DNA of 64,000 nt from Intrasporangiaceae bacterium URHB0013 (GTDB taxonomy: Bacteria > Actinomycetota > Actinomycetes > Actinomycetales > Dermatophilaceae). Of the stretch, positions 1 to 64,000 are shown one piece after another. Position 1 is the stretch's first letter. Each line of letters opens with the position of its first letter. The stretch lies in the NCBI GenBank assembly GCA_000620545.1, contig JIBA01000016.1, forward strand, positions 310,001 to 374,000, written 5' to 3'. Both the position numbers and the translations under genes were made by a program. The notes beneath the pieces are model-generated. The model ran no database searches. It saw only the letters and a list, made by a program, of their open reading frames with translations, and was not told where the DNA came from.

Positions 1-2
1 GT

Positions 3-245
3 CTGTCTTTCGACGACTCGACGGGTCAGGTGTCCGGAACGTGGGTTACCGATCGAGAGGCCGCCAGCAACAACAGCCTCGAGGTACACATCATGGTCGA
101 CGACCTCGGCAGCACCGTGAAGGCGATTCGGGATGCGGGTGGCCACGTAGATGACGCGGACATCCACACGGAGAGTGAGCGGTTCGCGGTGTTCACCGAC
201 ATCGACGGCAACCGGCTTGGCATCTACCAGAACCGCGAGAACTGA
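3..245 (+). CDS. VOC (glyoxalase-fold) family protein, C-terminal part
   Basis: The frame is open from the left edge of the window to a TGA stop, so the 5' end of the gene lies outside. About 80 residues are visible. The motif VFTDIDGNRLGIYQ near the end is the usual last beta-strand of vicinal-oxygen-chelate proteins, where the acidic residue of the DGN region helps hold a metal in enzymes of the family. The preceding stretch (VDDLGSTVKAIRDAGGHV) matches the helix before it. The substrate cannot be told; many such proteins are dioxygenase-like, glyoxalase-like or antibiotic-binding. There is no partner gene on the visible side. Confidence 0.75.
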   Translation: MSFDDSTGQVSGTWVTDREAASNNSLEVHIMVDDLGSTVKAIRDAGGHVDDADIHTESERFAVFTDIDGNRLGIYQNREN

Positions 246-426
246 GCTGAGAGTGGTCGCGGGGCGCTCACCCCTAGCGCTCCCGACCTTTTCGTCCATG
301 TCCAACAGGACGGCGCGCATTGCCGAAGGGGACGCCAGGAGCGATTGGCTGCACTCATGGGTCTACAAGGGCTCGCCGCGCGATCTGCGCGTCGGGCCAC
401 ATCCGTGCTCTGACCTGCTGCTATTG

Positions 427-505
427 CTCCCCGGGCAGGAGTCGAACCTGCGTCGCTTGTCCTGATTCAAAGTCAGGCGGGCCCTGCCGGCAGACCAACC
501 GGGGA
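427..505 (-). tRNA. tRNA-Gln (anticodon TTG), enlarged variable loop
   Basis: On the minus strand a cloverleaf can be drawn: acceptor TCCCCGG pairs with CCGGGGA, D stem GGTC/GGCC, anticodon stem CCTGA/TCAGG around loop CTTTGAA (anticodon TTG, reading CAA), and T arm GCAGG-TTCGACT-CCTGC. The discriminator base is G and CCA is not encoded. The region between anticodon and T stems is 9 nt instead of the usual 4-5, and two nucleotides join the D and anticodon stems, so the gene is 79 nt long. Identity as Gln rests on the anticodon. The shape is unusual and could mark a divergent or degenerate copy. Confidence 0.75.
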
Positions 506-561
506 TCGTCGAGACCAGCACAGGGTAGTGCAGCAGCGCGGCCCACTCGGACGAGGAGGGG

Positions 562-2754
562 TCAGGGCGAGATGGGTGCCGCCAGGGCCGGCGGGTCGGA
601 GGTGCCGGCAGGTGCACCATCGACGGCAGGGGCGGGGTCCGATGCTGCCGCCGGGTCCTCCGGAGCGGGCGTCGGGTCGGACGGAACGGCAGGCGCCGCT
701 GGAGCATCAGGCGCGGGGCCGACCGCGAGAACGGAGGGCGGGTCGTCGGGGGCCGAGTCGGCCCGAGCCGACGCGGCGGGATCGGCCAGTGCAGGGTCGG
801 CCGGGGCAGGGTCGGCCGGGGCGGTGTCGGCCGGGGGGTCGGCCGGGGCGGGGTCGGCCGGGGCGGGGTCGGCCGGGGTCGCGTCGGCCGGAACCGAGTC
901 AGCGGGGCCGGGGTCAGCGCTGGCGGGGTCGGCCGGGGCGGGGTCGACAGGACCTGGGTCGGCCGGTGCCGGGACGCTCGGGCTCGCCGGCGCAGGGTCC
1001 GAGGACGAGTCGGCCGACGGCCCCGGGTCTGCCGGTGCAGCAACCGGCGGAGGTGCCAGCGAACCCAAGTTCTCTGCGGCCGGCGACGACCCGGCCGCGG
1101 ACCCCGTCGTGTCCACCGCCGGCGATGCCTCCGCCGGTGCGGCCGGTACGGGCGCCGGCACCGTGGCGTCCACCGCGATGGCTGTCGGCTCCGTCTGCGC
1201 CGGCGGGACGTCCGACGCCGTGGCAGCCGTGCCGCTGCCCGAGATCGCCGGCTGAAGGTCGACGAGCTGGAGGAGGTCTGTCGGCGCTGAGCCGGCTGCG
1301 GTGCTGCTTCCCACGCCGGCCACGACGGCAGAGCCGGTGTCCGCCAGCACGGCAACCGGGGGCGGTGCGAGTGGCTCCTGCGCAGCCGCGGGCACGGCGA
1401 CGCCCAGCCCGACGACCAGCCCGGCGAAGGCAGTGGCCAGGGTTGGCATGAGGGCCGAGCCGGCAACGACGGAACCGCCGGCCACAGCGCCGGAGACGAG
1501 GGCCGCGGAGCCCGCGATGCCCGCCGCGGCAATGGGCAGGCTGGCTGCCGCCGTGCCGCCTGCGGCCGCCGCTGCGGTGGCCGCCACCGACGTCGTGGCA
1601 GTGCCAGCGGCAGTTGCGGTGCCAGCGGCAGTTGCGGTGCCAGCCGCCGCGGCGGTGGCAGTGGCGGACGATGCTGCGCCCGTGGTGACGGCCCCGACTC
1701 CAGTGACGCCGGCGGCACTCGTCGCGGACGCCGTCACACCTGCCGTCGCCCCGGTCGCGCCGACGGTGGCGGCAGAGGTCGTCGCCGTCCCTCCGGCAGC
1801 GGTTGCGCCCGTGGCGGTGGCCGTAGCCGTAGCTCCGACGGTGGACGTGCCGGCCGCGCTCGCGCCTGCTGCCGTGCCGCCGACGAGCCCGGCCATGGTG
1901 CCGTGCCCGAGCTGGCCGGCCATCGAGGCACCCGCAATGAGGACGAGCGGACCGGTCATCGCCCCGAAGCGGTCATGGACGTGTTTCAGCTCAGCCGCGA
2001 GGCCGGCGTCGCGAGGGCACTGTTCGAGGTGGGTCGTGGCGCGGGCTCGCTGCCGGGCCGTCAGCCTGCCCCGGACGAAGCCGCCGAGGTGGTCGAGGGT
2101 CCACCGGCACTCCGGCGCCCCGCAGGCGGGGACGCGCCGTTGCAGCCAGACGTCGAGGTAGTTGGTGCGGAGCGCATCGCGAGCACGCATGGCGCGCGCA
2201 CTGACGACGTTGGCAGACACGCCGAGAAGCGGCGCGACGACGCGTGGGGTGGCGCCCTCGACCATGGTGTGCCACAGCAGCAGCTGGTCGGCATCGGCGA
2301 GCCGTCGGAACGCGTCCCGCACGAGGTCCGTGTCGACCCCGCTCGCCCCCAGAGCCCACACGTCGGGCTCCACGTCGGCGAGCATCTCGAGGTCGGGCGT
2401 CTCCGTCGGGACGACGCTCATCTCGCGGCGCACGGCGTCGACCCCGACCGTGCGGACGGTCGAGGCGAAGTACGCCCGGAAGTTGTCGGTCGGGCCGGCT
2501 CCCTCGCGCAGGAGGCGCAGGATGCGGGCAGAGGCCTCGGCCACGAGGTCCTCGGCCGCCACGCGTCCTCGGAAGCGTGTCGCCACGGCATACGCCGCGG
2601 GAAGGTGCCTGCGCCAGAGGATGGCGAACGCGCCGTCGTCACCGAGTCGGGCGCGACAGAGCAGCTCGACCTCGCTCGGAGCGGCCGAGTCCGTCGTCTC
2701 GAGCTCCACGGCTGTCGTGGACCCGATGGGCGATCCGATCGTGTGGGCTGACAC
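562..2754 (-). CDS. ECF-like sigma factor fused to zinc finger, membrane segments and Pro-Ala-Asp tail
   Basis: I start the protein (730 aa) at a GTG preceded by GGGAGGA six bases upstream; the frame stays open further upstream. Residues about 28-85 match sigma region 2 (LGDDGAFAILWRRHLPAAYAVA...) and 150-200 match region 4 (GVSANVVSARAMRARDALR). Residues 211-246 hold a Cys/His cluster (C211, C216, H222, H242, C246) like the zinc-binding anti-sigma domain. Hydrophobic segments follow near 266-282 and ahead of an AAAQEP stretch, then a tail dominated by PADPAP repeats that would lie outside the cell. Transcription factor role is inferred from the sigma regions. It is a clear paralogue of the gene ending at 3742. 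Actinobacterial ECF groups with zinc finger and long C-terminal extensions are known; exact group not assignable by eye. Confidence 0.8.
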   Translation of the reverse strand: MSAHTIGSPIGSTTAVELETTDSAAPSEVELLCRARLGDDGAFAILWRRHLPAAYAVATRFRGRVAAEDLVAEASARILRLLREGAGPTDNFRAYFASTVRTVGVDAVRREMSVVPTETPDLEMLADVEPDVWALGASGVDTDLVRDAFRRLADADQLLLWHTMVEGATPRVVAPLLGVSANVVSARAMRARDALRTNYLDVWLQRRVPACGAPECRWTLDHLGGFVRGRLTARQRARATTHLEQCPRDAGLAAELKHVHDRFGAMTGPLVLIAGASMAGQLGHGTMAGLVGGTAAGASAAGTSTVGATATATATGATAAGGTATTSAATVGATGATAGVTASATSAAGVTGVGAVTTGAASSATATAAAAGTATAAGTATAAGTATTSVAATAAAAAGGTAAASLPIAAAGIAGSAALVSGAVAGGSVVAGSALMPTLATAFAGLVVGLGVAVPAAAQEPLAPPPVAVLADTGSAVVAGVGSSTAAGSAPTDLLQLVDLQPAISGSGTAATASDVPPAQTEPTAIAVDATVPAPVPAAPAEASPAVDTTGSAAGSSPAAENLGSLAPPPVAAPADPGPSADSSSDPAPASPSVPAPADPGPVDPAPADPASADPGPADSVPADATPADPAPADPAPADPPADTAPADPAPADPALADPAASARADSAPDDPPSVLAVGPAPDAPAAPAVPSDPTPAPEDPAAASDPAPAVDGAPAGTSDPPALAAPISP
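785..1000. repeat. GTCGGCCGG-rich tandem repeats coding the PADPA tail
   Basis: Short units built on GGGTCGGCCGGGGC recur in near-perfect tandem and code, on the minus strand, for repeated Pro-Ala-Asp-Pro in the tail of the first sigma-like protein. Such DNA can change copy number by slippage, so tail length may differ between strains. Unit boundaries are approximate. Confidence 0.8.
1601..1652. repeat. 18-bp tandem repeat in Ala/Thr-rich segment
   Basis: The 18-base unit GTGCCAGCGGCAGTTGCG occurs twice back to back (1601-1618 and 1619-1636), followed by a partial, diverged third copy. It codes part of the Ala/Thr-rich low-complexity segment of the sigma-like protein. Confidence 0.8.
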
Positions 2755-3072
2755 CGACGGTCCTCCCGGGAGGGTGGGGGAAGTCCAGTGTGGGGCACGT
2801 GGGCCCGTCGTGGGACCGTTTCGGCGCAAGGAAAGCAACACCGGCTGCGCAGGCGCCGGCAGCGGCCGGTCGCTCGGCCACCTCTTCAGTGGTCGAGCGA
2901 CCGGCCCATCGACGGCCTCGCGACGTTCTGGTCCCCCCATGCCCGACGCCGGCCGTTCCTCCCGCCGTTAACAAGACGGATGGGAGTGCGTTTCATGACG
3001 GGATTTCGAAAAGACGTCCCGGCACGGTGCCGGCCTGTCAACGAGCACTCCTGCCTCCGGCACAATGGCCTC
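2755..3072. other. Intergenic leader between sigma-like gene and TetR gene
   Basis: No gene is assigned here. It holds the ribosome-binding site GGGAGGA and a roughly 200-nt leader for the minus-strand sigma-like gene, the ECF-type promoter motif at 2973-3000, and the TetR promoter region. The short inverted repeat CCGGCAC/GTGCCGG lies near 3020-3034. A continuation of the sigma frame to about 2940 is open but has no good start signal. Confidence 0.6.
2973..3000 (-). promoter_or_regulatory. ECF-type promoter motif (CGTCATG-N15-CGTCTT)
   Basis: Reading the minus strand, CGTCATG is followed after exactly 15 bases by CGTCTT. This has the form of ECF promoters with a TGTCA-like -35 and a CGTC -10. 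An almost identical arrangement, with flanking similarity TTTCGAAA...TCATGAAA, precedes the paralogous sigma gene at 5846-5873. Autoregulation is inferred. Confidence 0.6.
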
Positions 3073-3720
3073 GTGACCGCCGACCGCACGGACCGCTCCC
3101 GCCCCCGGGCGCGCATGACCGGGCCGCAGCGACGCGAGCAGCTCATAGCGGTCGGCCGCAGGCTGTTCGCCGACAAGGGTTTCGAGGCGACGACGGTCGA
3201 GGAGGTCGCGTCGAAGGCCAACGTCTCCAAGCCCGTGGTCTACGAGCACTTCGGCGGCAAGGAGGGTCTCTACGCCGTCGTCGTCGACCGCGAGATCCAG
3301 GCCCTGATGAGCGGCATCGGAGCCGCTCTCGAGGAGCCGGACGGCGCACGGGTCCTCCTCGAGCGGGCCACGCTGGCCCTGCTCGACTACATCGAGACCG
3401 ATCCGTCAGGCTTCCGCATCCTCGTGCGCGACTCGCCGCCGGGCCAGTCGACCGGGTCCTTCGCCAGCGTCCTGGGCGACGTGGCGGTGCAGGTCGAGCA
3501 CCTGCTCGCTGCCGAGTTCAAGCAGCGCGGACTCGACCCGAAGTCCGCGCCGATCCACGCCCAGATGCTCGTCGGCATGGTGGCCCTCACCGGCCAGTGG
3601 TGGCTCGACCGCCGCAAGTTCAAGAAGGACCAGGTCGCCGCGCACCTGGTCAACCTCGCCTGGAACGGGCTCTCGGGACTCGACCGCACCCCACGCCTCA
3701 TCACCCTTCCCCACCGCTGA
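3073..3720 (+). CDS. TetR/AcrR family transcriptional regulator
   Basis: The protein is 215 aa from a GTG start; an in-frame ATG at 3115 just before the conserved part is the alternative. Residues about 15-65 form the TetR helix-turn-helix, with TVEEVASKANVSKPVVYEHFGGKEGLY as the recognition core. The C-terminal half is a ligand-binding helical domain (DYIETDPSGFRILVRDSP, later GQWWLDRRKFKKDQVAAHLVNLAW) of the type common in actinobacterial TetR proteins near membrane or lipid genes. It sits between two paralogous minus-strand sigma-like genes and is transcribed away from the first, so it may control one or both. Its ligand is unknown. Confidence 0.9.
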   Translation: MTADRTDRSRPRARMTGPQRREQLIAVGRRLFADKGFEATTVEEVASKANVSKPVVYEHFGGKEGLYAVVVDREIQALMSGIGAALEEPDGARVLLERATLALLDYIETDPSGFRILVRDSPPGQSTGSFASVLGDVAVQVEHLLAAEFKQRGLDPKSAPIHAQMLVGMVALTGQWWLDRRKFKKDQVAAHLVNLAWNGLSGLDRTPRLITLPHR

Positions 3721-3741
3721 CGCCGGCGTCGACGGGGAGGG

Positions 3742-5577
3742 TCAGCTCGGGCGCACGGTCTCGGTCCACGTGCTGCCGGCGGCGTCGGTGACACGCACGA
3801 CGACGGGCTGGACGGCGCCCGTGCCGGACTGCTCGAGCAGCGCCTGCCCGCGGCCGCCCGCGCAGCGCACCGCTGAGGGCGCTGCCTGCGTGCACGACCA
3901 GCTCGAGTTGCGCACCGTCAGCGCACCGGATCCCGACAGGTTGGTGACACGCACCGTCATGGATCCCTCCAACCCGGAGCGCACGCGCACGGAGATCCGC
4001 GCCGGGTCCTGCCCGGACACGAGCCGCACCGTGATGGCGGGTGCAACGCCACCGGGCTGGGGCGCCGGCGGAGTCGTGGTCGGTGCCGGCGGTGTCGGAG
4101 CGGGAGTCGGGGGCCTGGATGTCGGGGGCTTGGTCGCCGGGGGCTTGGTCGTCGGGGGTGCAGGCAGCGGGCTGACAGGAGGAGTCGTCAGCTGCGCCGT
4201 GGGTCGGCTCGGCAGCGCAGACCGCGTGGGCTCGACGCCTCCGCCGGTGGGCAGTGGCTCCTGCGGCCGGGGCGTTCCCGTGGCCGTCGCGGACGTGGTG
4301 GGGGCAGCACGGGTCAGTCCGGCCTCTGGCCTGCCGGTGCTGACCGCGGGCGATGGGACGGCCGGAGCGAGGACGACTTCGGCGGAGGGGTCGGCCGGAG
4401 TGACGGGTCCTCGCGTGGCGACCGGCTGCAGCGACGCACCCGGGGCCGCCGGGGCTCCCGGTGCCGTGCTCGAGGTCGATGGTGGCGCTGCCGCCACCGA
4501 CGAGGGCGCGGCGAGTGAGGCGCCCGGCAGCGCGAGAGCTCCGGCGACGCCGGCCGTCACGGCGAGCCCGGCGACGAGTCCGGTGACCCGGCTCGCCGCC
4601 TGGGTGACGGCGTCGAGCCCCGCCCCACCGGGCAACGAGGAGGTGGAAGACGGCGCCGGGTGCACCACCCCCGGCGAACCCGGGGCTGCCCCACCGACCG
4701 CTCCAGCGGGCCCCACCGCTCCGGGGCCACCCGCCAGGCCGACCACGGCGGCAGCACTGACGAAGCCCGGCGTCCCGAGACCGGCGAGGAGCACGACCGG
4801 CACGATGAGCGCCGGGAAGCCGTCGTGGATGACCCGCAGGTCAGCGGCGATGGCCGCCGCGTGCGGGCATCGCGAGACGTGCAGCTCGGCGCGCTCACGT
4901 TGCTTCCTGGGCAGCCGTCCACGGACCAGCGCCCCCAGGTGGCTCACCGTCCAGCGACACTCGTCGCCGTCGGCCGCGGAGAGGCCCCGCTCGGCGCGGG
5001 CGTCGAGGTAGAGCGCGCGCAGCGACTCCCTCGCCCGCATCGCCCGGACGCTGACGGCGTTCGCGGTCATGCCGAGGGCCGGAGCGACCGCCCGCGGCGC
5101 GGAGCCCTCCACCGTCGTGTGCCACAGCACGCGCTGGTCCCGTTCCGAGAGTCCCGCGAAGGCCGCCCGGACCAGAGCGAGACCCTCGTCGTCGGTGGCG
5201 AGTCCCTCGAAGGGGTCGTCGGCCGGGTCGGCGAGGTCCTCGAGGTCGTCTGGCTCCGTGGGCACGGCGCGCAGGTCGCGGCGGCCCTGGTCGATCGCGA
5301 CGGATCTCACGGCGGTCAGGAAGTAGGCCCGGAAGTGCTCGTGGGGGCCCTTCCCCTCGCGGATCAGCGCCAGCACGCGCGCGGCGGCCTCGGCGACGAT
5401 GTCCTCGGGGGCTGACCGGCCGCGGTGACGGCCGGCGACGGCATACGCGGCGGGGAGGTGACGGCGCCACAGCTCGCCGAACGCTTCGGCGGACCCGTCG
5501 CGGGCTCGGGCGAGGAGGTACGGATCAGGGGTCGAGGCCCACGCCTCGCTCGACCACAAGGTCGCGTCTGCCGACAA
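3742..5577 (-). CDS. ECF-like sigma factor fused to zinc finger, membrane segments and extracellular domain
   Basis: The chosen start is a TTG with GAAGGGG seven bases upstream, giving 611 aa. Sigma region 2 lies near residues 22-75 (ARDGSAEAFGELWRRHLPAAYAVAG) and region 4 near 145-192 (LSERDQRVLWHTTVEGSAPRAVAPALGMTANAVSVRAMRA). A zinc-finger-like cluster follows (C207, H213, H233, C237). Hydrophobic stretches near 255-285 and about 345-370 should cross the membrane. A long Pro/Thr linker (TTKPPATKPPTSRPP) leads to a C-terminal beta-rich domain of about 100 residues with two cysteines. This suggests an inside sigma module and an outside sensor in one chain. It is a paralogue of the 562-2754 gene, the sigma and zinc-finger parts aligning throughout, while the tails differ. 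Confidence 0.8.
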   Translation of the reverse strand: MSADATLWSSEAWASTPDPYLLARARDGSAEAFGELWRRHLPAAYAVAGRHRGRSAPEDIVAEAAARVLALIREGKGPHEHFRAYFLTAVRSVAIDQGRRDLRAVPTEPDDLEDLADPADDPFEGLATDDEGLALVRAAFAGLSERDQRVLWHTTVEGSAPRAVAPALGMTANAVSVRAMRARESLRALYLDARAERGLSAADGDECRWTVSHLGALVRGRLPRKQRERAELHVSRCPHAAAIAADLRVIHDGFPALIVPVVLLAGLGTPGFVSAAAVVGLAGGPGAVGPAGAVGGAAPGSPGVVHPAPSSTSSLPGGAGLDAVTQAASRVTGLVAGLAVTAGVAGALALPGASLAAPSSVAAAPPSTSSTAPGAPAAPGASLQPVATRGPVTPADPSAEVVLAPAVPSPAVSTGRPEAGLTRAAPTTSATATGTPRPQEPLPTGGGVEPTRSALPSRPTAQLTTPPVSPLPAPPTTKPPATKPPTSRPPTPAPTPPAPTTTPPAPQPGGVAPAITVRLVSGQDPARISVRVRSGLEGSMTVRVTNLSGSGALTVRNSSWSCTQAAPSAVRCAGGRGQALLEQSGTGAVQPVVVRVTDAAGSTWTETVRPS

Positions 5578-5708
5578 CCCTTCGCCCCTTCTCCTGCCCC
5601 GGTGCGGCCAGTCTGCCAAGAGGCGGGGCACGCGTCGAGCCGGAACGCGGGTGTGACCACGATCGGGACGAACCGGTCGGTGTCGGGCGGGCGCGCCGAC
5701 AGGTGGGG

Positions 5709-5766
5709 CAGGTTTCGTCCTTCCGAATGATCCCCTCCACGAAACCACGCGGAAGGACGAAACCTG
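5709..5766 (-). promoter_or_regulatory. 17-bp inverted repeat in sigma gene leader
   Basis: Arms CAGGTTTCGTCCTTCCG (5709-5725) and CGGAAGGACGAAACCTG (5750-5766) are perfect complements around a 24-base loop. It lies between the predicted promoter and the start codon, so it could form an RNA hairpin in the leader or be a dyad operator. No U-tract follows on the minus strand, so a simple terminator is less likely. Confidence 0.6.
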
Positions 5767-5845
5767 ACGGCACCACCGAAGACAACCCGTAGGGGCCACT
5801 CCCTCCCCTGACCAAGCGGGAGACCCCTGCGGTGCCGTCATCCGT

Positions 5846-5873
5846 ATGACGTGCCGCGACCCATTTCATGACA
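5846..5873 (-). promoter_or_regulatory. ECF-type promoter motif (TGTCATG-N15-CGTCAT)
   Basis: On the minus strand TGTCATG is followed after 15 bases by CGTCAT. Spacing and elements match the motif upstream of the first sigma-like gene, and similarity extends upstream (TTTCGGAAAACCG here, TTTCGAAATCCCG there). It probably drives the 3742-5577 gene. Confidence 0.6.
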
Positions 5874-6020
5874 CGGTTTTCCGAAATGGGGCGAAATGCC
5901 GGAAATTGACCCAAATTTTCTCTCGGAGCGTGACGGCCTACGGGAACGAGACCCCTGCCTGACCTCCACGACACCTCCGGCTTACCCGTCCAGCCGGGCG
6001 GACGAGCAGCTGTGACCAGG

Positions 6021-6839
6021 TCAGCGTGGAGTGCGCGCGACGGCGAACGTGCGGGTGAACGGGAAGAGCACACCGAACGGCCGCCGGGGGTACGCCTTCT
6101 CGAGCTCGCGCTCGTAGTCCACGACGAACGCGTCGCGCTCGTGGCCGTCGAGCACGCCGAGCACCGGTCGCAGACCGGTGCCGCGCACCCACTCGAGCAC
6201 CGGGTGCGCGGCGTCCGGCTCGGCGGTGAGCACGTGGTGGTACGTCGTCTGCCACACGTCCACGTCGGGGACACGGTCGAGGAGCAGGGCGGCATAGGTC
6301 TCCGGGCGGGCAACCGCCTGGGCGCGGTCCAGGCCGGGGCGCAGGTCGTCCGCACGTGGATGGCGGGCGGCCACCTCTCGCATCAGCCGGTGGGAGGGCG
6401 CCTCGAAGTTCGCGGGGACCTGCATCGCGAACGTGCCGCCGGGTGCGAGGCTCTCGACCCAGGACGGGATGAGCCGCAGGTGGCTGGGCACCCACTGGAG
6501 CGTGGCGTTCGTGACGAGCACGTCGATCGAGGCGCCGGACCACATCGGGTCCCAGTCCTCTGCCCTCGCCTCGACCCACTCGACGCGGCCGCCGGTGTCA
6601 AGCCGGCGGGCGCGATCGAGCATCTCGGGAGAGCTGTCGACCCCGACGATCCTGGCGTCGGGCCAGCGCTGGGCGATGCCGAGGGTCAGCTCACCGGGAC
6701 CACACCCGAGATCGACGACCAGCCGCGGACGGTCGGCGTCGACGCGCGCCATGAGGTCGACGAAGGGCCGACCACGATGCCCGGCGAACGCGGCATACTG
6801 CTGCGGGTCCCAGGCGGAGTCGGTTGCCGGTTCGGTCAT
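6021..6839 (-). CDS. tam: Trans-aconitate 2-methyltransferase
   Basis: A 272-aa class I SAM-dependent methyltransferase. The start at MTEPATDSAWDPQQYAAF is preceded by GAGGA. The opening WDPQQYAAFAGHRGRPFVDLMARV followed by motif I VVDLGCGPGELTLGIAQRWP and motif GVDSSPEMLDRAR is typical of Tam, which methylates trans-aconitate, a by-product that inhibits aconitase. The family is about 255-270 aa, so length fits. It is transcribed away from a MarR gene with a palindromic operator between them, the arrangement known for tam and tamR in Streptomyces. Substrate is taken from the family and that context. Confidence 0.88.
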   Translation of the reverse strand: MTEPATDSAWDPQQYAAFAGHRGRPFVDLMARVDADRPRLVVDLGCGPGELTLGIAQRWPDARIVGVDSSPEMLDRARRLDTGGRVEWVEARAEDWDPMWSGASIDVLVTNATLQWVPSHLRLIPSWVESLAPGGTFAMQVPANFEAPSHRLMREVAARHPRADDLRPGLDRAQAVARPETYAALLLDRVPDVDVWQTTYHHVLTAEPDAAHPVLEWVRGTGLRPVLGVLDGHERDAFVVDYERELEKAYPRRPFGVLFPFTRTFAVARTPR

Positions 6840-6861
6840 GTCGTCCTCGCTTTCGTTCGAT

Positions 6862-6876
6862 GTCAAGACTCTTGAC
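6862..6876. promoter_or_regulatory. Probable TamR/MarR operator in tam-tamR intergenic region
   Basis: GTCAAGA-C-TCTTGAC is a perfect 7-1-7 palindrome placed between the divergent tam and MarR genes, close to both starts. The half-site TCAAGA recurs in a second palindrome at 7828-7845. Binding by the adjacent MarR protein is inferred. Confidence 0.75.
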
Positions 6877-6894
6877 GGCGACTACAGTTGTGGC

Positions 6895-7440
6895 ATGAGC
6901 GCCGACCGCAGGCCAGCCGACGACGTCGACGGGATCGTTGCCGCCTGGCGCCGCGAGCGCCCTGACCTCGACGTGTCGCCCCTCGAGGTCCTGTCGCGGG
7001 TCTCGCGCCTGGCTCGGCGCCTGGACCTCGCGCGCGGGTCGGCCTTCTCGGAGCACCTGCTCGACGGCTGGGCCTTCGACGTGCTGTCGGCGCTGCGCCG
7101 TGCGGGCGAGCCCTACGAGCTCTCGCCCGGGCAGCTCGTGCAGCAGACCCTGGTCACGTCGGGCACGATGACCAACCGCGTCGACCGGCTGGAGCGCAGC
7201 GGCTTCGTCGAGCGACGTCCCGACCCGGGTGACCGCCGGGGGGTGCTCGTGCGACTGACGCCGGCGGGCCGCGACGTCGTCGACTCGGCGATGGCCGACC
7301 TCATCGAGCAGGAGAAGTCCCTGCTCTCGGAGCTCTCGGCGACGGACCGCACGCAGCTGGCGGGGCTGCTGCGCCGCATGCTGGCCCCGCTCGAGACGCG
7401 CGAGACCCGCGAGACGCGTCGCGGCGACACGCACGGCTGA
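6895..7440 (+). CDS. MarR family regulator, TamR-like
   Basis: A 181-aa MarR protein with the winged helix in the middle: LSPGQLVQQTLVTSGTMTNRVDRLERSGFVERRPDPGDRRGVLVRLTPAG, where the DPGDRRG wing is diagnostic. N-terminal helices (about residues 15-60) and the C-terminal helices supply the dimer interface. It diverges from the trans-aconitate methyltransferase gene, the setting of TamR, a MarR protein that in Streptomyces responds to trans-aconitate, citrate and related acids. Two matching palindromes nearby suggest it controls itself, tam and the VOC gene at 7454. Repressor action and ligand are inferred. Confidence 0.88.
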   Translation: MSADRRPADDVDGIVAAWRRERPDLDVSPLEVLSRVSRLARRLDLARGSAFSEHLLDGWAFDVLSALRRAGEPYELSPGQLVQQTLVTSGTMTNRVDRLERSGFVERRPDPGDRRGVLVRLTPAGRDVVDSAMADLIEQEKSLLSELSATDRTQLAGLLRRMLAPLETRETRETRRGDTHG

Positions 7441-7453
7441 GCGCCTCACGCGC

Positions 7454-7816
7454 TCACTGCTCCGCCTGCTGGAACTCCAGCCGGTTGCCCACGGGGTCGG
7501 CGGTGTGGAAGCGACGCAGGCCCGGGATGTTGTCGTCCCACGTGACGGGTGCGCCAGCGGCCTCGACGGCCCGGGCGAGCGCCTCGACGTCGCCGACCGC
7601 GATCCCCGGATGAGCTTTGCGAGCCGGCCGGAAGCCCTCCTCGATGCCGACATGGACCTCGGCGGAGCCGGCCCGGAACCATGCGCCACCACGGGCACGC
7701 AGGCGTTCTGGCTTGACGAGCTCCGTCATCCCGAGGACGCCGACGTAGAACGTTCGCATGGCCTCCTCGCATCCGGCCGGCCCGGAGACCTGGACGTGGT
7801 GCAGGAACATCTCCAT
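7454..7816 (-). CDS. VOC (glyoxalase/bleomycin-resistance fold) family protein
   Basis: A 120-aa single-module VOC protein beginning MEMFLHHVQVSGPAGCEEAMRTFYVGVLGMTELVKP, with the usual beta-alpha-beta start, and ending HTADPVGNRLEFQQAE, the last strand with its metal-side Glu. Such small proteins act as dimers in glyoxalase-like or ring-cleaving reactions, or simply bind ligands; the substrate here is unknown. A perfect palindrome with the same half-site as the tam-tamR operator lies immediately upstream of its start, so it is probably part of the TamR-like regulon. It is convergent with the MarR gene, with 13 bases between stops. Confidence 0.85.
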   Translation of the reverse strand: MEMFLHHVQVSGPAGCEEAMRTFYVGVLGMTELVKPERLRARGGAWFRAGSAEVHVGIEEGFRPARKAHPGIAVGDVEALARAVEAAGAPVTWDDNIPGLRRFHTADPVGNRLEFQQAEQ

Positions 7817-7827
7817 GCCGCCAAATT

Positions 7828-7845
7828 TATCTTGATGTCAAGATA
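7828..7845. promoter_or_regulatory. Second MarR-type palindromic operator
   Basis: TATCTTGA-TG-TCAAGATA is a perfect 8-2-8 palindrome lying 12 bases upstream of the VOC gene start on the minus strand. It shares TCAAGA half-sites, and the longer string GATGTCAAGA, with the tam-tamR region. It is AT-rich for this genome. Confidence 0.75.
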
Positions 7846-7966
7846 GATTCAAGGGTCTTCCGACGGGATGCCGTGTCGCGCGTACCTTCCGCTGGGGCTG
7901 CCTCGTTTCTCCTGCACCGGGTCGCCCGCATCGGCGCAACCCGACGAGCACTCCTAGGAGATCCGC

Positions 7967-10900
7967 GTGAACACCACTCGCAAGCACGTCCTCGCCGTGG
8001 GACTGTGCCTCGTCACCGCGGCGGCGGGGGCCCCGCTCGCATCGGCGACGACAACGACGTCGACGTCGCTGCCCCCGGTCAGCGACACGCTCACCGACAC
8101 CGTGTCCGACCTGCTCACGACGCTCGACACCCGGGTCGTCAAGCAGGCAGTCCTCCCGACCAGCGCCACCCGCACCGCTGTGGCGAGCCTGTTGAGGTCG
8201 GCGGGAGCGGGGGCGCGCGCCAGCTGGGACGCACGGTTCGGCACCCTCCGGACCCTGCACGGCGCCGGCTACCTCACCGCCCCGAGCACCGGCGCCGCCG
8301 TCGACGTCGCACGTCGCTGGCTCGCCACCCAGCCCGCCGCCTTCGGCCTGACGGCCGGCCAGGTCCAGGGCCTCGCCGTGGCTCGCGACCACGCGCTCCC
8401 CGGGACCGGGACGCACGTGGTGAGCTTCGTCCAGACGTTCTCCGGGGCGCCGGCCGCCCGCGGGGGTCGCCTCAACGTGGCGGTCGCGTCCGACGGGCGC
8501 ATCCTCTCGTACGCGGGTGAGTCCGCCGCCGGGGCCACCCTCCTCGGCACCTGGGTCCTCGGCGAGGTCCCCGCGCTCGTCAAGGTGGCGGCCACGCTCG
8601 CACCCGGCCAGGCCTGGGCGCCGACGCGGACCGGCACGCAGGCCGGCTTCACGACGTACACCCGCGGCCCGTTCGCCGGCCCGGGCTACGTGCGCAAGGT
8701 GGCGTTCCCGACGCGGTCCGGCCCTGTGGCGGCCTACAAGGTCTTCTTCATCAAGAGCCAGACCGAGGCCTGGGAGGTCATCGTCGACGCCACCACCGGC
8801 TCGGTGCTGCACCGCACCAGCGTCGTGCAGTTCGACGACGCGCACGGGACGGTCTACGACAACTACCCGGGCGCAGCCAAGGGCGGTCAGCCGCGGCAGC
8901 AGTCGTTCGGTGCGACCGCCGGCTCGCCGAAGGGCTGGGTCGACCTCACCGGTGCCACCGGCACTGGCCTGACGACCATCGGCAACAACGCGGACACGTA
9001 CGCCAACTGGTCCAACTACCTGGCGCCGGTCGACAGCGCACCGCGACCGGTCGCCCCGACCGGCGCCTTCGACTACCCGTATGCCAACCGCTGGGCCGCG
9101 ACCAAGGGCCAGACGGTGCCGCCGTCCTATGCCGAGGACCTCGACGCAGCGGCGACGAACCTCTTCTTCCAGCACAACCGGATCCACGACGAGTACTACG
9201 CGCTCGGCTTCACGGAGTCAGCAGGCAACTTCCAGGTCGACAACGCCGGCAAGGGCGGCCAGGGCGGTGACGCGATCCGTGGCCTCGTGCAGGCCGGCGC
9301 CGCGTCCGGTGGCGTGCCGACCTACACCGGACGGGACAACGCATACATGCTCACGCTCGACGACGGCATCCCGCCGTGGAGCGGGATGTTCCTGTGGGAG
9401 CCCATCGACGACGCCTTCGAGGGCCCCTACCGTGACGGGTCGTTCGACATGTCGGTGATCCAGCACGAGTACACCCACGGACTGTCGAACCGCTACGTGG
9501 CGAGCGGTGCCGGCCTCTCGTCGCAGCAGGCCGGGTCCATGGGCGAGGGCTGGTCCGACTGGTACGCCCTCAACCACGGCTTCAGCTCGGGGCTGCTGAC
9601 CAAGCCCATCGTCGGCGACTACGTCACGGGCAACCCCACCCGCGGCATCCGCAACTGGAACTACGACCAGAACCCGACGACGTTCGGCGACATCGGCTAC
9701 GACCTCACCGGCCCCGAGGTGCACGCCGACGGCGAGATCTGGACGGCGACGCTCTGGGACCTGCGCAAGGCCCTCGTCGCCCGCTACGGCGCCGCGAAGG
9801 GCGCAGCCGTCGCCGCGCAGCTCGTCACCGACGGCATGCCGCTGACCGCCCCGAACCCGTCGTTCCTCGATGCCCGCGACGGCATCCTCACCGCCGACCT
9901 CGACCGCAACCACGGCGACAACACGGCCCTCATCTGGTCGGTCTTCGCCAAGCGCGGCGCCGGCGCATCGGCCACGAGCAACACCGGTGACGACACCGAG
10001 CCCACGCCCGGGTTCGACCACCCCGCCGCAGCGCAGAACGGCACGGTCGCCCTGACCCTGGTCAACGCGACGACGGGGCAGCCGATCTCGAACGCCCGCG
10101 TGATCCTCGGCCGCTTCGAGGCTCGGGTGTCACCTCTCGCGCGCACCGGCTCGACCGGTGGTGCGACGGTCAAGGCCGTCACGGGCACCTACCCGCTGAC
10201 CATCCAGGCGCCGGGCTTCGGCACGCAGACGATCGAAGGCTTCTCCGTCGCCGCCGGCAAGAACGCCGCGAGGAAGATCTCGCTCGCGCCCAACCTCGCC
10301 TCGACCGCGGCCGGCGCACAGCTCGTCTCGGTCTCCAGCCAGGACGACGGCGCCCCCGCGAAGTTCGCCTTCGACGACACCGCCGCGTCGGTGTGGTCGA
10401 CGAAGGCCGGCGACACGGCATACAACGCCGGTCCCGACGAGCGGGTGACGATCAAGCTCGCGGCCCCCGCGACGCTCGGCTCGGTGCGCGTCAGCGCCTA
10501 CAAGGCGACGAACGCGACCCGCTTCGCCGCGCTCAAGGGCTTCACGGTGCAGACGTCGCTCGACGGCGTGACGTGGACGACCGCGCGCACCGGCGCCTTC
10601 GGCTACCAGGCGCCACGGCCCACCGCGCCGGACCTCAACTACACGACGTTCACGCTGGCGAGCCCGACCAGGGCGGCCTACCTGCGCTTCTTCGTCGACT
10701 CGGTGCAGGGCGACACGGCCACCTACGCCCAGGTCGCCGAGATCGAGGCCTTCGGCTCCGGTGCCACGGTGGCCAACGGCACGGTCACGCCGGACGCGCC
10801 GTACCGCGACCACGGCACCATTGCCGTGAACAACCCGGCCGCGGGTGACCCGACGGGTCTGCAGAACGTTTTCGGCGTCACCGGCACCGAGATGAACACC

Positions 10901-11197
10901 GCGTGCACCTTCCCGCCCGCGTCGCAGGGCGTCGACGGCTGGGTGACGAAGTTCCCGGCCGGCTTCTCCGACGGCCTGCACTCCGTGTCGGTCACGGGCA
11001 CGAGCCCGCTCGACGACACCGTCGGCCACGACCTCGACCTCTACTTCCTCGACAGCGCCTGTGCGCTGACGGGGTCGACGGCGACGGCCGCGGCCGACGA
11101 GTCGGCGGTCATCCCGCCCGGGTCGGTCTACGTCGTGACGCACCTCTACACGGGTGCGAACGTCACCGTCGACGTCACGGCGGTCGACAACCGGTAG
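7967..11197 (+). CDS. Secreted M36 (fungalysin-type) zinc metalloprotease with discoidin-like domain
   Basis: A 1076-aa exported protease. The start is a GTG with AGGAG upstream, followed by a signal peptide (KHVLAVGLCLVTAAAGAPLASA). Next comes an FTP/PepSY-like propeptide region to about residue 280, then the M36 catalytic domain with H500-E-Y-T-H504 as zinc site and catalytic Glu, and E527 in GEGWSDW as third ligand. After this are a carboxypeptidase-regulatory-like beta domain (about 690-770), a discoidin (F5/8 type C)-like domain (about 780-920) and a proprotein-convertase-like C-terminal region. It should degrade extracellular protein, probably as a nutrient source. It stands alone, ended by a strong palindromic terminator. 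Confidence 0.92.
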   Translation: MNTTRKHVLAVGLCLVTAAAGAPLASATTTTSTSLPPVSDTLTDTVSDLLTTLDTRVVKQAVLPTSATRTAVASLLRSAGAGARASWDARFGTLRTLHGAGYLTAPSTGAAVDVARRWLATQPAAFGLTAGQVQGLAVARDHALPGTGTHVVSFVQTFSGAPAARGGRLNVAVASDGRILSYAGESAAGATLLGTWVLGEVPALVKVAATLAPGQAWAPTRTGTQAGFTTYTRGPFAGPGYVRKVAFPTRSGPVAAYKVFFIKSQTEAWEVIVDATTGSVLHRTSVVQFDDAHGTVYDNYPGAAKGGQPRQQSFGATAGSPKGWVDLTGATGTGLTTIGNNADTYANWSNYLAPVDSAPRPVAPTGAFDYPYANRWAATKGQTVPPSYAEDLDAAATNLFFQHNRIHDEYYALGFTESAGNFQVDNAGKGGQGGDAIRGLVQAGAASGGVPTYTGRDNAYMLTLDDGIPPWSGMFLWEPIDDAFEGPYRDGSFDMSVIQHEYTHGLSNRYVASGAGLSSQQAGSMGEGWSDWYALNHGFSSGLLTKPIVGDYVTGNPTRGIRNWNYDQNPTTFGDIGYDLTGPEVHADGEIWTATLWDLRKALVARYGAAKGAAVAAQLVTDGMPLTAPNPSFLDARDGILTADLDRNHGDNTALIWSVFAKRGAGASATSNTGDDTEPTPGFDHPAAAQNGTVALTLVNATTGQPISNARVILGRFEARVSPLARTGSTGGATVKAVTGTYPLTIQAPGFGTQTIEGFSVAAGKNAARKISLAPNLASTAAGAQLVSVSSQDDGAPAKFAFDDTAASVWSTKAGDTAYNAGPDERVTIKLAAPATLGSVRVSAYKATNATRFAALKGFTVQTSLDGVTWTTARTGAFGYQAPRPTAPDLNYTTFTLASPTRAAYLRFFVDSVQGDTATYAQVAEIEAFGSGATVANGTVTPDAPYRDHGTIAVNNPAAGDPTGLQNVFGVTGTEMNTACTFPPASQGVDGWVTKFPAGFSDGLHSVSVTGTSPLDDTVGHDLDLYFLDSACALTGSTATAAADESAVIPPGSVYVVTHLYTGANVTVDVTAVDNR

Positions 11198-11217
11198 CCC
11201 TTGGGCCGGCACTCCCC

Positions 11218-11291
11218 CGCAACACACCCGGTAACGGTCAGCTCCCCACGGTTGCAACCGTGGGGAGCTGACTGTGCGCGGGTGTGTTGCG
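11218..11291. terminator. Nested palindromic bidirectional terminator
   Basis: Between convergent genes lies a two-tier palindrome. The outer arms are CGCAACACACCCG (11218-11230) and CGGGTGTGTTGCG (11279-11291). The inner 36 bases (11237-11272) are perfectly self-complementary with centre TTGCAA and half-site beginning GTCAGCTCCCCACGG. The tiers are separated by 6-base mismatched bulges on each side. It is likely to stop transcription from both sides. Confidence 0.75.
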
Positions 11292-11314
11292 GACGGCGTG
11301 GTTGGCGGCGTCGC

Positions 11315-13231
11315 TCAGCCGACGACCTCGGCGGCCTCGAGCCACTCCAGCTCCAGCTCCTCGCGCTCGGCGACGACGGCCTGGAGCTTCGCATTGAGGT
11401 CGGCGAGCGCCGCGGGGTCGGTGGCCTTCTCGGCCATGTCGCCGTGCAGACGCTCCTCCCGGTCCTGCAGGCGCGAGAGCTGCTTCTCGATGCGGGCCAT
11501 CGACTTGCGGGCCTCGCGCACCTCGGCGGGGCTCGAGGTCGTCGCTGCCGGGCGTATGCCGTCCGGCCGGCCCGCCGTGGACGCCGAGCCCGCGCCGCTG
11601 CCTGCGCCGGTGCCAGCGCCTGGGCCCGCGTTGGAGCCCGCACCCGCGCGCGAGTTGGAGGCGGCTCGTGCGGCCCGGGCCGCGATGTCCACAGCACGCA
11701 GCCGGAGGTACTCCTCCACACCGCCAGGCAGCTCGCGCACCTTGCCGTCACCGAGGAGCGCCAGCTGCTTGTCGGCCACGCGCTCGAGCAGGTAGCGGTC
11801 GTGCGAGACGACGACGAGGGTGCCCGCCCAGCCGTCGAGGACGTCCTCGAGCGAAGTGAGTGTCTCGATGTCGAGGTCGTTGGTCGGCTCGTCGAGGATG
11901 AGCACGTTCGGCTCGGTGAGCAGCAGGCGCGTCAGCTGCAGCCGTCGCCGTTCGCCACCGCTGAGGTCACCGACCCGCGACTGCTGCCGCCCTCCGGGGA
12001 AACCGAGACGGGTCGCGAGCTGGCTCGCGCTGATCTCCTTGTCCCCGAGGGTCGTCCACTGCTTGACGTCTTCGATCGCCTCGATGACGCGCCACTGCTC
12101 GAAGCGCTCGAGCTCGCGCACCTCCTGGGTGAGGTGGGCGATGGCGACCGTCTTGCCGATCTTGCGGCGGCCCGCGTCGAGCGGGATCTCACCCGTGAGC
12201 GCGCGCAACAGGGTCGACTTGCCGGCCCCGTTGACGCCGACGATGCCGATGCGCTCCCCCGGCGCGAGACGCCACGTCACGTCGTCGAGCAGGCGGCGTT
12301 CGTGGGGAGGCTCGCCGACCGAGACGCTGGCGTCCTCGAGGTCGAGCACGTCCTTGCCCAGGCGCCGGCTTGCGAACGACGCCAGCTCGACGCTGTTGCG
12401 CGGGGCCGGCTCGTCGGCGATGAGGGCGTTGGCCGCATCGATGCGGAACTTCGGCTTGCTGGTGCGAGCCGGCGGGCCGCGGCGGAGCCAGGCGAGCTCC
12501 TTGCGCATGAGGTTGGAACGCCGGTCGGCGACGACACCCGCGAGGCGGTCGCGCTCGGCCTTGGCGAGGACGTAGGCGGCATAGCCTCCCTCGAAGGCGC
12601 TGACCTTGCCGCTCTCGACCTCCCACGTCATCGTCGCGTAGGCGTCGAGGAACCAGCGGTCGTGCGTGATGGCGACGGTGGCGTTGCCGGGACGCGGCCG
12701 CTTGGTCGCGAGGTGGTCGGCGAGCCAGGCGACGCCCTCGACGTCGAGGTGGTTCGTCGGCTCGTCGAGCAGGAGCAGCTCGGGGTCGGAGACGAGCAGG
12801 CGGGCCAGGGCGAGGCGGCGGCGCTCGCCACCGGACTTGGGGCCCACCCTGCTGTCGAGGCCCCCGACGTTCTCGGCCCCGATGCCGCCGAGCAGCCCCG
12901 TCAGCACGTCGCGGACGCGCGGGTCCCCGGCCCAGACGTGCTCGGGCAGGTCGCCGAGCACCGCCTCGCGGATCGTCCACTCCGGATCGAGGTCGTCCTC
13001 CTGCGAGAGCATGCCGATGCGGATGCCGTCGGCGCCGCCCTGCTTGGTGATGCGTCCCGAGTCGGCCTCCTGAAGCCCGGCCATGACGCGCAGCAGGGTG
13101 GACTTGCCGCCGCCGTTGACGCCCACGACGCCGATGCGGTCGCCCGTGAGGACGCCGAGGCTCACGTCGTCGAGGACGTGGGAGGTGCCGAAAACGAGGG
13201 AGACCCGTTCGAGGGAGATGAGGTTGGCCAT
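11315..13231 (-). CDS. ABC-F family ATPase (Uup/EttA type)
   Basis: A 638-aa soluble protein with two ABC modules and no membrane segments, so a ribosome-associated ABC-F factor rather than a transporter. Module 1 has Walker A GVVGVNGGGKST and Walker B LLLLDEPTNHLD; module 2 has GIVGVNGAGKST, signature LSGGERRR and LILDEPTNDLD. The first signature reads PKSGGERRR. The arginine-rich inter-domain linker (MRKELAWLRRGPPARTSKPKFRID) is the part that reaches the ribosome in this family. A Gly/Ala/Ser-rich stretch (about residues 515-550) precedes a C-terminal coiled coil (SPAEVREARKSMARIEKQLSRLQDREERL...). It closes the metG-ispE gene block. Confidence 0.9.
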   Translation of the reverse strand: MANLISLERVSLVFGTSHVLDDVSLGVLTGDRIGVVGVNGGGKSTLLRVMAGLQEADSGRITKQGGADGIRIGMLSQEDDLDPEWTIREAVLGDLPEHVWAGDPRVRDVLTGLLGGIGAENVGGLDSRVGPKSGGERRRLALARLLVSDPELLLLDEPTNHLDVEGVAWLADHLATKRPRPGNATVAITHDRWFLDAYATMTWEVESGKVSAFEGGYAAYVLAKAERDRLAGVVADRRSNLMRKELAWLRRGPPARTSKPKFRIDAANALIADEPAPRNSVELASFASRRLGKDVLDLEDASVSVGEPPHERRLLDDVTWRLAPGERIGIVGVNGAGKSTLLRALTGEIPLDAGRRKIGKTVAIAHLTQEVRELERFEQWRVIEAIEDVKQWTTLGDKEISASQLATRLGFPGGRQQSRVGDLSGGERRRLQLTRLLLTEPNVLILDEPTNDLDIETLTSLEDVLDGWAGTLVVVSHDRYLLERVADKQLALLGDGKVRELPGGVEEYLRLRAVDIAARAARAASNSRAGAGSNAGPGAGTGAGSGAGSASTAGRPDGIRPAATTSSPAEVREARKSMARIEKQLSRLQDREERLHGDMAEKATDPAALADLNAKLQAVVAEREELELEWLEAAEVVG

Positions 13232-13331
13232 CGCTGACTGACCCTATGCCGTGCTGCCGGGGAGTGAGCACCCCGTCCCACCGGTCAGGCGGAGAGGGCG
13301 CTGCCCCGCCCCGCTGCGTGGCCTCGGGTGC

Positions 13332-14276
13332 TCACTCGCCCGAGCGCGGTGTGGCGACGACGTGCGCACCGTGGACCGGGCCCTTGGCCCGGCGCAGGTC
13401 GCGGCAGAGGTCCGAGGCCGCAAGGGACACCGACAGGTCGAGGGCGGCCTCGTGGCTCTCGGTGAGGAACGCGACGGTCGGTCCCGAGCCGGACACGATG
13501 CCACCGAGCGCGCCGAACTCGACACCGGCGTCGCGCAGCTCCCGCAGCTGCGGCCGCAACGAGAAGGCGGCCGGCTCGAGGTCGTTGTGCAGCGCCGCGC
13601 CGAGCGTCGCGGGGTCACCCGAGCGCAACGCCGCCATGAGCTCGGAGCTGACCTGGGGCTCGGGCGCGTCGATGCCGTCACGCTCGCGCAGACGGTCGCA
13701 CTCGGCATACACCTCCGGGGTCGACAGACCCGTGTCGCTGATGGCGAAGACCCAGTGGAAGGTGCCGCGCGCCAGGACGGGTGCCAGCTGCTCGCCCCGG
13801 CCCGAGCCCATGGCGTTGCCGCCGGAGAGGATGAACGGAACGTCACTGCCCAGCGTCGCCGCGAGCTCGGCGAGCTCGTCACGGTCGAGGCCGAGGCCCC
13901 AGAGCTGGTCGCACGCGACGAGGGCGGCGGCGGCGTCGGCGGAGCCGCCCGCCATGCCACCCGCCACCGGGATGTCCTTGTCGATGCGGATCGAGAGGCA
14001 CTCGTCGACGTCCCAGCGGTCGGCGACGAGACGGGCCGCGCGGACCGCGAGGTTCTCACCGTTGACGGGCACGCGGTCGGCATACGCCCCGGCTGCCACG
14101 ACCTGCCACTCGTCCCAGCGCGCGACCGAGACCTCGTCGTGCAGCGACACCGCCTGGTAGACGGTCGCGAGCGCGTGGAAGCCGTCAGGGCGCCGGGGAC
14201 CGACGCGCAGCTCGAGGTTGACCTTGGCCGGGACCCGCACGGTCACGGCGCCGGGCAGGGTCGGAGCGACAGTCAT
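13332..14276 (-). CDS. ispE: 4-diphosphocytidyl-2-C-methyl-D-erythritol kinase
   Basis: A 314-aa GHMP kinase that phosphorylates CDP-methylerythritol in the MEP route to isoprenoids. N-terminal PAKVNLELRVGPRRPDGFH is the IspE substrate motif, and PVAGGMAGGSADAAAAL is the GHMP ATP-binding loop (about residues 107-123). A C-terminal IVSGSGPTVAFL glycine loop completes the fold. Length is normal. It follows rsmA on the minus strand by 30 bases, the order rsmA-ispE known from mycobacteria and streptomycetes. Confidence 0.95.
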   Translation of the reverse strand: MTVAPTLPGAVTVRVPAKVNLELRVGPRRPDGFHALATVYQAVSLHDEVSVARWDEWQVVAAGAYADRVPVNGENLAVRAARLVADRWDVDECLSIRIDKDIPVAGGMAGGSADAAAALVACDQLWGLGLDRDELAELAATLGSDVPFILSGGNAMGSGRGEQLAPVLARGTFHWVFAISDTGLSTPEVYAECDRLRERDGIDAPEPQVSSELMAALRSGDPATLGAALHNDLEPAAFSLRPQLRELRDAGVEFGALGGIVSGSGPTVAFLTESHEAALDLSVSLAASDLCRDLRRAKGPVHGAHVVATPRSGE

Positions 14277-14306
14277 GCGCCCACCCTATGGGCCGACCGG
14301 CTGCCG

Positions 14307-15230
14307 TCAGGAGGTATGGCGCCGACGGCGTCCTCGGGGCTCGACGCGGGCCGCGCCTGCCGGACGGGCCTCCGCGATGCGGGCGAAGGTCGTGATGTCG
14401 AGCTGCTCTCCGCGTGTCCGCGGGTCGACGCCCGCGGCGACGAGGGCCTGCTCCGCGGCGTCGGCCGAGCCGGCCCACGACGCGAGCGCGCCGCGCAGGG
14501 ACTTCCGGCGCTGGAGGAAGGCGGCGTCGACGCACCGGAAGACGTCGTCGCGGCTGGCTGTCGTCTTCGGCGGCTTGCGCCGGCGCAGCGCCACGAGGCC
14601 CGAGTCGACGTTGGGTGCGGGCCAGAAGACGTTGCGGCCGACGCGGCCGACGAGCTCGACGTCGGCGTACCAGGCCGCCTTGAGGCTCGGGACGCCGTAG
14701 ATCTTGCCGCCCGGCTTGGCCGCGAGCCGCTCGGCGACCTCGAGCTGCACCATGACGAGGACCCGCTCGATCGTCGGGAAGTGCTGGAGGAAGGAGAGCA
14801 CGACCGGCACCGAGATGTTGTAGGGCAGGTTGGCCACGAGCGCCGTCGGGTCGGGGCCTGGCAGCTTCGTCACCGTCAGCGCGTCGGCGGCGACGAGACG
14901 CAGCCTGCCGGCGTTCTCCGGCTGGAGCGAGCGGACCGTCTGCTCGAGCGCGCCCGCGAGCCGCGGGTCCACCTCGACGGCCGTGACGTGCTTGACGACC
15001 GGGAGGAGCGCGAGGGTGAGCGAGCCGAGCCCGGGGCCGACCTCGACGACGACGTCGTGCGACCCGACTCCCGCGACCCGCACGATCTTGCGCACGGTGT
15101 TGGCGTCCACGACGAAGTTCTGGCCCCACTGCTTCGTCGGGCGCACCTCGAGGCGCTCGGCGAGCTCACGCACCTGGGCCGGCCCGAGGAGCGCCGCGTC
15201 GGCGACGCGCGGCGCGTCCTTCTTCGTCAT
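14307..15230 (-). CDS. rsmA: 16S rRNA (A1518/A1519-N6)-dimethyltransferase
   Basis: A 307-aa rRNA methyltransferase (KsgA). After RPTKQWGQNFVVDANTVRKIV comes SAM motif I VVEVGPGLGSLTLAL, the acidic VEVDPRLAG, and the catalytic NLPYNIS motif. The C-terminal helical domain ends in an Arg-rich tail (RRRRH). It adds two methyl groups to each of two adjacent adenines near the 3' end of 16S rRNA during 30S assembly. It lies between rpfB and ispE, the conserved actinobacterial order. Confidence 0.95.
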   Translation of the reverse strand: MTKKDAPRVADAALLGPAQVRELAERLEVRPTKQWGQNFVVDANTVRKIVRVAGVGSHDVVVEVGPGLGSLTLALLPVVKHVTAVEVDPRLAGALEQTVRSLQPENAGRLRLVAADALTVTKLPGPDPTALVANLPYNISVPVVLSFLQHFPTIERVLVMVQLEVAERLAAKPGGKIYGVPSLKAAWYADVELVGRVGRNVFWPAPNVDSGLVALRRRKPPKTTASRDDVFRCVDAAFLQRRKSLRGALASWAGSADAAEQALVAAGVDPRTRGEQLDITTFARIAEARPAGAARVEPRGRRRRHTS

Positions 15231-15339
15231 GCGTTCACCCTATGGCGCCCCGGCCGATGGCGTATGCCGGACGCGACGAGGCCCCCGACCACAGGGTCGG
15301 GGGCCTCCGGCACGCCCGGAACGGGCAGCCGGTGTCAGG

Positions 15340-16572
15340 TCAGGCCTTGCACTGCCACTGCGAGAGACCGTTGTCGGCGTACACGCGGTTCGCGACGGTG
15401 ATCTGCTGCTCACGGCTCGCGAGATCGGCACGGGGGGCGAAGTCGCCGCCGCCGTAGGCGAGCCAGGTCGAGGTGAGGAACTGGAGTCCGCCGTAGTAGC
15501 CGTTGCCGGTGTTGATGTGCCAGTTGCCCGTCGACTCGCACTGGGCGACCGAGTCCCACATCGCGGCGCGAGCGAGGTTGAGGCCGGCACCCGAGGTGGA
15601 GCCACCGGTGCTGCCGGTGCTGCCGGTGCTGCGGGTGGAGCCGCTGCTCGTCGACTTCTTCGTGGTCGTCGCTCGCGGCGCCGGGGCCGGGCGGTCCTTG
15701 GTCCCCACGAGCAGGATCCGGTCGACCGGAGCCTTCGTGACCTTGGACGAGATCTCCTTGGAGGAGACGACCTTTCCGTCGACAACCGTGGAGCGGACCG
15801 TGACGGTGCGCACTCCGGCGACGCCGGCGCGCGAGACCCTGGTCTGGTCGGAGTAGAGGTCGCTCGTCTTCTTCTTCGTCGTGCCGAAGGCGATGCTCTC
15901 GGTGACCTTCTTGTCCTTGGTCTGGACACGCTGGACCGTGACCTTGGCGCCGGAGGTGAGGCGCGTCGTGACCGGCGGGTTGACCTTGTCGGCCTTGCCG
16001 AGACGGACACCGAGCTGCGTCAGCGCCTCGCCGACGGTGCCCGCGGCGATGGTCTTGGTGGTCGTCCTGCCGTCGACGGTGACCGTCACGGCCTTGGGAG
16101 TGACGACGCTGACGACGAGACCCTGGCGACCGATGGTCTGAGAACGGGAGACGGACAGCCGCGCACCCTCGCCGCGGAGGCCGAGCGCGAGGAGCGCGCC
16201 GTCGACCGTGGTCTCGGTGGTGCGGAGCTGACGGGTCTTGCCGTCGACCGTGAGCGTCAGCAGGCGGGCGTACTTCACGATGATCGTGTCGCCGTCACTG
16301 ACGGGGGCGTCTGCGGCGGGCACGACGACGTCGCCGGGCTTCACCGCGATCCCCTGGCTGTCGAGGACGTCCCCGACGGTGCTGCCGAAGACGTGGGTCG
16401 AGCTCGCCGTGCCGTCCACCGAGAGGTTGACGGCCTTGTCGAGCTGGGCCGCGCCGACGGCGCCACCCGTGAGGACGACGGCCGCACCAGTGGCGGCCAG
16501 GATCTTGGCGTTGCGAGAAATCAAAACACTCCGAACGTCGAACGATCCGGGTGCAACGCGCTCTCGATCCAT
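15340..16572 (-). CDS. rpfB: Resuscitation-promoting factor RpfB-like, DUF348 x3, G5, Rpf domain
   Basis: A secreted or membrane-anchored muralytic protein of about 410 aa. The N-terminal signal/anchor is [21 protein letters not shown]. Three DUF348 repeats follow ([29 protein letters not shown]), then a G5 domain, a Ser/Thr-rich linker and the Rpf lysozyme-like domain ([20 protein letters not shown], with the catalytic Glu in CEST). It cleaves peptidoglycan and stimulates regrowth of dormant cells. The ATG start at 16572 has its GAGGAGG very close; a TTG at 16524 with GGAG is the alternative. It sits between tatD and rsmA as in Mycobacterium. Confidence 0.92.
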
Positions 16573-16709
16573 CCTCCTCACGTCGTCGGAAGGAGGTCGA
16601 TGCGGGGCGGCAACCGGCCAACAGTCCACCAATGTGACTGATGGTCCCCGTCAAGGTCAAATTTCGGTAACGGCGGCCCTTACCTCTGGACGGGAAGTCA
16701 GGCCGTGCG

Positions 16710-17591
16710 CTAGGCGCTGTGCCCGGTTCGCTCCGCGCCCCACGGTCCGTAGACGCGTTCGCTGTTCTCGGACACCGCGCGGCACAGGGCGGGGACGTCG
16801 AGATTGAGCACCGGAGCCATCGCACGGATGGTCACCGGCACGAGGAACGAGGCGTTGGTGGCGCCCCGATACGGAGCCGGGGCGAGGTAGGGCGCGTCCG
16901 TCTCGACGAGGAGCCGGTCGAGCGGGATCGCGGTCAGCGCGTCGCGAAGGTCGCGAGCGTTCTTGAACGTCACGGTGCCTGCGAAGCTGAGGTGGTAGCC
17001 GCGCTCGACGCACTCGCGAGCCATCGTCAGGTCGCCGGAGAAGCAGTGCAGGACCGTGTGCTCGGGAGCCCCCTCCTCCTCGAGGATGCGCAGCACGTCG
17101 GCATGGGCGTCGCGATCATGGATCTGCAGGGCCTTGCCCAGACGCTTGGCGAGGGCGATGTGCCACCGGAAGCCGTCCTGCTGGACGGGGACACCCTCGG
17201 GGCCGGTGCGGAAGTAGTCGAGCCCGGTCTCGCCGATGGCGCGGATGCGGTCATGGGCGGCGCAGCGCTCGACCTCGGCGTAGGCCTCCTCGAGTCGGCC
17301 GGCAGCAGCGAGCCGCGGAACCTCGTTGGGGTGCAGGGCGATTGCCCCGACCAGCTCGTCGTGCGCGTCGATGGCGTCCATGGTGAAGCGGATGCCGTCG
17401 AGGTCGCAGCCGACCTGGACGAGCCGGGTCACGCCCACGGCCCGGGCTGCCTTGATCGCGTCGGCGACGTCGAACGGTTCATCCCCCTCACGCGTGATGT
17501 CGAGGTGGACGTGGTTGTCGACGACGTCGAGGGGCAGCGGGTCCGGCGCCGTCTCGGGCCGGCCTCGGTGCCCCGACGCGGCCGCGCTCAT
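16710..17591 (-). CDS. tatD: TatD family metal-dependent hydrolase
   Basis: A 293-aa TIM-barrel nuclease of the TatD family. Metal-site motifs in order are DNHVHLD near the N terminus, [30 protein letters not shown] and [10 protein letters not shown]. Members cut DNA from 3' ends or act in RNA turnover. The start codon overlaps the metG stop (ATGA), so the two are translated from one message. The gap to rpfB is about 137 bases and includes a TTGACC/TTGACG sequence that may be a separate rpfB promoter. Confidence 0.93.
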
Positions 17592-19507
17592 GCGGTCGAC
17601 GCCTCGTCGGCGTCCGCCCCGGTCGCGGCGGCTCCGGCATCAGCCTTCGGCCTGCCCATCTTCGGCGCCGCGAGGGGATCGGTGTGGTGACGGGTCCCGC
17701 CCGGCCCCGAGTCGCCCAACCGCGCCCGCTCGTCCTCGATGACCTGCTCGGGGTCGAGCTTGACGAAGACGCCCGACGGCTTGGCGACCGGCGTCCCGAC
17801 GACCACGGGCCGCGACTCCCAGCGCGGCGTCGCGGAGTACTCGCCGGTGATGACGGGGTAGCTGCGCGCCTCGTCGTCGAGGTCTCGGACGACCTCGAGG
17901 CGGGGCATCGGCATGAACTCGCCCTCGCCGCCGAGGACGGCGTGGACACGGTTCGCGGCATGGGGCAGGAACGGTGAGATGAGCGTATTGAGATCTGAGA
18001 CGGCCTGGGCCAGCGTGTGGAGCACCGTCGAGAGCCGCTCGCGCTGGTCATCCCCCTTGAGCTTGAACGGTTCCGTCCTCGAGACGTACGCGTTGGCCTC
18101 GCCGACGACCCGCATGACCTCCGCGAGGGCGGCCTTCTGCCGGTGTCGCTCGAGGGCGGCGCCGACGGTGTCGAACGCGCCCCGCACGGTCGCCAGCAGC
18201 TCCTCGTCGACGGGCTCGACGGCATACGCCCTCGGGATCTCGCCAAAGCTCTTCGCGATCATCGCGGCGGTCCGGTTGACGAGGTTGCCCCAGCCGGCGA
18301 CGAGCTCGCTGTTGTTGCGCTGGACGAACTCGGCCCAGGAGAAGTCGGCGTCCTGGTTCTCGGGACCGGCCGCGCAGATGAAGTAGCGGATCGGGTCGGG
18401 CCCGTAGCGGGCGACGATGTCCTGGACGTAGATGACGTGCCTGCGGCTCGTGGAGAACTGCTTGCCCTCGAGGGTCAGGAACTCGGAGGCCACGACCTCC
18501 GTGGGGAGGTTGAGCACGCCGAACGTGCCGGGCTCGCCGCCCCGGTCGCCGCGACCGGCATAGCCGAGGAGCTCGGCCGGCCAGATCTGGCTGTGGAAGG
18601 TGATGTTGTCCTTGCCCTGGAAGTAGTACGACACGGCGGAAGGGTCGTTCCACCACTCGCGCCAGCGTTCCGGGGCGCCGGTGCGGCGCGCCCATTCGAT
18701 CGAGGCGGAGAGGTAGCCGATGACCGCGTCGAACCAAACGTACAGGCGCTTGCTGGGGTTGTCCTCCCAGCCCTCGAGCGGGATCGGGATGCCCCAGTCG
18801 ATGTCGCGCGTCATCGCACGGGGGCGGACGTCCTTGAGGAGGTTCTTGGAGAACTTGATGACGTTGGGGCGCCAGGTCCCCGAGGCCTCGCGTCCGTCGA
18901 GCCACTCCCCGAGCGCGCCGGCAAGGGCCGGCAGGTCGAGGAAGAAGTGCTGCGTCTCGATGAACTCGGGCGTCTCGCCGTTGATCTTGCTGCGCGGGTC
19001 GATGAGCTCGTCGGCATCGAGCTGGTTGCCGCAGTTGTCGCACTGGTCGCCGCGCGCCTCGGCGTAGCCGCAGATCGGACAGGTGCCCTCGATGTAGCGG
19101 TCGGGCAGGGTGCGCCCGGTCGACGGGCTGATCGCGCCGCGCGTCGTCTGCTCGATCATGTAGCCGTTGGCGTGGACCTGACGGAACATCTCCTGCACGA
19201 CGGCATAGTGGTTGCGCGTCGTCGTGCGGGTGAAGAGGTCGTAGGACAGACCGAGGTCGGTGAGGTCCTTCGCGATGACGGCGTTGTACTTGTCGACGAG
19301 CTCCTGCGGCGAGAGCCCCTCCTCCTCGGCGAGGACGAGGATCGGTGTGCCGTGCTCGTCGGTGCCGGAGACCATGAGGACGTCGTGCCCGGCCATGCGC
19401 ATGTACCTGCTGAACACGTCGGAGGGCACGCCGAAACCGGCCACGTGACCGATGTGGCGCGGGCCGTTGGTGTACGGCCAGGCGACGGCAGACAGGACAT
19501 TGCTCAT
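17588..19507 (-). CDS. metG: Methionyl-tRNA synthetase
   Basis: A 639-aa class I aminoacyl-tRNA synthetase. The HIGH signature is [11 protein letters not shown] near residue 15. A four-Cys zinc knuckle ([17 protein letters not shown]) lies near 145-165, and the KMSKS loop is present as QFSTSR ([16 protein letters not shown]). The anticodon-binding helical domain follows, with a basic C-terminal extension and no EMAP-like tRNA-binding domain. The start [16 protein letters not shown] is the usual one. Upstream lie two tandem palindromes. It heads the tatD-rpfB-rsmA-ispE block. Confidence 0.95.
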
Positions 19508-19557
19508 GGCGAGCAATCCTAGGCGCGCGCGAGGTGCGCCCGCGCACGAGCACGCCC

Positions 19558-19601
19558 GGCCACGGACCGTCGGTCCCCAGGCCACGGACCGTCGGTCCCC
19601 C
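19558..19601. promoter_or_regulatory. Two 22-bp tandem copies of a palindrome upstream of metG
   Basis: A 22-base unit is repeated twice with one mismatch. Each contains the perfect 13-bp palindrome GGACCG-T-CGGTCC, at 19564-19576 and 19586-19598. Centres are two helical turns apart, so a dimeric protein could bind both on one face. They lie in the divergent region between metG and the SRPBCC gene. Confidence 0.65.
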
Positions 19602-19663
19602 GGCCGACGCCCGGGGCGGGCTTCGTTCTGGCGCGTGGTGGCCCTGTGCGGTACGACAGAGGT

Positions 19664-20095
19664 ATGACTGGACACATCGCACGGGCCGAGGTCGTCGTCG
19701 ACGCAATGCCGGATGCGGTCTGGGGTGCCCTGACGGACCCCCGACAGGTCAGCGCGTGGATGGCCGGCACCAACCTGACCACCGACTGGCAGGTCGGGAG
19801 CCCGATCACGTGGCAGGGCGAGATGGGCGGAAAGGCCTACGAGGACAAGGGACAGGTGCTCGAGGTCGAGGCGGAGCACCGGCTCTCGATGACGCACTAC
19901 AGCCCGCTCATGGGTCAGCCGGACCAGCCCGAGAACTACCACACCGTGACCTACACGCTGACTCCCACGAGAGACGGCCGCACGACCCTCGCCCTCGAGC
20001 AGGACGGGAACGAGTCCCAGGAACAGGCCGACCAGTTCGGGCAGAACTGGCAGGGCATGCTCGAGTCGCTGAAGACCACCGTCGAGTCGCCCTGA
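19664..20095 (+). CDS. SRPBCC/AHSA1-like domain protein
   Basis: A 143-aa START-like fold protein with an AGAGG ribosome site just before the ATG. It opens [31 protein letters not shown], the typical first strand and helix of the AHSA1/SRPBCC group, with the later [20 protein letters not shown] strands and a C-terminal helix ([16 protein letters not shown]). Such proteins bind hydrophobic ligands in a large cavity; the actinobacterial ones are often stress genes. No ligand can be named. It diverges from metG and converges on OsmC. Confidence 0.85.
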
Positions 20096-20134
20096 CACTC
20101 CGCCGCCCCCGACCGGCCCTGCGACACGACGTCG

Positions 20135-20206
20135 TCGGCGCCGACCCCAACAGGATCGGCGCCGACCCCAACGGGATCGGCGCCGACCCCAACGGGATCG
20201 GCGCCG
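20135..20206. repeat. 21-bp tandem repeat, 3.4 copies
   Basis: Three near-identical 21-base units starting TCGGCGCCGACCCCAAC lie head to tail (20135, 20156, 20177), with one base differing in the first, then a partial unit. Each contains the palindrome TCGGCGCCGA. They fill the space between the convergent SRPBCC and OsmC genes. Confidence 0.85.
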
Positions 20207-20224
20207 AAGGGCGAGTGGATCGGC

Positions 20225-20650
20225 TCAGCCGAGGCGAGCCTCGAGCGAGATCGGGACGGCCTTGAGCGCCTGGCTCACGGGGCAGTTGGCCTTGGCATCC
20301 TCTGCGGCCGCCTGGAAGTCCTCGGCGGAGATGCCGGGCACGTCCCCGACGACGCTGAGCACGATCTCGGTGATGCCGGTCCCCGGGACGAACGTGACGT
20401 TCGCCGTGGTGTCGAGCGTGGTCGGCGGCGTGCCGGCCTTCGCCAGACCGTTGGACAGCGCCATGGAGAAGCACGAGGAGTGCGCGGCGGCGATGAGCTC
20501 CTCGGGGCTCGTCCTGCCGTCGGCCGACTCCGCCCGCGAGGCCCAGTTGACGTCATAGGTGCCGATGCCCGAGCTCTCGAGGCTGACCTGACCGGAGCCC
20601 TCGAAGAGGGAGCCCTCCCAGTGCGTGCTGGCGGTGCGAGTGGTGCCCAT
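20225..20650 (-). CDS. OsmC family peroxiredoxin
   Basis: A 141-aa OsmC/Ohr-fold protein that reduces organic hydroperoxides with a cysteine pair. The sequence MGTTRTASTHWEGSLFEGSG matches OsmC rather than Ohr. The first catalytic Cys is in AAAHSSCFSMAL (about residue 60) and the second in KANCPVSQALK (about 122). It is distinct from the OsmC-like gene at 40085. Short repeats separate it from the SRPBCC gene with which it converges. Confidence 0.93.
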   Translation of the reverse strand: MGTTRTASTHWEGSLFEGSGQVSLESSGIGTYDVNWASRAESADGRTSPEELIAAAHSSCFSMALSNGLAKAGTPPTTLDTTANVTFVPGTGITEIVLSVVGDVPGISAEDFQAAAEDAKANCPVSQALKAVPISLEARLG

Positions 20651-20790
20651 GCCTTGCTCCTTCGCTGTGCGGTCGACTCGGGCCGGACGGAACGCCCGAC
20701 CTCGGAGAGGGGAACGACAGCAGCCTTCCCCGCTGTTCCCCCCGGGGCAAGGGGTTCGCCTGCCGAGACGTGCGGTCCGCGGCCGGCCGG

Positions 20791-21621
20791 TCAGCGCGCG
20801 GCGAGCGACGCGTCGTAGAGCGCCTTCTTCGACAGCCCGGTCTGCGACGCGACGTCAGCGGCGACGTCCTTGAGCCGCTCCCCGGCGTCGACCCGAGTGC
20901 GTATGCCGGCAACCGCCTCCTCGAGGGAGGGCACCACCCGCTCGGCCCCGGCCACGACGACCGTGATCTCGCCCTTGACGCCGCCCTCGGCCCACGCGAC
21001 GAGATCGTCGAGGGTGTCGCGGCGCACCTCCTCGTAGGTCTTCGTCAGCTCGCGGCACACGGCCGCCCGACGGCCCGGACCGAAGGCGTCCCGCATCGCC
21101 GCGAGCGTCTCCGCCAGCCGGTGGGGCGCCTCGAAGAACACGAGAGTGCGACGCTCCTCCGCGACCTCTGCGAGGACCTTGGCCCGCTCCCCCGGCTTGC
21201 GGGGAAGGAAGCCGTCGAAGCAGAACCGGTCGACCGGGAGCCCCGAGACGGCGAGCGCCATGAGGACCGCACTCGGCCCGGGGACGCACGTCACGCGTAC
21301 GCCGGCCTCCACGGCGGCGGCGACGAGGCGGTAGCCGGGGTCGGAGACGGACGGCATACCGGCGTCCGTGACGACGACGACGCGCTCCCCCGCGACGAGG
21401 CGGGCGACGAGGTCTGGCGTCCGGGCCGCCTCGTTGTGCTCGTGGTAGCTGACGACCGATCCGCCCGGCGTGACGGCGAGGTCGGTGAGCAGGCGACGCA
21501 GGCGACGCGTGTCCTCGGCCGCGACGACGTCGGCGGTCGCCAGCTCGAGCGCGAGCCGGGGCGCCGCGTCGCGGGGGTCGCCGATCGGGGTGGCCGCGAG
21601 GACGAGGGTGCCGGAGCTCAT
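20791..21621 (-). CDS. rsmI: 16S rRNA (cytidine1402-2'-O)-methyltransferase
   Basis: A 276-aa SAM-dependent methyltransferase of the tetrapyrrole-methylase fold. Motifs are [20 protein letters not shown] at the start, [33 protein letters not shown] and GPSAVLMAL. The start is the ATG with GAGGA upstream. It methylates the ribose of C1402 in the decoding centre with RsmH. In many actinobacteria rsmI is divergent from the protein O-mannosyltransferase gene and near metG; here that gene is about 8 kb away and ppc is divergent instead. Confidence 0.94.
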
Positions 21622-21788
21622 GCCGCCATCCTCGCAGCACCTCGGTCCCGGCCGACCCGCCAACCGGGGCGGACGGGAGCGATCCTGTGCGGACAGCGCC
21701 CCTTCGGACGGCGGCTCCGGCACCGGTCTGCGCGTTCCCATCGTGGACTCGAAACCCTCCCGAGACCTGCACGCTGTACGACAGACCC

Positions 21789-24626
21789 ATGACGAGTCAG
21801 GGCCCCGCCACCACCGAGCAGCTCCTCGAGGCCGACCGGCGTGAGCCGAACGCCGCGACGTTCGCCTCCGGCGTCTCGTCGGCGCAGCAGCACGCCGCGC
21901 TCCGCGCCTCCGTGCGACAGCTCGGTGCGCTGCTCGGAGAGGCCCTCGAACGGCACGAGGGCGCCGAGCTGCTGGCCCTCGTCGAGAAGGTGCGCGCGCT
22001 GGCCCGCGAGCCCGAGGACGACGAGCTGCGGGCCCTCCTGGAGAGCGTGGACGCGCCGACCGCGGTCGTGCTCGCGCGTGCGTTCACGGCCTACTTCCAG
22101 CTCGTCAACGTGACGGAGCAGCTGCACCGCTGGCAGGAGCTGAGCGCCGTCGAGGAGACGCCGCTCGCCGCGACGGTCGGGCGCATCGGTGCGGCGCTCG
22201 AGGCCGGCACGCTCGAGCGCGACGAGCTCGACGCGGTGCTCGCCCGGCTCGAGTACCGCCCCGTCTTCACCGCGCACCCCACCGAGGCGACCCGTCGCAC
22301 GGTGCTGAACCTGCTCCGGCGCATCGCCGCGACCGTCGACGAGCTCGAGGACCCCCGCCGACCGGCCTCCGAGCGTCCCCGCGCGGAGCGCCGTCTGGCC
22401 GAGCTCGTCGACATGATGTGGCAGACCGACGAGCTGCGCATCGTCCGACCCGAGCCGACCGACGAGGCCCGAACCGCCATGCACACCCTGCGCTTCCTCG
22501 CCGACCAGGTGGTGCCCGACCTGCTGGCCGAGCTCGACCGGACCCTGGCGGGGATCGGCGTCCAGCTCCCGACCTCGGCCCGGCCCCTGCGGTTCGGCGC
22601 CTGGGCGGGCGGCGACCGGGACGGCAACCCCAACGTCACTCCCGAAGTCACGCTCGAGGTCATCGGCATGCAGCACGAGGCCGGCCTCGCCGAGCTCGTC
22701 GAGAAGCTCGACCACATGCTCCACGAGCTGTCGTCCTCGACCCGCTTCGTCGAGGTCACCGACGCCTTGCGGGCAAGTCTCGAGCGGGACGCGCAGGCGC
22801 TGCCGGTGACCTACGCCGCCGTGCGACGGCTGAACGCCGAGGAGCCCTACCGGCTCAAGCTCAGCTTCGTCCGCGTCCGCCTGCTGCGGACCCGCGACCG
22901 CCTCACCCACGCCACGCCGCACGAGCCGGGCCGCGACTACGCGACCTTCGACGAGCTGCTCGACGACCTCGTGCTCATGCGCGAGTCGATGCTCGCCTGC
23001 GGCGACACGCTCACCGCGAACGGTGCCATCCTGCGGCTCGTCCGCGCAGCGGTCGCCACCGGCACGGGGCTCGCCACGCTCGACGTGCGCGAGCACAGCG
23101 CCAAGCACCACGCCGCCCTCGCCCAGCTGTACGACCGCATCGGCGAGCTCTCCACTCCCTATGCCGAGCTGGACCGGGCGGCGCGCATCGAGCTGCTGTC
23201 GCACGAGATGGCCTCTCGGCGTCCCCTCACGGGCGTCGGTGTCCACGACGTCGGCGACGCAGCCTCGGCCTCGCTGTCGCTCATGACAGCGATCGGGCGG
23301 GCCCTCGACACCTACGGCCCCGAGGCGATCGAGACCTACATCGTGTCGATGACCCATGACGTCGACGACCTCTTCGCGGTCGTCGTCCTCGCCCGTGAGG
23401 CAGGGCTGCTCGACACCGGCACCGAGACGACGCCGGCCACCGCGCGCATCGGGTTCGGCCCACTCTTCGAGACCGTCGCCGAGCTCGAGGCCGCCGGACC
23501 GCTGCTCGACGCGCTGCTGTCCGATCCGTCCTACCGCCGCGTCGTCGCGGCCCGCGGTGACGTGCAGGAGATCATGCTCGGCTACTCCGACTCCTCGAAG
23601 GACGCCGGAATCGCCGCGTCCCAGTGGCAGATCCACCGTGCGCAGCGCGCGCTCCGCGACGTCGCCCGTCAGCACGGCGTCGTGCTGCGGCTCTTCCACG
23701 GACGGGGCGGCTCGGTGGGACGCGGCGGCGGCCCGACGGGCGAGGCGATCCTCTCCCAGCCGTACGGCAGCCTCGACGGCCCGATCAAGATCACCGAGCA
23801 GGGCGAGGTCATCAGCGACAAGTACACCCTGCCGGGGCTGGCCCGCTTCAACCTGGAGGTCGCGCTCGCCGCGGTGCTCGAGGCCTCCGTCCTGCACCGG
23901 AGGTCGTTGCTGCCGCGCGACGTCCTCGACGGTTGGAACGGCACGATGGACCTCGTAGCAGGCCGCGGACAGGACGCCTACAGGCAGCTGGTGCGCGACC
24001 CGGGCCTCGTGCCCTTCTTCGTGTCGGCGACGCCGGTCGACGAGCTGGGCAAGATGAACATCGGCTCCCGGCCCTCCAAGCGACCCGGTGGCGAGGGCGG
24101 TCTCGAGGACCTCCGAGCCATCCCGTGGGTCTTCGGGTGGACGCAGTCGCGGATCATCCTGCCGGGCTGGTTCGGGGTCGGCTCCGGCCTGGCGGCCGCG
24201 CGCGAGGACGGGCGTGAGAAGAGACTGCGGGAGATGTACGGCTCCTGGGCCTTCTTCCGCACCTTCCTGTCCAACGTCCAGATGACGCTCGCGAAGTCCG
24301 ACCTCGACATCGCGGCGGGCTACGTGCGCGCGCTCGTGCCCGACGACGTGGCCGGGGTCTTCGACACGATTCGCGAGGAGCACGCCCGGACGGTGGAGGA
24401 GGTGCTGCGCGTCACCGGACAGAAGGCACTGCTGGAGTCGGCTCCCGTGCTGCGCCGCACCCTCGAGCTGCGCGACAGCTACCTCGCGCCGCTCCACGCC
24501 CTGCAGACATCGTTGCTCGCGCGCTCACGTGCCGTGCCCGACGACGCCGAGCCGGACGCCGACGTGCAGCGGGCGCTGCTGCTGACCATCAACGGCATCG
24601 CCGCGGGGCTGCGCAACACCGGCTGA
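21789..24626 (+). CDS. ppc: Phosphoenolpyruvate carboxylase
   Basis: A 945-aa enzyme of normal length that adds bicarbonate to PEP to make oxaloacetate, refilling the TCA cycle. The first catalytic His region is [15 protein letters not shown] (about residue 160), the substrate-site [10 protein letters not shown] is near 600, and the Gly-rich loop is [15 protein letters not shown] near 640. The chain ends ...[12 protein letters not shown], the conserved C terminus at the active site. It is a monocistronic gene divergent from rsmI. Confidence 0.96.
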
Positions 24627-24722
24627 TCGCGTATGCCGTCCGGCGTCGTCACGCCACCGTGACGCCACCGGGACACCATCGGGACGGCGCCGAGTCACCC
24701 CCGCACGCGGTGGCTGGGACTG

Positions 24723-25721
24723 TCAGGGTGGCGTCGGTCCGCCTCGGTGGCTGGCCGAGCCCGCCGCACGGAGCATGCGGGCGGCCTGCTCGCGCATGAT
24801 CTCGCGCAGCTCCGGCGGTTCGAGCACGGTCATCTCCCACGGCAGAGCACCGATGTGCATCGCCATGGCGCCGAGGTGGTTGCCTCCCGCCTCGAAGATG
24901 CAGCGCGAGCGCCCGTCCGCGGTGACAGTGCCCACCGATGCCGGAATGTGCTTCTCCACCAATGACTTCGGGGCTTCGATGCGCACCCGGGCCACGTGGT
25001 CATAGGCATCTTGTGTGATCGAGCGCTGCACGTGCGCGGCGGCGTCGGGCGCTTCGCGTCGGGTGAAGCGCCACCCTCGGGTCTGGGCGTCGGCCATGCG
25101 GTCGAGCCGGAAGGTACGCCAGTCCTCGCGGTCGAGGTCGTAGGCGAAGAGATACCAGCGGCGGGCCGTGGCGACGAGCCGGTAGGGCTCGACGCGGCGT
25201 TCACCCGAGCCGCGCGGTCCGGCATACGCGAAGGTGACCCGCTCGCTCTGACGGCAGGCGCGGGCGAGCAGCAGGAGGGTCGCCGCGTCGACGGCTGGAG
25301 CGCCGCCGTCGAGCGTGACCGTGGCCTCGTGGATCGCCTCGACCTGCGCGCGCAGTCGTCCCGGGAGGACCTGGTCGAGCTTGGCGAGCGTGCGCACCGC
25401 GGCCTCGCCCAGCCCCTCGACGGTGCCACCCGCCGCGAGGCGCAGGCAGACGGCGACGGCGACGGCCTCGGTGTCGTCGAGGAGCAGCGGCGGGAGCCGC
25501 CGTCCGGCGCCGAGCTGGTAGCCGCCGCCCGCCCCGTGGGCGGCGTTGACGGGGTAGCCGAGGTCGCGCAGCCGTTCGACGTCGCGGCGCACGCTGCGCG
25601 TCGTGACCCCCAGCCGCCCTGCGAGCTCGGTGCCGCTCCAGACGGGTCGGCTCTGCAGCAGGTCGAGCAGCCGGAGCGCGCGGGCCGTCGTACCGGTGCC
25701 GCCGTCAGACGTCGTGGACAT
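24723..25721 (-). CDS. WYL-domain transcriptional regulator (YafY type)
   Basis: A 332-aa regulator with an N-terminal HTH_11-like winged helix (TARALRLLDLLQSRPVWSGTELAGRLGVTTRSVRRDVERLRDLGYPV) and a central WYL domain in which the motif reads RRWYLFAYD (about residue 200). A C-terminal WCX-like part ends the chain. These proteins bind single-stranded DNA or nucleotides and control defence, repair or metabolism. It is divergent from two DinB-fold genes with two palindromes between, one overlapping its own start codon, so self- and neighbour-control is likely. Confidence 0.9.
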   Translation of the reverse strand: MSTTSDGGTGTTARALRLLDLLQSRPVWSGTELAGRLGVTTRSVRRDVERLRDLGYPVNAAHGAGGGYQLGAGRRLPPLLLDDTEAVAVAVCLRLAAGGTVEGLGEAAVRTLAKLDQVLPGRLRAQVEAIHEATVTLDGGAPAVDAATLLLLARACRQSERVTFAYAGPRGSGERRVEPYRLVATARRWYLFAYDLDREDWRTFRLDRMADAQTRGWRFTRREAPDAAAHVQRSITQDAYDHVARVRIEAPKSLVEKHIPASVGTVTADGRSRCIFEAGGNHLGAMAMHIGALPWEMTVLEPPELREIMREQAARMLRAAGSASHRGGPTPP

Positions 25722-25759
25722 GTCATCAGGATGACAGCCTCTGCGGACAGGACCTGTCC
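25721..25759. promoter_or_regulatory. Two palindromic operators between WYL regulator and DinB genes
   Basis: TGTCAT-CAGG-ATGACA (25721-25736) overlaps the WYL start, and GGACAGG-A-CCTGTCC (25745-25759) is a perfect 15-bp palindrome in the divergent promoter. The GGACAG/CTGTCC type is common beside YafY-like regulators, from memory of that family. Binding is inferred. Confidence 0.7.
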
Positions 25760-25782
25760 TATATGACTGGGACGATCGAGCC

Positions 25783-26358
25783 ATGACCACGACACGAGCA
25801 CCGATCGACTGGACCACCGCACTCGTCGACCAGGCCGTCTGGCACTGGGACCACCAGCTGCGCCCCCGCTTCGCGGGCCTCACCGACGAGGAGTACCTCT
25901 GGGAGCCGACGCCGGGCGCGTGGAACGTGCACCCGCGCGGGCAGGGCACGACCGAGCTCCAAGGCGGCAGCGGCGAGCTGACCATCGACTTCGCCCTCCC
26001 GGAGCCGGTCCCGGCACCGGTGACGACGATCGCGTGGCGGCTCGCCCACATCATCGTGGGCGTTCTCGGCGCCCGCGTGCACAGCCACTTCGGCGGCCCC
26101 GCGGTGGACTACCAGACCTTCGCCTACGCGGGCACGGCGGACGAGGCCCTGGCCCAGGTCGACGAGAAGTTCGCGGCCTGGACGGCCGGCGCGCGCGCCT
26201 GGGACGAGGCCGCTCTCGCCGAGCCCTGCGGCCCCAGCGAGGGACCATGGGCGGAGCACCCGCGCGTCGAGCTCGTGCTCCACATCAACCGAGAGCTGAT
26301 CCATCACGGGGCAGAGATCGCGCTCCTCCGTGATCTCTACGCCCACCGCAACGACTGA
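25783..26358 (+). CDS. DinB-fold protein (DinB_2-like)
   Basis: A 191-aa helical-bundle protein. WTTALVDQAVWHWDHQLRPRFAGLTDEEYLWEPTPGAWNV is the opening of DinB_2 proteins. Histidines in WRLAHIIVG and INRELIHHGAEIALLRDLY are placed like the metal ligands of the fold. Related proteins include mycothiol- or bacillithiol-dependent transferases; the activity here is unknown. It is divergent from a WYL regulator, a very common pairing. Fifteen bases separate it from the next DinB gene. Confidence 0.85.
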   Translation: MTTTRAPIDWTTALVDQAVWHWDHQLRPRFAGLTDEEYLWEPTPGAWNVHPRGQGTTELQGGSGELTIDFALPEPVPAPVTTIAWRLAHIIVGVLGARVHSHFGGPAVDYQTFAYAGTADEALAQVDEKFAAWTAGARAWDEAALAEPCGPSEGPWAEHPRVELVLHINRELIHHGAEIALLRDLYAHRND

Positions 26359-26373
26359 GAGCAAGGACCAGAC

Positions 26374-26982
26374 ATGGCAGCCACCGTCCCTCCCGTGACC
26401 GACGAGCGCGAGAGCCTCATCGCCTACATCGACCAGCAGCGCGACGCCTTCGTGTCCGCCGCCCACGGCCTCACCGAGGACCAGATCCGTCTGTCCCCCA
26501 CCGCGGGCACCCTCTCCATCGGCGGGCTCGTCAAGCACGTCACCACCTGCGAGCGAGGTTGGACCGAGCGAATGGCCGCCGCACCCCAGGGGCCCACGTC
26601 CCCCGAGGAGTCCCTCGAGCAGCAGGCCGCCACCTGGGGCGACGACTTCCGCGTCACCGACACCGACACCCTGGAGTCGCTCCTCGCCGCTCTCGCGGCC
26701 CAGGGTGACGTGACGCGCGGGGTGCTGCGCAGCGCCGACCTCGGCGCAGCCGTCCCCGTGCCGCGCGACGCCCCGTGGTTTCCGAAGGACGTCGAGGCGT
26801 GGTCGGTGCGGTGGGTCGCCATGCACCTCGTCGAGGAGCTCGCCCGCCACGCCGGGCACGCCGACATCGTCCGTGAGTCGATCGACGGCGCGACGATGTA
26901 CGAGCTCGTGGCCGCGCGCGAGGGCTGGCCCGAGACGCCGTGGCTCAAGCCGTGGCGACCGGCTGCAGCGACGTCCGCCTGA
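26374..26982 (+). CDS. DinB-fold protein (DUF664-like)
   Basis: A 202-aa DinB-superfamily protein, second of a likely two-gene operon. It contains RESLIAYIDQQRDAFVSAAHGLTEDQIRLSPTAGTLSIGGLVKHVTTCERGW, typical of DUF664, where the His of VKHV is a metal ligand, and a later MHLVEELARHAGHADIVRE with two more His. This three-His arrangement suggests thiol-dependent (mycothiol) chemistry or detoxification. The substrate is unknown. A hairpin terminator follows at 27019. Confidence 0.87.
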   Translation: MAATVPPVTDERESLIAYIDQQRDAFVSAAHGLTEDQIRLSPTAGTLSIGGLVKHVTTCERGWTERMAAAPQGPTSPEESLEQQAATWGDDFRVTDTDTLESLLAALAAQGDVTRGVLRSADLGAAVPVPRDAPWFPKDVEAWSVRWVAMHLVEELARHAGHADIVRESIDGATMYELVAAREGWPETPWLKPWRPAAATSA

Positions 26983-27018
26983 CGGCTGAAGGCCCGAGCG
27001 GGCCTGCAGGACAAAGGC

Positions 27019-27055
27019 GAAGGGCCCTTGGGAGTATGAGTCTCAAGGGCCCTTC
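27019..27055 (+). terminator. Hairpin terminator after DinB operon
   Basis: Arms GAAGGGCCCTTG (27019-27030) and CAAGGGCCCTTC (27044-27055) pair perfectly around a 13-base loop. Few Ts follow, as is usual for this GC-rich group. Confidence 0.8.
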
Positions 27056-27364
27056 TGGGGTGATCGGTCGATGATGACGCTCCCGATCGACATCTCGTCT
27101 TCTCCGGTCCCGGCCGCCTCGTCATCCGGCTGCCGCGGTGGGTTGCCCCACCGTGTGGACCCTCGTCTCCGAGCTGTCCCGCTCTCCCCGAGGGGAGGGC
27201 GTGAGAGATTTCTATCCTCCTCCGACGAGGCCCGCAAGGGTTTCCGGAAAACACTTCAGCCGTCCACAGGTGGGCGGCGTGTCGTCCACAGGAGAGGCCT
27301 GCTTCTCCACACGCGCACCGCGGCGGTGCACACCTTGCGCACCGGTCCTGTGGACGGTCGGGGC
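27056..27364. other. Non-coding gap with DnaA-box-like cluster
   Basis: No gene is supported here. Four or five sites resemble the actinobacterial DnaA box TTGTCCACA: CCGTCCACA (27260), TCGTCCACA (27282), TTCTCCACA (27303), and on the minus strand CCGTCCACA (27349-27357) and GGGTCCACA (27154-27162). They crowd mainly into 27260-27357. There is no dnaA or dnaN gene here, so this is not the usual origin. Confidence 0.45.
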
Positions 27365-27745
27365 TCAGCGCCCGCTGCCGGTGGTCTCGTCGAGAACCGC
27401 CCGCAGCAGATCGGCGCCGGCCTCCGCGGAGCGCGCGCGATCGTGGTCTCCCGCGACGGCATACGCCTGCTGCGCCTCGACGAGGGAGTGGACCTCGAGG
27501 GCCACGACGGCGCGCTCCGTGGCCTCGTCGAGCCGGCGCCGGTCGGCCTCCGTCGCCCCCAGGCCGAGCGCCGCACCGGCCACGTCGGCGGACCCGACCG
27601 ATGCGCGGGAGTCGTCGACAGGGACGGCTTCGGCGTTCTCGATCGCAGCGACCGCCGTGCGCAGCACGCTGACGGCGGCCCGGTCCCGCTCCCGCATCGC
27701 CGTCGTCAGACGGGTGCGGAGAGCCGTGCGCAGGACGGAAGACAT
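27365..27745 (-). CDS. GatB/YqeY-like protein
   Basis: A 126-aa helical protein starting MSSVLRTALRTRLTTAMRERDRAAVSVLRTAVAAIENAEAV, a clear match to the YqeY N-terminal helices (LRxxLxxAMKxRD..SVLR). The family relates to the tail domain of the GatB amidotransferase subunit and may touch tRNA, but the free-standing form has no settled role. The C-terminal part is shorter than in typical 148-aa members. It ends 57 bases from the downstream dienelactone hydrolase gene's end side. Confidence 0.8.
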   Translation of the reverse strand: MSSVLRTALRTRLTTAMRERDRAAVSVLRTAVAAIENAEAVPVDDSRASVGSADVAGAALGLGATEADRRRLDEATERAVVALEVHSLVEAQQAYAVAGDHDRARSAEAGADLLRAVLDETTGSGR

Positions 27746-27801
27746 GCGGCGACGGTATGCCGCCACCGTGCCCGTGCGCCAAGGGGTTTCGCCGCGGTGG
27801 C

Positions 27802-28539
27802 TCAGCCGGCCGGCAGGAGACGCATCGTGAGGAAGCCGACGACGGCCTCCACCGCGTCGGGGTGCCGTTCTGCCGTGAGCGTCGCATGCCCGGCCCCTTC
27901 GAGCTCGACCTTGAGGAAGCCGTCACCGAGGGCGGCGGTCAGGGTCTCGAAGCGGGTGCCGGTCGCCCAGTCGTCGCGGTAGCGGACCCCGAGGACCGGG
28001 CATCCGGCACGCACCCGATCCTGCACGGCCGCAAGGTCGTCGGCGTCCAGGCCGATGTCGGCGGCTCGGCGTGGGCCGAGGGGGACGGGCACCGCCGGCT
28101 GGGCCACGACGGGTGCCACCACCGACGGGTCGACCATCATCACGAGCGCGAGACCCCCTGTCAGGCACATGCCGACCGCACCGACCCCTGGGCCTCCGGC
28201 CTCCGCGTGGACGTGCCGCGCGAGACTGCGCAGCCACCCGGCCATCGGTGTCGTCCGGCCGGTCGCCAGCAACGTGAACTCGCGACGCAGGCACATGCGC
28301 GGGATGACCCGGGCTGCCTCCAGCCACCGCGGCTCCCGGTGCGAGCTCCCGAAGAGGTGCGGCATGACGACGGTGAAGCCCTTGTCGACGAGCTCGCGCC
28401 CGAACTGCACCACCTCCGGGGTCAGTCCCGGACTCTCGTGCATGACGATGACCCCCGGCCCCTCGCCGTCGCGATAGGTCGGGAACTCGAACCCGTCCGC
28501 CGCATACGACTCACGGCGCCAGCCGGAGAGCAGCGACAT
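27802..28539 (-). CDS. Dienelactone hydrolase family protein
   Basis: A 245-aa alpha/beta-hydrolase. The nucleophile is Cys in GAVGMCLTGGLAL (about residue 125), as in dienelactone hydrolases rather than Ser esterases. The acid is likely in the YRDDWATGTRF region, and the His is in EGAGHATLTAERHPDAV near the end. The family opens lactones formed in aromatic-ring breakdown, but no catabolic neighbours are present, so the substrate is open. It is divergent from the CPBP gene. Confidence 0.88.
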   Translation of the reverse strand: MSLLSGWRRESYAADGFEFPTYRDGEGPGVIVMHESPGLTPEVVQFGRELVDKGFTVVMPHLFGSSHREPRWLEAARVIPRMCLRREFTLLATGRTTPMAGWLRSLARHVHAEAGGPGVGAVGMCLTGGLALVMMVDPSVVAPVVAQPAVPVPLGPRRAADIGLDADDLAAVQDRVRAGCPVLGVRYRDDWATGTRFETLTAALGDGFLKVELEGAGHATLTAERHPDAVEAVVGFLTMRLLPAG

Positions 28540-28633
28540 GACAGCGACAGTACGCGGGACACGCGGGGCAGGTGGGGCTCCGGGCACGAGCACGGTCGGG
28601 GCGTGGCCGGCACCGCGAAGTTACGCTGACCCC

Positions 28634-29482
28634 ATGTCGACCTCAGCGACCGCGGAGCGCGGACGGTTTGCCGGACTGCTCGCCGCCTCGGACCGCGACC
28701 CCGCGCCGGTCACGGACCCGGCGGTGCGCGGCGGGCTCCGCTGGGAGACGGTCCTCGTCCTCGGGGTGAGTCTCGGGTCCTCGGCCGTCTACGCCGTGCT
28801 CAGCATCATCGAGAAGCTGACCCGCCCCGTCCCGCTGGCACAGCAGACGACCGCGATGAACCAGTCCGCGACGCCGGGGAGGCCCTGGCTCGACCTGGCC
28901 TACCAGCTGGCGGGCATCGTCCTGCCGCTCGTCGCCGTCGCGCTGGCCCTCTACCTGCTCAACCAGATCCGCCGGCCCGCCCCCGACGTGCGGGCCGGCC
29001 ACTTCGTCGGGCTCGACCGCCGTGAGCCGGGCCGCGACCTGCTCCGCGGGCTCGGGCTCGCCGCCCTCATCGGCATCCCCGGACTCGGCTTCTACTTCCT
29101 GGCCAAGGCCATCGGCATCAACACCCAGGTGTCGGCCGCCAACCTCGAGGCCGTGTGGTGGTCGGCACCGGTGCTCGTGCTCGCCGCCATCGAGAACGCC
29201 CTTCTCGAGGAGGTCGTCATGGTCGGCTACCTCTTCACGCGGTGGCGCCAGACGGGGTGGTCATGGCCGCTCATCATCGGCCTCTCGGCCCTGATCCGCG
29301 GGAGCTACCACCTCTACCAGGGCTTCGGCGGCTTCGCCGGCAACATCGTCATGGGCCTCATCCTCGGGCTCGTCTTCGTGCGCACCCGGCGCGTCATGCC
29401 GCTCGTCGTCTGCCACGCGCTGCTCGACACGGTCGCCTTCGTCGGCTACTCCGTCCTGCGGGCGCGCGGCGTCTCGATCTGA
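28634..29482 (+). CDS. CPBP family intramembrane glutamic endopeptidase
   Basis: A 282-aa membrane protein with about seven or eight hydrophobic segments. The conserved pair E192-E193 is in NALLEEVVMVGYLFTRWR, followed by the His motif SYHLYQGFGG and the NIVMGLILG / CHALLDTVAF helix (third conserved site). These are the active-site groups of CAAX-protease and bacteriocin-processing (CPBP) proteins, related to Rce1. The usual EExxxR becomes EExxxxGY. The cleaved target is unknown. Confidence 0.9.
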   Translation: MSTSATAERGRFAGLLAASDRDPAPVTDPAVRGGLRWETVLVLGVSLGSSAVYAVLSIIEKLTRPVPLAQQTTAMNQSATPGRPWLDLAYQLAGIVLPLVAVALALYLLNQIRRPAPDVRAGHFVGLDRREPGRDLLRGLGLAALIGIPGLGFYFLAKAIGINTQVSAANLEAVWWSAPVLVLAAIENALLEEVVMVGYLFTRWRQTGWSWPLIIGLSALIRGSYHLYQGFGGFAGNIVMGLILGLVFVRTRRVMPLVVCHALLDTVAFVGYSVLRARGVSI

Positions 29483-29539
29483 CCGGCCCGCCCGCCGCCT
29501 CCGCCCGGCCTGGCGCCCCACCCAGCGACACTGCATACG

Positions 29540-31144
29540 ATGTCGCCCATGAACTCGGCCAGACAGGTGCGCGCTCGCCTGCTGGGGGACCCGGCCGACG
29601 ACTTTCGACTGACCCGCCGCACCGCCGGACGCATCGCCTGGCTCGGCTGGGCCGGTCCGCTCTTCTTCATGCTCGTCGGCGGCTTCCTGCGTTTCTGGCA
29701 CGTCGGCGCGCCGCACCAGCTGATCTTCGACGAGACGTACTACGTCAAGCAGGGCTGGTCGATGGTCCTCTACTGGTTCGAGATGAAGAACGACGAGGTG
29801 CTCCAGGGCGCCAGCCAGGTCGACCAGCACTTCACCGCCAACGACCCGATGGTCTACGGCACCGAGGGCGACTTCGTCGTCCACCCGCCCGTCGGCAAGT
29901 GGCTCATCGGATGGGGCGAGGCACCGTTCGGGATCCTCAACTCCTTCGGCTGGCGCTTCGCCGTCGCGCTCGCCGGCACCATCTCGATCTTCATGATCGG
30001 GCGGATCGCGCGCCGGCTCTTCCGCTCCGACCTGCTCGGCACCGTGGCCGCCGCGCTGCTCGCCTTCGAGGGCCACCACTTCGTCCACTCGCGCACGGGG
30101 CTGCTCGACATCTTCGTCATGTTCTTCGGGCTGGCGGCGTTCGGCGCCCTGCTCATCGACCGTGACAAGGCGCGTCTGGTGCTCGCTCGCAAGGTCGGTG
30201 ACCGCGCCAGGGCCGCGACGTCGTGGGTGGGGCCGTGGCTCGGCTGGCGACCGTGGCGCTGGGTCGCCGGCGTCATGCTGGGCCTCTCCGCCGGCGTGAA
30301 GTGGTCGGGCCTCTACTTCCTCGTCTTCTTCGGGCTGCTCACCGTGCTCTGGGACCTCGGCGCCCGCCGCGCGGCCGGCGTGCGGGGCTGGTCGGTCGGT
30401 GGCGTCGTCAAGGACGGGCCGTACGCCTTCGTGCAGCTCGTCGGCGCCGCGATCGTCACGTACGTGGCGAGCTGGACCGGCTGGATCCTCACCAAGGGTG
30501 GTTCGTTCCGCACCTGGGCGCAGAACAACCCGGACACGGACCACGGCTGGCTACCCGACTGGTGGCGCTCGCTGTGGGCCTACCACGAGCAGATGTACTC
30601 CTCGACGCAGGCGATCACCTCGTCGCACCCCTACCAGACCAACCCGTGGTCCTGGCTCGTCCAGGGACGCCCGACGTCCTTCTTCTACGAGGGCCCGAAG
30701 AAGGGCGCCGACGGGTGTCTCGTCGACCAGTGCAGCAAGGCGATCACCTCGATCGGCACCGTCTCGATCTGGTGGGGCGCGACGCTCGCCATCTTCGTGC
30801 TCCTCTTCATGTGGGCACTGCACCGCGACTGGCGGGCCGGCGCCATCCTCTGCGGGCTCTTCGCCGGCTACCTGCCGTGGTTCTTCCTCGGCAACCGCAC
30901 GATCTACTCCTTCTACGAGGTCGCGTTCGTGCCCTGGGTCGTGCTCACCTGCGTCTACGTGCTGGGCCTGCTCATCGGCGGCCGTGAGTCATCCCTGACG
31001 CGCCGCCGCGTCGGCTACGGCGTGATGGGCGCCTTCGTGCTCGTCACCATGGGGCTCTTCGCGTTCTTCCACCCCATCTACGTCGCCGACGTCATCCCGC
31101 TGTCGGAGTGGCAGCGGCGGATGTGGTTCCCCAGCTGGGTGTGA
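29540..31144 (+). CDS. pmt: Dolichyl-phosphate-mannose-type protein O-mannosyltransferase
   Basis: A 534-aa GT39 membrane enzyme. It transfers mannose from polyprenyl-phosphate-mannose to Ser/Thr of proteins being exported through Sec. The first luminal loop holds the acidic motif LIFDETYYVKQGW (about residue 65). Many transmembrane helices follow and a large extracytoplasmic loop (about 310-400). The start may be ATG 29540 or ATG 29549. In mycobacteria pmt is next to rsmI; here it lies about 8 kb away. The tRNA-Ala gene follows downstream. Confidence 0.93.
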   Translation: MSPMNSARQVRARLLGDPADDFRLTRRTAGRIAWLGWAGPLFFMLVGGFLRFWHVGAPHQLIFDETYYVKQGWSMVLYWFEMKNDEVLQGASQVDQHFTANDPMVYGTEGDFVVHPPVGKWLIGWGEAPFGILNSFGWRFAVALAGTISIFMIGRIARRLFRSDLLGTVAAALLAFEGHHFVHSRTGLLDIFVMFFGLAAFGALLIDRDKARLVLARKVGDRARAATSWVGPWLGWRPWRWVAGVMLGLSAGVKWSGLYFLVFFGLLTVLWDLGARRAAGVRGWSVGGVVKDGPYAFVQLVGAAIVTYVASWTGWILTKGGSFRTWAQNNPDTDHGWLPDWWRSLWAYHEQMYSSTQAITSSHPYQTNPWSWLVQGRPTSFFYEGPKKGADGCLVDQCSKAITSIGTVSIWWGATLAIFVLLFMWALHRDWRAGAILCGLFAGYLPWFFLGNRTIYSFYEVAFVPWVVLTCVYVLGLLIGGRESSLTRRRVGYGVMGAFVLVTMGLFAFFHPIYVADVIPLSEWQRRMWFPSWV

Positions 31145-31217
31145 GCGCAGCGCCGCTCGCCGGCCCGAGCCGATTGCGTATGCCGCCTGCCGTGGTGTTA
31201 TTGTTCCTGCGCACCGA

Positions 31218-31293
<76 letters not shown>

Positions 31294-31299
31294 GGCAGA

Positions 31300-31349
31300 C
31301 CCCGTCCCACCTGCGGAAAGACGCAGGAGGGGGCGGGGTTCTCTCTTTG
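31300..31349 (+). terminator. Terminator after tRNA-Ala
   Basis: A GC-rich hairpin, CCCGTCCCACCTGCG against CGCAGG-A-GGGGGCGGG with a short GAAAGA loop, is followed by TTCTCTCTTT, a good rho-independent tail. Confidence 0.88.
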
Positions 31350-31806
31350 TCATCCGCCCGTCTCCCGCCGATATGTGCCCCCGGTGTCCCCGGGGTCACA
31401 TTTGAGGGGTGATAGCGGTGGACTGCCAATCCTGACGTCCAAAACCAACAGTCGGTCATGCCGCGCGGAGTACGGCTCTGCTCGTCCGCGCTGCCACTGA
31501 GGGCGCACCGGTGGGTGATGGCCAGCCGCAATATCCCGAACCCGGTCGGCTCGGTGCGCTTGATGGTGCACCGACGCGGCGACAGGCCGGCTCGGGCGAG
31601 GGTCGACCTGGGCACGGTCCTGGTCGAGGTGCACGTCGACCGCCCCGACGGCTTCGAGATGGCGACGGTGCTGATCCCAGAGGGCGTCGAGTCGATGACC
31701 GCGGCGGACCGCGCCCGCCGTAGGGGCAGATCTGGCGAAAAGACACATTCCCGGCCCTCGCGGGTGCACGCTGGTGGAGAAGGACAGTCCGCGCAGGGGG
31801 TGCGTC
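31350..31806 (+). other. Gap with a coding-like remnant (about 31518-31730)
   Basis: No complete gene is supported. From about 31518 the frame MASRNIPNPVGSVRLMVHRR... keeps strongly G/C third positions and protein-like sequence (ARVDLGTVLVEVHVDRPDGFEMATVLIPEGVES) until about 31725, then loses this character and runs into the next gene. It may be a decayed or frameshifted gene. The remainder, 31350-31517, shows nothing recognisable. Confidence 0.35.
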
Positions 31807-32622
31807 ATGGCAGTGAGCCTCAGGAAGCCGTCGCAGTGGCAGCCCGGGACAATCTACATCTACGACGTCGTGTGGATCGTCATCCTGATCGGGCTCGCGA
31901 TCGGGTACTCAGTCCAGCCGGCGTGGAGTTGGCTACCCCATTGGACGTTTGCATTCCAGAACGTCATGCCACTGTGGGTGCCGTGGGCCGGCGCGCTCGG
32001 CGGCGTCACGATCAGCCTCGTCGGAGTCGTCACCCACACGCATGACTGGAAGGCACTCGAGTACGCGTACTGGCACCTGGCCCGGCCGTTCCTCGGCGCC
32101 GTCTGCGGCTCCGTCGCGGTGCTCATCGTCGTGCTCGTGCTGCGCAGTGTCGATCCGACGGTTAACAACCAGGCCGGAACGCCCGGGAGCATCGCGATCC
32201 TGTCGGTCATCTCGTTCGTTGTCGGGTACCGCGAGGCGACCTTCCGCACGCTGGTCCAACGCGTCGTCGACGTCATCCTGGCCTCCGACGCGAACGACAC
32301 CTCGCTGGTGGCGCTCGTGCCGGCCACGTTGGACTTCGGGGACAGCGTGATCAACCAGCCCAAGGTGTTGACGCTGACCGTCGTCAACACGGGCAAGGAC
32401 ACGGTCCACGTGCCGGCGAACGCAGCCTCAGCGGACCCGGTGACGGCCACGGTGGTGGCCACGAACGTGGAGACCGACCTGGCGCCGGACGCCACCGCGA
32501 CGATCACGGTCACCTGGACCCCCGCAAGCGTCGGCCAGGACCTCTCCAACCCCACTACGACGCTGATCCTGCGGACCGAGTCGCGCAAGCTCACCTGCCC
32601 GCTGAAAGGTCGAGCAATCTAG
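31807..32622 (+). CDS. Membrane protein with C-terminal ASH-like beta domain, unknown function
   Basis: A 271-aa protein starting at an ATG with AGGGGG seven bases ahead. Four hydrophobic segments are visible: YDVVWIVILIGLAIGYSV (about 19-36), VPWAGALGGVTISLVGVV (about 57-74), VCGSVAVLIVVLVL (about 100-115) and SIAILSVISFVVGY (about 130-145). After these, a beta-rich part (LDFGDSVINQPKVLTLTVVNTGKDTVHVPANAAS) has the pattern of ASH/HYDIN-type immunoglobulin-like domains. I do not recognise a named family. It is the first gene of the accessory-looking stretch right of tRNA-Ala. Confidence 0.8.
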   Translation: MAVSLRKPSQWQPGTIYIYDVVWIVILIGLAIGYSVQPAWSWLPHWTFAFQNVMPLWVPWAGALGGVTISLVGVVTHTHDWKALEYAYWHLARPFLGAVCGSVAVLIVVLVLRSVDPTVNNQAGTPGSIAILSVISFVVGYREATFRTLVQRVVDVILASDANDTSLVALVPATLDFGDSVINQPKVLTLTVVNTGKDTVHVPANAASADPVTATVVATNVETDLAPDATATITVTWTPASVGQDLSNPTTTLILRTESRKLTCPLKGRAI

Positions 32623-32791
32623 CGTTGAGGCGGCCAGGCTCCGTCCCGCGGGCAGCGTAGGTTTCCGGCTCGGCTCTTTGGCTGAGATGCCGCTCGGCTT
32701 CCACGCGTGCCGTGATCTGCGAGCTGGCGGATGTACTCACCACGCCAGCTCACGACATCGGCTGTGACCCCGGGTGGCAGGATGACTGCCC

Positions 32792-33226
32792 ATGCCCTCC
32801 CCCCTGCACATCGTGTCGGTCGTCGGCGAGGCCGACGCGGCCCTTGACCAGCGGTTGTCCGACGAGTTGGACGCAGTGAATGCGGCTGCGACCGCGGGCA
32901 CGCCGGCTGCGCGCGAGCTGACCGTCCGGCTGCTCGACGCCGACGACGAGCTGCTCGCGGGGGTCAGCGGCTGGACGTGGGGCGTCGCTGCCGGCATCGG
33001 GATGACATGGGTGCGCGCCGATGTGCGCGGCCAGGGGGTCGGTGAGCGGGTGCTGGCCGACTTCGAGGCCGAGGCTCGCGCCCGAGGCTGCACCCACGTG
33101 TTCGTCACCTCATTCACCTTTCAGGCGCCTGGCTTCTACGAGAAGCAGGGCTACCGCGAGATCTTCCGCTGGGAGGGTGTCCCGACGCCCGAAGCGGCGG
33201 ACGTTCACTTCCGCAAGGAGCTCTAG
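32792..33226 (+). CDS. GNAT family N-acetyltransferase
   Basis: A 144-aa GNAT-fold protein. The acetyl-CoA pyrophosphate loop is MTWVRADVRGQGVGERVLADFE (motif A, Q/RxxGxG/A form RGQGVG), and the C-terminal FVTSFTFQAPGFYEKQGYREIFRWEG is motif B with the usual FYEKxGY. The substrate is unknown. Close relatives are annotated only as acetyltransferases. It stands alone between gaps of about 170 and 210 bases. Confidence 0.9.
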   Translation: MPSPLHIVSVVGEADAALDQRLSDELDAVNAAATAGTPAARELTVRLLDADDELLAGVSGWTWGVAAGIGMTWVRADVRGQGVGERVLADFEAEARARGCTHVFVTSFTFQAPGFYEKQGYREIFRWEGVPTPEAADVHFRKEL

Positions 33227-33434
33227 CGGCCGGCGAGGCTGCCCAGAGCGCGTCGATCGCATGTATGTCGAGCGCGTTCATCAGGCCGCCGGCGGCGACC
33301 CCATCACCTGGCACCGCTCCACAGAGTCGCGCCCCCCTCACGTCGCTATTGCAGCAGACCGCGCGCTTCGTCCTCCCCTCCCTATAGGGCGCGGGGTCCT
33401 CGCAGTCGACCCGATACGCACCCTCGTATGTCCG

Positions 33435-33824
33435 CTACGAAGCCGGCGTGATGAACACGACTGACGTCCCGACCCCATGGAAGGACCCTGTGGGGGTCTC
33501 CCGCACGAAGTCGAAATGGCAGGTCACGAGATCTCCGTGCACGTTCGGCTTGGACGCGTCGAGTTGCTGCACGACGACGGGGACGCCACCGGTGGGTGTG
33601 AACGTCGCTGTCGCCCGAAGGGACTGAATGACGAACGTTTCCGTGCTGCCGACAACATGCCCAGGAGTGAAGTTCCCATTCCCGTTGAAGGCGGCCTCAA
33701 GCGTCCGACCGTTGTCGCAGCTCAACGGGATCGCGGTGTTCTTGGGATCCGCTGAAGCAGCGGGCGCAAAAGCCATCATCGCGACGACTCCGGCGATGGC
33801 TGTGACAGATAAGCGCTTGATCAT
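33435..33824 (-). CDS. Small secreted protein, unknown function
   Basis: A 129-aa protein with a clear signal peptide (MIKRLSVTAIAGVVAMMAFAPAASA) and a predicted mature part of about 104 residues that looks beta-rich (ETFVIQSLRATATFTPTGGVPVVVQQLDASK). Two cysteines, in LSCDNGRTLE and LVTCHFDF, could form one disulfide. I know no family for it. The AAGGAAGG sequence ahead of the start is a strong ribosome site. Codon third positions are less G/C-rich than in core genes of the window. Confidence 0.82.
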   Translation of the reverse strand: MIKRLSVTAIAGVVAMMAFAPAASADPKNTAIPLSCDNGRTLEAAFNGNGNFTPGHVVGSTETFVIQSLRATATFTPTGGVPVVVQQLDASKPNVHGDLVTCHFDFVRETPTGSFHGVGTSVVFITPAS

Positions 33825-34188
33825 GGCTTGCCTTCCTTCGAGTTCGAGGCTTTGCAGACGGGCTGAGTAAGCCCTTGGGACTCTGGGTGCGTCTGAGAGC
33901 CCAATATCCCGGCCTACTCCTCATCGGGTCGGTGCGCAGCACAACGGCCCAGAGTGGGTCGCTTCACGTCCATATGTCCCCTGATCAGCGTGAGGTGTTC
34001 AGCGTCAAGGGCTGGGCGGGTGCCGGTGCCAGTGCCCCTCCCGACCGCTGTTCGGAGACCTCCGCGGGCCCGGCGCCCACGTCAGCGGCGTCGACTCGAG
34101 TTCGGCCATGCTGGAGCTGGCACGGCAGCGCCTCGGCGCCGACGCGGATCTGGCTCTGCCAGCGAGCGGTCCTGCTGTCCATCCATCT
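33825..34188. other. Gap without recognisable gene
   Basis: Upstream region of the secreted-protein gene and downstream region of the NUDIX gene. Frames here are open on several strands but none shows a family motif, a clean ribosome site or consistent codon use. I see no hairpin of note. Confidence 0.5.
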
Positions 34189-34593
34189 TCAGCCGCTGTC
34201 ACTCTGCATCGCGGCCACCAGGGCGGCGCGCAGGAGCGGGTGGCCGGGAGGAGGAAGCTCCTCGACGGTGAACCATCCGATGTCGGCATGTTCTTCCGGA
34301 GCGACGTTCACTGGCGTTCCCTGCCAGTCACCCACGAGCCAGGCGCTCAACAGTGCCGGTTCGTCTGAAGACCCTGCGGTCAGCCGACACAGATGAGAGG
34401 CAGAGTCCGTCACGATCTGCACGCCGAGCTCCTCGTCCAGCTCCCGTGTCAGCGCGTCCAGTTCGGACTCGCCGACCTCGATGAGGCCACCGGGCAGGTC
34501 CCACACGTTCGGGTACGCGCGCTTGTCCGGTCTGCGATGCGCGAGTAGGACTCGGCCGTCACGGATGAGTGCGCCGACAACGACACCATGCAT
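34189..34593 (-). CDS. NUDIX hydrolase
   Basis: A 134-aa protein starting MHGVVVGALIRDGRVLLAHRR. It has an exact Nudix box, GLIEVGESELDALTRELDEELGV, that is G-x5-E-x7-REL-x-EE-x-G-V (about residues 35-57). Such enzymes hydrolyse nucleoside diphosphates linked to other groups; the 'LLAHRRPDKRAYPNVWDLPGG' context resembles MutT-like clean-up enzymes. The exact substrate is unknown. The start is chosen from the conserved first strand. It lies 64 bases beyond the end of a reductase gene on the same strand. Confidence 0.88.
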   Translation of the reverse strand: MHGVVVGALIRDGRVLLAHRRPDKRAYPNVWDLPGGLIEVGESELDALTRELDEELGVQIVTDSASHLCRLTAGSSDEPALLSAWLVGDWQGTPVNVAPEEHADIGWFTVEELPPPGHPLLRAALVAAMQSDSG

Positions 34594-34657
34594 GGGCTCA
34601 TAAGAGCACGGGCCTCTGACAACGAACGTCCCCTTGTGTCGCCATCCGGCGCAGGCG

Positions 34658-35224
34658 TCAGGCCGGGTGTCGCACCTGGTAGCGGACGTAGACCACGCCG
34701 TTGTCGAATCGTCGGTGGTCAAGCAGTTCGAGGTCGAGTCGCATGCCCCGCGGCAGCGCCGGCTTGCCGCCGCCGACGAGGACCGGGCACAGCAGCAGCA
34801 CGCACTCGTCGACGAGGTCGTGCCGGAAGGCCTCGACCGCAATGCCCGCGCCTCCGATGCTCAGGTCCGAGCCGGAGGTCTCCTTGAGCCGTCGTACCGC
34901 CTCGGGCTCGAACCGCCGCTCGATCCTCGTGCGCGCGGTCGACACGTCGCTGAGCGAGGTGGAGTAGACGACCTTGTCCGCGTCACGCCAGATTCCGGCG
35001 TACTCGCGGACCACGTCTGGCTCGTTGGCCAACCAGTCGTCGTTCTCCCACACGCGCATCGTCTCGTACATGCGTCGCCCGTAGAGCGACGTGCCGATCT
35101 GCCGCTCGTGCTCGTTCCAGAAGGCGTGCACGTCCTCGTCCGGAACGGACCAGTCGAAGGAACCCGTCTCGTCCTCGAGGAATCCGTCGAGCGAGATGTT
35201 GGCGGCGTAGATCAACTTACCCAT
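34658..35224 (-). CDS. Dihydrofolate reductase family protein (RibD C-terminal-like)
   Basis: A 188-aa protein starting MGKLIYAANISLDGFLEDETGSFDWSVPDEDVHAFW, the standard opening of RibD_C/DHFR-like proteins. GTSLYGRRMYETMRVWE, KVVYSTSL and LSIGGAGIAVEAF (NADPH-binding glycine turn) follow in order, with the C-terminal strand HRRFDNGVVYVRYQV. These are NADPH-dependent reductases of unsettled substrate, often found as stand-alone proteins in actinobacteria. Length is normal. Confidence 0.9.
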   Translation of the reverse strand: MGKLIYAANISLDGFLEDETGSFDWSVPDEDVHAFWNEHERQIGTSLYGRRMYETMRVWENDDWLANEPDVVREYAGIWRDADKVVYSTSLSDVSTARTRIERRFEPEAVRRLKETSGSDLSIGGAGIAVEAFRHDLVDECVLLLCPVLVGGGKPALPRGMRLDLELLDHRRFDNGVVYVRYQVRHPA

Positions 35225-35349
35225 GGGCCCTCCGCCCTGACGAGAGCAACAGCTGCGACGTCACGCAGGCCCAGTCAACAGCATCGACTGCGAGATCGAC
35301 GAGACCCCAACCGCTCGGTCGCGCCGATGAGCGTGCCGCCCGGTCGCAC

Positions 35350-35745
35350 TCAGTCGTGGCGGCCCTCTCCCGTGCGAGCCGGTGCCTCGCGGCTCAGATA
35401 CCGAACCGGCTTGCCGAGCGACTCTGCATACGCAATCTCCCGTCGGGTTGACTCACCCACGTATCCGCCGGGATCCACGATGTACACCTCGTCGGCCATG
35501 CGAATCTTCTGGAAGTGCAGGCGGCCCAGCCGCCCCTTCAGGTCCGAGGTGTCGGCTGTCCAGTCGTAGCCCGGCAGCTCGGGAAGGCTGAACATCCCGA
35601 GGCTGATCACGACGCACCCGTCCATCGTGAGCCGCTGGTTGGCCTGCGCGAACTCCGCCTCGAACGTCGTCGAGCCGCACAGCGTGATGACCTTGGCCTC
35701 ACCTTCCGCCGACTGCGGCGACTGCTGGTCGTCCATGAGGTTCAT
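35350..35745 (-). CDS. Nucleoside 2-deoxyribosyltransferase-like protein
   Basis: A 131-aa protein with KVITLCGSTTFEAEFAQANQRLTMDGCVVISLGMF near the start and KIRMADEVYIVDPGGYVGESTRREIAYAESLGKPVRYLS near the end. The CGSTTF turn and the (A)DEVxxVxxGGYxGxSTxxEIxYA motif belong to the nucleoside deoxyribosyltransferase superfamily, where the Glu in RREI is the catalytic position. Phage and mobile elements often carry such genes. True substrate unknown; a DUF4406-like role is possible. Confidence 0.8.
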   Translation of the reverse strand: MNLMDDQQSPQSAEGEAKVITLCGSTTFEAEFAQANQRLTMDGCVVISLGMFSLPELPGYDWTADTSDLKGRLGRLHFQKIRMADEVYIVDPGGYVGESTRREIAYAESLGKPVRYLSREAPARTGEGRHD

Positions 35746-35860
35746 GATGCGTGAAAGGCAGGACGACCACCTCGCCGCCCCGCCGTCGCTCGCTCATCAG
35801 GGACAGGGCGAACAGTCCCTCGACCTAAGCGGACTGCTGCCAGTATGTGCGCTTGTGACG

Positions 35861-36279
35861 ATGTTCAAGGCACCACAGGTCGTCCTCTTCAGCAGGGACG
35901 TTGCACACGCAGCAGCCTTCTACAGGGCTCTGGGCTTCGAGGAGGTCTTCAGGACCCCGACGGATGGCGTCCCCATCCACATCGACCTCGTACTCGACGG
36001 GTACCGCATCGGCCTGGCGAGCGAGGACTCGACGCGAGAGGACCACGGTCTCGATCCGGTTGTCACGGGTCAACGGGCGGCAGTGATCCTCTGGACTGAT
36101 GACACACCATCGGCCTGCTCGCGTCTCGTGGAGCTGGGAGCCACGCCTCTCGAGGGTCCACACCCGTGGCTCGATCGCTGCTCATCGCGTGGGTGGCAGA
36201 CCCGGACGGTCACTTGATCCAAGTGGTCCAGTCCGGCGCAGCCGCAGCCCATCCTGTGCCGCAGAAGACGGACGCGTAG
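35861..36279 (+). pseudogene. VOC family protein gene with a -1 frameshift
   Basis: The ATG-started frame codes a VOC protein (MFKAPQVVLFSRDVAHAAAFYRALGFEEVF...GATPLEGPHPWLDR) but at about 36176-36180 the conserved ending moves to another frame. The expected tail LLIAWVADPDGHLIQVVQ is read only one base back, and ends at the TAG at 36277. One missing C in CGATCGCTGCTC would restore GATCGCCTGCTC. As it stands the product is 118 aa with a wrong C terminus lacking the metal-site DPDGH region. This is either a real mutation or a sequencing error. Confidence 0.8.
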
Positions 36280-36319
36280 CACGCGCGCGTTGGACGACCC
36301 GCTCGGCCAGTACGCATGC

Positions 36320-36380
36320 GGACGGTGCGTCGGGGTGCCCCTGCGCCGGAAGTCTGGCGCACCGCCCCGACGCACCGTCC
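36320..36380. terminator. Long hairpin between convergent genes
   Basis: Arms GGACGGTGCGTCGGGG (36320-36335) and CCCCGACGCACCGTCC (36365-36380) are perfect 16-bp complements around a 29-base loop. The position, between the VOC gene and the convergent DUF2382 gene, fits a bidirectional terminator. Confidence 0.8.
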
Positions 36381-36432
36381 ACGCGATCAGGCCTGAAGGC
36401 CGGCTCGTTCGACCCTGCGGTGGTAGCGCAGG

Positions 36433-37236
36433 TCAGTTCCGCGCGTCGTCCGTCAGGCCCGGGCCGTCCGCCTCGATGCGCTCCTGACGGACCTGCTCGG
36501 TCACGGTCTCCTCATCGGTGACCTGCTCCATGCCGAGGCGCACGCGCTCGACCGGAACGGCCTCCTTCTGTACGACCGGCTGCTCCTCGTGAAGCACCAC
36601 CTCGTGCTCCTCCTCGGAGATGGCCGGGCCGTCCATGGCCTGCCCAACGTTGGCGTCGATGATCGGCTCGCGCTCGATCGAGACCTCCTCGCGGGTGACC
36701 GGCACCGTGACCGACTGCTGCTCCGTGACGACGTACTTGCGCAGGCGCGCCCGACCGGCCTCGCGGGTCTGGGTTCCCACCTGCAGCTGCTCCTCGGAGC
36801 GGGTCATCGCGTCGTCCGTGGTGGGCCCGGAGGTGTCCCGCCCGACCACCGCGGCGTCTCCCCCGGCGGCGACCTGGGGACCGGACTCGCCCGCGGACTC
36901 CTGGTTGACGGCAGAGCTGATGCTCGTGAGGCCGTAGTGCTCGAACAGCCGGTGCTCCTCGGACTCGTCCAGGTGGCCGTTCTCGGGGTCGACGTTCGGC
37001 GCGTCCTTCACGCGGTCCTTCGTGTAGGCGACCCTCAATCCTTCCTCGGACAGGTCGGCGTCGCGCAGCGGGACGAACGACTCGTTGGTCCCGAACAAGC
37101 CCGTGTTGACGGTGACCCACTCCGGCTCACTGGTCTGGTCATCGAGATACGCCTGGCCGGCCCGTCCGATCTTCTCGCCGTCGGAGCCGTACACGGTGGT
37201 GCCGGACAGCCTGCCGAGCTCGTTGGTGTTGAGCAT
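36433..37236 (-). CDS. PRC-barrel and DUF2382 (YsnF/AvaK-like) stress protein
   Basis: A 267-aa protein. The N-terminal PRC-barrel (MLNTNELGRLSGTTVYGSDGEKIGRAGQAYLDD..., residues about 1-80) is followed by an acidic linker and the DUF2382 domain (RLRKYVVTEQQSVTVPVTREEVSIEREPI... to the end), which is rich in Glu and Val. Such proteins are common in stress responses of actinobacteria and Deinococcus. They are probably cytoplasmic or at the membrane surface. Mechanism unknown. The start follows AAGGAG. No partner gene can be named. Confidence 0.92.
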   Translation of the reverse strand: MLNTNELGRLSGTTVYGSDGEKIGRAGQAYLDDQTSEPEWVTVNTGLFGTNESFVPLRDADLSEEGLRVAYTKDRVKDAPNVDPENGHLDESEEHRLFEHYGLTSISSAVNQESAGESGPQVAAGGDAAVVGRDTSGPTTDDAMTRSEEQLQVGTQTREAGRARLRKYVVTEQQSVTVPVTREEVSIEREPIIDANVGQAMDGPAISEEEHEVVLHEEQPVVQKEAVPVERVRLGMEQVTDEETVTEQVRQERIEADGPGLTDDARN

Positions 37237-37473
37237 CTGGTTCTCCTTCTCGTCACTCTGTCGTCTGAGTCGCTTACGTTGTAAGGCAACATCCGGGTCT
37301 TACCCACCTCGCCCGGACATCTACGCCCCGGGACCAAGAAAGCGCGTCAGCACTGCTGGTCGCCGGCACTCACGATCGCCACCGCGGGCTGCCTACCCAC
37401 CGCCCGCGGCGACCCGCGAAAGTCCTCACGATCGCGGCTCGCTCCGGCTCAATCACGGCTAGGGTCCGCGAAC

Positions 37474-38181
37474 ATGGACATGTTGAAGGGCGACGAGGTC
37501 GCCGAGGCCGGGCTGACCGACTGGCGCAAGCTGGCGCAGGGACTGCATGCCCGCTACCTGGTCGACGACTTCGGCACCGGCGTTCGGTTCGTCGCTGCGG
37601 TGGGCGAGGTGGGCGACGCACTCGGACACCATCCGCGCGTGGCGATCGGGGACGGGTACGTCGATCTCAAGCTCGTCAGCGCCGACGCCATCTACCGCGA
37701 CGACGAAGGCAACGAACACGTCGTCGAGTGGGTGACCCAGCAGGACGTCGACCTCGCCCGACGGATCACCGAGATCGCGGCCGACCAGAGCATCGACGCC
37801 GACCCGGCGTCGGTCAGTGTCATCGAGCTCGGCCTCGACACGGCGCGCTCCGCGACCATCGCCCCGGTGTGGGCCGCCCTGCTGACCGGGAACGCCGAGG
37901 CCCAGGGCCACGGGACCCCCAGCGACGAGATCCGGGACGCCACGGGACGGGTACCCAACCTGTGGTTCGGTGACGCCGACGAGCACGGGACCGGGCGTCA
38001 GCGCTTCCACGTCGAGGTCTATGTGGCGCCCGAGGTGGCCGAGCGACGAATCGCCGCTGCTGTCGCCGCAGGCGGGATTGTCGTCGACGACAGCGACGCA
38101 CCGTCACTCACCGTGATCGCCGACCAGGACGGCAACACCGGAGTCCTCTGCGTCGCCGCGGCCCCTACGACGAACGAGTGA
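37474..38181 (+). CDS. Pterin-4a-carbinolamine dehydratase-like domain fused to VOC domain
   Basis: A 235-aa two-domain protein. The N-terminal part (LKGDEVAEAGLTDWRKLAQGLHARYLVDDFGTGVRFVAAVGEVGDALGHHPRVAIGDGYVDLKLVS) follows the dehydratase (PCD/DCoH) pattern, including the HHP of the active site and WRKL. The C-terminal half is a VOC module with RFHVEVYVAPEVAERRIAAAVAAGG and an ADQDGNT ending. This fusion is seen in actinobacteria as a family of unknown role. The role is inferred only as small-molecule dehydratase or binding protein. A strong terminator follows directly. Confidence 0.85.
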   Translation: MDMLKGDEVAEAGLTDWRKLAQGLHARYLVDDFGTGVRFVAAVGEVGDALGHHPRVAIGDGYVDLKLVSADAIYRDDEGNEHVVEWVTQQDVDLARRITEIAADQSIDADPASVSVIELGLDTARSATIAPVWAALLTGNAEAQGHGTPSDEIRDATGRVPNLWFGDADEHGTGRQRFHVEVYVAPEVAERRIAAAVAAGGIVVDDSDAPSLTVIADQDGNTGVLCVAAAPTTNE

Positions 38182-38202
38182 GCCCCGACTGGGGTGACAG
38201 GG

Positions 38203-38249
38203 ACGCCCCGAAGGCCGGACGGTTCTCGTCCGGCCTTCGGGGCGTTTCC
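38203..38249 (+). terminator. Strong rho-independent terminator
   Basis: Perfect 19-bp arms, ACGCCCCGAAGGCCGGACG (38203-38221) and its complement at 38227-38245, flank the loop GTTCT, followed by TTTCC. Confidence 0.92.
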
Positions 38250-38372
38250 GGTTGTGGATCAAAGGGTTTCAGGAGACCGACCGAGTCTCAACGAGGGAGG
38301 ACGGTTGCGCGCAGCCCGGCCCGGTGCGGCGTGACGAGGACTATGTCGACGACGCTTTCGGCGCGAAGGGGC

Positions 38373-38780
38373 TCATGCGGAGGCGAGCGCCTTGGTCTTG
38401 AGCGCGTCGAACTCGACCTGGGTGAGGGCCCCGGAGTCGAGAAGGCCCTTCGCATTCGCGATCTGGGTCGCCGGGCTCTCTGTGGCCTTCGCGCCCGCCG
38501 TCTGGCGGATGTACTCGTCCTGCTGAGCCTGCATGTCCGCCACCTGGGCCATCTGCCGCTGGTTCATGCTCCGGCCGCGGGCGATGAGGTAGATCAGGGC
38601 GCCCAGCCACGGCACGAAGATGAGCAGTACGGCCCAGCCGGCCTTGGCCCAGCCGCTGACGTCGGGGTCGCGGAAGAGGTCGAAGACGCACCGGAACCAC
38701 ACGGTGAAGGCGGCGATCCAGATGAAGAGCCAGAAGCTCCACAACAGGACGTCCCAGAAGTTCGTCGTGATGTTGTCCAT
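38373..38780 (-). CDS. SHOCT domain membrane protein with PLD-nuclease N-terminal-like segment
   Basis: A 135-aa protein, starting MDNITTNFWDVLLWSFWLF. Two transmembrane segments (about 9-30 and 47-68) surround a short loop (FDLFRDPDVSGWAKAG) as in PLDc_N proteins. The C-terminal 30 residues, IANAKGLLDSGALTQVEFDALKTKALA, are a SHOCT domain, a short helical oligomerisation module. GAGGAC precedes the start. Function unknown; such proteins are thought to help bring envelope proteins together. Confidence 0.87.
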   Translation of the reverse strand: MDNITTNFWDVLLWSFWLFIWIAAFTVWFRCVFDLFRDPDVSGWAKAGWAVLLIFVPWLGALIYLIARGRSMNQRQMAQVADMQAQQDEYIRQTAGAKATESPATQIANAKGLLDSGALTQVEFDALKTKALASA

Positions 38781-39126
38781 GACAGTCCTCTCGTAGCGCT
38801 GAGCGTGGCGGTGACCGAGCACCTTGCTGTCAGCCTGCCCACGGCGGCGCCGCGCAGCGTCACCCGCTGAGGGTGAACCCTTTCTTCCCTTTTGAACCGA
38901 AGCGGCGGGCGTTGTTCAGCAGCCTCGGCCGACGCTGGTACCCGCCCCTCGCGCGCCGCGACCCCGGTGGGGAGCCGTCCTCATCCTTTTCGGGTGATGC
39001 CGCCGGGCCGCCAGACCCAAGCCGTTGCCCGGACCACGGTTGGCGGCTGGGTCCCAGCGCCCCGCTGCCCGCACCGCCCGGGCCACCTGCGCCTGTCGCG
39101 GGACGCGTGACGGGTAAGGGTCGGAC
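38781..39126. other. Intergenic gap between divergent SHOCT and DUF72 genes
   Basis: No gene is seen. It contains the promoters of two divergent genes but no clear -10/-35 pair. There is an AT-richer patch, TTTCTTCCCTTTTGAACC (38881-38898), which is unusual for this DNA. Confidence 0.5.
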
Positions 39127-39957
39127 ATGCCTCACGCAAGGATCGGCGTCTCCGGGTGGCGCTACCCGTCGTGGCGCGGGGACTTCTACCCCAAGGGCCT
39201 GCCACAGCGACTCGAGCTGACGTATGCCGCCGAGCGGATGACCTCGATCGAGGTGAACGGCTCCTTCTACTCCCTCCAACGCCCGAGCTCGTATGCCGCC
39301 TGGCGGGCCGCAGTGCCCGCCGACGTGGTGCTGGCGGTGAAGGGTGGGAGATTCATCACCCACATGAAGTCGCTGCGCGACGTCGAGACACCGCTCGCGA
39401 ACTTCTTCGCGAGCGGGATCCTCGCGCTCGGCGCCCAGCTCGGACCGGTCCTCTGGCAGCTGCCCGAACGCCTGGTGTTCGACCGGCAGCGCGTTGCCCG
39501 CTTCTTCGAGCTGCTCCCACGCTCGACGGCCGGCGCCGCCCGACTCGCGGCCACCCACGACGACAAGCTCGTCGAGGACCGGGCGCTGACGACGTGCGAC
39601 GTCGACGTGCCCGTCCGGCACGCCCTCGAGCCGCGCCATGAGAGCTTCGACTCGGACGAGGCGCGGGCCCTGTGCGCGGAGCACGGCGTGGCGCTCGTCG
39701 TCGCCGACAGCGCGGGGCGGTGGCCGGTGATGCACGACGCGACGAGCGACTTCCGTTACGTGCGGCTGCACGGCGAGAGCGAGCTCTACGCCAGCGGCTA
39801 CACCGACGCCTCGCTCGACAGGTGGGCCGACACGTGCCAGGGCTGGCTCGATGAGGGCCATGACGTCCACGTCTACTTCGACAACGACGCGAAGGGGCAT
39901 GCGCCGCATGACGCCGTGCGCCTCCTCCACCGGCTCGGGGTGGCCACGACCGCCTGA
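39127..39957 (+). CDS. DUF72 (YecE-like) family protein
   Basis: A 276-aa TIM-barrel-like protein starting MPHARIGVSGWRYPSWRGDFYPKGLPQRLELTYAAERMTSIEVNGSFYSLQRPSSYAAWR, the signature of DUF72. Later motifs are VKGGRFITHMKSLRD, GPVLWQLPERLVFD, RHESFDSDEA and YVRLHGESELYASGY. No enzyme activity is established for the family. It has a good length match. Two CGGCATAC motifs lie in its N-terminal part (39222 and 39291), the first after the motif-free stretch. Confidence 0.92.
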   Translation: MPHARIGVSGWRYPSWRGDFYPKGLPQRLELTYAAERMTSIEVNGSFYSLQRPSSYAAWRAAVPADVVLAVKGGRFITHMKSLRDVETPLANFFASGILALGAQLGPVLWQLPERLVFDRQRVARFFELLPRSTAGAARLAATHDDKLVEDRALTTCDVDVPVRHALEPRHESFDSDEARALCAEHGVALVVADSAGRWPVMHDATSDFRYVRLHGESELYASGYTDASLDRWADTCQGWLDEGHDVHVYFDNDAKGHAPHDAVRLLHRLGVATTA

Positions 39958-40002
39958 CCCGAACCCGGGACTCGCTGCGCCCGTGCGGCCGGCACGCCCA
40001 AC

Positions 40003-40018
40003 CGGCATACCGGCATAC
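40003..40018. repeat. Two tandem CGGCATAC motifs
   Basis: Two exact copies of CGGCATAC lie directly side by side just upstream of the OsmC-like gene. This octamer recurs throughout the window (see findings). Confidence 0.8.
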
Positions 40019-40084
40019 GGTGTCGTCACGAGTCGTCGGACGACGGGAGCCAACCATGACCCAGCACCACCCGCGAGACGTCGC

Positions 40085-40600
40085 ATGAACCGCGCCGAGC
40101 TGCGCACCGCGCAGGAACCGCTCAAGACGCGCTACCGCGAGCAGCCTGAGGCCGCAGTGCATCCGGTCTCGGCGAGTGCGGTCTTCGGCGAGCCGGTCAC
40201 GGTCGAGGTGCGCACGGCCGGCGGAGCGGTGCGCGCCGGCCTGCACCCGGCCGCGGGGGGCGACGGGTCCGACGCCTGCTCGGGCGACATGCTCATGGAG
40301 GCCCTCGTCGCCTGCGCCGGCGTGACCCTCCACGCCGTCTCGGTGGCCTTCGGCGTCGAGCTGCGCGACGTGGAGATGCGCGCGGACGCGACGTTCGACG
40401 CCCGCGGCACGCTCGGCGTCGACCGGACGGCGCCGGTGGGGATCTTGGCCCCGCGCGTCGTCGCCGAGGTCTCGACGGACGCCGACGACTCGACGCTGCA
40501 GCGGCTCGCAACCGCGACGGAGCGGTACTGCGTCGTCGGCCAGTCGCTCCGGACACCGCCCACGATCGAGGTACGGCGGCGCGACCGGTGGGACCGATAG
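40085..40600 (+). CDS. OsmC family protein (second paralogue)
   Basis: A 171-aa OsmC-fold protein, longer than the one at 20225 and only distantly similar. Cysteines in SDACSGDMLMEALVACAGVTLHAVS and in ATERYCVVGQSLRTPPT are placed like the family pair, the ERYC-type ending being typical of the YhfA/OsmC-like group. Likely role: thiol-based reduction of peroxides or similar. Nine bases separate its stop from the pta start, so it may share a promoter with pta-ackA. Confidence 0.85.
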   Translation: MNRAELRTAQEPLKTRYREQPEAAVHPVSASAVFGEPVTVEVRTAGGAVRAGLHPAAGGDGSDACSGDMLMEALVACAGVTLHAVSVAFGVELRDVEMRADATFDARGTLGVDRTAPVGILAPRVVAEVSTDADDSTLQRLATATERYCVVGQSLRTPPTIEVRRRDRWDR

Positions 40601-40609
40601 GTTCGGGAC

Positions 40610-42712
40610 GTGAGCCGTAGCGTCTACGTCGCCTCGCCGGAGGGCCTGACGGGCAAGTCCGCCGTGGCCCTCGGCCTGCTCGACGCCCTCCTCCGCGAGG
40701 TGGGGTCCGTCGGTGTCTATCGCCCACTGACGACGCTCGGGGCCAGAGGACCCGACGACGGGGTCGACCACATCGTCGAGATGCTCGTCAGCCAGCCCGG
40801 CATGGCGCAGACCTACGAGGAGGCCCTGGGCGTCACGTACGCCCAGGCCCACGACGACCCCGACGAGGCGCTGCATCTCATCGTCGAGCGCTTCGGAGCG
40901 CTGAGTGGCCGGTTCGAGGTCGTCCTCGTGCTCGGCTCCGACTACACCGACATCTCCACCGGCACCGAGCTCTCCTTCAACGCACGGGTCGCCGCCAACC
41001 TCGGCTCGGCCGTCGTGCTCGTCGTGCACGGCCGCGACCGCACGCCCGACCAGATCCGGGTCGCCGCCGACAGCGCCGTCACCGAGCTGCGCGCCAACCA
41101 CGCCCAGCCCGTCGCCGTCGTCGCCAACCGGGTCGACCCGGCCGACCTCGAGGAGGTCCGTGCGGTGCTGGCGGCCCTTCCCTTCCAGGTCACCGCCGCG
41201 ATGCCCGAGAACGCGCTGCTCTCGGCCCCGAGCTTCCGGGCCCTTGCCGACGCGACCGGGGCGAGGCTCGTCCTCGGCAGCGAGTCGTGGATGGACCGCG
41301 ACAGCCTCGGCCTCGTCGTTGCCGCCATGAGCCTGCCCAACGTGCTGGCGCGGCTCGGCCCCGACGTCACCGTCATCGCCCCGAGCGACCGCACCGACCT
41401 CATCCCCGGCCTCATGCTCGCGCACCAGTCCGGAACCTTCCCGACGCTCGCCGGGATCATCCTCACCGGCGGCTACCCGATCCCCGAGACCATCGCGAGG
41501 CTCTCGGCCGGCGTCCAGCAGGACCTGCCGATCGCGCTCACGGACGACGGGACCTTCCGCACGGCCGAGCGCCTCATGCAGGTGCGCGGCCCGATGACGA
41601 AGGGCTCGCGCAACAAGATCGAGGCGGCGCGCCGCCTCTTCGCCGAGTGCGTCGACCAGGCGGCTCTCCTGACGGCCGTCGACGTGTCCGCCTCGGAGGT
41701 GCGCACGCCGCTCATGTTCGAGTTCCAGCTCATGGAACGGGCCCGGTCGGACCGCAAGCACATCGTGCTCCCCGAGAGCCACGACGACCGCATCCTCGAG
41801 GCGGCCGACGTGCTGCTGCGTCGAGGCGTGGCTGACCTGACCCTGCTCGGCGACGAGACGAAGGTCCGCGCGCGTGGGTCGGCGCTGGGCCTCGACCTCG
41901 ACGCGGCATCCGTCGTCTCCCCCACCGACGCCGACCTCGTCGAGCGCTTCGCGCAGACGTATGCCGGCGCTCGGGCCCACAAGGGGATGACCGTCGAGCG
42001 TGCGCGTGAGGTCGTCACCGACATCTCCTGCTTCGGCACGATGATGGTCCACCTCGGCCTCGCGGACGGCATGGTGTCGGGCGCGGTCAACACGACGGCG
42101 CACACGATCCGGCCGGCGCTCGAGTTCGTCAAGACGGCCGACGGCGTCAAGACCGTGTCGAGCGTCTTTCTCATGTGCCTCGCCGACCGCGTCCTCGTCT
42201 ACGGCGACTGCGCGGTCATCCCCGACCCGACGGCCGAGCAGCTCGCCGACATCGCCATCTCGTCGGCGCAGACCGCCCAGCAGTTCGGCATCGAGCCGCG
42301 CGTCGCGATGCTCTCCTACTCGACGGGCACGAGCGGGTCTGGCGCCGAGGTCGAGAAGGTCCGCGCCGCAACGGAGCTCGTGTCCCGGCGTGCCCCGGAC
42401 CTCGCGCTCGCGGGTCCGATCCAGTACGACGCGGCCATCGACCCCGTCGTGGGCCGGGCCAAGATGCCCGACTCCGACGTGGCCGGCCACGCGACGGTCT
42501 TCGTCTTCCCCGACCTCAACACGGGCAACAACACGTACAAGGCGGTGCAGCGCAGCGCGCACGCCGTCGCGGTGGGGCCGGTGCTCCAGGGCCTGCGCAA
42601 GCCGGTCAACGACCTCTCGCGCGGAGCCCTCGTCGACGACATCGTCAACACGGTCGCCATCACCGCGATCCAGGCTCAGGGCGCGCCCCGGCAGCAGGGA
42701 GGCACCCTGTGA
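40610..42712 (+). CDS. pta: Phosphate acetyltransferase
   Basis: A 700-aa long-form Pta. A P-loop NTPase-like N-terminal domain (YVASPEGLTGKSAVALGLLDALL) and a DRTGG domain (about 215-330) precede the C-terminal catalytic PTA_PTB domain (residues about 375-690) that includes HIVLPESHDDRILEAADVLLRRGVADLTLLG. It interconverts acetyl-CoA and acetyl phosphate. The start is GTG, and the stop TGA overlaps the GTG of ackA (GTGA), so translation is coupled. Confidence 0.95.
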   Translation: MSRSVYVASPEGLTGKSAVALGLLDALLREVGSVGVYRPLTTLGARGPDDGVDHIVEMLVSQPGMAQTYEEALGVTYAQAHDDPDEALHLIVERFGALSGRFEVVLVLGSDYTDISTGTELSFNARVAANLGSAVVLVVHGRDRTPDQIRVAADSAVTELRANHAQPVAVVANRVDPADLEEVRAVLAALPFQVTAAMPENALLSAPSFRALADATGARLVLGSESWMDRDSLGLVVAAMSLPNVLARLGPDVTVIAPSDRTDLIPGLMLAHQSGTFPTLAGIILTGGYPIPETIARLSAGVQQDLPIALTDDGTFRTAERLMQVRGPMTKGSRNKIEAARRLFAECVDQAALLTAVDVSASEVRTPLMFEFQLMERARSDRKHIVLPESHDDRILEAADVLLRRGVADLTLLGDETKVRARGSALGLDLDAASVVSPTDADLVERFAQTYAGARAHKGMTVERAREVVTDISCFGTMMVHLGLADGMVSGAVNTTAHTIRPALEFVKTADGVKTVSSVFLMCLADRVLVYGDCAVIPDPTAEQLADIAISSAQTAQQFGIEPRVAMLSYSTGTSGSGAEVEKVRAATELVSRRAPDLALAGPIQYDAAIDPVVGRAKMPDSDVAGHATVFVFPDLNTGNNTYKAVQRSAHAVAVGPVLQGLRKPVNDLSRGALVDDIVNTVAITAIQAQGAPRQQGGTL

Positions 42713-43872
42713 GTCAGAGTCAGCACACGGACGACCGGCCCGTCCTCGTCCTCAACGCGGGCTCGTCGTCGCTGAAGTACCAGCTGTTGGTCCCGGAGTC
42801 GGGTGAGGTGCGCACCGGTGGGGTGGTCGAGCGCATCGGTGAGCGGGGCAGCGACGTCGCCGACCCTGCGGCCGCGCTCGAGACGATGACAGATCGCCTG
42901 CTCGAGGAAGGGATCGACCTGGGCAAGGTGCCGTTGCGCGCCGTGGGCCACCGCGTGGTCCACGGCGGTCCCGACTTCTCCGAGCCGGTGGTCATCGACG
43001 ACGCCGTGCTGCAGCGCATCCGCCAGCTGAGCGCTCTTGCGCCGTTGCACAACCCGGCCGCTGTCACCGGCATCGAAGCCGCCCGCGAGCACTACGACGT
43101 GCCTCACGTCGCCGTCTTCGACACGGCCTACTTCTCCTCCCTGCCCGCCGCGGCGTCCACGTATGCCGTGCCGCGCGAGCTCGCCGAGAAGCACTCGATC
43201 CGGCGCTACGGCTTCCACGGCACGTCGCACCAGTTCGTCGCGCAGGCCACCGCAGAGCTGCTGGGCCACCCGCTCGTAGACCTTCGGCAGGTGATTCTCC
43301 ACCTCGGCAACGGCTGCTCTGCCTCCGCCGTGCGGGGTGGTCGTCCCGTTGAGACGTCGATGGGTCTGACGCCTCTCCAGGGCCTGGTCATGGGCACCCG
43401 CTCGGGGGACGTGGACCCCGGGCTGCACGCCTACCTCGCCCGTGAGGCGGGCCTCACCCTCGACGAGATCGAGGCCCTCCTCAACAAGAGGTCCGGGGTG
43501 CTCGGGCTCAGTGGCGTCAACGACTTCCGCGAGCTGGTGCACCTGGTCGAGGCCGGTGACGAGGACGCCCGCCTCGCGTTCGACGTCTTCATCCACCGGC
43601 TCAAGCACTACGTCGGTGCCTACCTCGCGATCCTCGGCGGGGCCGACGTGCTGGTCTTCACGGCCGGCATCGGCCAGCACAGCGCAACGGTCCGAGCCGC
43701 CGTCGCCGAGGGTCTGGACGAGCTGGGCATCGCCGTCGACCCGTCGCGCAACGAGGACGACTCGACACAGCCACGCGTCATCTCCCCCGACGGGTCGCGC
43801 GTCGTCGTCGCGGTCGTGCCGACCAACGAGGAGCTCGCCATCGCCCGGCAGACCGCTGACCTCGTCCGCTGA
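42709..43872 (+). CDS. ackA: Acetate kinase
   Basis: A 387-aa member of the ASKHA fold. Motifs in order are VLVLNAGSSSLKYQLL, HRVVHGGPDFSEPVVID, YGFHGTSHQFV, LHLGNGCSASAVRGGRPVETSMGLTPLQGLVMGTRSGDVDPG and FTAGIGQHSATVR. It makes ATP and acetate from acetyl phosphate with Pta. The GTG start overlaps the pta stop. A hairpin follows the stop. Confidence 0.96.
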   Translation: MSQSQHTDDRPVLVLNAGSSSLKYQLLVPESGEVRTGGVVERIGERGSDVADPAAALETMTDRLLEEGIDLGKVPLRAVGHRVVHGGPDFSEPVVIDDAVLQRIRQLSALAPLHNPAAVTGIEAAREHYDVPHVAVFDTAYFSSLPAAASTYAVPRELAEKHSIRRYGFHGTSHQFVAQATAELLGHPLVDLRQVILHLGNGCSASAVRGGRPVETSMGLTPLQGLVMGTRSGDVDPGLHAYLAREAGLTLDEIEALLNKRSGVLGLSGVNDFRELVHLVEAGDEDARLAFDVFIHRLKHYVGAYLAILGGADVLVFTAGIGQHSATVRAAVAEGLDELGIAVDPSRNEDDSTQPRVISPDGSRVVVAVVPTNEELAIARQTADLVR

Positions 43873-43900
43873 GCCCACCCGACACCGCCTGACGAGCCTG

Positions 43901-43944
43901 TCGAGGTGATCACGGCACTCGAGCGGGGGTCGAGATCACCTCGA
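43901..43944. terminator. Hairpin between convergent ackA and NmrA-like gene
   Basis: TCGAGGTGATC (43901-43911) pairs with GATCACCTCGA (43934-43944) around a 22-base loop. The right arm overlaps the last codons of the NmrA-like gene, so it would act from either side. Confidence 0.65.
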
Positions 43945-44808
43945 ACCGGGGTGGGCCTCGAGGTATTCGCGCAGCGACGTCGGCCGGCGACCCGTCAGCC
44001 GCTCGACGTCGCCGCTCACCCCGTCGAGCTCGCCCGCGGCGACGGCGGTGTAGGTCGAGACCCACGCGTCCACCTGCCAGTCCGGCGCGCCGTAGACCGC
44101 GCGCGACGCATACGCCTCTTCGAGCGTCTCGTCGTGGAAGCGCACCGGACGTCCGGTCACCTCGCTGATGATGTCCGCCATCTCACCGAAGGACAGCGCC
44201 TCAGGACCGGTGAGCTCGTAGGTCGCACCCGCGTGGGCCGCCGGGTCGAGCAGCACCGCGACGGCCGCCCGCGCGATGTCGTCGTGCGAGACGACCGCGG
44301 CACGGCCGTCGCCTGCGGGACCGCGGACGACGCCGTCGTCACCGACCATGTGGTCCATGAACTCGAGATAGAGGTTGTCGCGCAGGAAGGTCCATCTCAT
44401 GCCGGAGGTGCGGAGGTGCTCCTCCGTGGCGGCGTGGTCGCGCGCCAGGGTGAACGTCGCGTCCGGGGCGGCGCCGAAGAACGACACGTAGACGACGTGG
44501 CCCACGCCTGCAGCCGCGGCCGCGTCGACGAAGGCGCGGTGCTCGCCGAGCCGGTCCTCGTTCTCGGCTGCCGACACCATGAAGAGGGTCTCGACGCCGG
44601 CGAGGGCCTCGCGTGCGGCGTCGGCGTCGCCATAGCTGCACTGCGCGGCATCAGCACCCGACAGCTCGGGGGCCCGGGACAGGTCGCGCACGAGCAGCCG
44701 CTGTGCGACTCCGCGGTCTGCGAGGTCCCGCGCGACGAGCCCCCCGAGCCAACCGGTCGAACCGGTGACGGCGAGGACGGGCGGCTGGCTGTCGTCGACT
44801 GCGCTCAT
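43936..44808 (-). CDS. NmrA-like / SDR family NAD(P)-binding protein
   Basis: A 290-aa Rossmann-fold protein. VLAVTGSTGWLGGLVARDLADRG is the NAD(P) loop, with AGVETLFMVSAAENEDRLGEH and VVYVSFFGAAPDATF later, a pattern of NmrA/QorB-like reductases that lack the usual SDR catalytic Lys. RWTFLRDNLYLEFM and PVRFHDETLEEAY are family motifs. It may bind NAD(P) as a sensor or act as quinone oxidoreductase. It is convergent with ackA. Confidence 0.88.
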   Translation of the reverse strand: MSAVDDSQPPVLAVTGSTGWLGGLVARDLADRGVAQRLLVRDLSRAPELSGADAAQCSYGDADAAREALAGVETLFMVSAAENEDRLGEHRAFVDAAAAAGVGHVVYVSFFGAAPDATFTLARDHAATEEHLRTSGMRWTFLRDNLYLEFMDHMVGDDGVVRGPAGDGRAAVVSHDDIARAAVAVLLDPAAHAGATYELTGPEALSFGEMADIISEVTGRPVRFHDETLEEAYASRAVYGAPDWQVDAWVSTYTAVAAGELDGVSGDVERLTGRRPTSLREYLEAHPGSR

Positions 44809-44955
44809 CCTCCGAGCGTACGCAGGACCCGATCAGCCGGGCGGCCAGGCGCCCCAGCCTGCCGACGTGGTGCCGGATCCTGCGAGTGCCGTCGGCCGAC
44901 CGCCCGTCGAAGTGGTGATCCACGCATTGCCCGCGCGGCGGCATACGGTGTGTTC

Positions 44956-46173
44956 GTGACCGACAACCACGCCCACGCCTCTGGTGCGCCCTTCGACGCG
45001 ACCGTGCCCGTCCCCACCCACGACGCCACCCCGCCGACCCGAGCGCGTGACGAGCCTGCGGCCCTGCCCGGCATCGAGGCCGCGGCTGTGCCGCCCGGCA
45101 TCCGCGTCGCGAGCGACTGGGCCTGGCGCGTGCTGCTCATCGGAGCGGCCATCTACCTGCTGTCGCTCGCCGTCCGCACAGTCTCCGAGATCGTCGTTCC
45201 CGTCGCCATAGCCATCCTCCTGACAGCGCTGCTCCGCCCCGTCGCCAACTGGCTGCACCAGCGGATGAACCCCGGCGCCGCAGCCGGCATCACGCTCCTT
45301 GGCACCATCCTGCTCATCGGCGCACTCTTCACGCTCGTCGGTACGCAGTTCAGCAGCGGGTTCTCCGACCTGACCAGCCAGGTCGCCACCGGCCTCGAGC
45401 GCATCCGTGACTGGGTGCGCACGACGTTCAAGATCACCGACGCGCAGTTCGACCAGTACTTCAACACCATCCGCGACCGGGTGAGCGAGTCGGGCAACCT
45501 CGGCGACACGGCGACGTCGGTGGGCCTCACCGCGACGCACTTCATCGCGGGCCTGTTCATCGCGCTCTTCTCGCTCTTCTTCTTCCTCTACGAGGGGCCG
45601 CGCATCTGGACCTGGGTCGTGCGACTCTTCCCGCGCGCCACCCGCCCGCGCATCGACTCCTCGGGCGTCATCGCCTGGCACCAGCTCTCGGCGTTCGTCC
45701 GCGCGACGATGATCGTGGCCTTCGTCGACGCCGTCGGGATCTCGGTGGGCGCGGCCATCCTCAAGGTGCCGTTCGCCTTCGCGATCGGCATCCTCGTCTT
45801 CATCCTGGCCTTCATCCCGATCGTCGGAGCCCTGCTCTCAGGAGCCGTCGCGGTGCTGCTCGCCCTCGTCGCGCACGGCCCGGGCGTCGCGCTCATCATG
45901 CTCGCGGTCGTGATCGGCGTCCAGCAGCTCGAGTCGCACGTGCTCCAGCCCTTCCTGCTCGGCAAGGCGGTGAGCGTCCACCCGCTCGCCGTGATCCTCG
46001 CCATCGCGACCGGCTCGATCATCGCCGGCATCGTCGGTGCGCTCGTCGCCGTCCCCTTCGCCGCGGTGCTCAACGCCGTCGGCAAGCACCTCTTCAGCGA
46101 CGAGCCGGAGGGCGAGCTGGACCGGCAGATGAGGGAGTCAGCCGACGAGGGGGGCGCCCCCGCCAACGCCTGA
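44956..46173 (+). CDS. AI-2E family transporter (permease)
   Basis: A 405-aa membrane protein with about eight transmembrane helices. The GTG start gives VTDNHAHASG...; a GTG at 44950 is possible too. A cytoplasmic N-terminal segment of about 50 residues comes first. GLFIALFSLFFFLYEGPRIWTWVV is the central segment, and FIPIVGALLSGAVAVLLALV / IGVQQLESHVLQPFLLGKAVSVHPLAVILAIATG the family signature at the C-terminal half. Some members export AI-2; others are Na+/H+ antiporters. The substrate is not assignable here. Confidence 0.93.
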   Translation: MTDNHAHASGAPFDATVPVPTHDATPPTRARDEPAALPGIEAAAVPPGIRVASDWAWRVLLIGAAIYLLSLAVRTVSEIVVPVAIAILLTALLRPVANWLHQRMNPGAAAGITLLGTILLIGALFTLVGTQFSSGFSDLTSQVATGLERIRDWVRTTFKITDAQFDQYFNTIRDRVSESGNLGDTATSVGLTATHFIAGLFIALFSLFFFLYEGPRIWTWVVRLFPRATRPRIDSSGVIAWHQLSAFVRATMIVAFVDAVGISVGAAILKVPFAFAIGILVFILAFIPIVGALLSGAVAVLLALVAHGPGVALIMLAVVIGVQQLESHVLQPFLLGKAVSVHPLAVILAIATGSIIAGIVGALVAVPFAAVLNAVGKHLFSDEPEGELDRQMRESADEGGAPANA

Positions 46174-46505
46174 CCCGAGGCCTGCCGCGGTCCCTGCCCA
46201 CGTCCCAACCGTGGCGTATGCCGTGCGGCAGGCTCGGGGTACCCTCCGCACGGGGCGTATGCCGTGCGGGCCGCCCGGGGTACCACGGCGAACGGGCGCG
46301 TACGTCGCGCGGCCGGCTCGAGGACCTCCGGAAGTGGCCTATGCGGTGAGCCGCCTCGGCGCCCCGGCGAGCCGCGGGGTCACCGACACGCGAGCGGTCC
46401 CACGACCACGTCCACCTCGGACGTGCGATGCTCCCGGAGTCGCGTGGCTCCGGACCTCACCTGCTCCGGGCCGAGTCCTGCGACGGGTTCGGCGGTCGCC
46501 GGTGC
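46174..46505. repeat. Gap with 31-bp direct repeat and CGTATGCCG motif
   Basis: Two 31-base copies, 46213-46243 and 46254-46284, both begin GGCGTATGCCGTGCGG and end CGGGGTACC, differing in the middle. A third, degenerate copy (GGCGCGTACGTCGCGCGG) follows. No gene is supported here; the short frames translate into repeats. The rest of the gap shows nothing. Confidence 0.7.
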
Positions 46506-47618
46506 CTACTGGGAGACGGCGCGGCGGGCAAAGAGTGCCCGGTCGTCGAGCTCCTCGGCCTCTTCGGCGAACTCGGGGGTGTCGAAGACGTCGGCCGGGA
46601 TGCCGGTCTCGGTGTAGCGCGGCTCGGCCCTGGCCTTGAGCGCATAGGTCGGGCGCGGCACGGGCACCGGGCTCCAGCTGCCCTCGGCCGGCTGCTCGGG
46701 CACGGCCGCGGGGACCTCACCCCTGATCGGCGCCTGGACGTCGAAGACGCCGGGCTCGACGTGGTGCGCAACGACGACCTGCGCCTCGCGGGAGACCGCC
46801 ACGACCGTCGACGGCTCCGCGGCGGCGGCGCTGTGGATGACCTGCGTGTCCTCGCTCGAGAGGGCGGGCACGTGGTGGACGGCGGCACGGGTCTCGTCGT
46901 GGCGACGACCGCGCCGACGGCCCCGGACCTGCCCCTTGGCATCGGAATGGGTGCGCAGGCGGTCGGCCTGGGCCTCGGCCCGCAGCCACACGAGCACGGC
47001 GCCGATGGTGAGGACGGCGAAGGGTACCGAGATCCACAGGAGCACCCCGGTGACCGTCAGCACGACGGAGACGGGTAGCCAGGCGATCGCGACGAGGAGC
47101 AGCGCCGCACGGAGGCGGCGTCGTGCCAGCGGGACCCGCGCGGCCGGCGGTCCCGGGGGACGCCCTTGGCGCCCGGCTCCGTGGCTCGACCGGCGGGCTG
47201 ACTCGGGCATGCGGTCCACCTCGGCGGCGTAGGGGGCGATGGCGTGGTCGGTGTGTCTGGGTCCTGACGGGGTGGACCGGATGCCCGAGGCGGCGAGCGG
47301 GGTGGCGGTGACGCGCCCGTCGGCGCGGCGGGCGACGAGGGGTGAGGGGTGGCGCGACGTGCCGGCGGGAACGGCCCGCTTCACGTCCACGGCGGGCCGA
47401 GCCGGGTTCGCGGGCGTGACGGCATACGAGTGGGGCCGCAGCGTGCTCAGCGCGGCGGTCGGAAGGGCTGGTCGCTTCTCGAGGACGCGCATGGCCTCGG
47501 AGAAGCCCTCGACCGACCGGGACGCGGCCGCGTCCTCGCGGCGGCGAGCCCAGTGCTGCACGAGATAGGCAGCCCAGATCGCCACGATGACGACGAAGAT
47601 CAGGCTGCTGACTGGCAC
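46506..47618 (-). CDS. Division-associated membrane protein, GlpR/SepX type
   Basis: A 370-aa protein starting (GTG) VPVSSLIFVVIVAIWAAYLVQHWARRREDAAASRSVEGFSEAMRVLEKR, the hallmark N-terminal membrane segment and following helix of actinobacterial SepX/GlpR. A second pair of membrane segments, LLLVAIAWLPVSVVLTVTG and VPFAVLTIGAVLVWL, is near residues 190-235. The C-terminal half is low-complexity. In corynebacteria GlpR is the membrane receptor for Glp, a gephyrin/MoeA-like division protein; in Streptomyces SepX stabilises the divisome. It lies in the same locus as a Glp/MoeA domain here, supporting this call. Confidence 0.8.
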   Translation of the reverse strand: MPVSSLIFVVIVAIWAAYLVQHWARRREDAAASRSVEGFSEAMRVLEKRPALPTAALSTLRPHSYAVTPANPARPAVDVKRAVPAGTSRHPSPLVARRADGRVTATPLAASGIRSTPSGPRHTDHAIAPYAAEVDRMPESARRSSHGAGRQGRPPGPPAARVPLARRRLRAALLLVAIAWLPVSVVLTVTGVLLWISVPFAVLTIGAVLVWLRAEAQADRLRTHSDAKGQVRGRRRGRRHDETRAAVHHVPALSSEDTQVIHSAAAAEPSTVVAVSREAQVVVAHHVEPGVFDVQAPIRGEVPAAVPEQPAEGSWSPVPVPRPTYALKARAEPRYTETGIPADVFDTPEFAEEAEELDDRALFARRAVSQ

Positions 47619-47688
47619 GTGACCCACGGTAGGACGCGGTTCGATGACGGCCTCGCACATTCGAGGCGTGTCGCGCAAGAGGCTGGTG

Positions 47689-48357
47689 TTACACCTGTGA
47701 CAGGCGAGCCATCAGCGTCGTACCGGCGAGGTCCTCGCTCGTGACGGCAAAGGACCGGTGGTCACGCCAGGCGCCGTCGATGTGCAGGAACCGCTCGCGC
47801 ACTCCCTCGTCGCGCAGACCGAGGCGCTCGACGACGCGCAGAGACGGAACGTTGTCGAGCCGGATGTTGACCTCGACGCGGTGCAGGCCACCGGCGCCGA
47901 GCGCGTGGTCGATGGCCAGCGCCAGCGCGCGGGTCGCGATGCCGCGCCCGGTGACGGACTCGTCGAGCCAGTAGCCGGCCGCCCCCGACTGCTGGGCGGC
48001 ACGGACGATCCCGAACAGGTGGACCTGACCGACGATGCGTCCGCCGACCTCGACGACCCAGGGCAAGGCCCGGTCGGCACGCGCCTCGACGTCGAGGTCA
48101 CGGACGAACTGCCGGAACGAGACCGGTGCCCGCGCGGGAGATCCCGGCGGCAGGGTGGGCTCCCACGGCTGGACGTATGCCGCGTTGTCGCGCCGCACCC
48201 GCTGCCAGTCCCGCTCGTCGTCCACGCGAAGGGGACGCAGCACGAGGGGAGGCTCGGCGGAGGCGTCACGGAGGACGACCGGCCAGCGCGCCTGGCCGTC
48301 ACGGTGCGGACGCCACGGCATCCTCACCGCCGGCCGCCGAGCGAGGTCCGGGCGCAC
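47689..48357 (-). CDS. GNAT acetyltransferase, RimJ-like
   Basis: A 222-aa GNAT protein of the RimJ/RimL group. GQVHLFGIVRAAQQSGAAGYWLDESVTGRGIATRALALAIDHAL holds the acetyl-CoA loop (GRGIA), and HRVEVNIRLDNVPSLRVVERLGLRDEG gives the neighbouring N-terminal-alanine acetyltransferase pattern. The GTG start has GGGGGAC upstream. The rimJ-like gene between Glp and GlpR is a conserved feature of this locus in actinobacteria. The target protein is unknown. Confidence 0.88.
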   Translation of the reverse strand: MRPDLARRPAVRMPWRPHRDGQARWPVVLRDASAEPPLVLRPLRVDDERDWQRVRRDNAAYVQPWEPTLPPGSPARAPVSFRQFVRDLDVEARADRALPWVVEVGGRIVGQVHLFGIVRAAQQSGAAGYWLDESVTGRGIATRALALAIDHALGAGGLHRVEVNIRLDNVPSLRVVERLGLRDEGVRERFLHIDGAWRDHRSFAVTSEDLAGTTLMARLSQV

Positions 48358-48396
48358 CGAGTCCCCCAGTGTCGCAGTCGAACCCGAGCCCTCACG

Positions 48397-48891
48397 TCAG
48401 TGGTCACTGCCCGGCACCTGGTCGAGGGCGTGGCCCAGGACCGGCTCGAGGACGTCGAGCGCGTCGGCAACACCTCCGCGGGAGCCTGGGAGGTTGGCCA
48501 CGAGGGTGCGGCCCGCCAGACCGACGAGCCCACGCGAGAGCATCGCCGTCGGCACGCCCTTGGCGACACCTGCGGCGCGGATCGCCTCGGCCACGCCCGG
48601 CACGAGCCGGTCGAGCAGTGGTGCGGTCTGCTCCGGGGTCACGTCGGTGGGCGTGAGTCCGGTGCCGCCGGTGGTCAGCACGAGCTCGGGTGCGCCCGCG
48701 AGCGCCTCACGCAGGGCCAGGCCGAACGCGTCGCCGTCCGGCACGACGACCGGGTCGCCCACCTCGAAGCCCCACGCGCGGAGCCGCTCCACGACGACGG
48801 GGCCCGACGTGTCGCCGTAGACGCCGGCTGCGGCGCGGGTGGAGGCGGTGACGACGACGGCCCGACGGCCCGTGCCGAGACCTTCACTCAT
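48397..48891 (-). CDS. Molybdopterin adenylyltransferase-like protein (MoaB/Mog)
   Basis: A 164-aa MoaB/Mog-fold protein with RAAVVVTASTRAAAGVYGDTSGPVVVERL, VLTTGGTGLTPTDVTPEQTAPLLDRLVPG and LPGSRGGVADALDVL. The TGGTG loop binds molybdopterin in Mog, which activates it with ATP before metal insertion. It overlaps moaC by 8 bases. I prefer Mog/MoaB over MoeA because of the short, single-domain size. Confidence 0.88.
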   Translation of the reverse strand: MSEGLGTGRRAVVVTASTRAAAGVYGDTSGPVVVERLRAWGFEVGDPVVVPDGDAFGLALREALAGAPELVLTTGGTGLTPTDVTPEQTAPLLDRLVPGVAEAIRAAGVAKGVPTAMLSRGLVGLAGRTLVANLPGSRGGVADALDVLEPVLGHALDQVPGSDH

Positions 48892-49390
48892 GCCAGTCGC
48901 CCGATCGGCCGCCCGACTTCGCGGTGACGCGCACGTCGGTGATGCGGCCGTGCCTGTCGACGGCCTTGACCATGTCGATGAGCGTCAGGGCCGCGACCGA
49001 GACGGCTGTCAACGCCTCCATCTCGATGCCCGTGCGGTCGGCCGTACGCACGGTCGCGGTGATGTCGGCGCCGTCGTCGGCCACGACGACCTCGACCTCC
49101 ACCCCGTGGACCGCGATCGGGTGCGCGAGCGGGATGAGCTCGGGGGTGCGCTTGACCGCCTGGATGCCGGCGATCCGGGCCACGGCCAGGGCGTCGCCCT
49201 TGGGGACCCGGCCCGTCCGCAGGGCTGAGACGGCCTGGGCGCTGAGCAGGACTCGTCCGGCGGCGCTCGCCTCCCTGGCGGTGACGGCCTTGGCCGACAC
49301 GTCGACCATGTGGGCGGTGCCGTCGGCGCGCACGTGCGTCAACGTGGGCGCCTCGGCGTCCGAGGGCGGCTCGGGCGGGCGGTCGGTCAT
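48884..49390 (-). CDS. moaC: Cyclic pyranopterin monophosphate synthase
   Basis: A 168-aa protein acting with MoaA to turn GTP derivatives into cPMP, the first molybdopterin intermediate. LTHVRADGTAHMVDVSAKAVTAREASAAGRV, LIPLAHPIAVHGVEV and TGIEMEALTAVSVAALTLIDMVKA are all MoaC motifs, including the catalytic His and Lys positions. It overlaps the fused GalU-MoeA gene by one base (TGATG), so these genes are translated together. Confidence 0.93.
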   Translation of the reverse strand: MTDRPPEPPSDAEAPTLTHVRADGTAHMVDVSAKAVTAREASAAGRVLLSAQAVSALRTGRVPKGDALAVARIAGIQAVKRTPELIPLAHPIAVHGVEVEVVVADDGADITATVRTADRTGIEMEALTAVSVAALTLIDMVKAVDRHGRITDVRVTAKSGGRSGDWHE

Positions 49391-52032
49391 CAGGCCTCCT
49401 TGTCGAGGACGAGCACGTCGACGACCTCGCCGGCGACGAGCTCGGTGACGTCCTCGGGGACGACGAAGAGCGCGTTCGCCCGGGACAGGTCGGCGACGAA
49501 GTGCGACCCCTGCCCTGCGACCGGCACGGCGACGAGCGTGCCCTCGGTGGAGCGCGACACGACGGCACGCCCGAACTGACGCCGACCGCCGAACGACTCG
49601 ACACCGGAGATGAGGGTGGCGGGTCGGGCCCGGCGCTTCTCCGGGGTCAGGCGCATGAGGCGGCGGAGAGCCGGGCGCACGAAGACCTCGAACGACACGA
49701 AGGAGGAGACGGGGTTGCCGGGCAGGGCGAAGAGCGGCACGTGCCTGCCGCCCGGTCCGGTGAGCAGGCCGTAGCCCTGGGGCTTTCCGGGTTGCATCGC
49801 CACCTTGACGAAGTCGATGCCCTTGTCGTGCAGGGCGCTCTTGACGACGTCGTAGGCCCCCATGGACACGCCGCCGCTCGTGATGACGACATCGGCCCCG
49901 GCGACGACCTCGTGGAGCACGGCGAGCAGCTCCTCGTCGGTGTCACCGACGGCCGCCCGGATCTCCGCCGACGCGCCCGCGCCGACCGCGGCAGCCCAGA
50001 GCATGGACGAGTTCGAGTCGTGGATCTGACCGTGCTGCAAGGGTTTTCCGGGCTGGACGAGCTCGGCACCGGTGGACAGCACCACGACGTGCGGCCGCCG
50101 GTGGACCTCGACCTCGGCGTGACCGCAGGCGGCGAGCAGGGCGATCGTGCGCGGTCCGACGACCTCGCCGGCGGGGACGACGACCGCGCCCGACGTGACG
50201 TCCTCGCCCTTCGGACGGATGTAGCGGCCGCGCGTCACGGTCGTGCGGCACTCGACCTCACCTGTCGCGGCGCCGTCCGTGTCCTCGACGGCGATGATCG
50301 CGTCGGCGCCCTGGGGGATCGGGGCACCCGTCATGATCCGGGCCGCCTCCCCCACGCCGACGGAGAAGGTGGGGTCGGCTCCCGCGGCCACCTCACCGAC
50401 GATGCGCAACCGCACCGGGGAGTCGCCGGCGTCCGCCAGGGACTCGGCGCGCACGGCATACCCGTCCATGGCGGAGTTGTCGAAGCGCGGGAGGTCGACC
50501 TTGGCGCGGACGTCCCGCGCCACGACGAGACCGAGGGCCTCGGTGAGCGGCGTCCCCCGGGTCGGCGACGGCTCGAGCGTCGACAGGATGGCCCTGAGGT
50601 GCTCGTCGACCGTGCGCACGTCGCCGGGCGTCGTGAGCGGCGCGGACGTCGGCGTGGGCAGCTCGCCGAGCACGGCATCGTCGAGGACACGGCGGTAACC
50701 GTCGATGAGGACCTCACCGACGCAGCGGACGTTGCGGCCGAAGACCGGGTCGCCGATGACGCGCAGGCTGGTGCAGTCGCGCATCGAGGGAACTCCCTTG
50801 GGGAACCGCTTCTCGAAGCCGGACACGAAGCGGTAGGCCGAGTCGAGGTCGACGAAGGGCTCGGGACCGTCGACGGCGGCGACGACGTGATAGCCCTCGT
50901 CGAGGGAGAAGAAGTCGGAGCGGATGACCAGCAGGTCGTTCGTCGTCTTGACCGGACGGAAGCGCGTGCGCGGCACGAGGATCGCCTCGGAGCCCTCGAA
51001 CACCTCGATCGCGGTGCCCATCGCCGACTCGAGCTGGATGACGTCCGGGGAGCTCGGGTCGGCGGGGTCGACGTTCTTGTGGTTGACGATGATGGGCAGG
51101 CCGAGAACGCCCTGCTTCGCCGTCATGCGCTCGCGCAGCACCTCGAGGTTGATCCACACGTTGTTGGCGTTGAAGGTGCTGTGACGCTTGATGTCGCGGA
51201 AGTAGCGCTCCTCCCCCTCGGCCACCATCGCCGTGTCGCGCAGCACGATCCGGCCGTCGGACCGGCGCACCGCGAAGTGGCCACCCTTGCGGTCGCTCTT
51301 GGTCCGCCGGCACACCTCGGCGACGTAGGGCAGCCCACGCTCGACCATCCAGGCCGCGACATCGGGGTCGCAGGTGGCGCCGAGGTTGTCGGAGTTGGAG
51401 AGGAACGCGTAGCGGATCCCCTTCTCGAGCAGCGCGTCGAGCACGCCGGACGTCACGAGCGAGACGTAGATGTCGCCGTGGCCGGGCGGGCACCACTCCA
51501 GCTCGGGGTCCGCGGGCCACTGCACGGGCATGAGGTCGTCGGGCCGCAGCTTCGGCTCGGCGTTCTGGATGAAGTCGAGCGGCAGTCCCTCGACCGGCAG
51601 GTCAGGGTACTTCGCGAGGATCTTGAGCGACTCCTCCGACGTGCGGAACGAGTTCATCAGCACGAGGGGCAGCTCGACCCCCCACTGCTCGCGCAGGGCC
51701 AGCACCTGCAGGGCGATGATGTCGAGGAAGGTCAGCCCGTCCTTGACCTCGAGCGCCGACTTCGCGCCCGTCATGCCCATGCCGGTGCCGAGACCGCCGT
51801 TGAGCTTGATGACCGCGGTCTGGGACAGGGCCTCGCGAGCCTCCTCGTCGGAGACCCGGACCTCGCGCAGGGTCTGCACCTCGCCGAGCGGCTCGATGGA
51901 CTCCTCGGAGATCGTGCCCAGCGCTCCGGCCTGCAGCTGCTCGTAGTAGTGCTCGAACACCCTGATCGCCTCGGGACCGAGGCCCCGGTCGCGCATCAGT
52001 GCGACGGACGCGTGGAGCCCCTGGTCACTCAT
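49390..52032 (-). CDS. UDP-glucose pyrophosphorylase fused to MoeA/Glp domain
   Basis: One open frame of 880 residues. Residues 1-about 470 are a UGP2-type UTP-glucose-1-phosphate uridylyltransferase (LNGGLGTGMGMTGAKSALEVKDGLTFLD, later NANNVWINLEVLRERM and IVNHKNVDP). Residues 472-880 are a MoeA/gephyrin-like domain (DNSAMDGYAV, SGGVSMGAYDVVKSAL, LPGNPVSSFV). In other actinobacteria galU and glp (moeA) are separate neighbours. Here V472, coded GTG at 50619 and starting VRTVDEHLRAIL, looks like the former MoeA start. No stop intervenes. The protein could link UDP-glucose supply to division or molybdopterin work. Starting at ATG 52032 (MSDQGLHASVALMRDRG). Confidence 0.85.
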   Translation of the reverse strand: MSDQGLHASVALMRDRGLGPEAIRVFEHYYEQLQAGALGTISEESIEPLGEVQTLREVRVSDEEAREALSQTAVIKLNGGLGTGMGMTGAKSALEVKDGLTFLDIIALQVLALREQWGVELPLVLMNSFRTSEESLKILAKYPDLPVEGLPLDFIQNAEPKLRPDDLMPVQWPADPELEWCPPGHGDIYVSLVTSGVLDALLEKGIRYAFLSNSDNLGATCDPDVAAWMVERGLPYVAEVCRRTKSDRKGGHFAVRRSDGRIVLRDTAMVAEGEERYFRDIKRHSTFNANNVWINLEVLRERMTAKQGVLGLPIIVNHKNVDPADPSSPDVIQLESAMGTAIEVFEGSEAILVPRTRFRPVKTTNDLLVIRSDFFSLDEGYHVVAAVDGPEPFVDLDSAYRFVSGFEKRFPKGVPSMRDCTSLRVIGDPVFGRNVRCVGEVLIDGYRRVLDDAVLGELPTPTSAPLTTPGDVRTVDEHLRAILSTLEPSPTRGTPLTEALGLVVARDVRAKVDLPRFDNSAMDGYAVRAESLADAGDSPVRLRIVGEVAAGADPTFSVGVGEAARIMTGAPIPQGADAIIAVEDTDGAATGEVECRTTVTRGRYIRPKGEDVTSGAVVVPAGEVVGPRTIALLAACGHAEVEVHRRPHVVVLSTGAELVQPGKPLQHGQIHDSNSSMLWAAAVGAGASAEIRAAVGDTDEELLAVLHEVVAGADVVITSGGVSMGAYDVVKSALHDKGIDFVKVAMQPGKPQGYGLLTGPGGRHVPLFALPGNPVSSFVSFEVFVRPALRRLMRLTPEKRRARPATLISGVESFGGRRQFGRAVVSRSTEGTLVAVPVAGQGSHFVADLSRANALFVVPEDVTELVAGEVVDVLVLDKEA

Positions 52033-52091
52033 GGGCATCACCTTACGATGGGCTGCATGTGCGGCACCCGGGTGAGCGGAATGTGCTCGTG

Positions 52092-52706
52092 GTGAGCGCA
52101 CCGGGCAAGCATGACCTGCGTCACGCGGCACGGGGCCGTCGCCGCGACATCGCGTCGCGGCTCGGCCCCGCTGAGCGCGAGACCGCCGCGGCGGCGATCG
52201 CGGAGGCCGTGCTGCGGTTCGTGCCGGACCCCTCCCGGGTGGCCGTCTACGAGTCCCTGCCGGACGAGCCACCGACCGGCCGCCTCGTCGAGGCCCTCCT
52301 CGCGGCGGGGCACGAGGTCATCGTGCCCGTCGTGCTCGACGACTTCTCCCTGGAGTGGAGGGGTGCGGTGCCCGGCACGGCGGGCGACGCCTCCACCGTG
52401 CGGAGGCCACGTCATGGCGGCCACGCAGCGTCGACCGACGAGCGGCAGGGTTGGCTGGGCACCGACGCCCTCGCGACGTGCGACCTCGTCGTGACACCGG
52501 GCCTGTCGGTCGACCCGCACGGCACGCGGCTCGGCCAGGGTGGCGGCTGCTACGACCGCGCGCTGCTGCACCGCGACCCGGCCGCGCCGGTCGTGACGCT
52601 GCTCCACGAGGGCGAGCAGAGCGACACTGACCTGCCTGCCGACCCCCACGACCTGCCGGTCGACGGCTACGTCACGACGACCGGGCGCGTGGTGCGCCTG
52701 CGCTGA
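52092..52706 (+). CDS. 5-formyltetrahydrofolate cyclo-ligase family protein
   Basis: A 204-aa protein. Start is GTG 52092 (VSAPGKHDLRHAARGRRRDIASRL); an earlier in-frame GTG (52083) is possible. The basic N terminus, RVAVYESLPDEPPTGRLVEALLAAGHEVIVP and DLVVTPGLSVDPHGTRLGQGGGCYDRALL fit MTHFS, with the G-x-R-LGQGGGCYDR motif near residue 155. It converts 5-formyl-THF to methenyl-THF with ATP. It is divergent from the galU-moeA fusion; galU-cyclo-ligase neighbours are common in actinobacteria. Confidence 0.92.
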   Translation: MSAPGKHDLRHAARGRRRDIASRLGPAERETAAAAIAEAVLRFVPDPSRVAVYESLPDEPPTGRLVEALLAAGHEVIVPVVLDDFSLEWRGAVPGTAGDASTVRRPRHGGHAASTDERQGWLGTDALATCDLVVTPGLSVDPHGTRLGQGGGCYDRALLHRDPAAPVVTLLHEGEQSDTDLPADPHDLPVDGYVTTTGRVVRLR

Positions 52707-52796
52707 AGAGCAGCGGGTGGCGGCTGAGCCGACGCTCCGCACCGGTGCACCCGGCCGGGGACACGGCATACGCCATCGGCCGCTCGGGCCCGCCGC

Positions 52797-52835
52797 GGGT
52801 GCCGCGGGTGCCGTGGGTGCCGCCGGTGCCCCGGT
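52797..52835. repeat. 9-bp tandem repeat GGGTGCCGC
   Basis: Four or so slightly diverged copies of GGGTGCCGC follow one another between the convergent cyclo-ligase and acylase genes. Further on, GGTCGAGCGG and GGTCGAGTGG recur. No gene is coded here. Confidence 0.65.
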
Positions 52836-52898
52836 CGAGCGGCCCGCCGGTACCCGGTCGGGTCGAGTGGCACGTCGGGGCAGGGTCGGGTCGAGCGG

Positions 52899-55487
52899 CT
52901 AGGGAGCCGAGGCCGGCGACGGCGCCACGAGCGTGAGCTCGTCGTCGGTCGCCTCGCGCACCGCCGCGGGGCTGAACGGCCACGCAAACGTCTCGTTGGC
53001 CGCCCACGCGTCGATCTGGTCGGAGTAGTGGTCGTCGTAGGCGTGCCCGGACTGACCGGTCGAGTTGACCCAGCGGGACGCGTCGAGGTTGCCCAGGTCG
53101 ACGACCATGCGCATCGACGGGCCGTTGGTGACGTCGTAGCCGGGCTTCGAGGCGTTCCACGAGTTGGCGTTGACGATGGAGTTGCCGCCCCCGAGCTCGA
53201 TGTCGTCGCGGTTGAAGAGGTTCTGGATGACCTCCGGCACCCCATCGGCGCCCATCACCTGGTGCGTGAGGTCGAGCGAGTGCAGACGTCCCCAGCGCCA
53301 CGTCGCCGGCACCTTGCCGAGCTCTCGGGCGAGGTCGAGACGCGCCTCGACGAGGGCCTGCTTGAGGATCTCGCCGGAGCCCTCGGTGACGCCCGGCGTC
53401 GTCTTGTCGTCCCACCAGTCGTTCTTCGGGTCCTTGAGCAGCTGCTCCATGACCACCATCCAGCGGCTGCCGCCGTCAGCGGCGATGTCGGGCGGGAGCT
53501 CGTCGAAGGTGAACTCGAGCAGGTGCTTCCAGACCGCGTTGTAGTACGCGGCCGACGCCGAGTCGCGCGTCTTGTCGTTCGGCTGGTTACCGTCCCAGTC
53601 GCGCAGCAGGCGCTGGGCCTGGGCGGTGAAGTCGTCGACCTGCACGGCGAGCAGGCGCTCGACGAGGCCGGGCGCGTAGGTGTTGCGGGTGTCGCCCTGG
53701 ATCTGCGACATCGTCTCGGGCGAGACCTTCGGCGCCGCGGCGAGCAGCGTGCGGATGCGCTCCGCCCGGAAGCCGTAGTCCCACTCGGAGGTGAGGAACG
53801 GCGTGGGGCTCGCCGTGACGGCCTGGTTGGCCGTGACGAGAAAGCCCTCGGCGGGGTCGAAGGCGTTGGGCAGGTCGTCGTAGGGCACGTAGCCCTTCCA
53901 GTCCCACTGCGGGTCCCAGCCGGGCGACGGCCAGAAGCCGGGGGGCGCACCGGGCGTCGCAGAGCGACGAACCGGGATCTTGCCGGGCGCCTGGTAGCCG
54001 ATGTGACCCGCGGTGTCGGCGTAGACGAGGTTCTGCGACGGCACCGAGAAGAGGGCCGCTGCCTTGCGGAAGTCGGACCAGTTCGCGGCGCGGTTGAGGG
54101 CGAAGACCGCGTCGCCCGTCGTGCCGGGCGTCAGCGCGGTCCACGCGAGCGACACGGCATACCGGTTGGACTGGGGCGCGCCCCGCACGACGCTGCGGTC
54201 CCCCGCCGCGTCGATCGCGGGGACGACGTCGGACAGGATCGGGCCGTGCACGGTCGAGCGCACCGTCAGGGGCACGTCGGGGCCGCCGGCGACCTTGATG
54301 ACCTCCTCACGCTTGACCATGCGCGCGTTCAGCCCGTCACGCAGGTAGGAGTCGCCCGAGACCTGCTCGAGGTAGAAGTCGGTGACGTCAGGACCCAGGT
54401 TGGTCATGCCCCAGGCGATCTTGCCGTTGTGGCCGATGACGACTCCCGGCAGGCCCGAGAACGCGAAGCCCGAGACCTGGAAGGGGCAGTCGGCGCGCAG
54501 GGTGCGGCACTGGAGGTTGACCTGGCCCCAGATGCCGGGGATCGACAGGGCGAGGTGGGGATCGTTGGCGAGCAGCGGCTTGCCCGTCGTCGTCCGCGAC
54601 CCGGAGACGACCCAGGCGTTGGAGCCGATGCCGTCCCCGCGGCCCAGGCTCGAGGGGACCGCGTCGACCGAGGCGAGCGCCGAGTCGATCGCTGCGGTGC
54701 CGTCCGGGGAGCGCATGGCCTCGAGCGCGGCAGGCTCGGCGCTGGCGGCCTGGTCGGTCGCGGACTCCGGCTGCCAGTCCTGCTCCGAGAGGATCGGCTG
54801 GTTCCGGTCCACGGGATAGGGCGGGTAGAGCAGGTTGATCTGCTTGATCGAGCGCGTGGTCCGCGAGAGGCGGGCACGGGCCAGCTCGTCGTTGAAGTCG
54901 CCGCGCAGGTCCCACGCCATCGCCTTGAGCCACGCGAGCGAGTCGACGGGCGTCCACGGCTCGACGCGGTAGCCGGGGTTGCGGCGGGCGAGCACGGTGT
55001 ACTCGAGCGACATCTTCTCGGGCGTGTCGGCCTGCTTGATGTACGCGTTGACGCCGTCGGCGTACGCCTGGAGGTACTGACGCGTCTCGGGTGCGAGCTT
55101 GGGCAGCTCCTGCTCCGCGACGCGGCGCCAGCCCATCGTCCGGATGACCTTGTCCTTGTCGATCCCGGCGCTGCCGACGAGCTCTGAGAGCCGGCCGGCC
55201 GTGATGTGGCGGCGCAGGTCCATCTCGAAGAAGCGGTCCTGGGCGCTGACGAAACCCTGCGCCCGAAAGAGGTCGCTCGCGGTGTCTGCGTAGATCGTGG
55301 GGACGCCCTGGGCGTCGCGATGGACCGACACGGAGCTCGTCAGTCCCTCGATCTCGAGCTGCCCCGAGGTCTCCGGGAACGACTGACGGACCACACCGAT
55401 CGCCAGGACCCCGACCCCGACCACCGCCATGACGACGAGGACGGCGACGAGCAGGACGATCCGACGGGTGCGCTTCAACCGTGACAC
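52899..55487 (-). CDS. Penicillin acylase family (S45) protein
   Basis: An 862-aa Ntn-hydrolase with an N-terminal signal anchor (RIVLLVAVLVVMAVVGVGVLAIGVV). The alpha-chain region contains GVPTIYADTASDLFRAQGFVSAQDRFFEMDLRRH. Near residue 280, GDGIGSNAWVVSG gives the autocatalytic cleavage site; the Ser of SNAW becomes the N-terminal nucleophile of the beta chain. Further blocks are GFAFSGLPGVVIGHNGKIAWGMTNLGPDVTDFY and GGGNSIVNANSWNA. Relatives cut acyl groups from penicillins or acyl-homoserine lactones; the substrate is unknown. Confidence 0.93.
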   Translation of the reverse strand: MSRLKRTRRIVLLVAVLVVMAVVGVGVLAIGVVRQSFPETSGQLEIEGLTSSVSVHRDAQGVPTIYADTASDLFRAQGFVSAQDRFFEMDLRRHITAGRLSELVGSAGIDKDKVIRTMGWRRVAEQELPKLAPETRQYLQAYADGVNAYIKQADTPEKMSLEYTVLARRNPGYRVEPWTPVDSLAWLKAMAWDLRGDFNDELARARLSRTTRSIKQINLLYPPYPVDRNQPILSEQDWQPESATDQAASAEPAALEAMRSPDGTAAIDSALASVDAVPSSLGRGDGIGSNAWVVSGSRTTTGKPLLANDPHLALSIPGIWGQVNLQCRTLRADCPFQVSGFAFSGLPGVVIGHNGKIAWGMTNLGPDVTDFYLEQVSGDSYLRDGLNARMVKREEVIKVAGGPDVPLTVRSTVHGPILSDVVPAIDAAGDRSVVRGAPQSNRYAVSLAWTALTPGTTGDAVFALNRAANWSDFRKAAALFSVPSQNLVYADTAGHIGYQAPGKIPVRRSATPGAPPGFWPSPGWDPQWDWKGYVPYDDLPNAFDPAEGFLVTANQAVTASPTPFLTSEWDYGFRAERIRTLLAAAPKVSPETMSQIQGDTRNTYAPGLVERLLAVQVDDFTAQAQRLLRDWDGNQPNDKTRDSASAAYYNAVWKHLLEFTFDELPPDIAADGGSRWMVVMEQLLKDPKNDWWDDKTTPGVTEGSGEILKQALVEARLDLARELGKVPATWRWGRLHSLDLTHQVMGADGVPEVIQNLFNRDDIELGGGNSIVNANSWNASKPGYDVTNGPSMRMVVDLGNLDASRWVNSTGQSGHAYDDHYSDQIDAWAANETFAWPFSPAAVREATDDELTLVAPSPASAP

Positions 55488-55660
55488 GCGACGAGCCTAG
55501 GCCACCGCGGACGGGGCGACTCGCAGCGCGTCGGCGCTGCGCCACATCGCCCGCGGAACCGACGGCAGGCGCGGCGGACGCGAGGCCGGCGTCCCGCGGA
55601 CCGCTCCACGGCGGCGCGCGCCGGGATGGTTGGATTGCCCCCACACCTGAGGAGCTGCCG

Positions 55661-57181
55661 TTGACCGCACTCGCCGCCATCACGTCGTCGACCATGGACC
55701 TCGACGACCTGACGCGTGTGCTCCTCGTGGGGTCGCTCGTGCTCCTCGTCGCGGTCGCGGCCGTGCGGCTGTCGGTCCGGTCGGGCCTGCCGTCGCTGCT
55801 CATCTACCTCGGGATCGGCCTGGCGCTCGGCAACGCCGGCGCCGGCATCCAGTTCGACGACGCGTCGATCACGCGGGTCCTCGGCTACGCGGCGCTCGTG
55901 CTCATCCTCGCCGAGGGTGGCCTGTCGACGTCGTGGTCCAACATCAAGGACTCGGTGGCGCCGGCCGCCGTGCTCTCGACCGTGGGCGTCGCCGTGTCGG
56001 TGCTCGTCGTCGCCGTGGCGGCGCACGCCTTCCTGCCCCTGTCGTGGACCATCTCGCTCCTCATGGGCGCCATCGTCACGTCGACGGATGCCGCCGCCGT
56101 CTTCGCCGTGCTCCGCAACGTGCCGCTGCCCAAGCGGCTCTCCGGGATGCTCGAGGCGGAGTCGGGCTTCAACGACGCCCCGGTCGTCATCCTCGTCGTC
56201 GCGTTCTCCGCCCAGGGTGTCCCGGGCGGGACGGCCGACCCCTGGTGGCTGCTCCTGCTCCACGCGGCCCTCGAGCTCGCCGGGGGCGCGCTCGTCGGCG
56301 GCGCCGTCGGCTGGCTCGGCGGGCAGCTCTTGCACCGCGTGGCCGGCGCGTCGTCCGCCCTCTTCTCGATCGGGGTCGTCGCCCTGACCGTCCTGGCGTA
56401 TTCCGTCGCCGCTGCCGTGCACGTCTCCGGCTTCCTCGCGACCTACCTCTCGGCCCTCGTGCTCGGCAACATGGGACTGCCCAACCGGGCGGCGTTCCAG
56501 AGCTTCGCGACGGCCATGGGGTGGATCGCGCAGATCGGGCTCTTCGTCCTGCTCGGCCTGCTCGCCGACCCGACGCGCCTGGACGAGCAGCTCGTGCCGG
56601 CGATCGTCATCGGGCTCGTCCTGCTCCTCGTCGCCCGGCCGCTGTCCGTGCTGGCGTCGGTGTCGTGGTTCAAGGTGCCCTGGCGCGACCAGGTCTTCCT
56701 CTCGTGGGCGGGCCTGCGTGGCGCCGTGCCCGTCGTGCTCGCGACGGTGCCCCTCGTCGCCGGGACGCCCGACACCGAGTGGATCTTCGATCTCGTCTTC
56801 ATGCTCGTCGTCGTCTTCACCATCGTGCAGGGCCCGACGCTGCCCTGGGTGGCCAGGCGGCTGGGGCTCACCGAGCAGGTGCACTCCGTCGACGTCGACC
56901 TCGAGTCCACCTCCCTCATGGAGATCGGCGCCGACGTCATCCAGGTGACGGTGGGCGGCCAGTCGCGGCTGCACGGGGTCGCCGTCTTCGAGCTGCGCCT
57001 GCCCAAGGGGGCCAACGTGACCCTCGTCGTGCGAGGCGGCGAGGGTTTCGTGCCCGAGCCGCACACGACGATCCGCCACGGCGACCGGCTGCTCGTCGTC
57101 ACGACGTCGAAGGTCAGGCAACGCACCGAGCGGCGCATCCGGGAGATCAGCCGCGGCGGGCGCCTCGCCGGCTGGCCGTAG
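55661..57181 (+). CDS. Cation/proton antiporter (CPA1/NhaP2-like) with C-terminal RCK_C
   Basis: A 506-aa protein. I prefer the TTG start, with GGAG six bases upstream, over ATG 55694. About 12 membrane helices hold STDAAAVFAVL and ESGFNDAPVVILV, the ND pair of CPA1 antiporters, and SWAGLRGAVPVVLATVPL. The C-terminal 90 residues (QVTVGGQSRLHGVAVFELRLPKGANVTLVVRGGEGF...GDRLLVVTT) form a TrkA_C/RCK_C domain, which suggests K+/H+ exchange controlled by a nucleotide, as in NhaP2/CvrA. Confidence 0.93.
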   Translation: MTALAAITSSTMDLDDLTRVLLVGSLVLLVAVAAVRLSVRSGLPSLLIYLGIGLALGNAGAGIQFDDASITRVLGYAALVLILAEGGLSTSWSNIKDSVAPAAVLSTVGVAVSVLVVAVAAHAFLPLSWTISLLMGAIVTSTDAAAVFAVLRNVPLPKRLSGMLEAESGFNDAPVVILVVAFSAQGVPGGTADPWWLLLLHAALELAGGALVGGAVGWLGGQLLHRVAGASSALFSIGVVALTVLAYSVAAAVHVSGFLATYLSALVLGNMGLPNRAAFQSFATAMGWIAQIGLFVLLGLLADPTRLDEQLVPAIVIGLVLLLVARPLSVLASVSWFKVPWRDQVFLSWAGLRGAVPVVLATVPLVAGTPDTEWIFDLVFMLVVVFTIVQGPTLPWVARRLGLTEQVHSVDVDLESTSLMEIGADVIQVTVGGQSRLHGVAVFELRLPKGANVTLVVRGGEGFVPEPHTTIRHGDRLLVVTTSKVRQRTERRIREISRGGRLAGWP

Positions 57182-57226
57182 ACTGACCCCCGGTTCTCTT
57201 CCGCTCCCGACGTCCGAGGTTCACCT

Positions 57227-57634
57227 GTGCCCACCTACTCCTACGCGTGCCAAGAGTGCGGCCACGCCTTCGACATCCGCCAGTCGTTCACCGACGACTC
57301 CCTGACGGTCTGCCCGGCGTGCAGCGCGCCGCGGCTGCGCAAGGTGATCCACCCGGTCGGCATCGCCTTCAAGGGCTCGGGCTTCTACAAGACCGACTCG
57401 CGCGCGTCGGCCAACAAGGCGTCCACACCGGCGGCCGACGGCTCCGGCCCCGGTGAGAAGAAGAAGGACGGCGCGGCGTCGCCGTCCACGTCGTCCGACT
57501 GCTCGAGCGGCTCCGGCACGTCGATCCCGTCGACGGCGGCGACCTCCTCGGGCTCGTCGGGCTCGTCGTCGGGTGGCTCGGGTGGCTCGGGGTCGTCGGG
57601 GACCGCGTCCACCTCGTCGTCCACAGCCTCCTGA
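57227..57634 (+). CDS. FmdB family zinc ribbon protein
   Basis: A 135-aa protein starting (GTG) MPTYSYACQECGHAFDIRQSFTDDSLTVCPACSAPRLRKVIHPVGIAFKGSGFYKTD. Two CxxC pairs (CQEC and CPAC) form the zinc ribbon, and GIAFKGSGFYKTD completes the FmdB domain. The C-terminal half is a Ser/Gly/Thr tail, extreme for the family (SSGSSGSSSGGSGGSGSSG). FmdB proteins are common beside membrane or one-carbon genes; no activity is known. Confidence 0.93.
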   Translation: MPTYSYACQECGHAFDIRQSFTDDSLTVCPACSAPRLRKVIHPVGIAFKGSGFYKTDSRASANKASTPAADGSGPGEKKKDGAASPSTSSDCSSGSGTSIPSTAATSSGSSGSSSGGSGGSGSSGTASTSSSTAS

Positions 57635-57707
57635 CGTCCGGGGACGTTGTCCCCACCCGAGGGCGTATGCCGTCCGGCCGGTCCCGTGACCGCCCTAGGC
57701 TCCTGGC

Positions 57708-58586
57708 ATGACGACTGAGCAGACGACCGCCTCCGACACCGCCGTCCCGGACGGGCCGACGGCCGGCCCGCGCGCCGAGATCGGTGTCATCGGCGGCTCC
57801 GGCCTCTACGAGTTCCTCGAGGACCACGAGACGGTCGACGTGGAGACGCCGTTCGGGCGACCGAGCGACCCCCTCGTCATCGGTGAGGTCGAGGGGCGCA
57901 GCGTCGCGTTCGTCGCGCGCCACGGCAAGGATCACCGCTTCGCCCCGCACCGCGTCAACTACCGGGCAAACCTCTGGGCGCTGCGGGCCGTCGGGGTCCG
58001 CCAGATCCTCTCCCCGTGCGCCGTCGGTTCGCTGAAGCCCGAGCACGGGCCGGGCACCATCGTCGTCCCCGACCAGGTCGTCGACCGCACGTGGGGCCGG
58101 CCCCACACCATCTACGACACCGAGGGACCGGTCGTCCATGTCGGTTTCGCCGACCCCTACTGCCCCAACGGTCGTCAGGCCGCCCTCGACGCGGCCCGGC
58201 TCTCGCCGCTGCAGGTCGTCACGGACGGCACCCTCGTCGTCGTCAACGGGCCCCGATTCTCCTCGCGCGCGGAGTCGCTCATGCACCAGCGGGCCGGGTT
58301 CGGCATCGTCGGCATGACGACGATGCCCGAGGCGGCCCTGGCCCGTGAGCTCGCGCTGTGCTTCACGACCATCGCCATGGTCACCGACCACGACGCCGGC
58401 GTCGAGGGTGGTGACGCGGTCACGCACGAAGAGGTGCTTCGGGTCTTCGCGACCAACGTCGAGCACCTCGGCTCGATCCTGCGCGGCGCCATCGGGCGGC
58501 TGCCCGCCCACGAGCCGGATGAGACGGCAACCTGTCCGTGCCGACGCAGCCTCGACGGACTCGAGCTGCCCTTTCCCCTCCCCTGA
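57708..58586 (+). CDS. mtnP: 5'-methylthioadenosine phosphorylase
   Basis: A 292-aa nucleoside phosphorylase I. IGVIGGSGLYEFLEDHETVDVETPFGRPSDPLVIGEVEG, RHGKDHRFAPHRVNYRANLWALRAVGV and VVNGPRFSSRAESLMHQRAGFGIVGMTTMPEAALARELALCFTTIAMVTDHDAG are MTAP/PNP motifs. It splits methylthioadenosine with phosphate for methionine salvage. The ATPase-like TDHDAG lies near residue 226. The stop overlaps the next start (TGATG), so the SAF gene is coupled. Confidence 0.93.
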   Translation: MTTEQTTASDTAVPDGPTAGPRAEIGVIGGSGLYEFLEDHETVDVETPFGRPSDPLVIGEVEGRSVAFVARHGKDHRFAPHRVNYRANLWALRAVGVRQILSPCAVGSLKPEHGPGTIVVPDQVVDRTWGRPHTIYDTEGPVVHVGFADPYCPNGRQAALDAARLSPLQVVTDGTLVVVNGPRFSSRAESLMHQRAGFGIVGMTTMPEAALARELALCFTTIAMVTDHDAGVEGGDAVTHEEVLRVFATNVEHLGSILRGAIGRLPAHEPDETATCPCRRSLDGLELPFPLP

Positions 58587-59284
58587 TGGCCGGCCCGCGC
58601 GCGGGATGGCGGTGGCGTCGGGGCCGAGGCGCGGCCACGTGGCCCGAGGGTCCGCGGCGGCGCCGCGCCCGCCGAGCCCGGTGGCGACGTTGGGCCGCAG
58701 CGGGGCTCGCGGCTCTGGCTGTCCTCGTCACGGTCGGGGCGGTGCGCCCGGCGCCCGCAGGAGGCACCGGGGTGCCGACGGTCGTTCTCGTCCGTGACGT
58801 CGCCGCCGGACAGACGATCGGAGCCGACGACGTCACGGTCTCGGTCCGGCCCGACGGGCAGCGCCCGGTCGCGGCACTGTCGACGGTGGACGCCGTGGTG
58901 GGCCGCGTCGCCGCCGCGCCCCTGGCCATCGACGACCTCGTGACGCCCGGACGTCTGGTCGGCGGCGACCTGCTCGCGGGCCAGCCCGACGACCGGGTCG
59001 CCCTCAGCGTCCCCGTCCTCGATGCTGCCTCGGTCGGCGTCCGACCCGGCAACCACGTCGACCTCTACGCGACTGGGTCAGGCGCCGTCGCTGCCGACGA
59101 CGTCGTCGTCCTCGCCGTCCACCACGCCGAGGAGGCGACCGGCCTTGGAGCCGCGGCGCCGGCGCGAGTCACCCTGTCCCTCGACCCCCGGCAGGCCATC
59201 CAGGTCGCACGCGGGCTCAGCGCCCTCGACGCCGGTCAAGGCCTCGTCGTCGCCATCAGGCGCGCGCCCGGCCCTGCACAGTAG
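58586..59284 (+). CDS. SAF domain protein (CpaB/RcpC-like)
   Basis: A 232-aa protein with an Arg-rich N terminus, one membrane anchor (WAAAGLAALAVLVTVGAV, about 50-68), and a SAF domain (VPTVVLVRDVAAGQTIGADDVTVSVRPDG...) plus the CpaB-type second part (ALSVPVLDAASVGVRPGNHVDLYATG). It resembles the Flp pilus assembly protein RcpC/CpaB, which opens the pilus channel. No other pilus genes occur in this window, so its role here is unsettled. It is translationally coupled to mtnP (TGATG). Confidence 0.85.
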   Translation: MAGPRAGWRWRRGRGAATWPEGPRRRRARRARWRRWAAAGLAALAVLVTVGAVRPAPAGGTGVPTVVLVRDVAAGQTIGADDVTVSVRPDGQRPVAALSTVDAVVGRVAAAPLAIDDLVTPGRLVGGDLLAGQPDDRVALSVPVLDAASVGVRPGNHVDLYATGSGAVAADDVVVLAVHHAEEATGLGAAAPARVTLSLDPRQAIQVARGLSALDAGQGLVVAIRRAPGPAQ

Positions 59285-59444
59285 GGTCGGTCGGGCGCCC
59301 GCAGCACCCGGCTCAGCGTCTCGTCGCCGCTCGCACCGGGGGCCGCACCGTCAGCCGCACACGCAGCACGACGCGCACGGGTCGACACCCACCGCATCCA
59401 TCCGAGGCACCGGTTCCCCGCAGGGGACACAGAGAGGAACGTTC

Positions 59445-59810
59445 ATGGTCAAGGGTTTCAAGGATTTCCTCATGCGGGGCAACGTCGTCGACCTCGCCGT
59501 CGCTGTCGTCATCGGCGCGGCCTTCGCCAAGGTCGTGGACGCGTTCGTGTCGATGGTCATGGACCTGATCGGCAAGCTCGGCGGCCAGCCGAACTTCTCC
59601 TCGTTCAGGCCCGGAGGAGTGGCCGTCGGCGCCTTCCTCACGGCGCTCTTCGGCTTCCTCGTCGTGGCCGCGGTCGTCTACTTCCTCGTCGTCGTCCCCA
59701 TGAACCATCTCGCCGAGCGGCGCAAGCAGGGCGTCGAGCCCGAGCCCGTGGCCCCCTCGGAGGAGATCATCCTCCTCAGCGAGATCCGCGACAGCCTCCG
59801 CGTCCGCTGA
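59445..59810 (+). CDS. mscL: Large-conductance mechanosensitive channel
   Basis: A 121-aa inner-membrane channel that opens under hypo-osmotic stress. MVKGFKDFLMRGNVVDLAVAVVIGAAFAKVVDAFVSMVMDLIGKL covers the amphipathic N terminus and first helix, with the usual NVVDLAVAVVIGAAF pore-lining segment. The second helix is GAFLTALFGFLVVAAVVYFLVVVPMNHL. The C-terminal helix (EEIILLSEIRDSL) is present. GAGAGGAAC precedes the start. Confidence 0.94.
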   Translation: MVKGFKDFLMRGNVVDLAVAVVIGAAFAKVVDAFVSMVMDLIGKLGGQPNFSSFRPGGVAVGAFLTALFGFLVVAAVVYFLVVVPMNHLAERRKQGVEPEPVAPSEEIILLSEIRDSLRVR

Positions 59811-59826
59811 CCTCGTCACGAGCCGA

Positions 59827-59911
59827 GGTGCCCACTCGACGTCCACGTCGAGTGGGCACCTTCGTCCCCTGAGCGCAGCACCCCGGCTCCACGACCGCGA
59901 GTCGTGGAGCC
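59827..59911. terminator. Two hairpins ending convergent mscL and TPR genes
   Basis: The first has 15-bp arms, GGTGCCCACTCGACG (59827-59841) and its complement (59846-59860), loop TCCA, followed by TTCG. The second has 11-bp arms GGCTCCACGAC (59885-59895) and GTCGTGGAGCC (59901-59911) around CGCGA. Together they would stop transcription from both sides. Confidence 0.85.
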
Positions 59912-59954
59912 ACCCGTCAGCTCGCCCGCGCCCGCCCCGGTCGAGGATGGAACC

Positions 59955-60410
59955 TCAGTGGGGCGCCTCGGTGCTCTCGTCGGTCTCGGTGCTCCCCGTG
60001 CTCCCGGTGCTGGCGGCGGGGGTGGTGCCGTAGGCCTGCGGGCGCTCGTAGTCGCCGAGCACCTCGGCGAGGGCCAGAGGACGGGCGGCCTCGGCGTGCC
60101 GACCTGCGCGCTGGAGCGTGCGACCGAGGAGCAGGTGCGCGTAGGAGTCGGTCGGCGACTGCTCGATGACCTTCAGCAGGATCGCCTCGGCCCGGCCGAG
60201 CTGGGCCGACTGGAAGTAGGCGCGGGCCAGCATGAGGCGCAGGTCGGTGACCGAGTGGAGCACGACGTCGTCATCGGCTGGGGTGGCGCGCGACGACTCG
60301 ACCTCGTCGACGAGCTCGGCCAGAGCGGTCGCGGCGGCCAGGTGGTCACCTCTGTCGAAGAGGCCCTGGGCCCAGGAGAGGCGCAGCGAGAACGGTGTCG
60401 TCGTGTTCAT
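59955..60410 (-). CDS. Small tetratricopeptide-like protein
   Basis: A 151-aa helical protein. DLRLMLARAYFQSAQLGRAEAILLKVIEQSPTDSYAHLLLGRTLQRAGRHAEA contains two TPR units with the alternate A-x3-Y/F and LG-x4 pattern. The N-terminal part FSLRLSWAQGLFDRGDHLAAATALAELVDEV resembles another unit. The C terminus is a Ser/Thr tail with repeated STGSTGSTE. Start is taken as ATG 60410; GTG 60419 is in frame. Likely a protein-protein adaptor, partner unknown. Confidence 0.82.
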   Translation of the reverse strand: MNTTTPFSLRLSWAQGLFDRGDHLAAATALAELVDEVESSRATPADDDVVLHSVTDLRLMLARAYFQSAQLGRAEAILLKVIEQSPTDSYAHLLLGRTLQRAGRHAEAARPLALAEVLGDYERPQAYGTTPAASTGSTGSTETDESTEAPH

Positions 60411-60467
60411 GAGCCCCACAACGCGGCACGGGGTCGCGTCATTCCGCCAGCGGTCCCGGACCGGCGG

Positions 60468-63400
60468 TCACTCGTAGTGCGGCGGGCGCTGCTCCTGGAG
60501 CCAGCGGTCGCCGAGACCGGACCCAGTGGGACGCTCGCCCCAGCCGAGGTCGAGCTCGTCGCTGCTGCGGCCGAGCTCCGCGCCCGGCTCGCTCGCATCA
60601 GCTGCCGGCGTCTCCTCCGCGGCGGCCCCGGTCCCCTTGCGGAAGACCCTGCGCCGCTTGCGCTTCGGCGCCGGCCCAGGCCCCCCAGGACGGGAGCCCG
60701 TACTCGATGACGACGGGTCCGCCGCGTCAGCGGGGTCGCCGTCGGAGATCCGGCCGGCTTCGGCTCGCGCATCGGTCGCGCCGGGCGCGGCGTCGCTCCG
60801 CGTCGGCTCCGGCTGGACCGATGACGCGACGAGGTCGGCCGGGTCGAGATCGCGAGGCGGCGACGAGGTGCGCGCGATCGTCACGATCCGAGCGATCTCG
60901 CGGGCGGGGTCGCGGAACACGTCGGTGCTCCAGACGCGCTCGTGCACCCAGCCGAGCCGAGCGAGTTGCTCGGGACGCAGACGGTCACGGTCGCGGGTGC
61001 TGCGCAGGGCGGCATACCTGCTGCCGTCGGTCTCGACGGCGACGAGGGCGCGACCCCGGTGGTAGGGGTCCTCGACCGCGATGTCGATGCGGTGGGTGGC
61101 GGTGCCGTAGTCCTCGTGCACCGTCAGGCCCTGCCGGCGGAGTCGCTCGGCGAGGTCGTGGCGCAGCGGGTCGGTGGCGGCGGGGGCTCCGGCGAAGAGC
61201 GTGCCGTCGTCGCCACCACCACCGCGGCTCTCGGCATAGGCGAGGAAGTCGCGCAGCATGAGCGCTCCGCGGGCCTTGAGGCGGCTCGGGTCGAGGTCGA
61301 TGGCACGCAGGGCGGACACGACGGTCATGCGTGCGCGGGCGCGGGTGATGGCCACGTTGAGACGACGCTCGCCGCCCTCGATGTTGAGCGGGCCGAACCG
61401 GTGCAGCACGCGACCGTGGGGGGTCTTGCCGTAGCCGATCGACAGGATGATGGCATCGCGCTCGTCGCCCTGGACGCGTTCGAGGTTCTTGACGAAGAAG
61501 CGCTCGTCGCGGGACTCGTCGAAGAAGGCGGCGACGTCGGGCGCGGTGCGCAGGGCGCTGGTGATCGCCTCCTCGAGGCGGTTGGCGTGCTTGATGCCGA
61601 GGGCGATGACGCCGAGCGACTCGGCAGCTCGGGTGCGCGCGTGCTCGAGGACGAGCTCGACGACGCGGGCCACCTCGCCGTCGGTGGTCTCGATGGTGTC
61701 GACGCCGGGCTGGACGACGGCCTGCCCGTCGACCGGCTCGAACGTGACGGCCGACTCGAGCGACGTCCCGGGGAAGGTCGTGAGGCGGCCGTCGTACATC
61801 GCCTCGTTCGCGAAGGCGATGAGGCGCTCGTCGCGGCTGCGGTAGTGCCACGTGAGGTTGCGGGTCGGGAGCGCGGCGGCGAGCACGTCGAGCACCGACT
61901 CGAAGCCCTCGGTCAGGGTCTCGTCACCCGGGGCCGGGGCGTCGGACTCGTCGTCGGACACGACCGTGAAGAAGTTCGTCGGCGGGAGCTGGCGCTCGTC
62001 GCCGGCGACGACGACCTGCCGGGCGCGCGAGATGGCCGAGATCGCCTGGGCCGGCTGCACCTGCGACGCCTCGTCGAAGATGACGACGTCGAACCAGCGA
62101 CCGGGCGGGAGCGTGGACGCGACGACGAGCGGGCTCATCGCCCAGCACGGCTTGATCGCCGTCAGCGTCGCGGACGCCTGCGGCATGAGATCGCGCAGGG
62201 GCTTGTGCCGGCGGGCCTTGCCGGCCTCGGCGCGCACGAGCGCCTCGTGGGCCGGGTGGTCGGCGAGGACCTCGCGGATGTTGCGGGCGACGGCGGCGCG
62301 CACCCGGTCGACCGTGGCCGACTGGTGGGCTCGGTCGGCTTCGGCGAACTCGGCGACGTCGCGGCGCAGACCTGCGCCGTCATGAGCGCCGTAGGCGGGG
62401 TCGCGGACGGTGATCTCCTGGGCGAGCGAGGCCCACCACACGTGCTCGACCTCGGCCGTGACCTGGTCGGTGGGAATTCCCCGGGCGGCGAGGTCGTCGA
62501 CGACCGCACCGAGTCCGGCGGAGCGCAGCTCGTCGAGGGCCGCCGTGACCTGAGGCAGCACCGCGATCCGGTCGGGCCGGCTCGCGAGGGCGGCGAGACG
62601 GGCACGCAGCTCGCCCAGCGGCAAGGACGTCAGCGTCTGGCCGTCGGGGCCGGCCAGGAGTCGGGCATCGAGCCACTCGAGGTCGGCGGTGAGGGCGGCC
62701 AGCAGCGACAGCCCCTCGTCGAGGCGCGGCGAGATCTCGGGACGACCGCCGCCGCCGACGAGCTCGAACCAGTGCTCGCGCTGCTCGCTGGCCGACACGA
62801 GCTCCTCATGGAGGTTGGCGGGCGGGCGGCCGGGCCGGAGCAGGCGCTTCGTCTGCTGGCGGATCCTCCACCGGTCGAACCAGCCCATGTCGATGTCGCG
62901 GGCCTCGCGCCAGTCGCGCGTGGCGGTCGCGGCGATGTGTTCCTTGAGCGGGATGTCGAAGACCTCGGGCCGGAACACCTCCAGCGTCTCCCGGACCCTC
63001 GACATCGTCTCGAAGGCGGACTTCCAGTCCTCGAGCGAGTTGGCTTCGGGCACACGTGATTCGGAGAGGATGCGGTTGAGCTGGCGGGCCGCGTCGTCGA
63101 GCCCGCTCGTGCTGTGCCGGGTGGTGACGTCGAGGGCGCGTGACGCGTCGTCGGGGGTGAGGATCCGGGCGCCGAACCAGGGGTCGTCGCCGTCTCGGGT
63201 CCATGCCCCGAGGCCGGCCGCATCGCGCAGGCGCCGACCGAGCTCGACGGCGCGGGTGCGGCTCAGACCGGCGAGGTGACGGCTGCCGAGCCGCACGTGG
63301 CACGTCGGCGCCGGCGTCCGCGTGCCGAGCTCGACGAGCGCCTCCTGGGCGTCGTGCGCCGACACCCCCCACGGGTCGCGCACCGCGTGGAGCGCCTCCA

Positions 63401-64000
63401 CGTGCTTCTGCAGGCGGGACCGGCGCTCGCGCAGCGTCGACGTCGTCCGGTCGGACTCGGGGGCGTGATGCTCAGCCGCCGCCTCCAGGCTCCTGGCGAA
63501 CTGCTGCGCGGTCGCTCGCTTGTTCGTCGGGCCGTCGTAGGCGTCGAGCACGAGGTCACCGAGCCCCAGCCGGTCGAGGCGGCTGAGCACGGCGTCGATG
63601 GCGGCGCGCTTCTCGGCGACGAACAGCGTCGACTTGCCCTCCGCGGCGAGGGAGGCGATGAGGTTGACGATCGTCTGTGACTTGCCCGTGCCGGGCGGTC
63701 CCTTGACGACGAGGTGGGCGCCCGCGCGAACGGCGTCGATGGCCGCGTGCTGGGAGGAGTCGGCGTCGAGGACGAGGTACTCGTGCTCGGGATCGGGGTC
63801 CGGTTCGCTGTCCGGAAGGCGCAGCCGCACGGCTGCGAGCGCCGACTCGTCGCCGGCGAGCGCCGCGACGACGTCGTGGTCGGCGAGCGCCTCGCCCTGG
63901 AGCGCCAGGTCGGCGACCATCGGCAGCTTGGCATAGGAGAAGGTGCCGAGGACGAGCCGCGGGCTGATCTCGAAGTCGGGCACACGTTCGCACGCGTGGC
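60468..64000 (-). CDS. SF1 helicase with C-terminal nuclease-like domain, 5' end beyond window
   Basis: At least 1177 residues; the frame runs past the right edge. Walker A is VVKGPPGTGKSQTIVNLIASL, Walker B DVVIFDEASQVQ, then GDERQLPPTNFF, WHYRSRDERLIAFANEAMY and RRLNVAITRARARMTVV, all SF1 (AAA_11/AAA_12 type) motifs. Beyond this, DPLRHDLAERLRRQGLTVHEDYGTATHRIDIAVEDPYHRGRALVAVETDGSRYAALRSTRDRDRLRPEQLARLGW has the shape of a restriction-endonuclease-like (Vsr/DUF559 group) domain, with ID-IAV and VETDG as likely metal-site strands. A low-complexity basic tail follows. Function is probably in nucleic-acid processing, possibly anti-phage. The large helical region between the ATPase motifs is typical of such proteins. 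Confidence 0.85.
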   Translation of the reverse strand, partial: HACERVPDFEISPRLVLGTFSYAKLPMVADLALQGEALADHDVVAALAGDESALAAVRLRLPDSEPDPDPEHEYLVLDADSSQHAAIDAVRAGAHLVVKGPPGTGKSQTIVNLIASLAAEGKSTLFVAEKRAAIDAVLSRLDRLGLGDLVLDAYDGPTNKRATAQQFARSLEAAAEHHAPESDRTTSTLRERRSRLQKHVEALHAVRDPWGVSAHDAQEALVELGTRTPAPTCHVRLGSRHLAGLSRTRAVELGRRLRDAAGLGAWTRDGDDPWFGARILTPDDASRALDVTTRHSTSGLDDAARQLNRILSESRVPEANSLEDWKSAFETMSRVRETLEVFRPEVFDIPLKEHIAATATRDWREARDIDMGWFDRWRIRQQTKRLLRPGRPPANLHEELVSASEQREHWFELVGGGGRPEISPRLDEGLSLLAALTADLEWLDARLLAGPDGQTLTSLPLGELRARLAALASRPDRIAVLPQVTAALDELRSAGLGAVVDDLAARGIPTDQVTAEVEHVWWASLAQEITVRDPAYGAHDGAGLRRDVAEFAEADRAHQSATVDRVRAAVARNIREVLADHPAHEALVRAEAGKARRHKPLRDLMPQASATLTAIKPCWAMSPLVVASTLPPGRWFDVVIFDEASQVQPAQAISAISRARQVVVAGDERQLPPTNFFTVVSDDESDAPAPGDETLTEGFESVLDVLAAALPTRNLTWHYRSRDERLIAFANEAMYDGRLTTFPGTSLESAVTFEPVDGQAVVQPGVDTIETTDGEVARVVELVLEHARTRAAESLGVIALGIKHANRLEEAITSALRTAPDVAAFFDESRDERFFVKNLERVQGDERDAIILSIGYGKTPHGRVLHRFGPLNIEGGERRLNVAITRARARMTVVSALRAIDLDPSRLKARGALMLRDFLAYAESRGGGGDDGTLFAGAPAATDPLRHDLAERLRRQGLTVHEDYGTATHRIDIAVEDPYHRGRALVAVETDGSRYAALRSTRDRDRLRPEQLARLGWVHERVWSTDVFRDPAREIARIVTIARTSSPPRDLDPADLVASSVQPEPTRSDAAPGATDARAEAGRISDGDPADAADPSSSSTGSRPGGPGPAPKRKRRRVFRKGTGAAAEETPAADASEPGAELGRSSDELDLGWGERPTGSGLGDRWLQEQRPPHYE

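Follow-up and report, generated by a model that had tools for sequence, protein, structure and literature searches.

A UDP-glucose pyrophosphorylase fused to a MoeA/Glp-type protein in a Terrabacter-like actinomycete and its relatives

Why a single reading frame should join UDP-glucose synthesis to a MoeA-type protein, and whether this second partner is a molybdenum enzyme or a scaffold of the division machinery, is the question raised by one locus of Intrasporangiaceae bacterium URHB0013. The window, i.e. the whole stretch of DNA analysed (64,000 nucleotides of contig JIBA01000016.1), comes from a host that would belong to Terrabacter, judging from 94% identity to named loci. The locus contains the following features (positions in the window):

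46506 to 47678, minus strand: SepX/GlpR-like protein, start codon uncertain (NF050099 91.2 bits, cut-off 150)
47689 to 48357, minus strand: GNAT acetyltransferase (PF13302 69.1 bits, cut-off 25.4)
48397 to 48891, minus strand: Mog/MoaB-type protein (TIGR00177 90.5 bits, cut-off 85.35)
48884 to 49390, minus strand: MoaC (TIGR00581 188 bits, cut-off 141.5)
49390 to 52032, minus strand: fused UDP-glucose pyrophosphorylase/MoeA (Glp-locus) gene, 880 codons, ATG start (MSDQGL), TGA stop
49405 to 50616, minus strand: MoeA/Glp domain, residues 473-876 (Pfam MoeA_N, MoCF_biosynth and MoeA_C above cut-off)
50617 to 50619, minus strand: GTG of V472, probable former MoeA start (alignment with Intrasporangium oryzae)
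50617 to 50667, minus strand: linker, residues 456-472 (pLDDT below 50 at 460-469)
50725 to 51960, minus strand: UDPGP domain (PF01704), residues 25-436 (Pfam 413.4 bits, cut-off 22)
51999 to 52706, plus strand: 5-formyltetrahydrofolate cyclo-ligase, divergent (TIGR02727 92.5 bits, cut-off 84.9), its true start probably inside the listed frame

The fused frame runs from the ATG at 52032 to the TGA at 49392-49390 on the minus strand and, as an earlier note on this DNA had proposed, carries both genes in 880 codons without a stop between them; the plus strand of 49390-52032 is likewise open. The PF01704 match in the first half covers profile positions 3-411 of 413, and MoeA_N (155.2 bits), MoCF_biosynth (94.8 bits) and MoeA_C (52.8 bits) follow in this order over residues 474-876. 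The structure predicted from 94 rows has a mean pLDDT of 93.0 and a pTM of 0.59, with residues 460-469 as the sole run below 50 (an earlier model from 15 close sequences, with a pLDDT of 42.5, was set aside). It thus predicts two confident, complete domains on a disordered or flexible tether, their mutual placement not being fixed by the model. The tether measures 12-24 residues across 15 fused proteins. Relative to the window, dN/dS in 14 pairs (Nei-Gojobori, own script) was 0.08-0.33 for the first domain, 0.11-0.28 for the second and 0.11-2.2 for the linker, where the linker value rests on few sites and dS is probably too low in GC-rich DNA; purifying selection acts on both domains and hardly on the linker.

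The first half had been named GalU. That the frame joins UDP-glucose synthesis to a MoeA/Glp-type protein still stands, but the family was wrong: PF01704 (UDPGP) comprises the eukaryote-type UDP-glucose pyrophosphorylases, and the N-terminal half had no NCBIfam match at E 0.001, the GalU model TIGR01099 (cut-off 326.8 bits) included. The nearest solved structures point the same way: the first 11 rows of a Foldseek search were Trypanosoma brucei and Leishmania major enzymes of this activity, followed by plant Cnx1E and gephyrin E, with the Glp of Corynebacterium glutamicum in row 17. With the T. brucei (3gue) and L. major (2oef) enzymes the fused protein shares family, fold and the stretches KLNGGLGTGMG, PPGHGD, DNLGAT and PVKT; unlike them, it has a C-terminal MoeA domain. 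The fused gene is the one PF01704 match in the whole genome. Five PF00483 paralogues occur, three of which pass named cut-offs (RmlA, GlgC and GlmU) and two none of those shown; no GalU was found among the five, the best TIGR01099 score shown being 71.6 bits versus 326.8. The fused protein is therefore the only candidate UDP-glucose pyrophosphorylase found in this genome.

For the second half, 13 positions of E. coli MoeA taken as functional were compared, five of which (D59, D142, K279, R350 and S371) are sites of E. coli mutants named in structure records. Eleven of the 13 are identical in all 16 fused rows; position 275 is K in 14 rows and R in two, and position 279 is Q throughout. The Q counts against an active insertase, K279Q being one of the crystallised E. 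coli mutants, but it is also the commonest letter in other groups (26 of 32, 21 of 38 and 22 of 33 rows). The fused protein thus shares its fold and 11 of 13 functional positions with MoeA, gephyrin E and Cnx1E, while differing from E. coli MoeA in its Q at 279 and in its place behind a UDP-glucose pyrophosphorylase. As regards the use of molybdenum, the genome holds one MoaA match and three matches to molybdoenzyme large subunits (MoCoBD_1). Its other MoeA-type protein (L002, contig C9, 387980-389146) has S, T and A at positions 298, 350 and 371, which makes the fused copy the better candidate for a working insertase. This divergent L002 lies about 8 kb from the large-subunit match at C9:378932. 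In a different genome (L052, G077), a separate MoeA matches the profile in two pieces about 30 residues apart, an apparent insertion.

Following these results, the gene probably encodes a bifunctional UDP-glucose pyrophosphorylase/molybdenum insertase that arose when a stop codon was bypassed. The part up to about residue 455 is predicted to convert UTP and glucose-1-phosphate to UDP-glucose, and residues 473-880 to act as a MoeA-type molybdenum insertase. Both halves would be active and act mostly on their own; the fusion would chiefly fix equal amounts of both enzymes, and MoeA dimerisation would pair two pyrophosphorylase units.

Downstream, the ATG of moaC shares one base with the stop of the fused gene, mog follows, and a SepX/GlpR-like gene closes the operon, in agreement with the earlier observation that MoaC and Mog lie between the fusion and a presumed GlpR/SepX (which, at 91.2 bits, stays below its cut-off and has no Pfam match). 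Gene order was compared in 28 chosen loci. The eight named fused loci share the order penicillin acylase, divergent cyclo-ligase, fused gene, moaC, mog, GNAT and GlpR-like, and in L164, probably from Streptomyces, GalU takes the first slot of the same block. L189 (probably mycobacterial) and L190 (probably corynebacterial, matching 8BVE at 523.7 bits) have GalU, Glp and GNAT with neither moaC nor mog. The window's GlpR-like protein fails as a query at these two loci and at several others, and is therefore a weak probe. Across loci L147-L206, the slot before MoeA/Glp holds either a GalU (PF00483 type) or a UDPGP (PF01704 type) protein with the rest of the block kept, so that two enzyme families for the same reaction have replaced each other in place; eight of ten GalU slot proteins pass TIGR01099 and two score about 245 versus 326.8 bits.

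In the pyrophosphorylase-adjacent rows examined, the presence of moaC and mog tracks the state of the active site. At least 2.5 kb of downstream sequence was available for 75 of 119 MoeA/Glp rows, 48 of which adjoin a GalU or UDPGP gene (the searches used proteins of the window as queries and may overlook a distant MoaC or Mog). In the 38 of these 48 with moaC or mog downstream, D228 is present in 38 of 38 rows and the 11 tested positions are intact in 33 of 38 (D or E allowed at 259). In the ten rows with neither gene (L173, L177, L182, L183, L184, L186, L188, L189, L190 and L135), at least one position is lost in every case and D228 in eight; as seven of these ten fall in one clade, this amounts to approximately four independent losses. 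These counts include no fused row, as the fused copies that were kept had short flanks. The link breaks down in the other 27 rows, which have no pyrophosphorylase gene as neighbour: 7 of the 11 that lack moaC and mog are intact, whereas 4 of the 16 that have them are not.

The main competing reading takes the second half for a divisome scaffold of the Glp type, which would bind FtsZ and the GlpR-like protein and thereby place UDP-glucose synthesis at the division site. The gene block is indeed common to the glp loci of other Actinomycetes, a GlpR-like gene (91.2 bits) is present, and the best NCBIfam match is Glp: NF045515 scores 465.2/468.4 bits on the window against a cut-off of 475, for which reason the Glp naming is borderline, and beats MoeA_actino by bits (468.4 versus 457.6, both below cut-off). 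Three other fused proteins score 476.4 (L045), 466.9 and 470.6, only the first of which passes. The same model gives 567 bits for the probable Streptomyces locus and 562 for Nocardioides marmorisolisilvae, both of which retain the enzyme's residues at 228 and 259. Relative to E. coli MoeA, C. glutamicum Glp is changed at 228, 259, 275 and 279; the fused rows keep the first two, and their operon retains moaC and mog, all of which speaks against a scaffold.

According to PMC10522489, C. glutamicum Glp has an FtsZ-binding loop and two Pro-rich hinges, and contacts FtsZ through V338, L343, L360, M361, Y369, L370 and F414. The residues of the window protein at these seven positions are R, I, V, S, L, V and V, and none of the seven is kept by identity in the four fused rows shown. 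This is not decisive: among the rows shown, all seven are kept only in L186 and L189, with six in L190 and four in some GalU-adjacent rows (L146 and L197), and the loop region is gappy and hard to align, which makes single placements unsure. The window has EPSP at the first hinge, and RRPH at the second versus PRPR in C. glutamicum. The fused clade may stand apart from the Corynebacteriales-type Glp rows, a placement with a support of 88 in a quick tree but 35/75 in a careful one (84 of the 119 rows, after 10 that were long or odd and 25 near-copies had been removed by hand). On the side of the scaffold, an AU test on the MoeA/Glp tree does not reject a single clade of pyrophosphorylase-adjacent rows (p 0.483, 59 versus 9 rows). 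In short, the fused protein resembles the C. glutamicum protein (8BVE/8BVF) in its gene block, MoeA fold and borderline Glp-model score, and differs in the absence of the FtsZ-contact residues, its retained active-site positions and the adjoining moaC and mog. The division-linked scaffold of the earlier note is not borne out by these residues, and we regard this reading as unlikely next to the bifunctional enzyme.

The junction can be followed in Intrasporangium oryzae, which is unfused, is 83% identical in the first part and has the junction TGA C GTG. The GTG of V472 (50619-50617) aligns with the probable GTG start of its separate second gene, and since the matching spot in the fused genes is read in the frame of that second gene, V472 is very probably the old MoeA start. 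The window thus keeps the probable old start as a GTG, as had been noticed before. Whether it still initiates a separate, second MoeA beside the fused protein is a different matter. Of 15 fused genes, eight have GTG at this codon (the window among them), three CTG, two GTC, one CTC and one ATC; seven thus have neither ATG, GTG nor TTG, which rules out a start conserved throughout the clade. In the window, the 24 bases upstream contain no Shine-Dalgarno-like stretch (by eye), and the two loci with G-rich bits upstream (L045 and L049) have GTC and CTC as codons. Despite the retained GTGs and their alignment with the probable I. oryzae start, an internal start yielding a second product is improbable, slightly more so than the scaffold, and a separate MoeA made in this way across the clade is unlikely on the codons observed.

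We know of no direct metabolic link between the two reactions, so that the bifunctional reading comes without a positive reason for the join. UDP-glucose is linked to division control (PMC3723540) through OpgH in E. coli and UgtP in Bacillus subtilis, both glucosyltransferases that use UDP-glucose. The fused protein has in common with these only the idea of tying UDP-glucose to division: it would make UDP-glucose where OpgH and UgtP use it. A link in their manner has no support from the residues compared. It could still be imagined that the fused protein is an independent coupling of UDP-glucose to division, brought to the septum by the GlpR-like membrane protein through a lineage-specific, non-corynebacterial contact, but we consider this a long shot.

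The fused frame is open (residues 1 to at least 878, without a stop) in 16 of 186 genomes of the host family, namely in eight of the nine genomes of the window's genus and in eight genomes of five other genera. A 17th, the ninth congener (74% complete), matches residues 407-880 from a contig edge and thereby spans the junction, which brings the fusion to 17 genomes of six genera, including all nine of the window's own. The earlier note had allowed for a base error hiding a stop between residues 455 and 472. With the same stop-free frame in so many genomes, a wrong base or a misassembly can be dismissed as practically inconceivable. Among 80 named loci the fusion occurs in eight (four Terrabacter, Terracoccus sp. 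273MFTsu3.1, Humibacillus xanthopallidus, Humibacillus sp. DSM 29435 and Intrasporangium calvum PheN6). Wider draws gave two cases among 396 genomes of the order and a single one each among 394 genomes of the class and 396 of the phylum, both single cases being the window itself. All these searches used a UDPGP-type query, with which a very diverged fusion could be missed and a GalU-MoeA fusion is invisible. Literature searches found no paper on this fusion.

A second fusion in Nocardioidaceae (a family so judged by its named members) was considered and rejected, as several loci covering residues 1-879 proved to have a stop between the genes, and all 34 matches at E 1e-200 or better, obtained in 34 of 341 genomes, contain at least one stop, six of them two. 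The UDPGP and MoeA genes of this family (L143, L211-L215 and others) often lie in one frame, with stops between or within them.

A single change explains the fused state on a tree built from both parts, with 16 fused rows among 57 and a branch support of 74; by parsimony, the fusion would have arisen once. The two genes were presumably neighbours in a block that is widespread in Actinomycetes, with an arrangement like that of I. oryzae as the ancestral one. In one ancestor of Terrabacter, Humibacillus, I. calvum and their kin, the stop of the first gene would have been bypassed and translation would have read on in the frame of the second, the old start becoming a linker residue.

The bifunctional reading bears on a live question: which of the actinobacterial proteins called "Glp" serve as division scaffolds, and which have remained molybdenum enzymes. 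The NCBI "divisome protein Glp" model passes loci that retain enzyme positions (L164 and L079), and loss of moaC and mog beside pyrophosphorylase genes may help to sort enzyme-type from scaffold-type Glp. In addition, the gene is clearly a fusion and I. oryzae provides a closely related unfused state, so that the locus is well suited to the study of how neighbouring genes merge.
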